DNA from: Argopecten irradians
Taxonomy: Eukaryota; Mollusca; Bivalvia; Pectinida; Pectinidae
Length of the DNA stretch: 64,000 nt
Direction of reading: 5' to 3'
Assembly: GCF_041381155.1 (NCBI RefSeq)
Contig: NC_091145.1
Coordinates: 38,641,882-38,705,881 of the forward strand
Shown here: positions 1 to 64,000 of the stretch, piece by piece
Layout: every line of letters starts with the position of its first letter
Numbering within the stretch: position 1 is the stretch's first letter
The notes under the pieces: model-generated
Seen by the model: the letters and a program-made list of their open reading frames with translations, nothing else
What the model was told of the DNA's origin: nothing
The model's database searches: none
Program-made: the position numbers and the translations under genes

Positions 1-141
1 AAAACAGGAGGTGAGTATCAGGCTCTGGGCCTCCAGTGGAGAAACCAACCCAAACCTGACGTCAATACTTATCTCTACTCTAAAACAGGAGGTGAGTATC
101 GGGCTCTGGGCCCTCAAGTGGAGAAACCAACCCAAACCTGT
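1..141. repeat. Two-copy 82-bp direct repeat at the left edge
   Basis: Two near-identical blocks (1-59 and 83-141) each run from AAAACAGGAGGTGAGTATC to CCAACCCAAACCTG, with a spacing of 82 bp. The block contains CAG-GAG-GTGAGT, which looks like a splice acceptor followed at once by a donor, but no coding sequence was recognised. It is probably the visible end of a longer tandem array in an intron of the carrier gene to the right. The window edge truncates it, so the true copy number is unknown. Confidence 0.6.
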
Positions 142-3100
142 CGATTGTTTCATGTCTATTGTTGTTACATGTCAATTGTCTATTGTTACATGTCTATTGT
201 CTATTGTTACATGTCTATTGTTACATGTCTATTGTTGTTACATGTCTATTGTCTATTGTTACATGTCTATTGTCTATTGTTATTGTTACATGTCTATTGT
301 TACATGTCTATTGTTACATGTCTATTGTCTATTGTTACATGTCTATTGTTACATGTCTATTGTCTATTGTTACATGTCTATTGTCTATTGTTACATGTCT
401 ATTGTCTATTGTTACATGTCTATTGTTTGTCTATTGTTACATGTCTATTGTTACATGTCTATTGTCTATTGTTACATGTCTATTGTTACATGTCTATTGT
501 CTATTGTTGTCTGTCTATTGTTACATGTCTATTGTTACATGTCTATTGTCTATTGTTACATGTCTATTGTTACATGTCTATTGTTACATGTCTATTGTCT
601 ATTGTTACATGTCTATTGTCTATTGTTACATGTCTATTGTCTATTGTTACATGTCTATTGTTGTCTATTGTTACATGTCTATTGTTACATGTCTATTGTC
701 TATTGTTACATGTCTATTGTTACATTCTATTGTCTATGTTCATGTCTATTGTTACATGTCTATTGTCTATTGTTACATGTCTATTGTCTATTGTTACATG
801 TCTATTGTTACATGTCTATTGTCTATTGTTACATGTCTATTGTTACATGTCTATTGTCTATTGTTACATGTCTATTGTCTATTGTTACATGTCTATTGTC
901 TATTGTTACATGTCTATTGTCTATTGTTACATGTCTATTGTCTATTGTTACATGTCTATTGTTGTCTATTGTTACATGTCTGTTGTTGTCTATTGTTACA
1001 TGTCTATTGTTGTTTTTATGTTACATGTCTATTGTTATTTATGTCTATTGTTACATGTCTATTGTTTGTTACATGTCTATTGTTACATGTCTATTGTTAA
1101 TGTCTATTGTCTATGTTTCTATTGTCTATTGTTACATGTCTATTGTTACATGTCTATTGTTACATGTCTATTGTTACATGTCATTGTCTATTGTTACATG
1201 TCTATTGTCTATTGTTACATGTCTATTGTTACATGTCTATTGTTACATGTCTATTGTTACATGTCTACATGTCTATTGTTACATGTCTATTGTTACATGT
1301 CTACATGTCTATTGTTACATGTCTATTGTTGTCTATTGTTACATGTCTATTGTTACATGTCTATTGTTACATGTCTATTGTCTATTGTTACATGTCTATT
1401 GTTGTCTATTGTTACATGTCTATTGTTACATGTCTATTGTTACATGTCTATTGTCTAATGTTACATGTCTATTGTCTATTGTTACATGTCTATTGTTACA
1501 TGTCTATTGTTACATGTCATTGTCTATTGTTACATGTCTATTGTTTGTCTATTGTTACATGTTATTGTGTCTATTGTTACATGTCTATTGTTACATTGTC
1601 TATTGTTACATGTCTATTGTCTATTGTTACATGTCTATTGTTACATGTCTATTGTCTATTGTTACATGTCTATTGTCTATTGTTACATGTCTATTGTTGT
1701 CTATTGTTACATGTCTATTGTTACATGTCTATTGTCTATTGTTACATGTCTATTGTCTATTGTTACATGTCTATTGTTACATTGTCTAATGTTTTGTCTA
1801 TTGTTACATGTCTATTGTCTATTGTTACATGTCTATTGTTGTCTATTGTTACATGTCTATTGTTACATGTCTATTGTCTTGTTTGTTATTGTTACATGTC
1901 TATTGTTACATGTCTATTGTCTATTGTTACATGTCTTATTGTCTATTGTTACATGTCTATTGTTACATGTCTATGTTGTCTATTGTTACATGTCTATTTT
2001 GTCTATTGTTACATGTCTATTGTTACATGTCTATTGTCTATTGTTACATGTCTATTATTGTTACATGTCTATTGTTGTCTATTGTTACATGTCTTTATTG
2101 TCTATTGTTACATGTCTATTCTATTGTTACATGTCTATTGTCTATTGTTACATGTCTATTGTTACATGTCTATTTGTCTATTGTTACATGTCTATTTTGT
2201 GTCTATTGTTACATGTCTATTGTTTATTGTTACATGTCTATTGTTGTCTATTGTTACATGTCTGTTGTTGTCTATTGTTACATTTCTATGTTTTTACATG
2301 TCTATTGTCTATGTTACATGTCTATTGTCTATTGTTACATTCTATTGTTACATGTCTATTGTTATGTCTATTGTTACATGTCTTATTGTCTATTGTTACA
2401 TGTCTATTATTGTACATGTATTGTTACATGTCTAGTTGTCTATGTCTATTGTTACATGTCTATTGTCTATTGTTACATGTCTATTGTTGTCTATTGTTAC
2501 ATGTCTATTGTTTATTGTTACAAGTCTTTTGTTGTCTATTGTTACATGTCTATTGTTGTCTATTGTTACATGTCTATTGTTGTCTATTGTTACAAGTCTA
2601 TTGTTGTCTATTGTTACATGTCTATCGTCTATTGTTATTCTATTGTTACATGTCTATTGTTGTCTATTGTTACATGTCTATTGTTGTCTATTGTTACATG
2701 TCTTTGTTGTCTATTGTTACATGTCTATATTATTGTTACATGCATTGTCTATTTTGTCTATTGTTACATGTCTCTTTATTGTTACATGTCTATTGTTGTC
2801 TATTGTTACATGTCTATTTTGTCTATTGTTACAAGTCTATTGTTGTCTATTGTTACATGTCTATCGTCTATTGTTACATGTCTATTGTCTATTGTTACAT
2901 GTCTATTGTCTATTGTTACATGTCTATTGTTGTTACATGTCTATTGTCTATTGTTACATTTCTATTGTTAAATGTCTATTGTCTATTGTTACATGTCTAT
3001 TGTCTATTGTTACATGTCTATTGTTACATGTCTATTGTTACATGTCTATTGTTACATTTCTATTATTGTTACATGTCGATTGTTTCATGTCTATTGTTAC

Positions 3101-3547
3101 AAGTCTTTTGTTGTCTATTGTTACATGTCTATTGTCTATTGTTACATGTCTATTGTTACATGTCTATTGTTACACGTCTGTTGTTGTCTATTGTTACATT
3201 TCTATTGTTACATGTCTATCGTCTATTGTTACATGTCCATTGTTGTCTATTGTTACATGTCTATTGTTGTCTATTGTTACATTTCTATTGTTGTCTATTG
3301 TTACATGTCTATTGTTGTCTATTGTTACATTTCTATTGTTGTCTATTGTTACATGTCTATTGTTGTCTATTGTTACATTTCTATTATTGTTACATGTCGA
3401 TTGTTTCATGTCTATTGTTGTCTATTGTTACAAGTCTTTTGTTGTCTATTGTTACATGTCTATCGTCTATTGTTACATGTCTATTGTTGTCTATTGTTAC
3501 ATTTCTATTGTTGTTACATGTCTATTGTTTCATGTCTATTGTTACAG
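142..3547. repeat. 3.4-kb minisatellite built from 7-bp modules, intronic
   Basis: Nearly every base belongs to two heptamers, TCTATTG and TTACATG, usually joined as TCTATTGTTACATG, with extra TTG or TCTATTG inserts. The left two thirds are homogeneous. From about 2420 onward the array carries many variants (ACAAGTC, TCTATCG, CATTTC) and a 24-bp higher-order unit TCTATTGTTG + TCTATTGTTACAT. Because 7 is not a multiple of 3 and the units contain no stop triplet, all three + frames stay open for long distances; these open frames are not genes. The last unit, TATTGTTACAG, supplies the AG acceptor of the exon at 3548, so the array forms the 3' end of a host intron. Confidence 0.95.
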
Positions 3548-6500
3548 GGGTTCCCAGGGCTGTTCCGTGGCTATATCAGCACTGTGATCAGAGAGATGCC
3601 ATTCTCTTTTATCCAGTTCCCTATATGGGAGTACCTAAAGGTAACACTTTCTAGTAAATATTCAGATAATGATCAAAGCTATTTACTTCAGTCTGTTTAG
3701 ATATTTGGTCTAGGAAATGTTACCCCATTATCGTCTCCCTAGTACTAAGGTGGATTTCTGAAATTAGAACACTCCATAGGAAAGCATTACACAAACTAGG
3801 TAAAAATATCTTAATAAAGGAACCTTCCTTTCTAACGCAAAATATAATGTTATCATTTAATAAATAGCCATACCTGTACTGGTCAAACATTCACACATTT
3901 CCTTGTTTTGCTGTAGATGCGATGGTCATCGTACCAAGGTAAAGCGGTTGACCCTTGGCAGTCTGCATTATGTGGAGCAATGGCAGGTAATATCTGATAA
4001 TCATAGACAAGTATGAGCAGATCTACTTTACAGTACAGTATACATGTCATGTAGTCATGTTGCTAAGATGTCCGACATATTTATTACCAGTCCTCCTCCT
4101 CCTCTGGGCTGTGAATTAGAGGCCTATAGTTTCCAAATATCAACTGTTTTTTCTCGGGGGTCTTTGGATTTCCTTCCCCATTAAAACCTGTACCAGGTAA
4201 ATCCTTGAATGACTTAATCATTACTAGCTGTACAAGATGTATAACAGTATCATACTAGATGATATCATACAAAAGTCAGCCATTTCCTCTTTAAATATTT
4301 GCTTACCAATAAAGTAGACTGATCCAGAGCTGTCACAAACATACTGAGTTACAAACCTGCTGAGATATAAAAATTGTTTTAAGTATAAAGTGCTTTGAGG
4401 TGGTATGGATTCAGACCAGATTCACTTTCAATAAAACAAGCATATACGTATGGATGTTTTTCTACTTGTAGGTTGTATCGGTGCGGGAGTGACAACACCT
4501 CTGGATGTAGCCAAGACAAGGATCATGTTAGCAAAGGTAGTCTTCCATATTTTATAATTATGTAGCTAAAATGGACTACTTGTCTACAAAGACAAATATG
4601 CACGATTGGTCAATTGGCTGGAACATATATATGCCCAAATATTTATACTGTATGTTGTTGGAGCCCTGGTTTTGTAATTATCCCCCGCCCAACGAAGTTG
4701 GCGGGGGATATACAAATGGGTTCCGTCCGTCCGTCCGTCCGTCTGTCCGTCCGTCCGTACGAATGGTTTCCGGAGCATAACTCTAAAACCAGTTGAAATA
4801 TTTCCACGAAACGTCATACACACATTGGTCTTATGGTCTAGTAGTGCCTTTTGCTATTTTTAGGTTTTCATTTTTTGCACTTTTTCCGTAACCATGGAAA
4901 CATTGCTGAAAATATCATATTTTTGTACCAGGTTCGTTTCCGGAGCATAACTCTAAAACCAGAAGAGATATTTCCACGAAATTTCATAGACACATTGGTC
5001 TTATGGTCTAGTAGTGCCTTTTGCTATTTTTAGGTTTTCACTTTTTGTACTTTTTTCTGTAACCATGGAAACATTGCTGAAAATGGCAGATTTTTGTGTA
5101 AGAATTGTTTCCGGAGCACAACTCTAAAACCAGCAGAGATATTTCCATGAAACTTCATAGACACATTGTTCTTATGGTCTAGTAGTGCCTTTTGCTATTT
5201 TTAGGTTTTCATGTTTTGCACTTTTTCCGTAACCATGGAAACATTGCTGAAAATATCATATTTTTGTACCATGTTCGTTTTCGCAGCATAACTGGAAAAC
5301 CGGTTGAGATATATATACGGAACTCCATAGGCACATTAGTCTTATGGTCTAGTAGTGCCTTTTGCTATTTTAAGGTTTTCACTTTTTGTACTTTTTTCTT
5401 TAACCATGGAAACATTGCTGAAAATAGCAGATTTTTGTGTAAGAATCGTTTCCGGAGCACAACTCTAAAACCAGCAGAGATATTTCCATGAAACTTCATA
5501 GACACATTGTTCTTATGGTCTAGTAGTGCCTTTTGCTATTTTTAGGTTTTCACTATTTGTGCTTTTTTCTGTAACCATAGAAACATTGCTGAAAATATCA
5601 TATTTTTGTAGCAGGTTCATTTTCGGAGCATAACTCTAAAACCAGCAGAGATATTTCCACTTCATAGACACATTCATTTTATGGTCTAGTAGTACCTTTT
5701 GCTATTTTTAGGTTTTCATTTTTTGCACTTTTTCCTGTTTTTTTCATACACATAAGTCTCCACAATCAAACTTACTTCAGCTTTGATATCTCCATTGGCG
5801 GGGGATCTGAATGACTATGTCCTTGTTTTATTTTTCAATTTCCTTTTCTGTGAATTATATAGAGGATACTTATACATGTACTTGTCGCTACATAATATGA
5901 AAGTTTAATAATTTGATATGTCACAAGTTTCATGAATTTCATGTTGTGTTGCCAAGAGTGTAAGATTCTATTTGAAATATAACTTAAATTTATGGAAATA
6001 TAAACAAAATTTTCATTTTCATAGCTATATAAAAGTGGCAAAATCAGGCTTGTATTTGATGTTTTTGTCAACCGAGAAAGTCATACAATGTCATGTTTTG
6101 ATTATAACGTTATTATTATCTGTGAAACCACAATAGTGCTATTACACATGTGACATGGTTATATGACCAGTTATTAGCTAACCAGGCCAAAGGCATGTGG
6201 GTTTATGTCATGGCGCAGCGTCCATCGTTCGTCTGTCCGCCGTCTGTCCGTCAACATTTCCTTTAAATCGCTACTTGTCATAGAGTTCTGCATGGATTGT
6301 AACCAAATTTGGCAAGAAACATCCTTGGGGGAAGGGGAACAGAGTTTGTATAAATTTTGGCACTGACCCTCTGGAGCAGAAAGAGTGGGGCTCAATAGGG
6401 GAATTAGAGATAAATATTCAAAGTCCTTCAGAGGCCTCTGGGCCTCTTGTATTGTAAGTAGATTTTAGACTAAAATAAGAATGGTTCTGCATAAAATGTT

Positions 6501-7978
6501 CATCAGATAAACAGTTATATACTGTGAAATCATTAATTTTCGTGGGGGTTTAATTTTTTAGGGATTTTGTTTTTTCTGTCGAAAATTGATCTTTTTAATG
6601 AATATACACCTGTAATGTACAAATATTTGGTAAGTTTATGCATTTATAGGATAATTAGTGTCTCACTGCATCTAGTCTATTTTAGGGAGTACAATGTAGC
6701 ATAACAAGTTCAAAGCCAGAAAGTATTGTTATTGTTCAAACAAAGATAGTTTTTTTCAAAATTTGGTAGACTATGTCTACATATACCAACGAATAATTGA
6801 TTGAGTCAATCTAGAAATTGTCAATGTGACACGATAATTGCTTCATGGACACATCTTTAAAAACACAGATTGAGTATCGACTCTAGCTTGTGGTTGTAAC
6901 TGTGTTGTGTTTCAGAGCTTGGTTCCTCGGCTCCAGCGATCACACAGTACAGGTGGCAGTGTCGACTGTGTATTTTAACAGTACTAGTAATGTGTAAGGT
7001 TTTATCCACGAATTAATGTGCCAACGAAATTGTAAAACTTTGCATGAAAATTGAGCCCAACGAAAATAAATGATTTCACAGTAATACATTATAGGAAACA
7101 ACTGACAATTGTGTATTTGTAAAACTGTATAACAACAGTGACTAAAATTCTATAATAAATCCTTCTATTACAGGCTGGGACTCCACTGGCTACAGGCAAT
7201 ATAGGTTTCGCCCTGAGGACCGTTTACTCTGAAAAGGGTGCCAGAGGGTCAGTAAAATACTATTTATTAATCTCATGTTGTAAAACGCTTCTGTAACCGG
7301 GTTTTAGTAGGTTCTCCAAGCTTGTACCATAATCAACTTTTACTACCAAAATTGACATGAATCATTTACATGTAATTGTTAGCTCAAATGACCAGTGAGC
7401 TTATGTCATGACACGGCGTCCGTCCGTCAACATTTCCTTAAAATCACTACTAGACATAGAGTTCTGCATGGATTCTAACCAAATTTGGCCACAAAAATCC
7501 TTTGGGGAAGGGGAACAGAACTTGTATAAATTTTGGCTTGGACCCCTGCAGAAAAGAAACAATGAACCTGTATTCAGAACATTACTTGGCATTATACTAA
7601 CCAGGTGAGCGATACAGGCCCTCTGGGCCTTTTGTTGATTTACTGACTTGATGAATTTAGATATTTGGGTTTTTGAAAAATGTTTACATATATTTTCCTT
7701 TTATCCACTATATTCAAATTTCCTGAAAACAAAACATTAACTTATAATTTATGTACATCTTAACTACATGAACTTGTAAAAGTATTTTCAGATACGGCCC
7801 AATTTTTGTTTAACCTTGTGTACCTGAGTGATAGAATTTAATATAAGAATGCTTTTGTTACAGTCTGTTCGCCGGAGTAGTCCCGAGGGTGACATGGATT
7901 TCTATTGGTGGAGCCGTGTTCCTTGGTGTTTACGACAAGGCTAGGGTCACTATCGTGTCTCTTACTGAAGGGAGATAA
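3548..7978 (+). CDS. SLC25A26: Mitochondrial S-adenosylmethionine carrier (SLC25A26), 3' five exons
   Basis: This is the C-terminal part of the inner-membrane carrier that exchanges cytosolic S-adenosylmethionine for mitochondrial S-adenosylhomocysteine. Five exons join in frame: 3548-3640 (31 codons, [20 protein letters not shown]...), 3917-3986, 4472-4536, 7174-7247 and 7864-7978, ending in TAA. All introns have GT...AG ends and the phases agree (0, 1, 0, 2). The third exon carries the carrier signature PLDVAKTR (P-x-D-x-x-K/R), and the last encodes [17 protein letters not shown], close to what I recall of vertebrate SLC25A26. The visible protein is about 139 residues of an expected 270 or so. 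The first repeats and the start codon lie to the left of the window, beyond the minisatellite. The 2.6-kb intron 4537-7173 is filled with transposable elements. The family assignment is firm; the SAM specificity rests on remembered sequence similarity. Confidence 0.9.
4680..5828 (+). mobile_element. Hairpin-started non-autonomous element with 171-bp tandem repeats
   Basis: Inserted in the third visible SLC25A26 intron. It starts with a hairpin at 4681-4708 (CCCCCGCC...GAAG...GGCGGGGG), followed by a short CCGT repeat. A tandem array follows: the marker TTTCCGGAGCATAACTCTAA or a close variant recurs near 4766, 4937, 5108, 5279, 5450 and 5621, a period of 171 bp. Near the 3' end TTGGCGGGGGAT (5795-5806) repeats the inner arm of the 5' hairpin and so is inverted relative to its first arm; the end is CCTTGTTTT. 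No coding capacity is seen. The layout resembles non-autonomous Helentron-type (HINE/pearl-like) elements, but that class is an inference. Confidence 0.7.
6165..6456 (+). mobile_element. Short interspersed element, GGCCTCTTGT-ended family, copy 1
   Basis: The block runs from TTAGCTAACCAGGCC to GCCTCTGGGCCTCTTGT. Its interior (GTCTGTCCGTCAACATTTCC, TTCTGCATGGATTGTAACC, AACAGAGTTTGTATAAATTT) closely matches the copy at 7377-7637. It has no open frame of its own. The palindromic GAGGCCTCTGGGCCTC near the 3' end matches the 3' hairpin seen in the other hairpin-started families in this window. It lies in the large intron of SLC25A26. Confidence 0.65.
6520..7083. mobile_element. MITE with TACTGTGAAATCATT terminal inverted repeats
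   Basis: TACTGTGAAATCATTAATTT at 6520 is answered by the inverted AAATGATTTCACAGTA ending at 7083, with TTTTCGT/ACGAAAA continuing the inverted repeat inside. The length is about 564 bp. TA sits at both outer ends and could be a TA target duplication (Tc1/mariner type), though this could also be part of the TIR. No transposase fragment is seen. It lies in the SLC25A26 intron. Confidence 0.7.
7377..7637 (+). mobile_element. Short interspersed element, GGCCTCTTGT-ended family, copy 2
   Basis: The 5' end TTAGCTCAAATGACCAGTGAGC can fold (GCTCA...TGAGC), and CCAGGTGAGCGAT near the 3' end is an inverted echo of it. The element ends GGCCCTCTGGGCCTTTTGTTG. The body is about 80% like the copy at 6165-6456 by eye. 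It lies in the last intron of SLC25A26, 130 bp after the fourth exon. Confidence 0.7.
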
Positions 7979-9440
7979 TCCTGACTGTTATCTAGTGCAT
8001 AATATATTGACCATTAGATTCTAATTACCATTAATACTAATCATTCCTAGCAATAACTGAACGTGGATGCTTACAAATTAAGGCAGCACTTTTTTGTGGC
8101 TGTTAAAAATTGTTTCTTATTTTATTATTGTTTGTGTCCAGATGAGAAGTGGTGCCTGTTAGAAATTGTTTCTTAATTTCATGGTCAGTTGAAACAGATA
8201 TACACTCAGCCATTATCCAAAGGTAAAAATTCAGCAAAAAGGTACAGATAACTTCTAACGTTAACGAGAAGCTATTAACTGGTTACTTGGTTACTTGGAG
8301 ATTCCATACTACCTTTGGTACCTATACATAGCATAATAATATAATTCAGCGGGGATTCAGACTGATGAAGCTGTTTGAGGTTGTGTCCAGGGCACAGATG
8401 TGAAAAGGTCAAGGGTCACCTGCTTGATCCTCAAGTTTTCTTCGAGCACCTTTTAAAGACTACATGTACTCACACTCTGACATTCAGGCAATTGAATGTG
8501 ATTTATAAGTTTTGAGCATAATATAGTATTACCATGGCCCATCAGAAAGATAACATACTGTTACAAGTATTAACTTATTTAAACTCTGAATTACAAATTG
8601 ACCTTCTGGTTGGCTGACTAAGTGGTAACACCTGATGTTCACCTAGCCAACTGAAGTATGGTTCAGTGACATCAAAAGTGAGGTCAACTGCTTCCTATAC
8701 AGGGGGATAAATAGTTTTCTACAGTTGATAAGGCATTCTGTTGCTTTCATCCAATGTCAAACTACCGGCGGTAGTCATTAGTGTGTATGTATGTGTTTTT
8801 CTCAATTGTAAAAAAACAGAGTTTTATTTTTGAAACATTTTAAAATTTTCACTACAGTGAAACACTTTTATAACAAACATACTTTCAGCAAATTTATGAT
8901 TGAATTTTAGTTTTAGAAGATGTTCGTGATATTTGTATAACAAACTATGCTTATAACAAAGTGATTTTGTTGGTCCCCAGAGGTTAACTGTGTTTTACTG
9001 TACAATGTATTAATGTTAATTAATTATATGCCGCTGAGTGTATACCCGTGATATATCTACATGTATATATATAAAGCTGATGAGTGTATACCCGTGATAT
9101 ATCTACATGTATATATATAAAGCTGATGAGTGTATACCCGTGATATATCTACATGTATATATATAAAGCTGATGAGTGTATACCCGTGATATATCTACAT
9201 GTATATATATAAAGCTGATGTGTGTATACCCGTGATATATCTACATGTATATATATAAAGCTGATGAGAAGATCATGGTACTAATTAAATCATTGTTATA
9301 ATTACAGTATTATCATTATATTCTAAATTTCTTTAATATGACACTGTTTAATTTTTGTTATTTTTAGCGAATTGTTTACAATGTAAAATTATTTGAGTTG
9401 AAATATTGAATAAAAACTTGCCATTTTATACTTCAATGTC
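7979..9440 (+). other. Probable 3' UTR of SLC25A26 with AATAAA at 9409-9414
   Basis: No coding sequence follows the carrier stop codon. The first clear AATAAA on this strand before a change to transposable sequence is at 9409-9414 (TTGAATAAAAACTTGCC), giving a UTR of about 1.45 kb. It includes the 46-bp array at 9032-9264. The assignment is by position only; a nearer poly(A) site could be used. Confidence 0.45.
9032..9264. repeat. 46-bp tandem repeat, five copies
   Basis: The unit begins GCTGATGAGTGTATACCC and continues GTGATATATCTACATG plus TATATATATAAA. Five copies are almost identical (first copy GCTGAGTG, last but one TGTGTG), so the expansion is young. It contains ATATAT and ACATGTAT palindromic stretches and lies in the presumed 3' UTR of the carrier. 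Confidence 0.9.
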
Positions 9441-9548
9441 TCTGTGTCTATGTAACAATTTTAAAATGTTTTATTATAAAGTGTATTTATGTGCATTAGC
9501 GTAGATTAAAAAAGAAAGAAGAAAAAGTGTCTGTTGCAAACCTTATTA

Positions 9549-11243
9549 GGTCACCTGAGACGAAGTCTCAAGTGACCTATTCTAATCGCCTTTTGTCCGT
9601 CGTCGTGCGTCGTCTGTCGTATGTAAACAATTTACATTTTCGACTTCTTATCCAAAACTACTGAAGCAATTTCAATGAAATTTTGCACAAACCTTCTAAG
9701 GCAGAAGGCCAATCAAAATTGTGAATTATATGGTCCCCACCCCCCAGGGGGCTGTGGGAGGGGCCAAAAGGGGTAAAATTGAGTAAAATTTCAAAAATCT
9801 TCTTCTCTACTCACAGATGTGGTAGAATCAAATACTCTTCATAGATAGAAAGTTCTTAAGGTCCTTTACAAAAATTGTGAATTATATGACCCTGGGGTCT
9901 CTAGTTTCCCCCTGGGGAGGAGGTTAAGTTTACTATAGTTTATATTGGGAAAACACATTTTTGAGCATTATTTGGTCATTTGTAATAGGAAATGAGTCAA
10001 ATGTTGTCAGAATTATCAGTTTGAGATGGCCATTTAATCCCAGGGGCCATAGGGGCGGGGTCAAAAGGGGTCAAATAGGCTAAAACTTCAAAAATCTTCT
10101 GAAATTCTGGAAATGGTAGAATCAAATACTTTTCATAAATAGAAAGTTCTTAAGATCCTTTACAAAAATTGTGAATTATATGACCCTGGTGTCTCACGTT
10201 TTCCCCCTGGGGAGGGGGTCAAATTTACTATAGTTTATATAGGGAAAACACATTTATGAGCATTTTTTGCTAAATTTTCATTGGAAACGAGTCAAACTCG
10301 GTTAGAATTATTAGCCTGAGATAGCATTTTTACATCAAATCCATATTGGTCCAGGCCGACCCCCTGGGGGCAGAGGGGCGGGGCCAAAAAAGGTCAAATA
10401 GGCTAAAACTTCAAAAATATTCTTCTAAAATTCTGGAAATGGTAGAATCAAATACACTTTATAGATGAAAAGGTCTTAAAGTGTGTTTTATAAAATTTGT
10501 AAATTATATGACCCTGGGGTCTCACGTTTCCCCTTGGGGAGGGGGTCAAGTTTACTATAGTTTATATAGGAAAAACACATTAATGAGCATTTTTTGCTCA
10601 ATTTTCATTGGAAATGAGTCCAACTTGGTAAGAATTATTAGCCTGAGATAGCATTTTAATATCATATCCATATTGGTCCTTGCCGACCCCCTGGGGGCAG
10701 AGGGGCAGGGCTAAAAAAGGGTCAAATAGGCTAAAACTTAAAAAATCTTCTAAAATTCTGGAAATAGTAGAATCAAATTATTATAGATGGAAAGGTCTTA
10801 AGGTGTTTTATAAAAATTGTGAATTATATGACCTTGGGGTCTCACGTTATCCCCTGGGGAGGGGTCAAGTTTACTTTAGTTTATATAGGAAAAACATATT
10901 TGTGAACATTATTTGCCCAATTTTCATAGGAAAGTAGTCAAACTTGATTAGAATTATTAGCCTAAGATATAGCATTTTAACATCCATATCAGTCCTCGAT
11001 GACCCCCTGGGGGACCAGAGGGGCAGGACCAAACAGGGTCAAAATGACTAAGATTTCAAAAAATACTTCTAAGTTCACAGATGGAAGCAAATACTCTTCA
11101 TAGTCTAAAAAGTCAAATTTATAAATCACTGACTAACTTCAAGGCCCGGCATATAGTGTTTGTATGTCTTTAATTTGTTTCATTATTTGTTTCATTATAT
11201 ATTCTAACTCAGGTGACCGTTAAGGCCCATGGGCCTCTTGTTT
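9549..11243 (+). mobile_element. Hairpin-started element A, copy 1 (about 1.7 kb, internal 320-bp repeats)
   Basis: It starts with the hairpin GGTCACCTGAGAC-GAA-GTCTCAAGTGACC (9549-9577), followed by ATTCTAATCGCCTTTTGTCC. The interior is a degenerate tandem array of about five units, 295-327 bp each, marked by AAAACTTCAAAAATCTTCT near 9788, 10082, 10405, 10732 and 11054. The 3' end has CTCAGGTGACC (inverted copy of the 5' end), then the palindrome GGCCCATGGGCC and TCTTGTTT. There is no protein of its own; open frames in it are short and repeated. This structure (5' hairpin, subterminal inverted repeat, 3' hairpin) is what is described for Helentron-derived non-autonomous elements. Confidence 0.75.
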
Positions 11244-11278
11244 AATTTTATTATGAAAATGTGAACAATTAACTTAAA

Positions 11279-13200
11279 TTACATAACGTCAGGATAATGA
11301 GGAATACAGGACAAAATGGCTATTGACGCACTGAATTTTAGCAGCATTTTTAGGTCACCTGAGACGAAGTCTCAAGTGACCTATTCTAATCGCCTTTTGT
11401 CCGTCGTCGTGCGTCATATGGCGATAAACAATTTACTTTTTCGACTTCTTCTCCAAAACTACTGAACCAAATTTGTTGAAATTTTGCAGAAACCTTCCAT
11501 AGCCAAAGGTCAACCAAAATTGTGAATTATATGGTCCCAGCCCCCAGGGGCCTGAGGGGTGGGGCCAAAAGGGGTCAAATAGGCTAAAACTTCAAAAATC
11601 TTCTTCTGAAATTGCAGAAATGGTAGAATCAAATACTCTTCATAGATTGAAAGGTCTTGAGGTCCTTTACAAAAAATGTGAATTTTATGACCCTGTGATC
11701 TCACGTTCCCCCCTAGGGAGGGGGTCAAGTTTGCTATAGTTTATATAGGGAAAAGACATTTTTGAGCATTATTTGGTCATTTGTAATAGGAAATAAGTCA
11801 AATGTTGTCAGAATTATCAGTATTAGATGGCAATTGAATCCTATTAACAATTATTCCACGAATGACCCCAAGGAGCCTGAGGGGTGGGGCCAAAAGGGGT
11901 CAAATAGGCTAAAACTTCAAAAATCTTCTTCTGAAATTCCAGAAATGGTAGAATCAAATACTCTTCATAGATTAAAAGGTCTTGAGGTCCTTTACAAAAA
12001 TTGTGAATTATATGACCCTGGGGTCTTACGTTCCCCCCTGGGGAGGGGGTCAAGTTTACTATAGTTTATATAGGGAAAAGACATTTTTGAGCATTATTTG
12101 GTCATTTGTAATAGGAAATAAGTCAAATGTTGTCAGAATTATCAGTATGAGAAGGCCATTGAATCCTATTAACAATTTTTCCACGACTGACCCCAAGGAG
12201 CCTGAGAGGTGGGGCCGAAAGGGGTCAAATAGGCTAAAACTTCAAAAATCTTCTTCTGAAATTCCAGAAATGGCAGAATCAAATACTCTTCATAGATTGA
12301 AAGGTCTTGAGGTCCTTTACAAAAATTGTGAATTATATGACCCTGGGGTCTCATGTTCCCCCCTGCGGAGGAGGGTCAAGTTTACTGTAGTTTATATAGG
12401 GAAAACACATTTTTGAGCATTATTTTGTCATGTGTAATAGGAATTAAATGAGTCAAACTTTGTTAGAATTATTAGCCTGAGATAGTATTTTAACATCATA
12501 TCCATATTGGTCCTGGCCGACCCCCAGGGGCCAGAGGGTGGGGCCAAAATTGGTCAAAATGGCTAAAATTTCAAAAGTCTCCTTCTGAATTTACAAATTT
12601 GATGGAACCAAATACTCGTCATAGATTGGAAGGTCTTTTTAAGGCCCTTTACAAAAATTGTGAATTTCATGGCCCTGGCATCTCAGACTTTCCCCTGATT
12701 AGGGGTCAAATCTATTTTAATTGATATTGGAAAAAAACATTTATGAGCATTATTTGCTTAATTTTCAATAGGTCAAACTTGGTTAGAATTATTACCCTGT
12801 AATAGCATTTAAGCATCATATCCATATTGGTCCTGGCCAACCTCCAGGGGTAGATGGGCGGGGCCAAAAGGGGTCAAAATGACTAAAATAAGAAAAAAAA
12901 ATCTTCTGAATTCACAGATTTGATGGAACCAGATACTCTTCATAGATTGAAAAGTCAGTTATAAAATCACTGACTGGTTTCAAGGGCCTGATTGGCCAAC
13001 ATATAGTGTTTTTGTGTCTTTGTTTCATTCTGTATCCGAACTCAGGTGACCGCTAAGACCCATGGGCCTCTTGTTTGGCGTTGAAATTCTGTGAAACGTA
13101 GGCTGTTGCAGCTATGTGATAAAACTTAAATTTGTGCTAATTTCGTATGAAATGAACACTCAATTAGATCTTTTATTTAGAATTGAGAGCTTTCTTAAAT
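11279..13200. repeat. Older dispersed repeat split by element A copy 2
   Basis: The two flanks of the second element A copy, 11279-11352 (ACGTCAGGATAATGAGG, GACAAAATGGC) and 13077-13200 (GTTGAAATTCTGTG, TATGTGATAAAACTTAAATT, ATGAAATGAACACTCA), line up continuously with 42275-42430, where no insert is present. This shows a repeat family older than element A and gives the empty target site, in a T-rich stretch. Confidence 0.65.
11353..13076 (+). mobile_element. Hairpin-started element A, copy 2
   Basis: Same family and orientation as the element at 9549-11243, 109 bp downstream of it. The 5' hairpin is at 11353-11381 and the 3' end is GGTGACCGCTAAGACCCATGGGCCTCTTGTTT. Internal units of about 325 bp start near 11586, 11910, 12237, 12567 and 12880. 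The units at 11560-12150 and 11870-12480 resemble each other more than they resemble copy 1, so the arrays have homogenised or expanded separately. Confidence 0.75.
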
Positions 13201-13365
13201 TCAATGTTCTCTTGTTGATCCCAGCTGTAGCTACTGTTTGAAAGTCAAGAGGATTTGTTATTATTTACTTCTAACAAAATCCTTTAGTTTCTTTGGTTTG
13301 CTGTTGACCTGTATTTATATGGTAATATTTTTAAGTAAAATCATTTCAAATTTGGAAAGAAAAAA

Positions 13366-13376
13366 AAAAGAAAAAA
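13366..13376 (-). terminator. Pol III T-run terminator of tRNA-Pro
   Basis: On the - strand, within 7-12 bases after the tRNA 3' end, there is a run of six T, followed by a longer T-rich run. T4 or longer is the usual RNA polymerase III stop. Confidence 0.7.
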
Positions 13377-13382
13377 TGTACT

Positions 13383-13454
13383 GGGCTTGTCCGGGATTCG
13401 AACCCGGGACCTCTCGCACCCAAAGCGAGAATCATACCCCTAGACCAACAAGCC
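13383..13454 (-). tRNA. tRNA-Pro (anticodon TGG)
   Basis: 72 nt, read on the - strand. The acceptor arm GGCTTGT pairs with ACAAGCC and the discriminator is C. The D arm holds TTGGTCTAGGGGTATGA, matching the A box. The anticodon stem CTCGC/GCGAG encloses the loop TTTGGGT, giving anticodon TGG. The T arm CCCGGGTTCGAATCCCGG is a perfect B box. All stems pair and no intron is present. It reads codon CCA (and other CCN by wobble). It is nearly the same as the vertebrate tRNA-Pro as I remember it, so it is likely functional. CCA is not encoded, as expected in animals. Confidence 0.97.
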
Positions 13455-13499
13455 GCCATGACTCCATGGTGGTAAAAATAGGTCATAACAAATGACAAA

Positions 13500-14606
13500 T
13501 ATTATAGGCCTACTTTCGATATTGAATACTTCCGGTTTATATGGGAATTTCCCAAAACTATATTAAGATTTTCCGAAGACGTGACAGGTTAGATTTGTCT
13601 TCAGGTAATATTGCCATTGTTTCTAATTATTCATTATCATTATGGTACCAACACAACATCTCCCATAAACCTGATGATTGAAGTTACGACTGAGTTAAGC
13701 TCTGAGGTCAACCTACATTATATAAATCACAGTAGATAGTTCGAGGCTGAAAGGTGCTTGCATGCCTCGTTTTTTGAATCCGATGTTTTAGTACTATTTT
13801 TATGGTTTTTATCGCATCTACAGGGAGCATTTTTGCATATGTTATGTTTGTGTAAATTGTGTATGTGTGTTATTGACAGAACGTCAAACTGCTGCGTACT
13901 AACCATCAGCAGAGTCTAAGTACAGGGTAAAAATATCCATATATAAATCAATCCTTGTTGTTTTCAATTTAAAATATTTTATTGTATATAAATTATACAC
14001 AATTGGATTGTGTAACAGGCAGTGCCTATATCAATCCTTTCCCTCTTCCAGTAATGTACAGCATTTTATACAAATTAAACATTAAATTAAGTAATATACA
14101 CATCCTTACACTCTCTCACTCACATCCTCACGTTCCTACCCAGTATATATTAATGAATACTTATCAAAGTACTCAAAGTACTGCAAATACAACACAGTAG
14201 AAACAGAAAATTAGAATGAAATCAAATGAATTTGATGAATTCAGTACTACCACAAATAATAATATAATTCAAAATCATTTTTAGTTTTAAGTTCTGTTGA
14301 TTATATGACATTTGGTACACCATTCTGGTTTTGTGAAAAAAAATCATTATTACCTAATGATGAATATCTGACTAATCCATTATAAACACATCAACCTGTT
14401 GGACAGATTTCCCATTCCCTAGAAAACAGATAACATATGTCCTGGAAAATTAAGCTAATTGAAGGTTTTGTATATCTATCATCAGTCTAATGTCTGGTGG
14501 CCAATGCCAGGTGACCAACTTTGATATCATTTATATCAAGAACATTCAACTGATCACAGAAAATACATATAGAAAGTGGATATATCTGTTTAGTTTGACA
14601 TTCTTC
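13500..14606. other. No gene seen; AT-rich spacer
   Basis: There are no convincing exons. A TTTATT at 13978-13983 is AATAAA on the - strand and could be a poly(A) signal of an unseen - strand transcript, but nothing else supports this. Confidence 0.4.
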
Positions 14607-14944
14607 TTAAAGATGCTCCACCGCCGATAAATGGTATTTTTTCACTATCAAAAGCAGGAGCAGACGAGTCAGTATTTTTCTTCAGTTACAAAAATTACTT
14701 ATTTTACACCATTACCACCATTGAAAAGCTTGAGCTTCTAATTTTATTTCAAATTAAAAATGTGAAAAATAATTAATTGCATCCCGAAAAAATTCTGTGG
14801 CACTATATCCCATGCACCAAAGGCAAAATAACAAAAATATATTATTTTCTGTGTTAATTAGACATACATATACACGATTGAACACCAATTAGTGTTTAAA
14901 TAATTAATAACATTTATGCTCTGTCGGCGGTGGAGCATCTTTAA
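14607..14944. mobile_element. MITE with AGATGCTCCACCGCCGA terminal repeats, TTAA-flanked, copy 1
   Basis: AGATGCTCCACCGCCGA at 14611 is answered by a perfect inverted copy ending at 14940, and both outer ends are TTAA. The length is about 330 bp, AT-rich inside. A second copy in the opposite orientation lies at 32310-32579 and a partial third begins near 47140. TTAA ends suggest a piggyBac-type target, but the terminal bases are not the usual piggyBac CCC/CCY, so the superfamily is open. Confidence 0.8.
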
Positions 14945-15374
14945 TCAAAATTTCTACATAAAACAAACAATTTAAAAATAGAGAAAGTATTTAAGTTTTA
15001 TAATCATTGAAATGAGTTTTTGTCCTACAATCTTGCATGACTCTTGTAATGCACACTTACATTATTGTATGTAGGTAAAACGTACATATACATGCACACA
15101 TGAGGGCAGCCTTATCAATAATCATTTAAAAAAATATTTTAATGTACACAGAAAGAAACTCTGATTAGTTTACTTTATAACTCTCAGGTCAATAAGACTT
15201 AGATAGTAAGTCTAATTTGTATTATCATTAACGGAGATTATGTAAGTTCAGAAACATATATACATATGTTTCTGGTAAGTTAGACAAAGGAGTCACCACC
15301 AGTGCACATGTACAGACAGTCAGAGAGTAGGTGTGTGTACACACAGGCTGTGAATTCCACCAATCAGAGGACAG

Positions 15375-15568
15375 GCTATTCCGTCTTTGCATATTACAGA
15401 GTTAGCTCCCTTACGAGTAGGTATCGATTGTAACGTCATTATTTTGTGAGTGCAATTCACGTCATTTTCTCCTAAACGTATGACGTTATGCTCGCAAAAA
15501 CATGACGTCACAATCAATACCTACCCACAAGTGCAGATAACTCTGTAATATGCAAATTCGGAATAGGC
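15375..15568. mobile_element. Foldback MITE with arms of about 80 bp and CRE-like sites
   Basis: The left arm (15375-15456: GCTATTCCG, GCATATTACAGAGTTA, GTAGGTAT, GATTGTAACGTCAT) is the imperfect inverse of the right arm (15485-15568). The loop contains AATTCACGTCATTTTC and the right arm TGACGTCA. It sits 370 bp upstream of the CARD gene and could bring CREB/ATF-type sites to its promoter; that is inference. Confidence 0.8.
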
Positions 15569-15721
15569 TTGATCGTTGTTCAAAAGGTCACCACTAAATG
15601 TCATTGTAGGACAAGTCCTACACAGTCCTACACATATAGTATACAGATAGCAATTATACAAACGCTAGTCACGTTGTATTAAAAATGCTCTTTGCCCATA
15701 TGCACTCTGGTGGTCCATATT

Positions 15722-15729
15722 TATATAAG
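15722..15729 (+). promoter_or_regulatory. Possible TATA box of the CARD gene
   Basis: TATATAAG lies 217 bp upstream of the ATG at 15939, in a stretch without other coding signals. AT-rich surroundings make chance occurrence likely, so this is a weak call. Confidence 0.2.
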
Positions 15730-15938
15730 CTGTAACTAATTCTCAGATCCCTGTGCTTGTTTATTAAAAAAAAAAAGAGTTAATCCCAACATGTTGTACA
15801 TTGATTTCAGATTATGATTCAAGAACAACACATTGTGTGAACACATCACTGTGGATTAACATGTACACAACAGTTGCTGGACGGTGAAGTATACTGAGAC
15901 AGCTAGTTGAAAGGTGAACCAAAGTGGAAAGTCTTTGA

Positions 15939-16259
15939 ATGATGGAGGAGAACCACAAGGAGACTATCAGGAGGAACTATACCTTCCTGATAGGTAATAT
16001 GATGCCAGAATCAGTGATGGATTTCCTTCTCCAAGAAAATGTTATCACTCCTTACATGAAGGAGGATATAGAAGTGTGTAGAACGCGAAGGGACAAAATT
16101 GTGAAGATGATTGACATTCTTATCAGGAGAGGACCTTCAGCATTTAATGTTTTCATCGATGCGCTTCGTAATACAGACCAGGAATTTGTGGCACAAAAAC
16201 TTTTATCAAATTTACAAAATGACCAGAATCAAAATGTTTTACAGGAATTGAATATCTGA
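15939..16259 (+). CDS. Small CARD-domain protein (CARD-only, 106 aa)
   Basis: A complete single-exon frame, ATG to TGA. The sequence reads as one caspase-recruitment domain: six amphipathic helices over about residues 5-95, with TFLIGNMMPESVMDFLLQE (helices 1-2), ITPYMKEDIEVCRTRRDK (helix 3), IVKMIDILIRRGPSAFNVF (helices 4-5, with the RRGPxAFxxF motif typical of caspase-2/-9 and RAIDD CARDs) and FIDALRNTDQEFVAQKLL (helix 6). CARDs bind other CARDs in apoptosome, inflammasome and NF-kB adaptor complexes. A protein that is only a CARD would act as an adaptor or as a dominant inhibitor. There is no caspase, kinase or NACHT domain in reach on this strand, and the tail after the domain is only about 12 residues. 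It could also be one exon of a longer gene with alternative ends, but the intact start and stop argue for a stand-alone protein. Confidence 0.8.
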   Translation: MMEENHKETIRRNYTFLIGNMMPESVMDFLLQENVITPYMKEDIEVCRTRRDKIVKMIDILIRRGPSAFNVFIDALRNTDQEFVAQKLLSNLQNDQNQNVLQELNI

Positions 16260-16639
16260 ACAAAAATGTTTCTTTTGAGTAAAAATACACTGTGACTACT
16301 GAATTAAACTACACACTTGGAACATGAAAGAAATGGATGACACAATATGACAAGTTTTAAATTAAATTTCAATATAATCAGTGTTCGTTTTTATGTAAAA
16401 CTACATTTACCATATAGAATTTGATACTATGAAAAGGACTCAGAAATGAAGAGTTTCACATAAGATTTTGTTATTAAATTGTCTATCAAATTGTATGTAA
16501 CTTGCATTTTGATTGTACTCATCAAGGTAATTGTATTTACATCAAATTTCCAAGTCTTACAGAAATATATTTTAGTAGAAAACTTTCAGATGAGTAAATA
16601 TACAAGTATATGGCATGCCGTTTAGGTTTTTATCTATTG

Positions 16640-17070
16640 AAATGAAGATATCTGTATTTACTTTCTGTATTTAATTAAAAATTATTTCAATTTAATTAAA
16701 GATATCTCTATTTAGTTAAAGATATCTGTCAATGATTTACGGGACTCGCCTAGACAAGTCCTGGACTCATGTTTCTCCTATGGGACTCATCAAAATTTGA
16801 AAATTAGTGTTCTGGAGTCGCCATAAAAATCCTACATAAAATTAAATAAAATTTAATTAAAGATATCTGTATTTAATTAAAGATATTTCTATTTAATTAA
16901 AGATATCTCTATTTGATTAAAGATATTTGTATTTAAATAAAGATATCTGTATTTGAATAAAGACATGTCTTATTTAAATACAGATATCTCTATATCTACT
17001 GAAAATAGATATCTTCTTTTAAATTACAGATATCTCTATTTCAAATTCAGACATCTCTATTTGAATCACA
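16640..17070. repeat. Degenerate 19-20-bp AAAGATATCTxTATTTAATT array with an inverted right part
   Basis: Repeats of ATTTAATTAAAGATATCTxT occur at 16650-16735 and 16845-16985, interrupted by about 105 bp of unrelated sequence (16736-16840). From about 16975 the motif continues as TACAGATATCTCTATTT, close to its own inverse because GATATC is a palindrome. It lies downstream of the CARD gene. Confidence 0.7.
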
Positions 17071-17401
17071 TATATTTTTAGAAGGACAATTCAGTACATT
17101 AAGATTTGCACATATTTCAAAAACAAACCAGTTCTAATAGATATCAGATTAGTTGGTTTTACAAATTTCACATTATCAGTAAAATCACCTTGGTAAAACT
17201 TGTATGTTCTGCCATTTCGTTCAGTTGTCAGATTTCCACGGCCCAATTAGGGAGATTTTAGTGTCATTTTCGGTGACGGCACTTTGTATAGTTATGTAGG
17301 ATGATGTTGAAAAGAAATTATAACTCTTTCAACGGTAGTAACCATTTTTGTGAAGACTTTCTAAAAATGTGATTTTTAGCCGCTAAATCTAGGTAGGGTA
17401 G

Positions 17402-17900
17402 ATGTTGTCTCGAGGAGCTTTCCACCCTTTCCAATACAGATTACAAAATAGAATACTTCCAACAAATTCATACTTAAAAATGATAAACAAACTACCAAAT
17501 GACACATGTAATCTTTGCATTGAAGAGATAGAGACAATTGAACATATGTTTTGGAATTGCCTAAAAGTTAAACTAATATGGGATAACATTACGCAGTGGG
17601 ATTTTGTTACATCACTTACAACTTAGAATTTAGACATAAAGAACGTAATATTTGATTTTGCAGATGTAGCAATAAAAGAAAACTTTATTCCAATCAAATT
17701 TACTATACTCTGCTCAAAATACTACATATTTTTGATGTCAAGAAAGAAGTTGAACTTAAACATTACTACATGATGTACGTTGAAAACATACCAAAAGTGC
17801 CAAAGCCACTCATAGATGCTGTGAATGAAGGACTCAGACAAAGGAATAAAGGAATCGGTTTATCATTTATATTAAATTTAGTTAACATGTTGTAGTACCT
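17402..17900 (+). pseudogene. LINE ORF2 3' end (zf-RVT region), 5'-truncated
   Basis: Encodes GAFHPFQYRLQNRILPTNSY and then CNLCIEEIETIEHMFWNC, a C-x2-C...H-x4-C zinc-binding motif found near the C terminus of L1/Tx1-clade non-LTR reverse transcriptases. The frame ends at 17626; related residues continue in another frame to about 17900 (AIKENF, MSRKKLNLNI), so the copy has a frameshift. 5' truncation is usual for LINEs. The same clade supplies the fragments at 47280-49986 and 59258-59560. Confidence 0.7.
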
Positions 17901-18291
17901 TGTATACATATTTATTATTATAATGTACAATGTTGAATTTTGGAATCAAACAAAAGATATTTATTATTTCATTATAGTTAAAATTGATTCAACCACTATA
18001 AGTTAAATAGGTTTTTTTCCCGAAAAAATCTGGTAAAAATCTTATTACCATTTTCGTTATAAACATGTACATTTGTAAGTAATTAATCAATTCTATATAC
18101 ACGTAATAATAACTTTAAAAGAAAAGAAAATAGGCCGGGATCTAGGGGGGAGGGGTCCACGTGCATCCCCCCCCCAACTTAACGAACCAATGTTTTTTCT
18201 GAAGCCTTATGGCCCACTACCCCTGCTCGATTCGTTCTGAAAAGCGGCTACCGGCGTACGCCAGTCACGTGACCGGGCGACGACCGGGCGA

Positions 18292-21200
18292 TCTGGCAAA
18301 ACAAGCACTGAAAGGAATGATCAATCAGCTGGCAGGAGAGGTCGAGAGACTTAGAGACACCAAGGTACAAGCCCCTGCCCAAGGTCACGACAGAACCAAC
18401 AGGTGTACAGAGAAGACAGTAAGGAAAGATGTCGATCAAAAGGATGAGCCAATATGCTGGAGGTGTACCCAGCCGGGACACCTACGCATTGGTTGTAAGG
18501 TGAGGATGGATCACTCTAAACATTATTTAAACGCCAAGAAGCCTTCATCGGGGGGCAGATGAACGGCAGTGAGATGACTCGCCCCAAGACACCAGATTTA
18601 CTTGGAACGGCAAATGAAGTAAGCATGAAGGTGAGAGGACAGGTTACCAAGGCATTACTTGACACTGGATCAACAGTCTCCACCATCAGCCGGCACTTTC
18701 ATAAGACTTATTTGAGCGACATTCATATATAGCCACTCTCGACCGTCCTCAACATTAAGTGTGCTGATGGACAGCAACTTCCATACGACGGCATCATAGA
18801 AGTTGATCTTGAGGTAAATGGGATTAATGGAACCCAGCATGTGGAGTCCTGTGTCCTGCTCGTTGTTCCGGACAGTAACTACAACAGCAATGTCCCCTTG
18901 TTGATTGGAACCAACATCCTAAATATTTTGATGACTCGCATGAGAGAAATTCATGGAGCGAGATTCCTCCAAGACACGGATATTATAACACCTTATTACC
19001 TCGCCTTCAGATGTATGCATCTTAGAGACAAGGAGCTAGAGAGGAACCACCATAGACTCGCCCTTGTGAAACTAGCTGGCAATAAAAGAATTACCATTTC
19101 GCCGAATACCGACATCACTTTAAGTGGATACCTCGACAAATGCCTTGGATATCAGCAGGTTTGTGCAATGGTCCACCCTACCAAGGAATCGGCTATACCT
19201 GATGATTTAGATATCACACCCACACTGGTTTCATATGGACCACAGGAGAGGAGATCACTGGACATACATATAGCTAATGTCAGCACTAGGACGGTCACCA
19301 TATCACCGAGAGCCATACTCTGCGAGATCCAGCCAGTGTCAGTTGAGGGGAGAATGGATGACACAGGTGAAGATGAAACACCAACCGACATATTGGACCA
19401 AGTGACCATATGTAAAGAAGACCTTGATCAGACTAAGGTAGCAGAAATTAAGGAGATGCTGAGTCGATACCGCAACATATTCTCCACTTCAGATACGGAC
19501 CTTGGCCTGTCAAGTACCATAAAACACAGGATCGAACTGACAGATGAGGTGCCCTTCAAACAGAGACATCGCCGGATACCTCCAGCCATGTTTGAAGAAG
19601 TTAGGAATCACCTCCAGCAACTATTAGCGAGCGGAGTAATACGAAGGTCGCACTCACCTTGGGCATCGAATGTCGTGCTCTGCAGAAAGAAGAATGGCAA
19701 GCTCCGTATGTGCGTGGATTACCGGCAACTGAATCAGCGGACCATTAAGGATGCCCATGCCCTCCCACGTATAGAGGAGATACTAGATGCCTTAGGAGGA
19801 AACCGCTACTACAGCACCGTCGACATGAAAGCAGGGTACCACCAGGTGGAGTAGAGTAGAGTCATAAGGAAAGGACAGCATTCACGGTAGGACCACTAGG
19901 ATTCTACGAGTATGTTAGGATGCCTTTTGGACTCGCTAACTCCCCTGCGACTTACCAACGCCTTATGGAGTATATACTCTGGGATATGAACCTGAAAATA
20001 TGCTACGTATACATGGACGACGTCATTATCTTCGCCAAGTCGTACGAGGAACATATGGAGAGACTCAATGCCATCTTTAAAAGATTTGAGGAGGAGGGTC
20101 TTAAACTTTCCCCGGATAAGTGCTCCCTGTTCATGAAGAAGGTCAAGTTCGTAGGACACATTGTATCAGAGGACGGTGTGGAACCCGACCCAGAAAAGCT
20201 GGAGAAGGTGAGGACATGGCCAACCCCTACAACACCAGAACAGGTGCGCCAATTCTTGGGCTTTGTCGGATACTACCGCCGATTTATAAAGGACTTCGCC
20301 AAGATTGCTAGACCTTTAACAGATCTTATACCAGCACCTAGGAAAGGGAAGGGCAACAAAGCTAATAAAGACAAGCCTAGATGGATATGGGAAGGAGCCC
20401 AGGAGGAAGCTTATAAAAGCCTGAAGGAGCAACTACAGTCGCCACCCATCCTCGGCTATCCAGACTTTAGCAAGCCCTTCATACTCCACACTGATGCCTG
20501 TATCCTAGGGTTAGGAGCAGTCCTCTACCAACAACAGGACAATCAGAAGAGGGTTATAGCCTATGCCAGTCGCGGACTTAGTAAGACGGAGAAGCGATAC
20601 CCCGCTCACAAGCAGGAATTCCTTGCCCTTAAGTGGTCTGTCTGTGAGAAGTTCCATGACTACCTGGTTGCTTCCAAGTTTTCCGTCTTTACAGACAACA
20701 ACCCACTGACATACGTCTTGACCTCTGCCAAGCTAGATGCCACATCTCAGCGTTGGGTTGCAGCATTAGCAGCATATGACTTTTCCATCACATATAGACC
20801 AGGTTCCAGCAATGCTGATGCTGATGGAATGTCCAGACTACCAGGACTTACCACTACAACAGATGAGGGCAACAAAGTCATCGAAATGGAATCTGTACAA
20901 GCGGTGTGCTGCAACGTGGCGACACCACCATACGCTGAATGCTTGACAACCGACAGCAATCTTATAGATGCCAATGGAGCGGAGCCTAAGACTTATCCTG
21001 TAAGAAGTCTCCGTAAAGATCAAGCCAATGATCCAATAATAGGATGGTGGCTACCTAAGGTTAGAGATTCCAGGAAATCAAGGAAACAGGATCTTTCACC
21101 AAACTGCATAAGGACTCACCAGAAACTCCTCGACAGCTATGATAAGCTAACCATAGAGGACGGATTACTGTACCGAAAAGTACTTATGGAGACAGAGGAG

Positions 21201-24200
21201 GTTAAACAGTTGGTCCTGCCACAAATCCATCAGAAAACTGTTCTGCAATATCTACACAATGATATGGGACACCAAGGGAGAGAACGCACCATTTCACTTC
21301 TGAGGAACAGATTCTTCTGGCCAGGGATGGTGAAAGACGCAGAAACATGGATAAGTTCCTGTAGTAGGTGTCGCCATAAGAGAACGACTACGGATAGGGC
21401 ACCATTGACCAACATCACCACCTCACAGCCTCTGGAGCTGGTCACGATGGACTTTCTCTCCTTGGAAACTTCTAAAGGAGGATTTCAGAACATCTTGGTC
21501 ATCGTGGATCATTTTACCAGATATGCGGTTGCCATACCAACAAGGAACACCACCGCCAAAACCACGGCCGAAGTCTTCTTTAATCACTTCGTGACTCACT
21601 ACGGCCTCCCACAGCGGATACACAGTGACCAAGGTCCTAATTTTGAAGGGAAGCTTATCAAGGAGCTATGTCAACTAACAGGGATGAACAAGTCACGCAC
21701 GACTCCATATCACCCCATGGGAAATGGAATCTGCGAAAGATTCAATAGGACACTCCTTGGAATGCTAAGAACTCTGGAAAACCCATTAAAACAGGACTGG
21801 AAGTCTCACGTTCCGACATTGGTACACGCATATAACTGTACAAAACAGGAGAGTACTGGATTTTCACCTTACTTCCTCATGTTTGGGAGAGAACCACTTT
21901 TGCCAGTAGACCTTGCTTTTGGTCTTACCAGAACTTCAGGAAGGACAGAGCCGACATCAGTCTACATCAAACAGATGAAGAACCGCCTGAAAGAGGCTTA
22001 TGACCTTGCCAAGAAACATGTCAACAAGGCACAGAGGAAACAGAAGTCTGGTTATGACCTCAAAGCGAGAGGTGCAGTGCTACAACCAGGCGACGGTGTA
22101 CTGGTTAAGGTGGTTGCTTTCGATGGAAAGCATAAGATAGCAGACAGATGGGAGGAAGAACTCTATACAGTTCTGAGGCAACCAAATGATGAAGTACCAG
22201 TGTACGAAGTACAGAGACAGGATGGGACGGGGAGAAAGAGAACACTTCACAGAAATCTCCTACTGCCAGTAGGACTGGAATTGAACCAACCAACTCTGGA
22301 ACCGGACACCAGTGTTAAACGACCGAAACCTGCACCGAGGCGAAAACACATTAACATCACTGTGATGGAGAATAATGACCCCTATCAGGACGACAGTGAT
22401 GAAGAGGTCACATTAGAAGTAACTCCTAAGAGTGTGGTTGACCCCCAAGTGACCTTGGAGGAGTATGAGGACCACCAAGATGATGATGATGCTCCCACGA
22501 GTACTGGTGACGACCAGTTATTTGAGGATGAGGAGGATGGACAGAGTCAGCATCCCCCATCAGAGGAGGAGCAAGATCAGGAGAGTGATGTTCAAGAGGA
22601 GACTAATGAGGACGCAGAAGTCCAACATCCTCCGTCAGAGGAGGAACCAGAAGGTGACCTCGACCTTGATGAAGCGACCTCTCGACCCAGGCGGACACGG
22701 ATGCAACCAAAGTGGATGCAGAGTGGGCAGTATGTCCTAAGTCAGCAGCCAGATTGGGTCAGTAGAGCTAACTACATCAGAAGCCTCGCCAGGTCTGGAG
22801 AATTCCAGAATGCTCAGAGTGACCTCACTCGAGCACTTCTGAAGGTTATCACAGATAATGATGCAGATTAAATTTGTTTTATCATTGTTTTAATTATGAT
22901 TATATAGAAATATTGTCTAATGTTTCAAATGTCTTTTATTTCAGAAGTCCAGAAATAATATTATTATATTTCTGCTATTAGCTAAATTTATTTCTCTTCA
23001 GGTATGCAGAAGAATTAAGATGTATTATTAATTTCAGATTAATCGTTCTTTATTATTTGTTTTAAAAGTTGCAGATGCCGGGGACGACATCCTTAAGCAG
23101 GGGGAGAATGTGGCAGGGTAATTAATTATGTAATTAATTAAGTAACTAATTAGTTTATGTAATTAGTATTAGTGTATTGATGTATAGTAATAAGTTAAGC
23201 TGCACCCCTGCACTACATGTATGTGTTGTCCCAGTACTGTCTATATGTCACTGTCTTGTTTACCTGTATACCTGTATACCTGTATATTACCTGAAATGAG
23301 AGAGTGCATGGATGGATGAGCACATTCTTTGTCTATAGGTGTGGGTAGGTACCAGTCAGGTGACTTACCTGGCTGGTCAGCTGATTGTTTTTATTGATTT
23401 TATTGGTTTATAGATATAATAATGTATGTTTTTATTGGTCAAACTTTCCCTCCAAAATTCTATCTTTGGAGAACTTTCCTTTGTCTGTGGGCAGTTCACA
23501 GAGCGAGTTTCATGAGAACAGTTGTGTTTTGGTCGATCAGACATTTTGTGAAATCTGGATTTGTCTATGAGGAAATTCTTCTACTTCTGTAAGTCTTCTT
23601 TTTCTATTTCTTACTAATATTGTATATCCTGTGCAATGTTCATAAAGTAAATTATTTATATCTAATTGCTTTATTTTGGTAAAATTATCAGAATGTGTTA
23701 AACTATTTTTGAATAAGTTGAATTGACTTGAAAGTGTAAAAACATAAGTATGTATTTGAATTTAAGAGTAATTGTCTATTTATATAGACAATTTGATATA
23801 AAGTAATATGTAAATATTGATCTCTATTATAACCGTCATAGAGATGGAAAATCAGTGTTTTATATGGAGATATTTTATTAGTTTAGACCTTTTTGTGATA
23901 TTGTGTATTTTATTCATGAATAGGACCCTGGGTCGAAAGATATTAACAATGTAACAAATATCGAAGCCTAATTGAGTCGGCCCATAGCCAGGTGTGTATT
24001 TATATAATGTGTATATCTTTGTATTGGTATTAGAATATGATGTAAGTAATGCATTGATAGTGTTATATGTTATAGTGTCTAAGTGGGTAGATTATCTCCC
24101 CTTAGACAAGAGTAATTTGTTGTATAGTTGTAAAGGGGCGAATTGTCTCCCCCTGATATCATGGTATAGAGGAGACAAATTGTCTCCCCTGATTTTAGAT

Positions 24201-24630
24201 CATAGAGGGAACAGATTGTCTCCCCTTGTATTTATTATAGATAGCAGAAGCTATATCTATTAGTGTAAAGTCTAGCATGTTTATAATAGTTGTTCTGGAG
24301 TTTATAAATAGATTAACTCTGATATTTAAATATATATTGTGAATCTGATGTTGATATGCTGTAGGCTACACAGGGATCTTGTATGTATGTATGATTAATA
24401 TGAATGTTATGTTATTATGTACTATTGAAATGTGAACTTGTACTTAATGAGTCTTGTTTTATCTTATTACAGACTCTACGTATACGTTTCTTCGTTTATA
24501 CGTTTATACGCTTCTTCGATTACGCATGTATAGAGACAATAAAACATCATGATGTAGAAGATGGATTGTATCATTATTTTCTAACAACATATCATCTGTA
24601 TCATCTGGGACCTAACCCAACCCAGCAACA
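18292..24630 (+). mobile_element. Ty3/Gypsy LTR retrotransposon fossil, incomplete copy
   Basis: Parts in order on the + strand: a gag remnant with a zinc knuckle (about 18450-18500), an aspartic protease region (about 18650-18720), reverse transcriptase (about 19550-20200, with a YMDD-type core), RNase H (about 20480-20830), an integrase with HHCC zinc finger and catalytic core (about 21250-21800), a chromatin-targeting-like C-terminal module (about 22080-22270), an acidic tail to 22871, a purine-rich tract (about 23095-23108) and one LTR (23109 to about 24630). The order RT-RNase H-integrase identifies Ty3/Gypsy. No matching LTR is recognised on the 5' side, where the sequence joins directly to the outer TIR element. 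The copy is broken, with a handful of breaks (about three or four), and most of pol is still readable, so it is probably not very old. It lies nested in the element at 18131-29371. Confidence 0.9.
23109..24630 (+). repeat. Gypsy 3' LTR, about 1.5 kb, with internal palindromic repeats
   Basis: It starts TGTGGCAGGG just after the purine-rich tract and ends near CCCAGCAACA; the 3' boundary is approximate because no second LTR is available for comparison. At 24090-24230 it holds about four short copies of the near-palindrome GGAGACAAATTGTCTCC (variants AGATTATCTCCCC, GCGAATTGTCTCCCC, AGATTGTCTCCCC), spaced about 45-50 bp apart. These could be protein-binding sites of the LTR promoter; that is inference. 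Confidence 0.65.
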
Positions 24631-26290
24631 CATAACCGGCGTATTCCATCAATCTTCAGAGCTTTAGTAACGTTTTGATTTTTGCATCAAACACAATCAA
24701 AGTTATGGTAAACATTAATTACGCTAAACTAATCGTTAGCACGCACGAGTAAGAAAAATACTTCTACGTGTACGTTTACAACTTTTATATTTGACAAATT
24801 AAAAGCGATTAAATTGTCTCTGTTTGGTAATGAATGAGTGATTTTCATTCAGATAGTAATGGTAGAGTTATAATAATATAATGTGTATTTGGGAAAAAGT
24901 GATATTGCCAATAAGAAATTTAGCTTTCAAATATTCCTATTTTTTCATTACTGGGCCAGAATTTTAAGAAATTCATAAATCATTAGAGTTCAATATTAAT
25001 ATGATACCGTGACTGACTTAGGTCTTTTTGAAAAAATAACACCCCCCCCCCAATATCATTTTGTCTTCATCGTGTATGCTACTCTGTATGAAATACACGT
25101 GTATGCTGTTTTATTCTAAAAGAACAAATATAAGAAATTGCATCATACTGCATTAATCTATTGTGTTGAAGTTTCATATTAAATAGAAAACATATATGGT
25201 GGCCTATTTCGGCCATGTCGCATTGTCGCTCCTCACAAAATCGCTCCGCGCGTTCCTGTTGTAATTCACATTTGCAGATGTAATGTATGGTGCATTGTAA
25301 TTTGTATTGTAGGATTATATACATATAATATGAGATTTTCTAGAATTATAGCTTGGAATTCAATTACACATCACAAGAAAATACTCGAAGCAACAGTGAA
25401 ATAATGCGCGGAGTGACACTGCAACAAAAATACACTGTCGGTGCGACAAATTTTATTTTCTCGTTTAATCCCACAGTCACGTGAGTTCGGCAGGGTATTT
25501 TTGTCGCTCCATGCATTGTTGCAATTGGCCACACGCCAATCATTATTTTTTCCTAACTTAAATTACAGAGATCGCTGAAGCACTGATTAGTAAAGCATGA
25601 GTTATCTTAATAAAATGGGTTTAAATTGATACCCTGGTATGGCTTGACATATAATTGTAGTAATTAACAGAATGCCCGTACAATCATATTCACTTTTGAG
25701 CATTATTTCTTCTGAATTATGTATTTACAATGTACAAATTACTATTTCCTTATGTTACGCTGAATTACATGTCATTTTTAATTGTTTGACGAAAACGATT
25801 CATTAAAACTTTAAATGTGTTGCTTTCGAAAGTGTAAAACCTCAGAATAAACCTTAAAATATATTTTTATTGTTATTGATAAACTGTCAAAGAGAAGTCA
25901 TTGAAATTTCATATACTTGGAATAAAACCTTCAATTTTTATATATATGACTTTAACAAATTTTATTTTAATTAGACTAACAGAATGTACATGCGCAGGCA
26001 TTTGGTTCTTTAAAATGCTGTGACACCATACATATCACATTATAAAGAGAAAAAATATCTATAAAGCCAAATGCCTGGGGTACATATATCTTAGTCTATA
26101 CTTCACCTCTCTTTTCGATTTATTCGCTTCATAAATTAAAATCCACATACCTGTGTGTATCAAAAGAGGTTTCAATTCATGTCCGTTAATGAATACAACA
26201 AGAAAATCATGATATTTGGAGAATTTATGTCTGAACGGAATGAGTTTTGCTTAAACAGAGTTTCGTCAACAACCTTTATTCCGCCATCTT
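24631..26290. other. Interior of the outer element, no gene seen
   Basis: AT-rich sequence with a C-run near 25045. Only short open frames occur, without recognisable motifs. Near the right end the GC content rises around the palindrome CCGGCGTACGCCGG (26327-26340). Confidence 0.4.
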
Positions 26291-26436
26291 GCGCCGGTGT
26301 TAGCCGGTGAATCAAAACCGGCTGATCCGGCGTACGCCGGTCGCGCAACCGGCGCACTTTTTCTTTGTATCGAGTGACTTAGCCGCCTCGCCGGGTCGAC
26401 GGCGGGCGCCCGCTCTTGACGAATCGAGCAGGGGTA

Positions 26437-29296
26437 CTGATAACGAAATCGAGAGGTAACATCGTATAAACCGGGATGAACTTCCGGTTATGACGTCATC
26501 AAGATGGCCGCCATCTCGAATTTTACTAAAGATTGAAAAATAGTCATAACATTGACATTTTTCAACCGAAGAAGACAAATGAGGCATCAAAATGACCACA
26601 ATAGAACAGAAATATACATATCAGGAACATATAATCCAATATATGTAGTTATGTCTACGCAGGAAATGAAAAAATCGGATTTTGAGCTCAAAAATGGTAA
26701 TTTTTAAGCAAATTTTTCATCTTTGGCTTGACGCAGCAAAAATGTTTGCCAACAGCAAACTATGATTTCTAATAAGTTATTTGACCACTTATCAATCAGA
26801 AAAAACAGCACCAACAAAAAAAAACAATGTTAACATTGTATAAGCTCCAGTTATGACGTCATCAAGATGGCCGCTATCTCGAATTTCACGGAAAGTTAAA
26901 AATAGTCATAGACATTTTTCAACCGAAGTAGACAAATGAGGTATCAAAATTATCACAATCGAACAACAAATACATACAAGGACCAAATAATCCTATATAA
27001 ATAGTGATAGTGATAGGAAATGAAAAAATAAGATTTTAAGCTAAAAATGGTAATATTTTAGCAAATTTTTCATATTTGGCTTGACGCAGCTATAATTGTT
27101 TCCCAACAAGAAACTATTATTCGTAATCAGTTATTTGACCTCTTATCAATTAGTAAAAACAACAACAACAAAAATGTATAGAAATACAAAAGAGAATTAT
27201 TGTTACACCATCATTTGGTTTACAAAACATCACCGGGTGCGTATACAGTGTATATGATTACTGTTTTTTCCAAACCGCTGACACTACAGTTTCCGGATGT
27301 CTTAGAATTTCCTGAAGATAACATTGGCAATTGACGATTCATATCTTAACACATTTGAATTTTAAGTTGGCTTAATATCTAAGTGGGACTTGACAATTTC
27401 CTAACATAATTCATTTTCATGTTCGAAAGTTTGTAGACTAGTAGCGTCTCAAAATGAATTTTTACAGCACAACGCCAACTAATAGGTTTAAATTAAAAAC
27501 AAATTAAAACTGAAGAAAGCATTTGTTTCCGTTAATACCACGACACTTTCCGAAATTTGTTTCTTTTAGAAATAGCGCATCCACTGTTAACTTTATTTTT
27601 CTGTGTATAACGTAAGGAAATGTCAGATGGTTACTGCAGTATCACATATTTCTTTCAATAGTTCTTAATGATAAGCATTATCGTTGTGCGTGCTTTCTCG
27701 CCAGAGTGTCGATGAGCTGATGAGCTGATGTGACATTACATTACCGGTTTACCATCGTGGTTCTAACTTGTCAACCGTCCATGGCCAGAGGTAACATCAA
27801 GAACATCGGGTTCGCGGATGTGGGAGCTCATCCTGTTTTCAACCTAGTGATTCACATATCGTATATGATGTTCCAGACTTCTCCGGTAGGATGGAAAAGA
27901 CACCAGAGCCACATCCTGCGAAGGGTTGAGTTGCTTCTCCTTAATTCGTATGAAGCACAATTCCTCATTCTTGTGAACCCTCAGTGACCATAGATGGCAC
28001 AGGTGAATTCTTTGAGGTCATAAATGAGGTCTACAGTGAAGTTCCTCTCTTTGCCAAGTCTGGAGAGCACTGCAGAAAACTTTTTCTGGAGAGTCTTCAA
28101 TGGTGTATCCACGCATACACCAGATGCGACACAACCAGTACCTTCAAGGGACTAGGGAAAGTCTGACCAATGAAAAACATTTAACATTTATGACCTCATA
28201 AAAGACCTCCAGGATATCACCTGTGCCATCTATAGTCGCACGAGTGTCCACAAGGTTGATGAATGGTGCTTGAATCATTCCACCATTCGAAGAATCTGGA
28301 TCTGGTGTAATTTCCTGAGAAGTCTGCAAACAGCATATACGATATGTTAGAATCTGAAGGAGATCCCACATCCCTGAACCTGTTGTTCCTGATATAAACT
28401 CTGGCCATGGATGGGTCATGAAAGATGACAGGCTAGAACACCACTGGTAATGTAGTGTCACATCAGCTCATCGACATCGAAGACGACGCTCTGGCTTTCG
28501 ACGAATTGGATACTGATATCTCGATTACTCTGATTCAGACTGTATGTACCAGCTACCAGACATGCCGAGTCACGTCAGAGGATAGTGCAGTGAGGCGGGA
28601 AAGCACGCACAATGATAATGGTTATAATTGAGAACCAGTGAAAGAAATATGTGACATTGTGGTAACCATCTGACATTTTGCTTATACTATGCATAGGGAA
28701 AAAACGAAACTGTGACTTGTCCTACCTAGATATTCTGTCAACTTTACATTCATGTTTCCTACTTATAAATCGCCAATAGTCAAACTTATTTAAGGAACTG
28801 ATAATACACCAGGAAACTTTAGTGTCAGCGGTTTGGAGTTAGGAAAATAGCATATACCCAGTATACGCACCCGGTGATGTTTTGTAAACTTAATGATGGT
28901 ATAACAATAATTCTTTTTTGTATCTCTATATATTTTATTGTTTTACTGAGTGATTAGAAGTCAAATAACTGTTTACGAATAATAGTTTGCTGTTGGTAAA
29001 CATTTTTGCTGCGTCAAGCCAAATATGAAAAATTTGCTAAAAAATTATCATTTTTGAGCTCAAAATCCGATTTTTTCATTTCCTGCGTAGAAATAACTAC
29101 ATTTATTGGATTATGTGGTCCTGATATGGATTTTTTGTTCTATTGTGGTCATTTTGATGCCTCGTTTGTCTTCTTCGGTTGAAAAATGTCAATGTTATGA
29201 CTATTTTTCAATTTTTAGTGAAATTCGAGATGGCGGCCATCTTGATGACGTCATAACCGGAAGTTCATCCCAGTTTGCTCTCGATTTCGTTATCAG
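26437..29296. mobile_element. 2.9-kb foldback element (near-complete inverted duplication)
   Basis: The ends CTGATAACGAAATCGAGAG (26437) and CTCTCGATTTCGTTATCAG (ending 29296) are inverted copies. Similarity continues inward almost to the centre: AACTTCCGGTTATGACGTCA / GATGGCCGCCATCTCG (26490-26520) against 29225-29270, CATCACCGGGTGCGTATAC (27230) against 28861-28880, and the CTCATCGAC/GTCGATGAG, CCATGGCCAGAG and ATATCGTATATG blocks at 27708-27870 against 28330-28475. The true loop is only about 28020-28190. One arm has gained or lost several hundred bp (a partial duplication of the arm at 26840-27110). It is inserted in the right TIR of the outer element. Confidence 0.8.
27984..28166 (+). 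pseudogene. Fragment of a transposon-borne protein with the HAxTxCDTTSxFxGxGK motif
   Basis: The frame reads FFEVINEVYSEVPLFAKSGE, then WCIHAYTRCDTTSTFKGLGK. From memory, a motif like HA-x-T-G-C-D-T-T-S-A-F-x-G-x-G-K recurs in large uncharacterised proteins of marine invertebrates that sit in repeats. Its GCD...GxGxK layout is like the FEN1/XPG nuclease family. Only about 60 residues remain, with R instead of G in the motif. The mirror arm (28144-28461, - strand) starts with a related but diverged piece (GDILEVFYEVINVKC). It is a remnant of a gene captured or carried by the foldback element; its function is unknown. Confidence 0.35.
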
Positions 29297-29371
29297 TGGG
29301 TCATAAGACTTCAGAAAAAACATTGGTTAATTAAGTTGTGGGGCGGGGGGAGTGCACGTGATCCCGGCCTA

Positions 29372-30190
29372 AAACAAGTTAATTAATATCCATTTTATAA
29401 CAACAGAAACACATTGCGATTTCCATTTATGTATTGATTTCCTTGATATAAAGACTAACATGGCTGCTTTGGACTTTTGACTTATAAATAATGGCCAGAT
29501 ACTTTTGTCAAATAAAAAGTCATAATTTGGTTACCTTTTACAACAATCCTTTGATTTAACAGCATGAATGTTAGGCCTAATAGCAAAGACGTTAAAGGGA
29601 GGCAACCCGAGCTGTCACATCTCTAGATGACACCTCATGTATAATTTCTAAATGTATTTTTTTGATTTGATCTTAGTTAAATAATTAATAGGTAGCTGTA
29701 AATAAAAAAAATCCTGCAATGACTGTTAGGCCTAATAGCAATGACGTTTAAAGGGAGGCAACTTGAGCTTTCACATCTGTAGATGGAAGAGAGCGTAGTA
29801 ATTTCATGAGATATATAGTAGTTCGCAACGTCAACCAAATAAAAGACTTTTGTAAACACATTTAAATCTTATTTTTTGTATAAATCATTAAAAGAAATAT
29901 AAGTAATAATCCTTTATAGTTAAGTAAACATCGGTAAACATCACTGATTGCGTAATTGTAAACATCGATTATCGTTGTAATAATTATTGTACATGTGTGT
30001 TTTATTATTTTATACTTCCAATAAGGGTGTGGAAGTAACAAAACAGCACGAACTTATATATTTATAAGAATATTTGAATTTCTTTTAAGTATATATTTGA
30101 ATTTCTGTGAACATTAATGTACAGAATATATTATCAGGTTGTAATTTCAGCGCAAAAATGATAAAAAAAAATGAAACGCACTGAGATATA
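29372..30190. repeat. AT-rich spacer with a 156-bp two-copy direct repeat
   Basis: GTTAGGCCTAATAGCAAAGACGTTAAAGGGAGGCAAC... at 29569-29630 recurs at 29725-29790 (GTTAGGCCTAATAGCAATGACG) with a few changes. No gene is seen in this stretch. Confidence 0.65.
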
Positions 30191-30227
30191 TCCTTGCATT
30201 TATATTATGCTTTGATTATTACTTGTA

Positions 30228-30310
30228 AACCCCCCTCCACACACACACCCTCCACACACACACCCTCCACACACACACCACACACACCCTCCACACACAC
30301 ACCCTCGCAC
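30228..30310. repeat. Short CCACACACACACCCT minisatellite
   Basis: About five copies of a 15-bp CA-rich unit with one shortened copy. It generates a short open frame of repeated STHTP that is not a gene. Confidence 0.9.
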
Positions 30311-30487
30311 ACATTTTGGTGTGCCCATGGGCCTATTGTAATGGCATACCAGCTGATAGCCCGAGATACACTGGCCCTGACACCAGACTTAGATATTATG
30401 ACTGATAAATGTCTGGTTTAGGGCCAGAGCGCACTGATATATCAAAACGTGAAATAAGCCGACCGTTTGGTATCAGGCTAGGTCAAC

Positions 30488-30750
30488 TTAATGATAATTA
30501 TTAGCCTGAGATATAGCATTTTAACAACAGTCCTAGCTGACCCCTTGGGGACCAGAGGGGCAGGGCCAAATAGTGTCAAAATGACTAAAATTTCAAAAAA
30601 TCTTCTTCTGAGTTAATGTTTCATGGAAGCAAAATCTAAAAAATCACTGACTGACTTCAAGGACCAGTATGTAGTGTTTATATGTCTTTGTTTCATTCTA
30701 CATTTATATTCGAACTCAGCTGCACGTTAAGGCCCATGGGCCTCTTGTTA
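30488..30750 (+). mobile_element. Element A fragment, 3' end only
   Basis: ATTATTAGCCTGAGATATAGC, CAGAGGGGCAGGGCCAAA, ATTTCAAAAAATCTTC and the 3' end AAGGCCCATGGGCCTCTTGTT match the last 260 bp of the elements at 9549-11243 and 11353-13076. The 5' hairpin and most internal repeats are missing. Confidence 0.75.
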
Positions 30751-31224
30751 AATATAAAGTTTAAGTGATTTGGACTAAAACATTTGAAAAAAAAAGATTT
30801 GGAAAAACAAAATATTCACCAAGAGTTTTGATAATAAAAATACATGAACACAGAAAAGTGAAATCTTATGACAGAAGAATATTTGTGTTATGAAAGCATT
30901 CCTTGGAAATTGTTATCTTCATGAAAAGTGTTAGGATGTAAATTTGTTAACTAGATGCCGTTTCTATTTAATTTGAAGTGTTTTGGATAAAAAAAAAGAA
31001 AAACGTCAATCATCATAGTAATTTTTTTTCGACAGAAAATTAAGCTGTGGTTTTCTGGAATTCCATCTAAACCTTCTCCCTTTTCTGGATTTATTAAAGT
31101 GAATTCTTTTATTGGTTTTGGACTTAGTGGCTGTGAAAGAAAGTGTACAAATACATCATGACAAGTACAGTTGGGATCAAACTAAACTTGGTAGTGAAGT
31201 GCACTGGAGTGCACAAGTAAAGTT

Positions 31225-31385
31225 AACTCCGGTTCACTAGCTAGTGCACTAGAGTTAACATCGTAGTGCACTAGAGTTCACATTGGAGTGCACTAGAGTT
31301 AACACTGGAGTGCACTAGAGTTAACACTGTAGTGCACTAGGGTTAACACTGTAGTGCATTAGAGTTCACATCGTAGTGCACAAGA
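31225..31385. repeat. 22-bp TAGTGCACTAGAGTTAACAT array in the left MULE TIR
   Basis: About seven units of [TA/GA]GTGCACTAGAGTTAACA plus TCG, CTG or TTG. Each unit contains the palindromes AGTGCACT and GTTAAC. Variants TTCACAT alternate with TTAACAC. The related, shorter and inverted set at 37030-37095 marks the other end of the element. Such subterminal repeats are usually transposase-binding sites (inference). Confidence 0.85.
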
Positions 31386-32309
31386 TAAATGAATCTGATA
31401 CTTCTACTTATTGCATACATTGTACATGTACAATCTGTTCATGTATATATTTCATTGAATATTTTTGAATATCTTTCAATTGTTTCAGATGGATTACCAA
31501 ATGTACTCTGTATTTAAAGTTAACATGACTAAGTTAGTATGTATAAATAATTAATTTATTAAATAGAATGGTTACTTTTTAAGGGTGTAAATATATGGGT
31601 TCCATATGTGTTATTTAGCCTTATATGAGTTTTGATATTAAAGTCAAGAATATACCGTAAGCTGCAATATGGCTTGACCACATGCAACTTTTCTTTAGAT
31701 ATTTTGTTTTCAGAATTTAAATGAAATTATTTATTTATTTACTTAAAATAAATTAGGATCAAATATTTTATACTTGTTATTATACATTTACTAATAAAAT
31801 AGCAATATGTATTACTTAGATCAAATATTAGGTATTCTAGATATAAATAGCTATATTTATTTTAATCTATTTCATGTATTTAATTTATTTTTTTATTTGA
31901 TTTTGTTATTTATTTATTTGAATCATATATCTTTATTGTTGCCATTCTATACATAATAGCTATATATAATTGTATTTCACATTTAGAATGTCAGATTTTG
32001 TACATTTAGCAGTTTTGGCTATTACACTTTTATTATATCCTCATAAGTCGCCTGGCACAGTGAATTTTATCTGTACCGTCCAGGCTCCAGGGCAAGAAAC
32101 CAATCTAGGGGTTGACTATAGATTGACTAGATGACTGCCCCTCTCCTAATCCTGTACATGTAATTACCTATATATGAAGCCAGTTCAATTAACACAAAAA
32201 TACTGTCATTTTAGTGATATTTAAATCAAATCCTTATATCTGTTTAAACATATGTTTCTACACATGGAATTTTACCTCATAATATTTGAAATATATTTTG
32301 ATTGATATA

Positions 32310-32579
32310 TTAAAGATGCTCCACCGCCGGCAGAGCATAAGTGATGTTAATCATTTGGACAATAATTGTGTTTAATTGTGTACCAGGTATATATATATAT
32401 GTCTAATTAACATAACAATTAATACAAAATAATTTAGAAGCTCAAACTTTTCAATGGTGATAATTGGTGTAAACTAAGTAACTTTTGTAACTGAAGGAAA
32501 ATACTAAATCGTCTGATCCTGTCTTTGATAGTGAAAAACTACAATTTGTCAGTGGTGGAGCATCTTTAAAATTTGATTT
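32310..32579. mobile_element. TTAA-flanked MITE, copy 2, inserted in the MULE
   Basis: AGATGCTCCACCGCCGGCAG at 32314 and GGTGGAGCATCT ending at 32575, both flanked by TTAA. The interior matches the inverse of the copy at 14607-14944 (GTGTTTAATTGTGTACC, AGAAGCTCAAACTTTTCAAT, TTTGTAACTGAAG). It is about 270 bp, somewhat shorter than copy 1. Confidence 0.8.
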
Positions 32580-33799
32580 ATCTCTATATATATCTATGAT
32601 AAACATATGAAATCTATATTGAAATTAAGCAAAAGTTGTGTACATTTTTAAAAAAGTTATAAACTAAAAGTGATGACCTGTACATTAAAATAATGTGGAG
32701 TGTCATATATAATTCATGTTGTCAAGAGACATTTTAATCATAAATAGGTTTTAGCGTTTACACATACACATAAAATACAGTATTTTTATCATATTCATAT
32801 CAAGGATTTCTAACTACATATGTGTACATATTAATTTATTTTAATTGTAATATCTGTCTGCTTTCTCCCGCATTACTGTTCGTATCCTATTATGTAATCG
32901 TGTTCGTTTTGTATGTCTTGATAAAGGGGCAGATCGCCTCGAAAATTTGACAATTTTGTTTTGTCCACACGGTTGGAATTACTTCCTTGTCCCATGTAGA
33001 TGTAACAGGTATACACTGCACCCGTATACATGACTTGTTTACTGTAAACTCTAGGCACACGGGTCTGTCGTTATGGTCACTGGGCCTAGGGCCCTTTTCT
33101 CCCTATTTCCCCATCCCACCACCTGAGGTGACACCTTACCTGAGATGATCAGTCAGGCGTCACAGGTATGCCTATTTTCTTTAACCCCAGGGGGTCCATT
33201 ATAGCATTCAATGCAATTGATAGCATGCTGTGACAGCCTTTGTACCTGATTAGTTTAGTAAAGTCTGTCTACTTGACCCCATGTGGTTTTGTTTCATATA
33301 CTATTAATAATGATAAACTTATATAGCTTCTTTTATCAAAATACGCTTATTCTTTCAATTGAGAATAATTGTTAAAAGATTGGGTTTTTTTCTTCTCAAA
33401 ATGAAGATAATTTATACACGTTGTTTTGTATCTTGTTTTTATTTTATTTATATTTTTTGAGAAGATGGAGAGGGGTTTATTAATTATGTACTATATAGTT
33501 AAATTTATACTACATGTGTAAATTGCCTCAGGAAATATCCCTTGGGCTCCCTTGGTTTGTTCCTCTTTCTCCCACTTTTTCGAGATGAAAGGAATTATAC
33601 AAACACTGGAGAACAATGGCACACCAATTATAGTCTGTTCTGATAAAGTACTGACTTACAGGTAGATTTTTTACCTGTAATTTTACAAAAAGTCACAATT
33701 CAATTTAACTGTTAATATACCTATTCTGCATTTTATTCCCACTTCAAATGTTTTCATATTTTATCACAATATCTTAAAATTTTAAATGTAATAAAACAT

Positions 33800-34205
33800 T
33801 AATTGTTAAGAGATAATTAATTAAACTTAAAACATTTAAATATATACAACATATGAAACTTAAAGCACTGCACTTAAACATTAATTGGAGATTATCAATT
33901 AAAATTAAAACATATATATACAACATATGAAACTTAAAGCACTGCACTTAAACATTGATGAGAGATAACTAATTAAAATCAAAACATATATATATACAAC
34001 ATATGAAACTTAAAGCACTACACTTAAACATTGATGAGAGATAATTAATTAAAATCAAAACATATATATATACAACATATGAAACTTAAAGCACTACACT
34101 TAACATTAATGAGGGATAATTAATTAAAATTAAAACACACACACATATATATACACATGTACAACATATGAAACCTAAAGCACGTACTGGACATTAATGA
34201 GATGC
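33800..34205. repeat. 76-bp AT-rich tandem repeat downstream of the MULE transposase
   Basis: CAACATATGAAACTTAAAGC recurs near 33847, 33921, 33998, 34073 and 34161 (spacing 74-88 bp), followed each time by ACTxCACTTAAACATTxATG and AATTAATTAAAAT. It ends just 3' of the transposase stop codon, so it would lie in its 3' UTR. Confidence 0.85.
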
Positions 34206-34229
34206 ACATCTTATGAAAGTTTGTTATCA

Positions 34230-35636
34230 TCACTCTAAATGCAGAAGATGGGATGCTGCGTCGATGTACTGTATCACATCCATTGCGCCAGTCTCCAAAC
34301 GTTCCTTCAGTTGGGTAAGGCGGCTGTCGATGTTTCGGTACCGTTTGGCTCTGGGTCTGGTTTGTCCTCCGGCTGCGTGTTGGATGCGCGTAATCTCGTT
34401 GTTGGCCTGGATTTCCTGGAACACACGGATGATGCTGTAGATGTTTGGGTGGGAGTGTTCAACCTTCTTCTTGAGTTTGTTGTGCCATCCTTCTACGTGG
34501 TTCGTTGTTCGGGGGCCCTCGGTCTCAAAGTGGTTCCAGAGTGGTTGGTCGCGCTCTATCCACTGTGTAATGACGTAGTCGGTGAATGCGGTGGTGTACT
34601 GTGGTACATCAGCATCTTCAAGGTCGTTGAGTGCGTGGAACCAGACATCTTCAATACGGTTTAAAGGGACTAGGGGTAGGGCTGCGGCTCGTCGTACCAG
34701 TCGTCTGATGTCGTCGTTGTCGGCGTAGAGTTGTTGAAGTCCGGTTTGCTGGGCTTTCCTCCAAATACACTGCGTGAAATGAAAAAAACATCCCTTCAGT
34801 GTAGCAGCTGGGAATACGGAGCGAATGGCATTCTGGGCAGCGGTCTCGAAGTCCAGGAAAACAGTAGTTGGGTTGAGTTGGAGGTTCAGTTCCGTCATCT
34901 TCGTCTTGAGTAGTGTGAAAAAGCGTTGGTAAGTTGTCTGGGTCTTGCTGGGTAATAAACTGTAGACTAGCGGGTACATCTGATTTCCTATCTGGGCATG
35001 AATGGTGTAGATCTGGTGAAACTGGGTCGGACAGGTGTAGAAAGTTCCATCACAGAAGAGAGTATCAGCGTTACATAGGTCGATGAGGTTGCTGGATGTC
35101 GCAAAGGCTATGATGCGGGATTGGTCACCATCGTCAAGTAGAAGGAATTCCTCTCCAGCAGTCGTCTGTGTCCACTTTCCCTCGAGATTGATGTCCTGGA
35201 TGGTCTTTGGTAGTTGAGGAGTCTGGGTGCGTCTGGCGTTGTAGAGTAATGTCTTGGTAGATTGAAATGTTGGTAGGTGTTGGACAGTGGAGAGTGTGTC
35301 GTTATTCCAGTCGTGAGTTCGCAGTTTGGTAACCTCTTCTTCGTAGATCCTGGGTATGGGTTTCACCTCCTCCACGCAGCGGGTACGGATGTTCTCCATA
35401 ATCTCCAGGGCGGTGATCTTAGCGTGGTCCTGAGGATGGTTGTGGAGGTGGCGACCATTTCCTGTAGGGATGTTGTTGCGGGTACTCAGTGAGGCGGGGC
35501 AGTCGGGTATTGTGCATCTCCAGTAGGTGCGTTCTCCTCTGTTGTTCTTCACACATTAGATGTAACCATTATAAGCAATGTTCTGTCTTCCAAATTTATT
35601 TCTAAGAAATTTCACCTGAATCTGTGCGTTTGCCAT
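34230..35636 (-). pseudogene. MULE transposase with N-terminal FLYWCH zinc finger, one internal stop
   Basis: Reading on the - strand from ATG at 35636: MANAQIQVKFLRNKFGRQNI, then YNGYI, a TAA at 35556-35558, then CVKNNRGERTYWRCTIPDC...HLHNHP. The block F-L...Y-x-G-Y...Y-W-R-C-x5-C...H-x-H is a FLYWCH zinc finger, and TAA stands where the family usually has a Tyr codon (TAT/TAC). After the stop 441 codons are open. The MULE transposase domain follows, with CDGTFYTCP (first Asp), VFLDFETAA (second Asp), CFFHFTQCIWRK (C-x2-H motif) and TNHVEGWHNKL (Glu), so the DDE triad is complete. The frame ends at 34230. The element is therefore nearly intact but carries a nonsense change, unless an intron or start downstream of the finger is used; no ATG lies soon after the stop. 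Confidence 0.85.
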
Positions 35637-35789
35637 GTTGGTGGTTGATGGGGAACTGTGATAGTCAAACCTCTCTGATGTTCTTATATATATACTTAAA
35701 TCATATAGCTTGGATGCTGATCTGAAGACTTTTAATCTTATTATCAAAATCTTAGATGTATTCACTTTTCAAAAAAAATCCATTATATG

Positions 35790-36215
35790 CCCTGATAATT
35801 AAAAACAAAACAGCTTATGTGGCCAATTACAAAGACCTACATGTATGCTAATTATTTGATTACTGATTCTTCACTCACCAAGTAGTCAGTCGATGGACCC
35901 AAGCCATCAGGTGATAATTAACAGAAGTAGTAGTGAGAACAAGCCAAATTAAGTCAGAGTAATCAAATGATTTAATCAATCGCACATTATTGTATAATGC
36001 AAATAATTAAATAGATAAATAAAATATACTGCCAGCATAATGCAAATAATGTCCTATAATTTAATTCTCTGATATGTATTAATTCAAAACTATATAAAGC
36101 ATCTCTTTATATAGTTTTGAATTAATACATATCAGAGAATTAAATTATAGGACATTATTTGGCTTGGGTCCATCGACTGACTACTTGGTGAGTGAAGAAT
36201 CAGTAATCAACTTTA
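35790..36215. repeat. Nested hairpin: 51-bp arms and an outer 45-bp inverted repeat
   Basis: AATGTCCTATAATTTAATTC...ATATAAAGCATCTC at 36048-36105 is followed by its exact inverse to 36158. Outside it, TGATTCTTCACTCACCAAG/TAGTCAGTCGATGGACCC (35864-35903) is the inverse of 36163-36207, although about 140 bp of other sequence separates it from the inner left arm. The long perfect arms imply a recent inverted duplication. Confidence 0.8.
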
Positions 36216-36515
36216 AACATTGTGTAAAATCCAGGTAATGTGGGAGAACACAGGTAAAATCCAGGTAAGGGATATGTGAAGCAGACTATAACTGCTGTCA
36301 CAACATAACTGCCCCTATGTTATTATAAAAAAGTGGGAGAAACACGACTGACTACTTGGTGAGTGAAGAATCAGTAATCAACTTTAAACATTGTGTAAAA
36401 TCCAGGTAATGTGGGAGAACACAGGTAAAATCCAGGTAAGGGATATGTGAAGCAGACTATAACTGCTGTCACAACATAACTGCCCCTATGTTATTATAAA
36501 AAAGTGGGAGAAACA
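36174..36515. repeat. Perfect 171-bp tandem duplication
   Basis: CGACTGACTACTTGGTGAGT...AAAAAGTGGGAGAAAC at 36174-36344 is repeated without visible change at 36345-36512. It follows the hairpin at 36048-36158 inside the MULE. It is either a very recent duplication or an assembly artefact. Confidence 0.85.
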
Positions 36516-37122
36516 AGAACACACCGCTCCCTTATACCCCAGCCCCACCCCAAACCTACCTAGCTCTATTGTATGTGTATTTCGCCACTCTGACACTAAT
36601 TCTGCCCTCTGGCTATCAATTGTTTTACCTGAAATTTAACTACCCGTAACATGCTGGCTCAGATATACGGCCATCATACATACCTGTCCAAGAGATCTAG
36701 TATAGAAAAGGATGTGATTACGTGAATGAACGTATATAAAATCAGATATTTGGTAATATACTTTAGAAATTTTTGTTAAAACCTATAATCTAGCTAGAAT
36801 AAATGTAGCTTCATGAACACTGTATCTAAAAAATGTTAACGTTATTTGATTGACAAGTTTAATTGTCCATGCATACTGTAGGGATTACTTTCACCCCTAA
36901 TATTACAAGTGTTAGTAATTGTAAGGATCGATCCATATGGTATCCGGAAAATTAATTCATTTATTTATTTCAAAACGAATACAAGTTATACCACAAATAT
37001 AAATATACTTGTATTCGTAAGGTTATACTGGAACATCTAGTGCACTACAATGTTTAGTCTAGTCCACTACGTTGTTCACTACGTGTGCACTACAAAGTGC
37101 AATAGTTTGCTCCCAACTGTAC

Positions 37123-39000
37123 CTAGGATTTATCTTTAATGAAAAAAATGGTTGTTGTAGCTTGGAATTCTGGATTCGCTTGTCGCTTTCATATTACTAT
37201 TATGATATTACTTAATATATTAATATATATTATATTACTTATTATAACTATTGTTCCATCTCTTACTGGATTTAATAAATGTGATATCCCTAAAGGAATA
37301 TGGATGTAATGTTGACCATGTGCTTTGTAATGTTCACAGGTACCAGTCATTAAATTCACCTTTAACTGTGGAATAGTTACCTTTAAACGTGGAATAGTTC
37401 CACAGGAAAAGGTAACTATTCCACAGTAGTAGGAGATAATAGTCGATTTTGTCTCAACTATACCTCAAGCATTAACAATAGATGACATCACAGCCATGTT
37501 TTAACAAGTTATAAATGTAAAATGCACAACTACTTCAATCAACAGGCCATCGTATATACAATGCAAGTAAGGACTCAGGCCTCTCTCAAATTACATGCAT
37601 TCCTGGCTTCCCTTACAATGAATTGCACCACGGTGGAAACAGAGAAGGTTATAGCTATAGTATTGACTCGTTTTGTTTTGGTTCACTTTCATAGTGAAAA
37701 ATAGTGTTTTGTTTTCTTTTATTTTTTCAACTATGATCTAGTTCATTTGTTAAAATAGTTTTAAATTCAAACTTGTTTTATTTCAATTTTGGAAGTTTCA
37801 ATAATTGTTATAAAAACGTATATATGTATTTACTAGTAAAAATTCATTACCTATAGATTGCTTTAGGTAGAAACATAGATAGAAACTTCCGGATTAATGT
37901 GTCGGGAAAATAAGAACAAAGTTTCAGAGCTGTTTTGTCGGTAAATCTGACACTGCTATTAGGTCTTTGTCGATGTTTACGTCAAGGTCATTAATTGCTT
38001 TTGTCGTAAGCGCGTGGTATAATCTAACAATCACTGCGCATGTGCACCTGTTAACAACTGGTCTAGTCACATTCTGATCATATTTACAGAACGACAAAAC
38101 CCGATGACATCACCATAGTGGGGGTATATTTCTGGAATATCGATGATCGGTGTTTATGGTATACATGTAGCTACATGTTCAGCAAGTAGTCTTAATACAA
38201 ATGCAGTGTTCGTATATATGCTATTTGACTTCATTAGCAGTTCGATCCGATCTATGCCATCATTTTAATTAAAAATACAGTACATAGCTTAATTCAATGC
38301 AGAAAATAGTCTCAAATGATTATTTTAATGATTTCAAAATACTATGATAAAATCCATATTGATGTACATTTGTTTATGTAAATATATCGACACCATTTCT
38401 GTTTATAATCGAAAATAAACATGCTTATGAGCAGAAAAAAAATCAATTTAGTATTTTAAGTATATTTGATAGTGTCATTTTTAATTTATATAAAATAGTG
38501 TATAAATGTGACTCTACTGCTGTTGGACACCCCCTCCCCACCCATACCACCATTGTGGTACTACCATGTAGGTCTATCTCCCACGTGACCCCTTCGAGGT
38601 CTAGATAACAGTGAACTGAACGCGGTACATTGGTCAATGTGTGTTTTAGATCGAGTGTAGATAATGCATTCAGATAACTTCACCGACACACTCTGGATAA
38701 TATAATATTATTTCGAGATTCCAAAATAAATGTTTTAATTAGCTTGTAATCTTTTCCTATTTAAATCCTTATATATATTTAATCAAGGACGTAAATGAGA
38801 AGGATAAGTCACACTGAGTTTTAGGCAAAGACAGCGCAGGCGCCTTTGTGTTTGTGCACTGACCGTGACATTGGGCGACGACTGATTTCCTTTGATATCC
38901 GCCGCCGCAGCCTTTGATGTAGCATGGGGGTGCGAGGGTTACCGTCTTACTTTCTGAAGCATGCTGCCATTTCATGAGCGGTCGTATTTTTTTAACGATA
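37123..39000. other. No gene seen; contains a short cruciform at 37363-37427
   Basis: CTGTGGAATAGTTACCTT (37363) is exactly inverted at AAGGTAACTATTCCACAG (ending 37425), with a nested GTGGAATAGTTCCAC in the loop. The - strand frame at 38769-38975 has five cysteines but no recognisable family. The remainder is AT-rich without exon signals I would trust. Confidence 0.5.
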
Positions 39001-41130
39001 GTTTAAGACATTTCTTCTAAATCTTCCGTCTTTAAAGCAGAAACATATATACATAGAGATTGGCAACTCCGCCATTTTCACGAGCGGCAGATGTATCTCT
39101 GTATGTGCTTAGGGTTTTTTTAGGTAAATTTTTAAATAGTTAAATACAGCAGAATAACTTTGATATGTTATGAAAGTTCAGTAATTTTCAGATGGTTTGA
39201 GTACGATTTTGGATAGAAAAAAAAATAATATTTTAACTTATGTATTAATAAAACAAAATGCACTTCCGGTTTTAAATGTGTGGTTTTCGAAAAACCAGGT
39301 AAAATTGCCTATTTTCATGCATTCAGAAATTATATTAAATAACATCAATCGGGAAAACCAGTCACATCAAACCATGATATAATGTTTAAACTTTGTGTTG
39401 ATGCAAAAATATCATGTTTAAAAGATTACACTTAAAAGAAGTTAGCCAAGGGAAAATGCCTGTAAACCGGAGGTCCCTCTGCCTGTCAACAAAGACAAAG
39501 AAGGAGTTTCCAATCTCTATGTATATATGTTTCTGTCTAAAGCAAGTTATAAACGTTGTGAAATTTAATTTACTTCACATTGGTGTTTCGTTTGACTCGA
39601 TAAGACAAGTATTTGTTGAGAAAAACGGTTTTTATTCCCGGTTCATAAGCGTCTCGCGTGGTGTTTAGTAGTGTAAAGAGACAGTCACGAATCCTTCTCA
39701 CTTATAAATCCTTGATTTAATGAAGCACCATTATGTTATACATCATGGAACAGAAATATAAATCTACAGTGACTTAAACAAACAACAACACATTTTTAAA
39801 ACTTCAACTATTTATTGAAAGCTTAAAACTACAGAATGAAAATATACCAAAGTACTCTTTGCAGTTCGAATTAAAATTTAGAATTAGATTGTATGTTTAT
39901 TTTTTTTTAATAATTCATGAGAACTGCTAATGAAAGTATTTAAACATATTATTTAATTTTGTATCATTCAGTAGTTGTAATTTTACAAACATTTTATCTT
40001 TGCAACTTAAATAATAATTTTTTGTAATTCATTTTGTACAACTGTATACATTTTCATCTTTGTAACCTTTAAATATTTTCAATAAACATTTTTCATTTTT
40101 TGTAATTTTGTAGAATGCATATTTTGTATATTTCATAAACGCTCATCTGTATAATTATATTTTTTTATTCATATTTTGTGTATTTCATAAACTTTCAATT
40201 TAATTTTTGTTATTATAATTTTTTATTCATTTTGTAAACTTTATAAACATTTCAATTTCATCTTTGTAAGTTTTAAATATTTTTATAAAATATTATTCTT
40301 TATATAGGTGTATAAACCAACTTTTTGTATCATTCAGTAATTGTAATTTTGTAGAATTCATTTTTTACAAATCATGTTTTGTATATTTCAGAAAAACTCT
40401 TTGTATTTTTTTCTTCTTTCCTTTTTCTTTTATTTTCTTATTTATGTTTTTTTGTTAATTTTGTATTTTATTTTTTGTGTATTTGATACTTCAATAACTT
40501 TTAATTTTATGTTGAAAATTTTTTTATTCATTTGGAATTTTTTGTATTTCAATCATTAGATACTACATGTATATCATTGGTAAGAACTTGTAACTTGTAA
40601 TTGTACGTTGTATATTTAGTAAAAGTTCTATATATCTTCTTATTTATATATATTGATTATATGGCAAGAGTGCAATTATGGTTGACCCATGATGAGATTT
40701 AAATGAAATTATTGTAATGATTATGCATTTGAGTGAATGAAAATAATGGTGGAAGTGTATCTTTTTAATTTAGGATTGGAAAAGTGCTTAATATGTATGA
40801 CTGATGTGTAAAGAGAAATGAATGTCAGCTCAAACCCATTTTATTATTGAAGGCAACATCAGAATTGTCATTACATGTATTTTTTGAGCTATGGTAAAAA
40901 GAAGCGGATTTGATTGAATTGGTAAAGGATGCCAGATCATTCATATGATAATTTGAGTGATGTTTGTTAACATGCGAACTATTGTATTGATTTCTTGTGA
41001 TAATATCTGCTAGATAGTTTACTTGATTAGTTGGGACCTTTTATTTTTGAATTGACAATGCATAATTATGTTGTTAAATACGTTGGACTACAATAATATC
41101 ATACATCAATGATCATCGAAAGATATTGCG
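39001..41130. other. T-rich low-complexity stretch, no gene seen
   Basis: From about 39900 to 40570 the + strand is very T-rich, with loosely repeated TTTTGTAATTxATTTTGTA and TTTCATAAAC phrases, probably an old decayed tandem array. The short open frames here are hydrophobic by composition only. Confidence 0.5.
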
Positions 41131-41136
41131 AGTTAA

Positions 41137-41706
41137 GAACTGCATGTTTTTATATCGTTACCTAGGCTGCTAATTGGACATGACACAGATACGATGCATG
41201 TTTTTATATCGTTACCTAGGCTGCTAATTGGACATGACACAGATACGATGCATGTTTTTTTATATCGTTACCTAGGCTGCTAATTGGACATGACACAGAT
41301 ACGATGCATGTTTTTTTATATCGTTACCTAGGCTGCTAATTGGACATGGCACCAGATACGATGCATGTTTTTTATATCGTTATCTAGGCTGCTAATTGGA
41401 CATGGCACCAGATACGATGCATGTTTTTTATATCGTTATCTAGGCTGCTAATTGGACATGACACCAGATACGATGCATGTTTTTTATATCGTTACCTAGA
41501 CTGCTAATTGGACATGACACCAGATACGATGCATGTTTTTTATATCGTTACTTAGGCTGCTAATTGGACATGACACCAGATACGATGCATGTTTTTTATA
41601 TCGTTACCTAGGCTGCTAATTGGACATGACACCAGATACGATGCATGTTTTTTTATATCGTTACCTAGGCTGCTAATTGGACATGACACCAGATACGATG
41701 CATGTT
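41137..41706. repeat. 55-bp tandem repeat, ten copies
   Basis: The unit GATGCATGTTTTTATATCGT + TACCTAGGCTGCTAATTGGA + CATGACACCAGATAC recurs with 54-57-bp spacing. Copies differ in the T-run length, ACC/ATC before TAGG, and ACACAG against ACACCAG; blocks of neighbouring copies share variants. No spacers separate the units, so it is a minisatellite. Confidence 0.95.
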
Positions 41707-42261
41707 AAAGTTCAGACTTTGGAAACAAGAAAAAATGCTTCTTTTCAATTGTCTTTGTCTTTAGATGCAGTTTAACACATAGTTTATATGCTACATATAA
41801 CAAACTTCTGAAATTTCAAAAGCTTTTTGAGAAATGACGTCAGTTTTATGAGTAACGTCATCTGGACATAAGTCAATCATTTGCAGGAATGTTTCCTTTA
41901 TTCTGCAAATATTTATTATATATATTTATATATATGTAGGTAACGTTTACCTGTTCAAAAGTCACCACTGATGCAGTTGTCATCGTTGAAATAATAATTT
42001 TACCACAATAATGTAAATCTTTGTGATCAAATGTACCTTGGTAAAAAAAATTAGTATATCATTGTTTTAGTAAAGTCATTAATGGCGTCATGATGTTTTA
42101 TTATGAAATCCTAGCTTTAAAATATTTAACACATAATCCGCGTGATATCCAGTAATTTCGCTCGTGTAATAGTTTTGCGTATGTCACTAGTGTAATATGA
42201 CCTGGAGCTATTGTCATTGGCTGGACATTCATTGTGACGTCAGACAGAAACAATAAAATGA

Positions 42262-42545
42262 CAGGTAAAATGACGTGACGTCAGGACAACGAGGAAGGTG
42301 AGACAAAATGGCGGTCTCTGCTGGAATTTCGGAATACATTTTGACATGAAATTCTTTATCATGTGGTATTTGTAGTTATGTGATAAAAAGTATCTTAAAT
42401 TTCTGTTCATTTCATATGAGATTTTATGAAACTCGTCTCGAAGTTTTAATTTTTGCTCACCAAGGCTCGCAAAAATGAAAAAAACAACTTCTTAGACTCG
42501 TTTCATAAAATCTCATATGAAATGAACACTCATGTAAGATCCTAT
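42262..42545. repeat. Dispersed repeat ending in a foldback (unoccupied relative of 11279-13200)
   Basis: 42275-42430 matches the flanks of element A copy 2 (ACGTCAGGACAACGAGG, GACAAAATGGCGG, TATGTGATAAAA). At 42403-42531, TGTTCATTTCATATGAGATT TTATGAAAC and its inverse form a hairpin around a roughly 70-bp, partly paired loop. No coding sequence is seen. Confidence 0.7.
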
Positions 42546-43495
42546 ATGTATTCCAACAAATGGTGGTATCGTGTGGTTCCCATAATGTCTTACTTCTGCA
42601 ATTCTGCTTTTTTAACAACTTGCAATACAGGATTCAATATTGTAATTTTGTGATTTTTGTCAGATATGAAAAATACAAATCCGTCTACACATGTTCTTTT
42701 TGTCTCTTTGATGTTTATCAGTAGATGCACAGAAAACAAAGAATTCAAATTTTGGATTTCTGGTCAAAGCTTTAATTAATATCTACATTTGGCGGCACGG
42801 TCTGTCAATAGACCATAATGGCACGCCATCAAACAAATTCAATCAAAATTTCAACACAAATTAATTGATAGATTCTGGGAAACAGTAATCCACCAATTAA
42901 CATGGCCGCCGGTCCATCAATAGACCATAATGGCAAGCCATCAATCAAATAAATTGATTGATTCTGGGAAACCCTTCTCAATCAATCAATCAATCAATCA
43001 GATGACAATAATGATCAGTGATACTGGGAAACAGATATCAACTGATTCACGTCAGTCGTCAATATAAACAGCATATATAATCAATATGATATCAATCAGT
43101 CAATATAAATCAATAGTTTGTACCGTGAAATCTGCAACGTCAGAAAATGCAGAAACATTCTGCCACTCATACAAAGTCCAATGAGTTGTGGAATAGTCTT
43201 TCGTTAAAACTTGACTTGTACCATTGGCAAGGTCCAGGAGCTGTGACGATCCTGGCTGAAATACAAAGAAAAAAAACAACAGCAGAAAACAAACAATGGG
43301 AGGGATTTCAGGGAGGGTGAAGAAATTGAGTGTTCAAACCCAATTATTTTTTCACATAAATTTAGCCTCTTTCAAAGCTGTCCTTGTACCAAAATGTCTT
43401 CAATTAAAAAGGGGGAATAACTCTTCAGCAATTCTGACATAATTTGTTTTAGGTAACACGCTACCAAATCAGCAGGTGCCCTCCGATAACCGCAC
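42546..43495. other. Intergenic: two-copy repeat and probable 3' flank of the fucosyltransferase
   Basis: GTCAATAGACCATAATGGCA/CGCCATCAA at 42805-42835 recurs as ATCAATAGACCATAATGGCA at 42916-42945, each followed by a GATTCTGGGAAAC block, a spacing of about 111 bp with ATCA-rich runs. 43100-43495 is unassigned and may hold the - strand 3' UTR of the gene at 43550. Confidence 0.5.
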
Positions 43496-43549
43496 TATAT
43501 GGTTTATTGTCATAAGTGCTATTATATAGATTATGTACATCAACATTCA

Positions 43550-44823
43550 TCACAAGTCGTTCGCATCAAAACAAGCCTGCTTTTCTCCATACCACATGAA
43601 TTTCCCTATGTCATTATAAATACGATGGTATTTTTCAGGATTGTGAAGACGCTTACATATCTCGCAGAAATTTCTCTGCAATACATCAATGATTCCTTGA
43701 ATCGTGTAGTACTTTCTCCATTTGAAATACTCACGGTACTTAGTTTCATTTTTTGCAATACCCAACAAGAATTCTGTAAGCTGTTGAGGGCTGGAATAAT
43801 CACGTGTGTGGATGTACGATCCAGGTGGATGAAACAAAGAATGATTTACACCGTCACGGATCACTGGAACGATGTCACGACTCATGATTAGGTTGAGTGA
43901 TTTTTCTGTGACGTAATCAACACAAATCGAGTTTTCGAAAGAAAGATAAAATTTGTACTTGGTATTCATCACATCAAAACATGTATTAATAGCACCTGAA
44001 GTATTCCAGGATGTTTTGTGTCTATTGTCACCTCGACATTTTAAGTTTCCACATGTCCCAAAAATGTCGAGATCCAGACCACTTTGTCGAAGTTTTTTCA
44101 CATAGAAGTCTCGTTTCGAGCTAACACCACAATTACTTATAAAGCCAACAGCACTTTTAGTTTTGGATTTTATCGAACGTTCTAGAGACCTACTGTCAAA
44201 CTCTTGCGACCGTTTCTTGAAGTAGCCATGTTCCAGTGTAAAATCAGAGTCACGTCTGTAGGTAAACGTCCAATTAAACAGGTTGTTGTGGTGAGGCTTT
44301 ATGTTCCTACCTGGCGGGTAGTCAAAACTGGTCGGGGCCTCATGCTCCATGAGAATCCACACCTGGCCAAGCTTCTTTTTCCACGAAGATCGAAAATCGA
44401 AAGGCCTTATCAATACTGCGTGACTGTTACAAATATTTTCTTTGTCTTTCGACAAGACACAATTGGAAACAGGACATGGTTTGAAGATGGTCGAACTTTC
44501 CCAACCTGACCCGATCCAGTCGTTAAGCCAATGTGCGGGATTGTTCACATAGATAATGATGGGGTTTTCCTTGATTTCCATGATTGGTTTAATGAAGTTG
44601 CATTGTGGACCTGTTTCACGGTCCTTATCCCTACCGGGAGGGTCATTCGTAGTAGGGGTATTCCATTTGGAATAAAACAGAGCGATCAAAGACAAGCACA
44701 CTACAACGGCTACTCGAACGGTCTTCCGTCGAGTGCAAAACACTGCTGCAAATCCAACGGTCTTCCGTCGAGTGCAAAACACTGCTGCAAATCCAACGGT
44801 CTTCCGTCGAGTGCAAAACACTG
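43550..44823 (-). CDS. Alpha-(1,3)-fucosyltransferase (GT10), main coding exon
   Basis: A Golgi type II membrane enzyme that moves fucose from GDP-fucose to GlcNAc-type acceptors. About 424 codons are open, ending in TGA at 43552-43550. There is a short basic region (CTRRKTV), one membrane anchor (VAVVVCLSLIALFY, about residues 37-50 counting from 44821), a stem, then GT10 landmarks: VWILMEHEAP (154-163), NWTFTYRRDSDF (183-194), KSAVGFISNC (222-231) and the family signature FYLSFENSICVDYVTEKS (291-308), with six or more cysteines typical of the fold. Length fits the family. There is no ATG in frame before the anchor: the frame starts at a splice acceptor (TTTTTGTCTTTGCAG, then CAGTG at 44823), so the start codon lies in an unseen upstream exon. 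The 5' 39 bp, acceptor included, is triplicated. The acceptor sugar (Lewis-type or core) cannot be told. Confidence 0.9.
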
Positions 44824-44831
44824 CTGCAAAG
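44706..44831 (-). repeat. 39-bp triplication at the 5' end of the fucosyltransferase exon
   Basis: Three nearly identical units TTTGCAGCAGTGTTTTGCAC TCGACGGAAGACCGTTxGA, each encoding FAAVFCTRRKTVG, with possible splice acceptors TTTGCAG at 44824, 44785 and 44746. The first unit begins TCTTTGCAG after a T-rich tract; the third passes directly into the membrane anchor. Confidence 0.9.
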
Positions 44832-44989
44832 ACAAAAAGTGAACAATATCATTATACTTTGCGGTTCTTTTTAGCAAGCAAATAGTTTGTTTTAAACATA
44901 TTTTGATTCGCTTGCTTGTACCAAGCATCGTAATATGCTTAAAATCACTTTATCAGCCATTACAGGAAAAAATCGCGTCACCGTTTTTA

Positions 44990-45650
44990 ATGCCGTTTCT
45001 GATTGGCTAAGGTGACTACGTAATGATTTCATAGAAAAGATTCCCAAAATGAAATCGGAATGTTGAAGAGAAAATTGAATTATAAGGATCAATTTGAGTG
45101 ATTTTTTATGATATGGAGATATAACACAATATCTTAGTTTTATCTCATTATAAACCGCTTCGAGGTTTAAGAGTGCACTTAAATTTTGTTTTATTAAGTA
45201 TTGGTGTCACTATTTTTATTTTCATCGTGGTATGAAAGAAATTTTGTTCGCAAACTTTGTGAATCCGCGTAATACGATGAAATTAAAACAAAGTCACATC
45301 AATGCTTATAATTAATTTTTAGACTACTTGTACTTGATAAAATAAAATACGTTTAAACATGCGATTCTATTGATTTTCCAAGGGATAATTTTCCAAATCA
45401 ATAAGCAACGTCGATCTCCGCGTAGCGGATCCTCACAAAAGTTTGCAAAAAAAAGAAGATATTTCATAACTCGATGAATATAAAAAATAGTAAAATAGTG
45501 ACATCAATGCTTAGAATTAATTTTCCAGCCTATTTGATCAAAAAACACATTTAAACGTTCAATTCCATTGGTTTTCCAAGGGATTATTTTTCCAAATCAT
45601 TACGCAACGTTAATGTTTCTATTATGACGTTATGATAACGTCTGGATTTC
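44990..45650. repeat. Diverged 205-bp direct repeat with an inverted relative
   Basis: CACATCAATGCTTATAATTAATTTT (split) at 45295 and ACATCAATGCTTAGAATTAA at 45501, followed in both by a TTTTCCAAGGGATxATTTT-type block and CAAATCAxTAxGCAACGT. CGTAATGATTT...AAAAGATTCCC near 45017 resembles the inverse of the latter. This is an old, decayed foldback-type repeat lying upstream of the fucosyltransferase exon, in what may be its first intron. Confidence 0.5.
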
Positions 45651-45685
45651 GCGCCACTCTCGGATTTTTTTTTCATTTCGTGGTA

Positions 45686-46186
45686 TAAAAAAATCACCAA
45701 TCAGAATACCAGATTTAGCATGAAAAAAATCACCAATCAGAATACCAGATTTAGCATGAAAAAAAATCACCAATCAGAATACCAGATTTAGCATGAAAAA
45801 AAAATCACCAATCAGAATACCAGATTTAGCATGAAAAAAAAAATCACCAATCAGAATACCAGATTTAGCATGAAAAAAAAATCACCAATCAGAATACCAG
45901 ATTTAGCATGAAAACAAAAATCACCAATCAGAATACCAGATTTAGCATGAAAAAAATCACCAATCAGAATACCAGATTTAGCATGAAAAAAATCACCAAT
46001 CAGAATACCAGATTTAGCATGAAAAAAAAATCACCAATCAGAATACCAGATTTAGCATGAAAAAAAAAATCACCAATCAGAATACCAGATTTAGCATGAA
46101 AACAAAAATCACCAATCAGAATACCAGATTTAGCATGAAAACAAAAATCACCAATCAGAATACCAGATTTAGCATGAAAAAAATCG
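45686..46186. repeat. 34-37-bp tandem repeat, about 14 copies
   Basis: The unit ATCACCAATCAGAATACCAG ATTTAGCATG is constant; only the A-run between units (AAAAA to AAAAAAAAA, or AAAACAAA) changes length. CCAAT boxes recur in every unit. Constant core plus variable A-run points to slippage. Confidence 0.95.
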
Positions 46187-47279
46187 ATCATAGTAGTATG
46201 AAAAAAAGAATCTGCAAATCAGAAAGTCGGAATTAGTATGAAAACAAATAAAAACTAGATTTGATCGCGATCAAAACACGGGATATTCATCCAGGTAATC
46301 GATCGCTTAAAGTTGCATAGTCTAAAACTTTTTCTCATTTTGTCATAGAAAAAGCATTTAAAGCGTTCTGTATATTTTTGTTTGCTTTAAACTTCCCATA
46401 TTTACCGAGTTTTGTAAAGTTTGTATTGGCAAAGTTCTTAAATTCACACAATGTATGACAGTCTGTGATGGTGAAAATACAAGAAATACAACTTTAAATA
46501 AGCTTCCCCTCTTCAAATCTAACAGATGTACGAACGAACGATCGAACGAACGAACGAAATAAAGAGCGAACGAAAGAACTAGCAAACACAAGAAAGAACA
46601 ACAAACGAACAAAAGGAGGAATGAATTCCAGCTGCACATCGGTATTTTATTAAAGTGTCACATGCAAAGGCACAGAATATTATAAAGATAAAAAATATTA
46701 AAAAAATCTTTCATCCTTGCATGCAGTCCACAGGGACCTGGCACGATTTTTTTAACCAACAGTATACATATATATTATAGTGTCAAAGATATGAACTCGG
46801 CGGTCGAGAAAAACGGACATATTTTTTTAAAACTGATTATTTTAATAAATGGGCTCTTTATACCATTGACGTATATCTTACCTTAAAGGAAAATCATTTA
46901 TCTTTCCATTAAGTGCTTGATGAACAAAATTGGCAATGTATTGACAAAGTTATGGCTTGATGAATCGGAAAATTTACGAAAAATTTGCTAGGTAGACATA
47001 TCCCTGTCCTGTCGAAATGTCGTCTCGCCTCTAATGTTTACCTCAAAAACCAAGCCAAAATCACAAAATCAACACTTTCGTGCCAGGTCCCTGTGATCCA
47101 GTCTATATAAAACGTATGAGACACACAATAATCATGATGCTGCACCGCCGATAGAGTTAACGATCATAATTAGTTTAACACTAATTGGTGTTTCATCGGG
47201 TATATATGTCTATTTAACAAAAATAATATAAAATAATTCATTTGCTTTTGGTGCATGCGCAATCGGTACTTAACTCCAT
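46187..47279. other. No gene seen; GAAC-type simple repeat and a partial MITE
   Basis: 46525-46620 is an irregular CGAACGAA/CGAA simple repeat. Near 47140 GATGCTGCACCGCCGATAGAG begins a third, 3'-incomplete copy of the TTAA-flanked MITE (interior AACACTAATTGGTGTTT, ATATGTCTATTTAACA), running to about 47240. Confidence 0.55.
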
Positions 47280-49986
47280 ATAGGACTTTGACTTCGTTTT
47301 TAACTCTTATAATTCTAATTCCAGAGGAATAGCTATTCTTTTTAATAACAACTAAATAAAAATAAAATATTTCAGGCTAAAAGAGATGATCACATTAACT
47401 ATTTGGCATTAAATATTGAAATTGAAGGACAGAAACTAACTTTGATTACTGTATATGGACCCAATACTGATATTGGTAATAATAACTACATAATTTGTGG
47501 GTACCTGAATATGAATTTTGATTTTACTCTAGATTGCTGCAATTCCAAAAATAAATAATCCCAAAACCAGGGAAAAAGTATTAGAATTGAACAAAAAGTA
47601 CGGGCTTTTTGACACATTTAGAGAACTTAACCCTGGCACTAAACGATACACTTGGCACAGAAGAACACCAATCAGACAAGCGAGATTAGATTATATACTA
47701 ACTTCAGACAGTTTATTAACAAGCCTCACTTCATCAAAAATAGAACCAGGTTATATATCAGACCACTCACACTCAGTAATAAAACCAGGTTATAGATCAG
47801 ACCACTCACACTCGGTAATAAAACCAGGTTATAGATCAGACCACTCACACTCAGTAATAAAACCAGGTTATAGATCAGACCACTCACACTCAGTAATAAA
47901 ACCAGGTTATAGATCAGACCACTCACACCCAGTAATAAAACCAGGTTATAGATCAGACCACTCACACTCAGTAATAAAACCAGGTTATAGATCAGACCAC
48001 TCATACTCAGTAATAGAACCAGGTTATAGATCAGACCACTCACACTCAGTAATAAAACCAGGTTATAGATCAGACCACTCATACTCAGTAATAGAACCAG
48101 GTTATAGATCAGACCACTCACACTCAGTAATAAAACCAGGTTATAGATCAGACCACTCATACTCAGTAATAGAACCAGGTTATAGATCAGACCACTCACA
48201 CCCAGTAATAAAACCAGGTTATAGATCAGACCACTCACACTCAGTAATAAAACCAGGTTATAGATCAGACCACTCATACTCAGTAATAGAACCAGGTTAT
48301 AGATCAGACCACTCACACTCAGTAATAAAACCAGGTTATAGATCAGACCACTCACACTCAGTAATAAAACCAGGTTATAGATCAGACCACTCATACTCAG
48401 TAATAGAACCAGGTTATAGATCAGACCACTCACACTCAGTAATAAAACCAGGTTATAGATCAGACCACTCACACTCGGTAATAAAACCAGGTCATAGATC
48501 AGACCACTCACATTCAGTAATAAAACCAGGTCATAGATCAGACCACTCACACTCAGTAATAGAACCGGGTTATAGATCAGACCACTCACACTCAGTAATA
48601 GAACCAGGTTATAGATCAGACCACTCACACTCAGTAATAAAACCAGGTTATAGATCAGACCACTCACACTCAGTAATAAAACCAGGTTATAGATCAAACC
48701 ACTCACACTCAGTAATAGAACCAGGTTATAGATCAGACCACTCACACTCAGTAATAAAACCAGGTTATAGATCAAACCACTCACACTCAGTAATAAAACC
48801 AGGTTATAGATCAAACCACTCACACTCAGTAATAGAACCAGGTTATAGATCAGACCACTCACACTCAGTAATAAAACCAGGTTATAGATCAGACCACTCA
48901 CACTCAGTAATAGAACCAGGTTATAGATCAGACCACTCACACTCAGTAATAAAACCAGGTTATAGATCAGTCCACTCACACTCAGTAATAAAACCAGGTT
49001 ACAGATCAGATCACTCACATTCAGTAATAAAACCAGGTTATAGATCAGACCACTCACACTCAGTAATAAAACCAGGTGATAGATCAGTCCACTCACACTC
49101 AGTAATAAAACCAGGTTATAGATCAGACCACTCACACTCAGTAATAAAACCAGGTTATAGATCACACCACTCACACTCAGTAATAAAACCAGGTTATAGA
49201 TCAGACCACTCACACTCAGTAATAGAACCAGGTTATAGATCAGACCACTCACACTCAGTAATAAAACCAGGTTATAGATCAGACCACTCACACTCAGTAA
49301 TAGAACCAGGTTATAGATCACACCACTCACACTCAGTAATAAAACCAGGTTATAGATCAGACCACTCACACCCAGTAATAAAACCAGGTTATAGATCAGA
49401 CCACTCACACTCAGTAATAAAACCAGGTTATAGATCACACCACTCACACTCAGTAATAAAACCAGGTTATAGATCAGACCACTCACACTCAGTAATAAAA
49501 CCAGGTTATAGATCAGACCACTCACACTCAGTAATAAAACCAGGTTATAGATCAGACCACTCACACTCAGTAATAAAACCAGGTTATAGATCAAACCACT
49601 CACACTCAGTAATAAAACCAGGTTATAGATCAGACCACTCATACTCAGTAATAGAACCAGGTTATAGATCAGACCACTCACACTCAGTAATAAAACCAGG
49701 TTATAGATCAGACCACTCACACTCAGTAATAAAACCAGGTTATAGATCAGACCACTCACACTCAGTAATAAAACCAGGTTATAGATCAGACCACTCACAC
49801 TCAGTAATAAAACCAGGTTATAGATCAGACCACTCATACTCAGTAATAAAACCAGGTTATAGATCAGACCACTCACACTCAGTAATAGAACCAGGTTATA
49901 GATCAGACCACTCACACCCAGTAATAAAACCAACTTGTTCTGATTTTAAACGTGGAAAAGGACTTTCGAAATTTAACAACTCGTAA
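47280..49986 (+). pseudogene. LINE (L1/Tx1-type) endonuclease fragment with internal in-frame array
   Basis: Decayed pieces upstream (AILFNNN, LALNIEIEGQKLTLITVYGP and IICGYLNMNFDFTLDC, in which the usual GDLN is GYLN) belong to an APE-type endonuclease. The open part from 47587 reads KKYGLFDTFRELNPGTKRYT, then WHRRTPIRQARLDYILTSDS, the well-known C-terminal half of the domain. It then enters about 56 copies of KPGYRSDHSHSVI and leaves as DFKRGKGLSKFNNS, which is the normal continuation after the SDH motif in these LINEs. The array therefore arose inside the element rather than next to it. An upstream stop, a short deletion and loss of the reverse transcriptase make the copy inactive. Confidence 0.8.
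47741..49930. repeat. 39-bp array, about 56 copies, of the endonuclease SDH motif
   Basis: The unit CCAGGTTATAGATCAGACCA CTCACACTCAGTAATAAAA is repeated head to tail for 2.2 kb with very few changes. Variants are linked: TACTCAGTAATAGAA (SYSVIE) travels together, giving 78-bp dimers at about 47990-48190, 48240-48300 and 49630. Because 39 is divisible by 3, frames on both strands stay open (a 735-residue frame on the - strand is a shadow). Confidence 0.97.
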
Positions 49987-50610
49987 TTTTTGAAAATGAC
50001 AGCCATACAAATATCAAAAGGCAAAATATCTTGAAAACTAAATGATGTAGAATCCTGATTTTTGTTCTATACCTATATTTCAGGGTTACTGAATGCAAAT
50101 ATAATCATTAGTAATTGGTATAATTATAATTCTATATCGATAAGTTTTTAAGTCATTAGAATATAAACATTTCTATGTCAGCCATTTTGAATAACAAAAT
50201 GCCCCCGACGGCTTTTATCAACAAGTACTCATTGTAATGGACACCATTACATAGTCCCCAAAACGCACCCCCAATTGCAACAAATCAAGAATGCAGTTGC
50301 ACAGTGTATATGAATATCTTGGGAGAATTTTGATGTACTTTTATATAGGAATTCAGGTTCTCCTAAAATGTACATAACTACATAACTCGGTGATCATGAC
50401 CCAGGACCTGGCCATGCCTTGTACCTGAGTATAGTGCGCACCCCAACTTTTCACTTGAGAATTTATGAAAAAAAAAGTGCGCACTATTCGCGCAAAAATA
50501 CGGTAATACAATGCTATTTTCCGAGGAATTAATTTGGCAGTTATCATGACTGTATGGCATCCCTTAAAATTTTAAGTTAAAACCCCCATTTACCAATTTT
50601 CAATGAATTG
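49987..50610. other. No gene seen
   Basis: AT-rich sequence after the LINE fragment. There are no motifs beyond short repeats of CATAACTACATAACTCGGTG type; open frames are short. Confidence 0.4.
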
Positions 50611-50619
50611 CTGACGAAA

Positions 50620-51225
50620 AATTGAAAACAGGAAGTTGGCCCAGCGACAATCTTTTAAATTTTTTATCATATTGATCAGTATCCCTTAATACCCCTATAT
50701 TCTAATTTTTATTGAAATCAGACCAAAATATAAAAACAGGATGTTAGCCCAGCGGCCATCTTGGAATATCAAAAATATTTACGAAAATGTTTTTATGTTG
50801 ATCGCCATCCCTTAAAACCCCTGTAGACCAATTTTCATGAGATCGAAGATCGAAACCTGATGAACAGGAAGTGAGCCAGCGGCCATCTTGGAATAGCAAA
50901 ATCTTTATCAAAACGTTTGCATGTTGCTCGCCATCCCTTAATAATCCTATAAACCAATTTTCATTGAGATCGAGGACCGAAACCTGAAAACAGGAAGTGG
51001 GCCAGCGGCCATCTTGGAATACCAAAATCTTTACAAAAAAGTTTGCATGTTGTTCGCCATCCCTTAAAACCCCTATATACCAATTTTCATTGAGATAGAA
51101 GTCCGAAACCTGAAAACAGGAAGTGGGCCAGCGGCCATCTTGGAATACTAAAATCTTTACGAAAACCATTGCATGTTGTTCGCCATCCCTTAAAACCCCT
51201 ACATACCAATTTTCTATATTTACAC
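50620..51225. repeat. 126-bp tandem repeat, about five copies
   Basis: CAGCGGCCATCTTGGAATA recurs at 50750, 50877, 51003 and 51129 (126-127-bp spacing), each followed by AAAATCTTTAC, GCATGTTGTTCGCCATCCCT and CCAATTTTCATTGAGATCGA. The rightmost copies are the most alike; the left ones (from 50620) are diverged. Since 126 is divisible by 3, a 141-codon frame on the - strand stays open. It resembles the internal repeats of hairpin-started elements (compare GAGATCGGAGACCGAAACC at 53259). Confidence 0.85.
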
Positions 51226-51732
51226 TTGCTAGGCTTGGTCACTATACGCTAATACTAGCCGATTTTGTTTACCATAACTGCATGGTAACATTGAACTTTG
51301 AACTTGCGTATGAAAATGTTCTGTGCAACGTAAAAGGACTACTTTTTTTTAAAAGAAACACATGGCTTTGTTTACATTTTGACGCAACATTACGTGTATA
51401 TTGTTGTTTTTCATGGAATTTTGGAAAAATGTAAATGATATATACATGTTTTATATTAATATATGATTCAAACAATTTTTAAATTAACAATTGTATAAAG
51501 AAACGGAAAAATATCCCGACCGAGGCGACGTGCTTTCATTTTTGTTGATGGGTGTCAAATGTAAACATAACCTCTGTGTCTAAGTTCGTCCTACGATCGA
51601 GCCTTTGGGGTGGACATTTAATGACATTTAATGACAGATTTCTGGTACAGGATAATATATCCTCTACACCAGACTCAAATTCAGTACATACTATATGAAT
51701 ACAGTTATTGATTGTAATATCACCTCAGGTTG

Positions 51733-52378
51733 TCAATTAGCCTTGAAATCATAAAATAGATCGATATTTTTCCAATGTCTATCCAGTTCATTTTTAAAAC
51801 AATTTAAGTTCTTAGCACAAACAATACTCTCTGGTAAGTTGTTCCACACCGCTGCAGTACGTAGTGAAAAACTGTTTTTTCTCTTTACAGTGTTACATTG
51901 TTGAGGGTATACTTTTAAAGAATTTCCTCTATTTCCAGACCGCGACGAAACATCTTTCCACATCTTCAAAAATCCCGTAGCTTCACGATCGTATATTCCG
52001 TTGGTTATTTTGTAAATTTCTATCATATCTCCTCGCTGTCTCCTGAACGCTAATGTTGGTAACTGTAGATATTTTAGTCTGTCTATGTATGAAAGGTTTT
52101 TAATTTCAGCGACCAGCTTTGTTGCCCTTCTTTGTACTCCTTCGATTTTTTCGATGTATTTCGCTTTGTACGGAAACCAGATAGCACATGCGAAATCAAG
52201 ATGAGTTCTCACTAATGATTTATATAATAATAGAAAGGTTTCTTTGTCCAAATTTATAAATGCTCTTCTTATTATTGCCATCATCATATTTGCTCTTTTG
52301 ATTTTTTCAAATATATGGTTTTCGAATTCGAGACTGCTATCGATCATTACTCCTAAGTCTTTTTCCAGTTGTGATTTT
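51733..52378 (-). pseudogene. LINE reverse transcriptase C-terminal end (CR1/Jockey-like), 5'-truncated
   Basis: 204 codons plus about ten upstream in frame: KSQLEKDLGVMIDSSLEFEN, then HIFEKIKRANMMMAIIRRAF, LLYKSLVRTHLDFACAIWFP, VQRRATKLV, LQLPTLAFRRQRGDMIEIYK and a C-terminal FSLRTAAVWNNLPESIV block. These are the standard motifs after the catalytic core of non-LTR reverse transcriptases of CR1/L2/Jockey type. It starts abruptly near 52378, so the catalytic YADD region is missing; truncation at the 5' side is normal for LINE insertion. The frame itself is undamaged, so the insertion is fairly young. Confidence 0.85.
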
Positions 52379-53100
52379 TTAGGGTTGTATCAGCAAGGTA
52401 GTACGTGCAATCGTTAACACTTGTCCTTCCTAAGTGCACGTGTACACATTTCCCAGGACGGGCGTGAGACCCTCTGATAGAGGTCAGTTATAAACATATC
52501 CTCTTGTCTTTGTTCTTTGAGAATTTAATCATGTGTATTATAAAACATGCACCGCTAATAATCCACGTGTTGACAGTTACGCGTCACCACAAATACATTG
52601 TATCCATCGAACACAAGTGAATTCACAAGTGAATTTGTTTCATCTATCGATGGCGATATGGATCTAAGCGTAGCTTATATAATCACATGGCTCTCAAGGA
52701 TGTAATATCGTCAAGTCAGACGACATCTCAAACACATTGAGCTACTTGAAAATCGGTGTTTTGACAACTTCGGCAAACTCAAGTGTGTAAGCGTGCGTCA
52801 GCCGAGTCGCCTCGCTGCACAATAACGATCACCGAGTTCACACATGTGGCCGTGTACAAATTCTTTATGTTATTACGCTATATATTAACTTTTAGCAAAA
52901 TTGAATATATATTTAATTAAATATTGAACTTTTTTGTCGTCGCGGATGAATAATTCTACCTTACGTGAAGCGTCCTCATTCGCTGTTCAATTGAGTAAGC
53001 TCCTCCCACTTTTGACCGACTTTTATTGAATAATTACGTCACTTTCAAATGACGATTTTATTGCATCAAATATAAATAAAAAGTCGTGTGAGTGTAAATA
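52379..53100. other. No gene seen
   Basis: Mixed sequence with no recognisable exon or repeat. Confidence 0.4.
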
Positions 53101-53254
53101 TAGGGATATGATTTCGTTTTTATGTTAACCATGCTTGTATGGAGCAATTCCTCTAAGCATATATTCAATATGGGGCGCTAACCATAGAATATATTCTTAG
53201 AGGAATTGCTCCATACAAGCATGGTTAACATAAAAACGAAATCCAATCCCTATT
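53101..53254. repeat. Inverted repeat with arms of about 60 bp
   Basis: GGGATATGATTTCGTTTTTA...GCTTGTATGGAGCAATTCCT at 53102-53156 is inverted at 53197-53253 (AGGAATTGCTCCATACAAGC...TAAAAACGAAATCC). The loop is about 40 bp. It borders the hairpin-started element to its right. Confidence 0.85.
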
Positions 53255-56200
53255 TGAGATCGGAGACCGAAACCGGAAAAAAACCTTTATGCACAATCCC
53301 ACACCCTAATGAGTATGTATGTGAATTTTCTTGATAATCGGCCCAGTAGTTTCTGAGAAAAGCTGCGGAAACCCGCGCGGCGGAAGAAAGTGGAAGAAAT
53401 AAGAATAAAAATAATAATATTAATTAACTTACATTATATATAATGATGATAATAAAAAATACTATAAGAGGTTTCTTCATAATTCCAATTGTTCTGAAAT
53501 CAGAACGATTTTTCAAGTGTTCCAGCAAAATTAATGTAGTGTAACTTACTTACTTTTGGAGAAAATCGACTTTTTGTGTCCCTATTTCCCTGATGCAAAT
53601 ATTTACTGTTGCCATACTTGGAAGTCTTTATCACTACGGTGTTTATTCCGATTGAAAACAAGCGCTCTGACGCCCTTCTCGGGTTAAGTTCATTTTACGA
53701 ATTTAAAATCAACAAAGGAAGCGGAACAATATCAAGAAATAATGCATTTTCAACACTAATATCGACATTAGTCGGGCACAGAACTCGATACCGGCCAATA
53801 AGAATTTCCTGTAATAGTTGCAATAGGAAAATATTACGATGTCAGTAAATACATGTTTAATTTCTTTCGTTTGATTCAATTTCTAAATTTGATGACTTGA
53901 TCCCGAACATTCCAGTGACGTCACTTTTAGTAGGAGTGAATGAAACGGCAGTCAGTCCCGCCAAACAGTGACGTCACAATCATCGGAATGACATCGCTTA
54001 CATATTTCCCAAGGTAGTAAAAAGGAGTACACACTCACATTCGGTTTAGTGAATGCATCTTTTCTTGATCATCAAAGAAGCGTTTCGCCTTGCGCAAAAT
54101 CGTGTAAATAACAGACAATTTGCTTTCGTTTTGAATACCATCTTCTGTATGTAGAATACACGGTCAATATCTTACAATACAAGTTTTATTTTGGTGTCGA
54201 CAGGGGAAAACCTCCTCATCTCATCTCATCGCACAATCGAAAGCAGCATCGATATTAATTATAGAAAAATAAAAATGTCCAACGTCGGAAATATTGCAAG
54301 TACATTAATAATTTACATAAACCAATAATTAGAATAATCATTTATTTCATCTAGACGAAATAATTTGCAAATCCCATACACCGCCTGCAAGGAGTCGTCC
54401 TTTGCCTATCGCTACCAACGATGCTCTCGGTCGTGGTCTTATATACTAGATATATCTGTTTTCGACAGTTAAATTTATATTAACATGTGTAAAACAAGCA
54501 GTCTCAACTGCTATTCCGAGACCGTAAAATGCAATCTTTGTCTCCTCAGCCAAAACACAAGGGCACGCAAATTATGACAGAAAAGTTTACTAGTAATTTG
54601 ATACGTATGTCATTTAAAAGTATTGGAGACCTTTTGCTATGCACGCGTATATCATGACGTTTCAAGAGGCTGCCAGTATCTTTTTTTGTGAAAAATGAAT
54701 TATACATATATTATATAAAATTCGGTTAGCTGTTTTATTGTCATTATTGTTATATACACTGTATGTGATATTTAAACGAAAACACATATTTTACCTAAGA
54801 AGCCAATGATATATATAATGTAAGTATCGGTTAGCTTGTAATAATAATTACTTACATAATATATACTAATAATAATAAAAATACTGTTAGAGGTATCTTC
54901 ATGATTCCAACTGTTCCGAAATCAGAATGATTTTTTTAGTGTTCCAGCAAAATTAATGTATTTTATTTTTCTTACTTTTTGAGAAAATCAACTTTTTATG
55001 TCCCTGTTCCCCCGATGCAAAAATTCACTTGGAAGGTCTTTATCACTACGGTGTTGATTCCGGTTGAAAACAAGCGTTCTGACGCCCTTCGAATTTGCGA
55101 ATTCAAACTCAACAAAAGTAGCGGAACAATATCAATAAACCAGATATTTTCAGCACTAATATCGAGATTAATCAGGCATAGAACTCGATACCAGGTAATA
55201 AGAATTTCCTGTAACAGTTGCGATATGAAAATATTGCGATGTGAGTAAATAAATGATTAATTTCTTTATTCTGATTACCATTTCTAAATTTGACGATTTG
55301 ATCCCGAACATTCCAATGACGTCACTTTTTAATCCTCTATGAGACCGGGTGATTCGACCTTGCAAGCTGACGTTTTGAAGAATTGAATAAGCATTCATTT
55401 GTGGTATTGTGGTGGCAATTTGCACTCATATACAGCTTAACATAGTTTAAAATAATAGTGTTACTTTATCTTGAAACATTCCATTATTTAAACGTCACTT
55501 TAGTAGGCCTACGTAGGCTACAATGTAAATCTTACAGCGTTTGTGGATACAATGCTTCGTTTAGTAGATGAAATTCATGAAATATTGCACAAAAACATCA
55601 TTAACATGCTTCTGAAACATATAATTAATGATTTGAATTGAATATGTTTGACATTGTGTGTAAAAAATCTATTTTGGTCTTTTGCCGTCGAAAACCGATG
55701 AAACCGCGGTACCACTGGCCAGGTTGCGAGCATCTATCGTTATTTTTTCGTGGTTTTTTTTCTTATTCATTAAAAAAGCTATCTTTGAAGACTTAAGACT
55801 ATCTCTAGTCAAAAAGGTTTCGGCAATAGCATTCATTTTTTTTATATTTGAGATGAATGCATCAAATCGGATCTGTTCCCATTAGGCCTACCTGTACCTG
55901 CAGTTATCGTGATTTTCTATGCAATTTAGTAGAATTTTACGATGCATACGCAGAAGAAAGATATAATCTAAAATTTATTGTACAATTTCTCATTGCATAT
56001 GACTTTGATATTCCATGGTATAAAATAAAAACTGTCGTTTTCTCCGTATCACCGTAACACGAGCCTGTGCTTCGTCTCGGCGAAATCTAACTCATTCCTC
56101 TCAGGGCGTGTCTTCACCGACGTTCGAGCATATCAGAGAAAACTTTGTGATTTGTGATCAATGTGTTATTATCATTTTTTTCACTTTTCTTCATGCTGAA

Positions 56201-57072
56201 AAAACAGCTACATGCACATTACATTTACAAATTTTTATTTTTCCTATTAGGAAATACTCAATCATACATCATCTTAAAAATAACAATGTTATCTGCTTCT
56301 TTTAAAAAAAATCACTTTCGATTCTCACAACCGGCGGCAATTTTTTTTCGTTTTTTTTTTTTTTTTAATATATCATGCAAACATGCCTATTCAAACTATT
56401 CACAATATCTGGCGAGGGCTACATGTACATGTAGCTCTATTACTACAGAATAAATAATTATATATCTGAGGATTTACATCGGATATATACACTAGCTGTC
56501 AGTATCTTACAGTAGCTAGGCCAAGGACGTGTCCTTGAATAGGCCTGTTAGTTTTATTTTGGTGTTGACACGGAAAGACGAGATGACTCCTGTCTCTTGG
56601 AAATTAAAACAAATCATTTATTTCATCTAGGCAAATAATAATTTGAAATACCGCCTGCAAGGAGACGTCCTAGGCCTATCGCTACCCACAATACACTCGA
56701 TCGTGGTCTTATACATATGTTTTATGTAACTTTTCATCGATAATTTGATCCAGATATATCTGTCTTCGACAGTTGTATTTAGAATTATGAATATGTGGAA
56801 GGAACGTATGTAAAGATAAAAACAACCCATCTCAACTGCTATTCCGGGACCGTGAAATGTAATATTGGTCACCTCAGCCCAAGCACAGGGGCACGCAAAT
56901 TATTTATCATGTAAAATAATTGCTGTGTACGTCATGTCCACATGACTGAAAATTGCGAAAAATTAATTATATATTATGTAAATATCGGTTAGCTTGTAAT
57001 TATAAAAATAATAATAATTATAAGAAACGGAGCAAAAACAATATGCCCCCCACTTCGTTTGGGGGACATAAT
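53255..57072 (-). mobile_element. Hairpin-started element (CCCCCAAACGAAG family), split by a duplicated insert
   Basis: On the - strand the 5' hairpin TGTCCCCCAAACGAAGTGGG (57045-57065, CCCCCaaacgaagtGGGGG) is followed by CATATTGTTTTTGCTCCGTT TCTTATAA, after which 3.6 kb of other sequence intervenes. The typical continuation of such elements (TTCCGCCGCGCGGGTTTCCGC, TTCTCAGAAACTACTGGGCC, GATTGTGCATAAAGG, CCGGTTTCGGTCTCCGATCT) is found at 53256-53400. The two halves flank AT-rich ATAATAATT stretches. The 3' end was not located; the 126-bp repeats at 50620-51225 may derive from this family. Confidence 0.6.
53430..57010. repeat. Diverged tandem duplication (units A-B, A-B) inside the split element
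   Basis: Block A (53440-53900: TTCCAGCAAAATTAATGTA, TTTATCACTACGGTGTT, GAAAACAAGCGCTCTGACGC, CCCGAACATTCCAGTGACGT) recurs at 54880-55340. Block B (54170-54600: GTTTTATTTTGGTGTCGACA, ACCGCCTGCAAGGAGTCGTC, TCTCAACTGCTATTCCGAG) recurs at 56550-56905. Both units end with TATCGGTTAGCTTGTAAT (54827, 56984). Identity is roughly 80-85% by eye. The second unit has about 940 bp more between A and B (55440-56400), which holds no recognised gene. Confidence 0.7.
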
Positions 57073-57179
57073 TACTAATGTTTATCGTTCCATTCAGTAA
57101 GACTTCTTAATAGGACCTACATAATGCCTCTAAAGTAGTACCAAATAAAATATAAAATACACGTGTATATAAACTGTAC

Positions 57180-57266
57180 CTGATCCTCATATCCCTGTGT
57201 TGTATCATTATCGTTGTTCGAAGAAAAACTACCAGTTTGACTATTTAACGAATTCTTTAAAGACAT
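57180..57266 (-). CDS. Possible first coding exon, unidentified gene
   Basis: ATG at 57266 opens 29 codons (MSLKNSLNSQTGSFSSNNDN, then DTTQGYEDQ) followed directly by CAG/GTACAG, a fair splice donor, in phase 0. The composition (Ser/Asn/Asp/Thr-rich) is more like a protein N terminus than the surrounding noncoding DNA. No family can be named and no following exon was found to the left on this strand. This is a weak call. Confidence 0.2.
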
Positions 57267-58540
57267 GGTCCATTTGATATTTTGTAAGAGGAATAGATTG
57301 TATGAAAGAACCGTATTGTTATCTTAAATCCTATACTATTCATTCGGCACGTAATTTTATATGTAATCGCGTGATCAGTAGTGCTTCGACAAAGGATCTT
57401 CTATGACGGGAAGATATTCTCGACATAACAAATCTTCTCGTACAACACGCACGGTGTATTATAAACGAAATGACGGTAAATAGACGGGCTACGAGTGACC
57501 AAGAGTTCTAGAATTCTAGAATCAGCTTGTAATGATTAAAATCCAAAGTAATACATTCAGCTTTCGTTTCTTTTTGGCTTAAGTTTACAACATATCACTA
57601 ACTAAGATGTCAACAATCTAATAATAACATTTCTTTAAATTTACTTTTAGTCCAGTCAATCAAGGATTTTACTTCGTCTTTGGTTTTTTATGAAGATAAA
57701 AGTAGGTATTGAAAGAGGAAAAATATTAAGGAATCAAAGTTGGGGAAAGTGGTTATTTCAGCCCGGAAAATATCAGGAAAAAATTGCTTAATGGACCAAG
57801 TTTTAGTTGGAACTATTCTGTAGAAAAATATGAAAGCTTTAAATTGCTATAAATGCTGCTAATTTACCAACCATATTAGCCTTTGTTGGCTCTTTCAGGC
57901 AGAATATCGAGATAATCAGCATAGCTATTAATACTAATTGTATAAAGATCTGTTAAATATGATTTTGTTAACTAATTTCTTTACAACAAAAATAAATTTA
58001 TTTTCATCCTTTAGAGTATATGGTCAGTCAAAGTTGGCTTGCTGATCTCATTTCTACTGTTATAAAGTCGAAATTGCATGACCTATGAATTTAGACTTGT
58101 GATATCTAAATATTGCTAACGTATGCATTGATATTTTTTTCTGTGTAGGTTATTGTTGAAATGACAGATATCTACTAGTAATGGTTTAATTAAGGTCTAT
58201 GAAAAGCTCATTTGGTGATAGTTTTATCAACTTCAAAAATTTACTGAATCCATAATTTTGAACCACAAAAAATGGGATATCTTTTTTGTACTACATTGGA
58301 TTTTTATATATTTTGGCAAAAATTACCAGCATAGTGAGGAGCTTTTAATGAATGGGTTTTACAGTTCCATTGTGGTCTTGTATTAAAATTGGGGATTTTT
58401 TTTTCATTTCCCTCAATAGAAAGTAATGGGCGATGCATAATTTTCAAGAAATTTATCAAGTTATCTGTGTGTTAAAGTTCAAATTTATTTCTTTAAATCA
58501 TTTAAGGTAATAAGGTTAAATATGGAAAATTTCATTTCAA
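57267..58540. other. No gene seen
   Basis: AT-rich spacer without recognisable repeats. If the exon at 57180-57266 is real, its promoter would lie in the first few hundred bases here. Confidence 0.4.
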
Positions 58541-58555
58541 TTGGACAAAGTATAT

Positions 58556-58950
58556 TTGTCATGGTCAAGTAGAGATAGTTGTCAATGTCATTTGGTGGTA
58601 CATTTGTCAAGGTCAAGTAGAGATAGTTGTCAATGTCATTTGGTGGTACATTTGTCAAGGTCAAGTAGAGATAGTTGTCAATGTCATTTGGTGGTACATT
58701 TGTCAAGGTCAAGTAGAGATAGTTGTCATTGTCATTTGGTTGTACATTTGTCAAGGTCAAGTAAAGATAGTTGTCAATGTCATTTGGTTGTACATTTGTC
58801 AAGGTCAAGTAGAGATAGTTGTCAATGTCATTTGGTTGTACATTTGTCAAGGTCAAGTAGAGATAGTTGCCAATGTCATTTGGTGGTACATTTGTCAAGG
58901 TCAAGTAAAAATAGTTGTCAATGTCATTTGGTGGTACATTTGTCATGGTG
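58556..58950. repeat. 48-bp tandem repeat, eight copies
   Basis: The unit TTTGTCAAGGTCAAGTAGAG + ATAGTTGTCAATGTCATTTG + GTGGTACA is repeated with one or two changes per copy (GG/GT before TACA, AGAG/AAAG). The spacing of 48 is divisible by 3, so long repeated frames are open on both strands, but they have no start context or complexity of a gene. AAGGTCAAG resembles a nuclear-receptor half site (AGGTCA) in every unit. Confidence 0.95.
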
Positions 58951-59257
58951 TATATTCAGAAAATTCGTGTTTTGTTTTTCAGATTGATGGACTAAGCCAT
59001 TTTTCAGCGTTTATGCCAAAACGCATGAAATACAATATTTTTCAATACTTGATTACTTACTTTAAAATTTGATAAACTGAAAATAGATACTTTCAATACG
59101 TGCTCAATGTATACAAAATGATATCTGCTATGTGGAGTTATCTGCTTTTCAAGTTTTTAAAATACTTGCTCTAGAATTATGTAAATTGTTAATATGGATA
59201 TGATATAACATAAAATTGAAATAATTGGCCAATGTTGAAGGTTCCTGTTTATTTGTA

Positions 59258-59560
59258 TCATGTTATCATGCGAAGAAATCGTCCAGTTACTCTTTCAGAA
59301 AATAGAACTTGTAAATATTGTAGCTCAAACTGTTTAGAATCTGAAATACATTTTTTATGTGAATGTGAATTTATATAGACATTCTTAATGTTCTTTTTGA
59401 AAAGGCATGTGATATTCAACTAAATTTTTACAATTTAAGCACAATAGAAAAATTTACATTTTCAATGGATGAAATGCAATTGCAGGCTATTTTAAATTAA
59501 TCTGTATTTTTATTTATAAAAAAAGAGACGCTCTATCATTTTATAATGGTTAATAATGTG
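59258..59560 (+). pseudogene. LINE ORF2 tail (zf-RVT), fragment
   Basis: RRNRPVTLSENRTCKYCSSN then CLESEIHFLCECEFI shows the C-x2-C...H-x4-C finger of L1/Tx1-like reverse transcriptases, as at 17402. It is followed, in another frame, by short decayed residues (FEKACDIQLNFYNLS, FIKK) to about 59560. Only the last part of the element is present and it is damaged by at least one stop and one frame change. Confidence 0.6.
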
Positions 59561-60300
59561 AAACAATATTTGAATGTATCAGGTTATATCACATGTGAGA
59601 CGTTCATGTGAGACGTTTGATACAACCTATTTATTTACTGCATAAAATATGAATATTTTGAAAGTATGCGTGTCTCATAGGTCAATTTAGGCCGGACATT
59701 TTTTTTATGTTTATTCTATATGTATTTAAAATATGTGACACGAAAATAAAATATGTATTATTATTTATCATTATTATTACTTAAATGCAATGATACTATA
59801 CATAAGGTCATGTTTGAAAAATCTAATCAAAAACTAATTTTGTTAAGGGTAAAATTTTAGTGTTTTCTGTATCTGAAGAGGGCTTAAATGTTAAAATTGC
59901 CATATTCCGAAACATATTTCGCCATTTTGATTACTCAGTGATTTGTCGTTCAATTCATTATTTTTTTCTGTTTCAGGTTATATGTGTTATACTAAAGATA
60001 GACTCCACATACAATTAATTTTGTACCCCCAGTATTACAAATGAGGTAGACATCACTCTATAAAAGTTGTCATTTGTGTGAATTTCCTTAATTTCATGAT
60101 CTTAGGATGAGCGAAAAAAAAACTTACATATTCGCTAAATTGACTTGACTATTTAAGATTTATTTCATTATATATACTTATATGTTTTTGAGAACTAAAG
60201 AATGATGATGATGCAGTGTGATCTAGAATTATGAATTTGAATACTGTAACATGATCAAAAATCTCGAAACACAAATTAAAACAGATAAAACAAAACTTAC
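59561..60300. other. No gene seen
   Basis: Contains a small direct repeat around ACATGTGAGACGTTCATGTG / GAGACGTTTGATAC near 59590-59625. Otherwise it is AT-rich spacer, probably intron of the gene starting at 60463 if that call is right. Confidence 0.4.
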
Positions 60301-60463
60301 CGCATATACTACACAATAAAGAAAGTACAAGGATTCCAGAATTTCTCAATGTACCATAAAATCTTAATGTGGTTGTCATTTTGGTGATTTGACTTTGAGA
60401 ACCATAGTCAGAGTCTACTGTCGCGCCTGCAATACTCCCAAATGTCCCAAGCCGCGAGCTCAT
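60301..60463 (-). CDS. Possible first coding exon with a membrane anchor, unidentified gene
   Basis: ATG at 60463 begins 54 codons: MSSRLGTFGSIAGATVDSDY, GSQSQITKMTTTLRFYGTLR, NSGILVLSLLCSIC, then G/GTAAGT, a strong splice donor (60300-60295) in phase 1. The last 15 residues are hydrophobic after TLR, like a signal anchor. The exon is GC-richer than its surroundings, as first exons with CpG-rich starts often are. No family is recognised. The phase would suit the fucosyltransferase acceptor at 44823, but that exon already has its own anchor and lies 15 kb away, so I do not join them. Confidence 0.35.
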
Positions 60464-60879
60464 GGCATTTATTGACGTGTGACGTATAACACAACATCGC
60501 CATGACACAAACATAATATGTAACGGCCTATACAGGAACGGATTCGGGATTTGAAGTTTGAGGGGGCGTGAGACCAAGCAAATCAGGCGAGGGAGGCGGC
60601 ACCCAGAAGCTCTCGAATAAATGGTGCAAAATGCTGTTACTGATGATTTTGCATTCTGAACACATTTTCCAGCAAACAATTGAAGCCATTGAAGGATGTT
60701 TATTTATTATTTTCATGTCTAGTGTAACATTATGAATTTATTTTTTTTAACTTTTCCATTTTGTTACTTACAGAAATACCAAAAGTCTTAATACTAGTAG
60801 GGTGACGCCTAAAGGATGTCACAAATGGAATGACATGAAGTAGGAACGATGAATCTTTACCGAATTTGTCTCCATATAA
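60464..60879. other. Upstream region of the possible gene, no repeat recognised
   Basis: Includes a TGACGTGTGACG stretch at 60474-60485 just before the putative ATG, which resembles CRE/E-box promoter sequence. Nothing else can be named. Confidence 0.3.
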
Positions 60880-61222
60880 ATAGATAGATGGACAAATAGA
60901 TAAATAAATAAATAGATGAATAAATATTTAAATTTAAATAAATAAAAAAATAAGTAAATAGATAAATAAATAAATATTTAAATAAATAAATATTTAAATA
61001 AATAAATATTTATATAAATAAATATTTAAATAAACAAATAAATAATTAGATAGACAGATAGACCGACCGACCGACCGACCGACCGACCGACCGACCGACC
61101 GACCGACCGACCCGACCGACCGACCGACCGATCGTTAGATAGACAGATAGACCGACCGACCGACCGACCGACCGACCGACCGACCGACCGACCGACCGAC
61201 CCGACCGACCGACCGACCGATC
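60880..61222. repeat. TAAA/ATTTA low-complexity run followed by a duplicated CCGA microsatellite
   Basis: 60880-61030 is ATAAATAAATATTTAAA-type sequence. AGATAGACAGATAGACCGAC then starts a CCGA tetramer run to about 61130, broken by one CCCGA and ending GATCGTTAGATAGACAGATAG. The whole block, including the CCCGA break and GATCG end, is then repeated at 61138-61222, so the microsatellite was duplicated as a unit of about 98 bp. Confidence 0.9.
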
Positions 61223-61545
61223 GATGCAATATGCCTAAATTTGAGAATGATCACTTCAGTACTTTCAGAGAAATAATGATAACAAACTTTGAATATCAAA
61301 ATCCAAGATGGCTGCCTGACGGTCATTTTGTTGACCGCTTGGTCCCAAAATGCAATATATACAATAAGGGCCCTAGGGGAACCTACATATGAAATTTGAG
61401 AAAGATCCCTTCTGTACTTTTTGAGAAATAGCGATAACAAGAATTGTTAACAGACGGACGGAAGGACGGAACACGGACCATGGACCACGGACGAAAGGCG
61501 ATTCGAATAGCCCATCATATGATGATGGTGGGCTAAAAACATAAA
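61223..61545 (-). mobile_element. Hairpin-started element (AGCCCACCATCATCATATG family), 5' part
   Basis: On the - strand: hairpin AGCCCACCATCATCATATGA TGGGCT (61517-61542), then ATTCGAATCGCCTTTCGTCC, CGTCCTTCCGTCCGTCTG, TTGTTATCGCTATTTCTCAA and two half-copies of a repeat containing TTTCTCAAAxAGTAC, ATATTGCATTTTGGGACC and CCATCTTGGATTTTG. The piece after the hairpin is almost the same as in element A (ATTCTAATCGCCTTTTGTCC). The CCGA microsatellite replaces its 3' part. Confidence 0.7.
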
Positions 61546-62480
61546 TCCATTACTTTACATTAACAATAACAAATGTTCAAAAAATGGAATATGAAAATGA
61601 AATACTCGTATTTATTCCAATAAATGCCCCCAGGATGTGAAACTTGTTTCGGAGAGAACACAAAATTTCAGATTCAGAAGTTTGCTAGGTAAATTAACAT
61701 ACAAGATTGGATATAAACAGTCATATGTGTTGTTGGTTCATTTTTTGAAACAACAAATGAGTTCAGAACCGATTCTCTTTTGATTAGAACTTGGATTACT
61801 TTGTAATATGGATAATTGACATTTCCAATGACATGTCCAAGACATGAAAATGGGAAACATTACTGCGACAACACGCGAGGACCTACTAGAGATAAGGCAG
61901 TTATTAGAATAAACATGGTATAAAATAATGTAGTCAAGTGTTTTCTTTACTGACAATAACTTACAAATATGAAATAATGAACATAATATCCAACACATCT
62001 ACTGTAAATTTCCTATATCTATTGGTAACAATCTCATGGTTCTGTTTAATGAGAATTCTTAACTGAAATCTAAACCTGTTATTAATGCATTGAAACAATC
62101 TAAAACTTTGAAACTTAAAGAGATATTAAAACAATCACAAACTCTAAAAACTTCATGACTCGACTCGAAAGTCCGGTTGAGTCAAAGTCAATTCCTGGTC
62201 CCTAGAACGGATATTCGGCGAAAAAAATAGTCGCTATCTCGAAATCAATTTCAGTCAATATTTTAAATTTAAAAAAAATAATTACGTAAATGAAACATAG
62301 ACACAAGCAATTGAAATTCACCTGTGGTTTGTCGTAACACGATTGGTTTACCTGCACATATCACGATCGGTATATGCATGCCTATGGGAACATACTACAA
62401 CAATGACTTCTAATTGTGAGTTGTTTAATAATCCTCTAAAGTCTGGTTTCCTAATTAGTGTCACTTTACAATTGTAACCA
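61546..62480. other. No gene seen
   Basis: AT-rich spacer; short open frames only. Confidence 0.4.
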
Positions 62481-62625
62481 GCCTGTACGGTGTGTTCTCC
62501 ATTTGCCCACCTTTTAGAGAACAAAGAAAAGTGTTGGTATAAGAGAACAATGGAAAACCAATTATAGTCAGTTCCATATTAATTTTTACCTGTGCTTACC
62601 TGTGTTCGTTTACCTGAGCTGCCTA
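62481..62625. mobile_element. Fragment similar to the MULE interior
   Basis: AGAACAATGGAAAACCAATT ATAGTCAGTTC and the following TTTTTACCTGT match 33611-33685 inside the MULE (AGAACAATGGCACACCAATT ATAGTCTGTTC, TTTTTTACCTGTAAT), with a TTTGTTCTCC/CTCC-CCAC block before it. It has neither ends nor coding sequence, so it is either an old internal-deletion copy or a repeat shared by both places. Confidence 0.4.
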
Positions 62626-64000
62626 TAGTTTGTCAAAAGTGGAGAAATAGAGAGATACCAATAGGCATGTATACAGTACAGTAACAGTATTATATAAAAT
62701 TATGTGCATTTTGACAGACAAATCTTTCTAAATTTCACCATTAGGATGGTGAATTAAAGAACAAAATTGCATCCAAGTTTTAGGAGAATTAAGTGTCAGA
62801 AAAAAGTGGGTTTTTTACAAACTGTTGCAATTTCAAGAATTAGTTAAAAACAGATATGTGATGTTTATTTTTATCATTATTAGTAATACACATATTCCAC
62901 TATCATTATTATAAAGACTTTGTCAAGACAATAATGCTTGTAATATATATACATGTTGGCATGTGCACTTAAATTATGTAGCTACAGATCGATATAGAGA
63001 ATATATCACAAGATACTGTTTAACTCTATAGGATGATACATGTAACAATATACATGTAGATACAAATGTATATTGAACTTGTATCTAATTAATTATACCA
63101 TATTCAGTTGTATACCATATATATCAAACTGTACTGATGTACCGAAATTCCAATTCTTCAGCGACAAAAAAGTCAAACATACTGTATATATATTTGTATG
63201 TTAGCCATCGAGAAAATAAAGATATTTTTCATCAAGGGTGATATTTTTTGGGAAAAATCCAGATGCTCCCTAATATATCACACCTGATATAATTGAATAT
63301 AATAAATTAAATACCGTATACGTTTTATTCAATATGCAATATTTGGATTCATTGAGCACTGTAATAGCGAAAGTGTAACCCGTAAAACTTACATTTGCAT
63401 TTGACTTTGTATGATTTGAAAAGTAATTTTGTCATGTATATACATGTATAATGCACATCCTTCTTATCACACTATAAGCATTTCTACAAGTTTCTGCAGA
63501 TTGCAAGTTGTTTGAGAGAATGTGAATGTTATTGAGATGATTGTTTAGCTAGTGATAGTTCGAACACTGTTTTTTGATAATAAACTATATTTCAGATAGT
63601 TCGAACAGGTCAAATTATGAACGTAAAAGTAAGATTTTTGTCGACAAAATGGCTCAACGGCATTCCTAAAAATGACGATATATTGCAGTATAAATATTTC
63701 AGTAGAATTGTCACAAAGGTGATTTCTAATGAAAAGAGGCGTAAACATAAACTGTATGATTACATAATTATTACCATAAACTATTTTTCATAAATTTGTT
63801 GAATGTGAATTGTCTTATAAATGCCACTAAAGTTTATACATGTATGTATACCTCAATACATGTAGCTCTATATCCAATAAGGTCTGTTTTGATTGAACTT
63901 CATGCACAACTAGCAACTATAGTTATCATTTATGTGTTTATATGTATATGTACATGTATTTCAATGTAGTTTTATGAACATATCTACACGACGTATATGT
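62626..64000. other. No gene seen
   Basis: AT-rich spacer with many ACATGTA words (63040-63060, 63835-63960). Nothing coding was recognised. Confidence 0.4.

Follow-up and report, generated by a model that had tools for sequence, protein, structure and literature searches.

A 56-unit, 39-bp minisatellite inside a LINE endonuclease motif in the scallop Argopecten irradians

Tandem repeats derived from transposable elements (TEs) are well described. In the human genome, 7,276 of them have been reported, amounting to 23% of minisatellites and satellites, with units born inside a TE and grown by local duplication (PMC3389668, where a unit of 10-100 bp defines a minisatellite). LINE coding sequence has also given rise to satellite families, and PMC9659126 (Table 1 and text) includes PROsat in Phodopus, Pvc 20 in a seal and HinfI in the chicken, all derived from LINE ORF2. 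As for the starting point of such arrays, short flanking repeats of 5-10 bp have been put forward as the birthplace of minisatellites (Haber and Louis 1998, as cited in PMC6947457).

Here we describe an array in a stretch of 64,000 nucleotides of the Argopecten irradians genome (GCF_041381155.1, contig NC_091145.1, positions 38,641,882 to 38,705,881 of the forward strand), called the window below, in whose coordinates positions are given unless another locus is named. An exon of this genome codes 65 residues, all 65 of them identical to the myosin heavy chain of the structures 1b7t, 1kk7 and 1qvi; these come from the bay scallop, which has 16 chromosomes, and the match points to Argopecten or a close relative as the probable source. 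On the whole, the array is an ordinary but clean example of a TE-derived minisatellite. Like the human cases, its unit was very probably born inside a TE and grown by local duplication; unlike them, it belongs to a scallop genome and to the endonuclease (EN) coding motif of a LINE, an EN-derived case not being among those described in the parts of PMC3389668 drawn on here. With PROsat, Pvc 20 and HinfI it shares the turning of LINE coding sequence into a tandem repeat, whereas these are satellite families and the window array is one minisatellite at a single locus. It also resembles the situation of Haber and Louis, in that the motif of unexpanded relatives is flanked by short repeats at unit-length spacing, but differs in that the repeat of the founding copy is imperfect today, and the founding event is one that we infer. 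The locus is a clear example of minisatellite birth, with unexpanded relatives in the same genome that still carry direct repeats spaced by precisely one unit. In addition, the family includes a second copy that has made a different array by seemingly the same route.

The array and its host LINE fragment

Tandem Repeats Finder (TRF) gives a 39-bp period at 47739-49932 with 56.3 copies, 96% matches, 0% indels and a score of 4066. When cut in register, the array consists of exactly 56 head-to-tail units without indels at 47743-49926 on the forward strand, each coding a version of KPGYRSDHSHSVI, in agreement with an earlier note on this DNA that had spoken of about 56 in-frame copies. The size in the assembly, 39 bp by 56, is that of a minisatellite. 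The consensus is matched exactly by 19 of the 56 units, the mean difference between units is 3.7%, and 16 distinct unit haplotypes follow each other in a non-repeating order. The unit includes SDH, which is catalytic in APE-type endonucleases. The same note had placed this motif in the amplified unit, and this stands for 47 of the 56 units, while it does not for the nine others, which read SNH (4), SVH (2) or SHH (3). When the 39-bp unit is searched with at most three mismatches through the whole genome (845,758,899 bases), 56 places are found, all inside the array, and the reversed unit as a control gives 0 matches in the same search. The array is thus unique to this LINE copy.

LINE sequence borders the array on both sides. 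The left part, an EN-coding fragment at 47287-47742 (+), starts where the blastn similarity starts, and three-frame translation reads its LINE residues in two different frames, with the change near 47530, where a TAG is located. The right continuation, at 49927-49999 (+), reads KPTCSDFKRGKGLSKFNNS and then a stop, the LINE similarity ending at 49982-49999. Among 36 loci outside the window, the left-flank piece matches 35, in 28 distinct places, with best E values no higher than 2.6e-11; the sole unmatched locus is L002, which is not a LINE. The FKRGKG continuation of the right side is aligned in 32 of the 36, and is not aligned in L003/L014 (one place), L037 and L002. These matches confirm the earlier statement that the array has LINE sequence at both sides. 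The LINE family, which is probably L1/Tx1-like, is recognized through the relative L016, in which PF03372 and PF14529 are found in one frame and PF00078 (reverse transcriptase) in the next, so that the relatives of the flank have both EN and reverse transcriptase domains. In this unexpanded copy the PF03372 match stops at residue 254, that is, at the H of SDH.

The window copy itself is a fragment cut at both ends and not an element: its similarity covers only 47287-49999 with a frame change inside, and neither a complete 3' end nor an intact frame is found in it. The closest relative found for it, L003/L014 (contig 5), shares 77% identity with it across 23-349 of the 456-base query and itself carries a deletion. 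A 70-aa piece of the window taken alone matches no Pfam model. Five units together reach 22.5 bits for DUF1421, under the cut-off of 22.8, which we take as low-complexity noise.

Unexpanded relatives and the growth of the array

In the relatives the motif is present once. A pattern search finds it a single time in 26 of the 28 places; the two loci outside the pattern, L014 (deletion) and L037 (frame break), have a broken context, and tblastn finds the motif once in them. A second tandem 39-bp copy is found in none of the 28 other LINE places examined, and TRF detects no 39-bp period in 45 loci at a score of 50 and again at 30, the only period of 37-41 bp among them being a 37-bp doublet in L028. 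When the left flank, three units and the right flank are used together as the query, the best 150 of 678 candidates are, outside the array, LINE matches with a single motif, though a duplication of greater divergence could escape such a search. The view of the earlier note that the minisatellite was born inside a LINE coding motif is supported by these results, since the relatives have a single motif in the same surroundings and the array is found only here.

The motif of many relatives stands between two short direct repeats. In 14 of the 28 relative places it is flanked by an exact 9-bp repeat, TCAATAATT, the two copies of which are exactly 39 bp apart. TCAATAATT is one of just two exact direct repeats of at least 9 bp that occur at spacings of 15-60 along the 2,238 bp of L016. 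L030 has 8 bases of this repeat, in ten other places only 4-5 bases match in a run at the 39-bp spacing, L003/L014 has ATAGAAC twice at 38 bp apart, and L037 and L040 have no repeat at 39 bp. Unlike the 14 relatives, the window copy has a diverged and imperfect direct repeat of its own, AATA.AACCA, with the left half at 47739-47748 (+) and the right half at 49923-49932 (+); some of this right half may belong to an incomplete final unit. The right flank of the array aligns to the relatives without gaps. The TCAATAATT repeat is not sufficient for expansion, because the 14 places having it in perfect form are unexpanded at the site.

The array is thus, with high probability, a non-coding minisatellite nucleated within a decayed LINE copy, in an ordinary minisatellite birth. 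In its founding step, the last EN motif, containing SDH, would have had short direct repeats on either side with a spacing of 39 bp, and replication slippage or microhomology-mediated repair between these repeats would have duplicated the 39 bp. This first duplication we only infer, because the relatives with the perfect repeat are unexpanded and the repeat of the window copy is imperfect. In a second step, slippage between neighbouring units, unequal exchange or conversion, which the array data do not tell apart, may have raised the count to 56 and also kept the units alike.

The order of the variants gives some support to the second step. Like variants cluster along the array, with a nearest-neighbour sum of 210 versus 324 when shuffled (1.4% of shuffles are as low), and units with the H-to-Y change precede an E unit in 6 of 7 cases (shuffled P about 0.001); here E is the residue of the LINE itself, and K resembles the right flank. 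A longer copy order is not detected in the array, where lags 1-14 all have |z| < 2 and recurring runs of four units number 0, with 0.79 expected. In addition, the units are 3.7% apart, far less than the copy is from its relatives (77% identity with the closest one), showing that the present state of the array is younger than the insertion; so the array was made or homogenised after the decay of the LINE had begun.

Coding potential and other explanations

The array lies in a long open frame, 47533-49986 (+), with 817 codons from stop to stop; the frame of 799 codons given in the earlier note is the same one, counted from 47587. That note had regarded it as a striking repeat protein if ever translated, and it is to be considered whether a selected, translated repeat protein has arisen from the EN domain of the LINE. 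In its favour are the 817 open codons and the absence of stops in any of the 56 units, by which the statement that all copies remain open holds literally. This openness has little weight, however, because none of the 13 codons of the unit is a stop and all copies are open whether translated or not. Actually, the opposite strand is also open, for 739 codons at 47726-49945 (-), which shows that the openness simply comes with the unit. The frame at 47533-49986 has no in-frame ATG, with the TAG just upstream and a stop just downstream, the LINE frame is broken near 47530, and the D of SDH is lost in 9 of the 56 units. The 14 substitution types across the units comprise 5 synonymous ones and 9 that alter a residue, and none of them creates a stop. 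If changes are drawn at random with the transition/transversion mix kept, the probability of no stop is 0.57 and that of 5 or more synonymous types is 0.32, so there is no significant synonymous excess across the units. The substitutions look neutral, and the comparison of synonymous with residue-replacing changes, which had been suggested as a check, does not support selection on the frame. With neither an ATG nor a significant synonymous excess, a protein function of the array has no support, and we regard a selected repeat protein as extremely improbable. More generally, where the length of a tandem unit is divisible by three, a long open frame over the array does not count as evidence for a gene.

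The two other explanations concern the array as DNA. The count of 56 rests on one assembly, and long tandem arrays are error-prone in assembly, so that an assembler might have over-expanded one or a few units; a copied assembly error, however, would not yield 16 unit haplotypes in a non-repeating order, and we think this very unlikely. It could also be supposed that an older satellite family entered the LINE, common to the window array and L002, an array of contig 3 whose period is also 39 bp. L002 has about 66% similarity over 917 bp, and its doubled-unit score of 32, versus a shuffled mean of 13, is reached by 0 of 200 shuffles. With far more shuffling, however, scores of at least 32 appear in 1,716 of 3,399,906 shuffles, about 5 per 10,000, and an array-rich genome should hold such matches, the window alone having 56 overlapping TRF rows. 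Moreover, a 312-bp piece of the array failed to retrieve L002, L002 has no LINE match, and the 39-bp unit is plainly the EN motif of the LINE itself. Chance is the likelier source of the similarity as judged from these comparisons, and a shared older satellite seems very unlikely. The earlier note had named identical arrays at non-LINE sites as an observation that would speak against its reading; none is found, the best non-LINE array being L002 with its approximately 66% similarity. Nucleation within the decayed LINE copy remains the preferred explanation.

L002 is composed of two blocks, 1438-2410 and 3029-3239, with other repetitive sequence in between. The units of six other arrays of the window were compared with the 39-bp unit as possible homologues, and their scores do not exceed those of shuffled units (P 0.43 to 1.0). 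The array at 45687 compared with the units of L002 gives P 0.025 (200 shuffles).

A second array in the family and other repeats of the window

A second array is found in L030, a further copy of this LINE family. At 1935-2335 of L030 (contig 13, about 20,106,130-20,106,530), 12 units of 33 bp code NSRGTAILLYN. The array lies in the EN domain, is bordered left and right by LINE sequence, has an open frame, and is independent of the 39-bp array of the window. At the corresponding site in 8 relatives, an exact 5-bp TAATT repeat with 33-bp spacing is present in 5; L020 shows 4 bp, the repeat is broken in L021, and L023 is not found by the probe. TAATT as the seed of the L030 array is only suggestive, because 2,238 bp contain 8 runs of 5 bp at the 33-bp spacing.

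Taking the two arrays together, it might tentatively be proposed that the EN-coding sequence of this LINE family is a recurrent nucleation site of in-frame minisatellites. Short direct repeats around its motifs, spaced by whole numbers of codons (39 and 33 bp), would be the cause, and copies in decay would repeatedly have turned into coding-like arrays; we consider this possible but doubtful. Arrays are found in 2 of 29 places (the 28 plus the window), by which recurrence is allowed and not proven. The 37-bp doublet of L028 is out of frame, showing that arrays in the LINE copies are not confined to multiples of three. If the proposal is true, recurrent EN arrays would be raw material for repeat proteins.

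The window is rich in other repeats. Within 5.2 kb there are three arrays with periods of 38-39 bp, at 44717-44830, 45687-46183 and 47739-49932, and their units are unlike. The one at 44717-44830 is 2.9 copies of a 39-bp unit, GFAAVFCTRRKTV, at the start of a glycosyltransferase family 10 (fucosyltransferase) frame at 43550-44848 (-), and each unit has TTTGCAG, a potential splice acceptor. A long degenerate array with several open frames occupies 139-3546, and its units are TGTCTATTGTTACA-like. Frames like those of an LTR retrotransposon are found at 18203-22871 (+), with reverse transcriptase, RNase H and integrase motifs recognized by eye only, and a 441-codon frame with a MULE transposase domain (PF10551) at 34230-35555 (-). 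At 36174-36515 a 171-bp unit is duplicated exactly, and its 100% match shows that the duplication is very recent. To the right of the 39-bp array, a many-copy dispersed repeat at about 50214-51214 leads into a 126-bp tandem array; a search with 49930-50680 returned 669 first-look candidates, with non-LINE dispersed repeats from about 50214 on.
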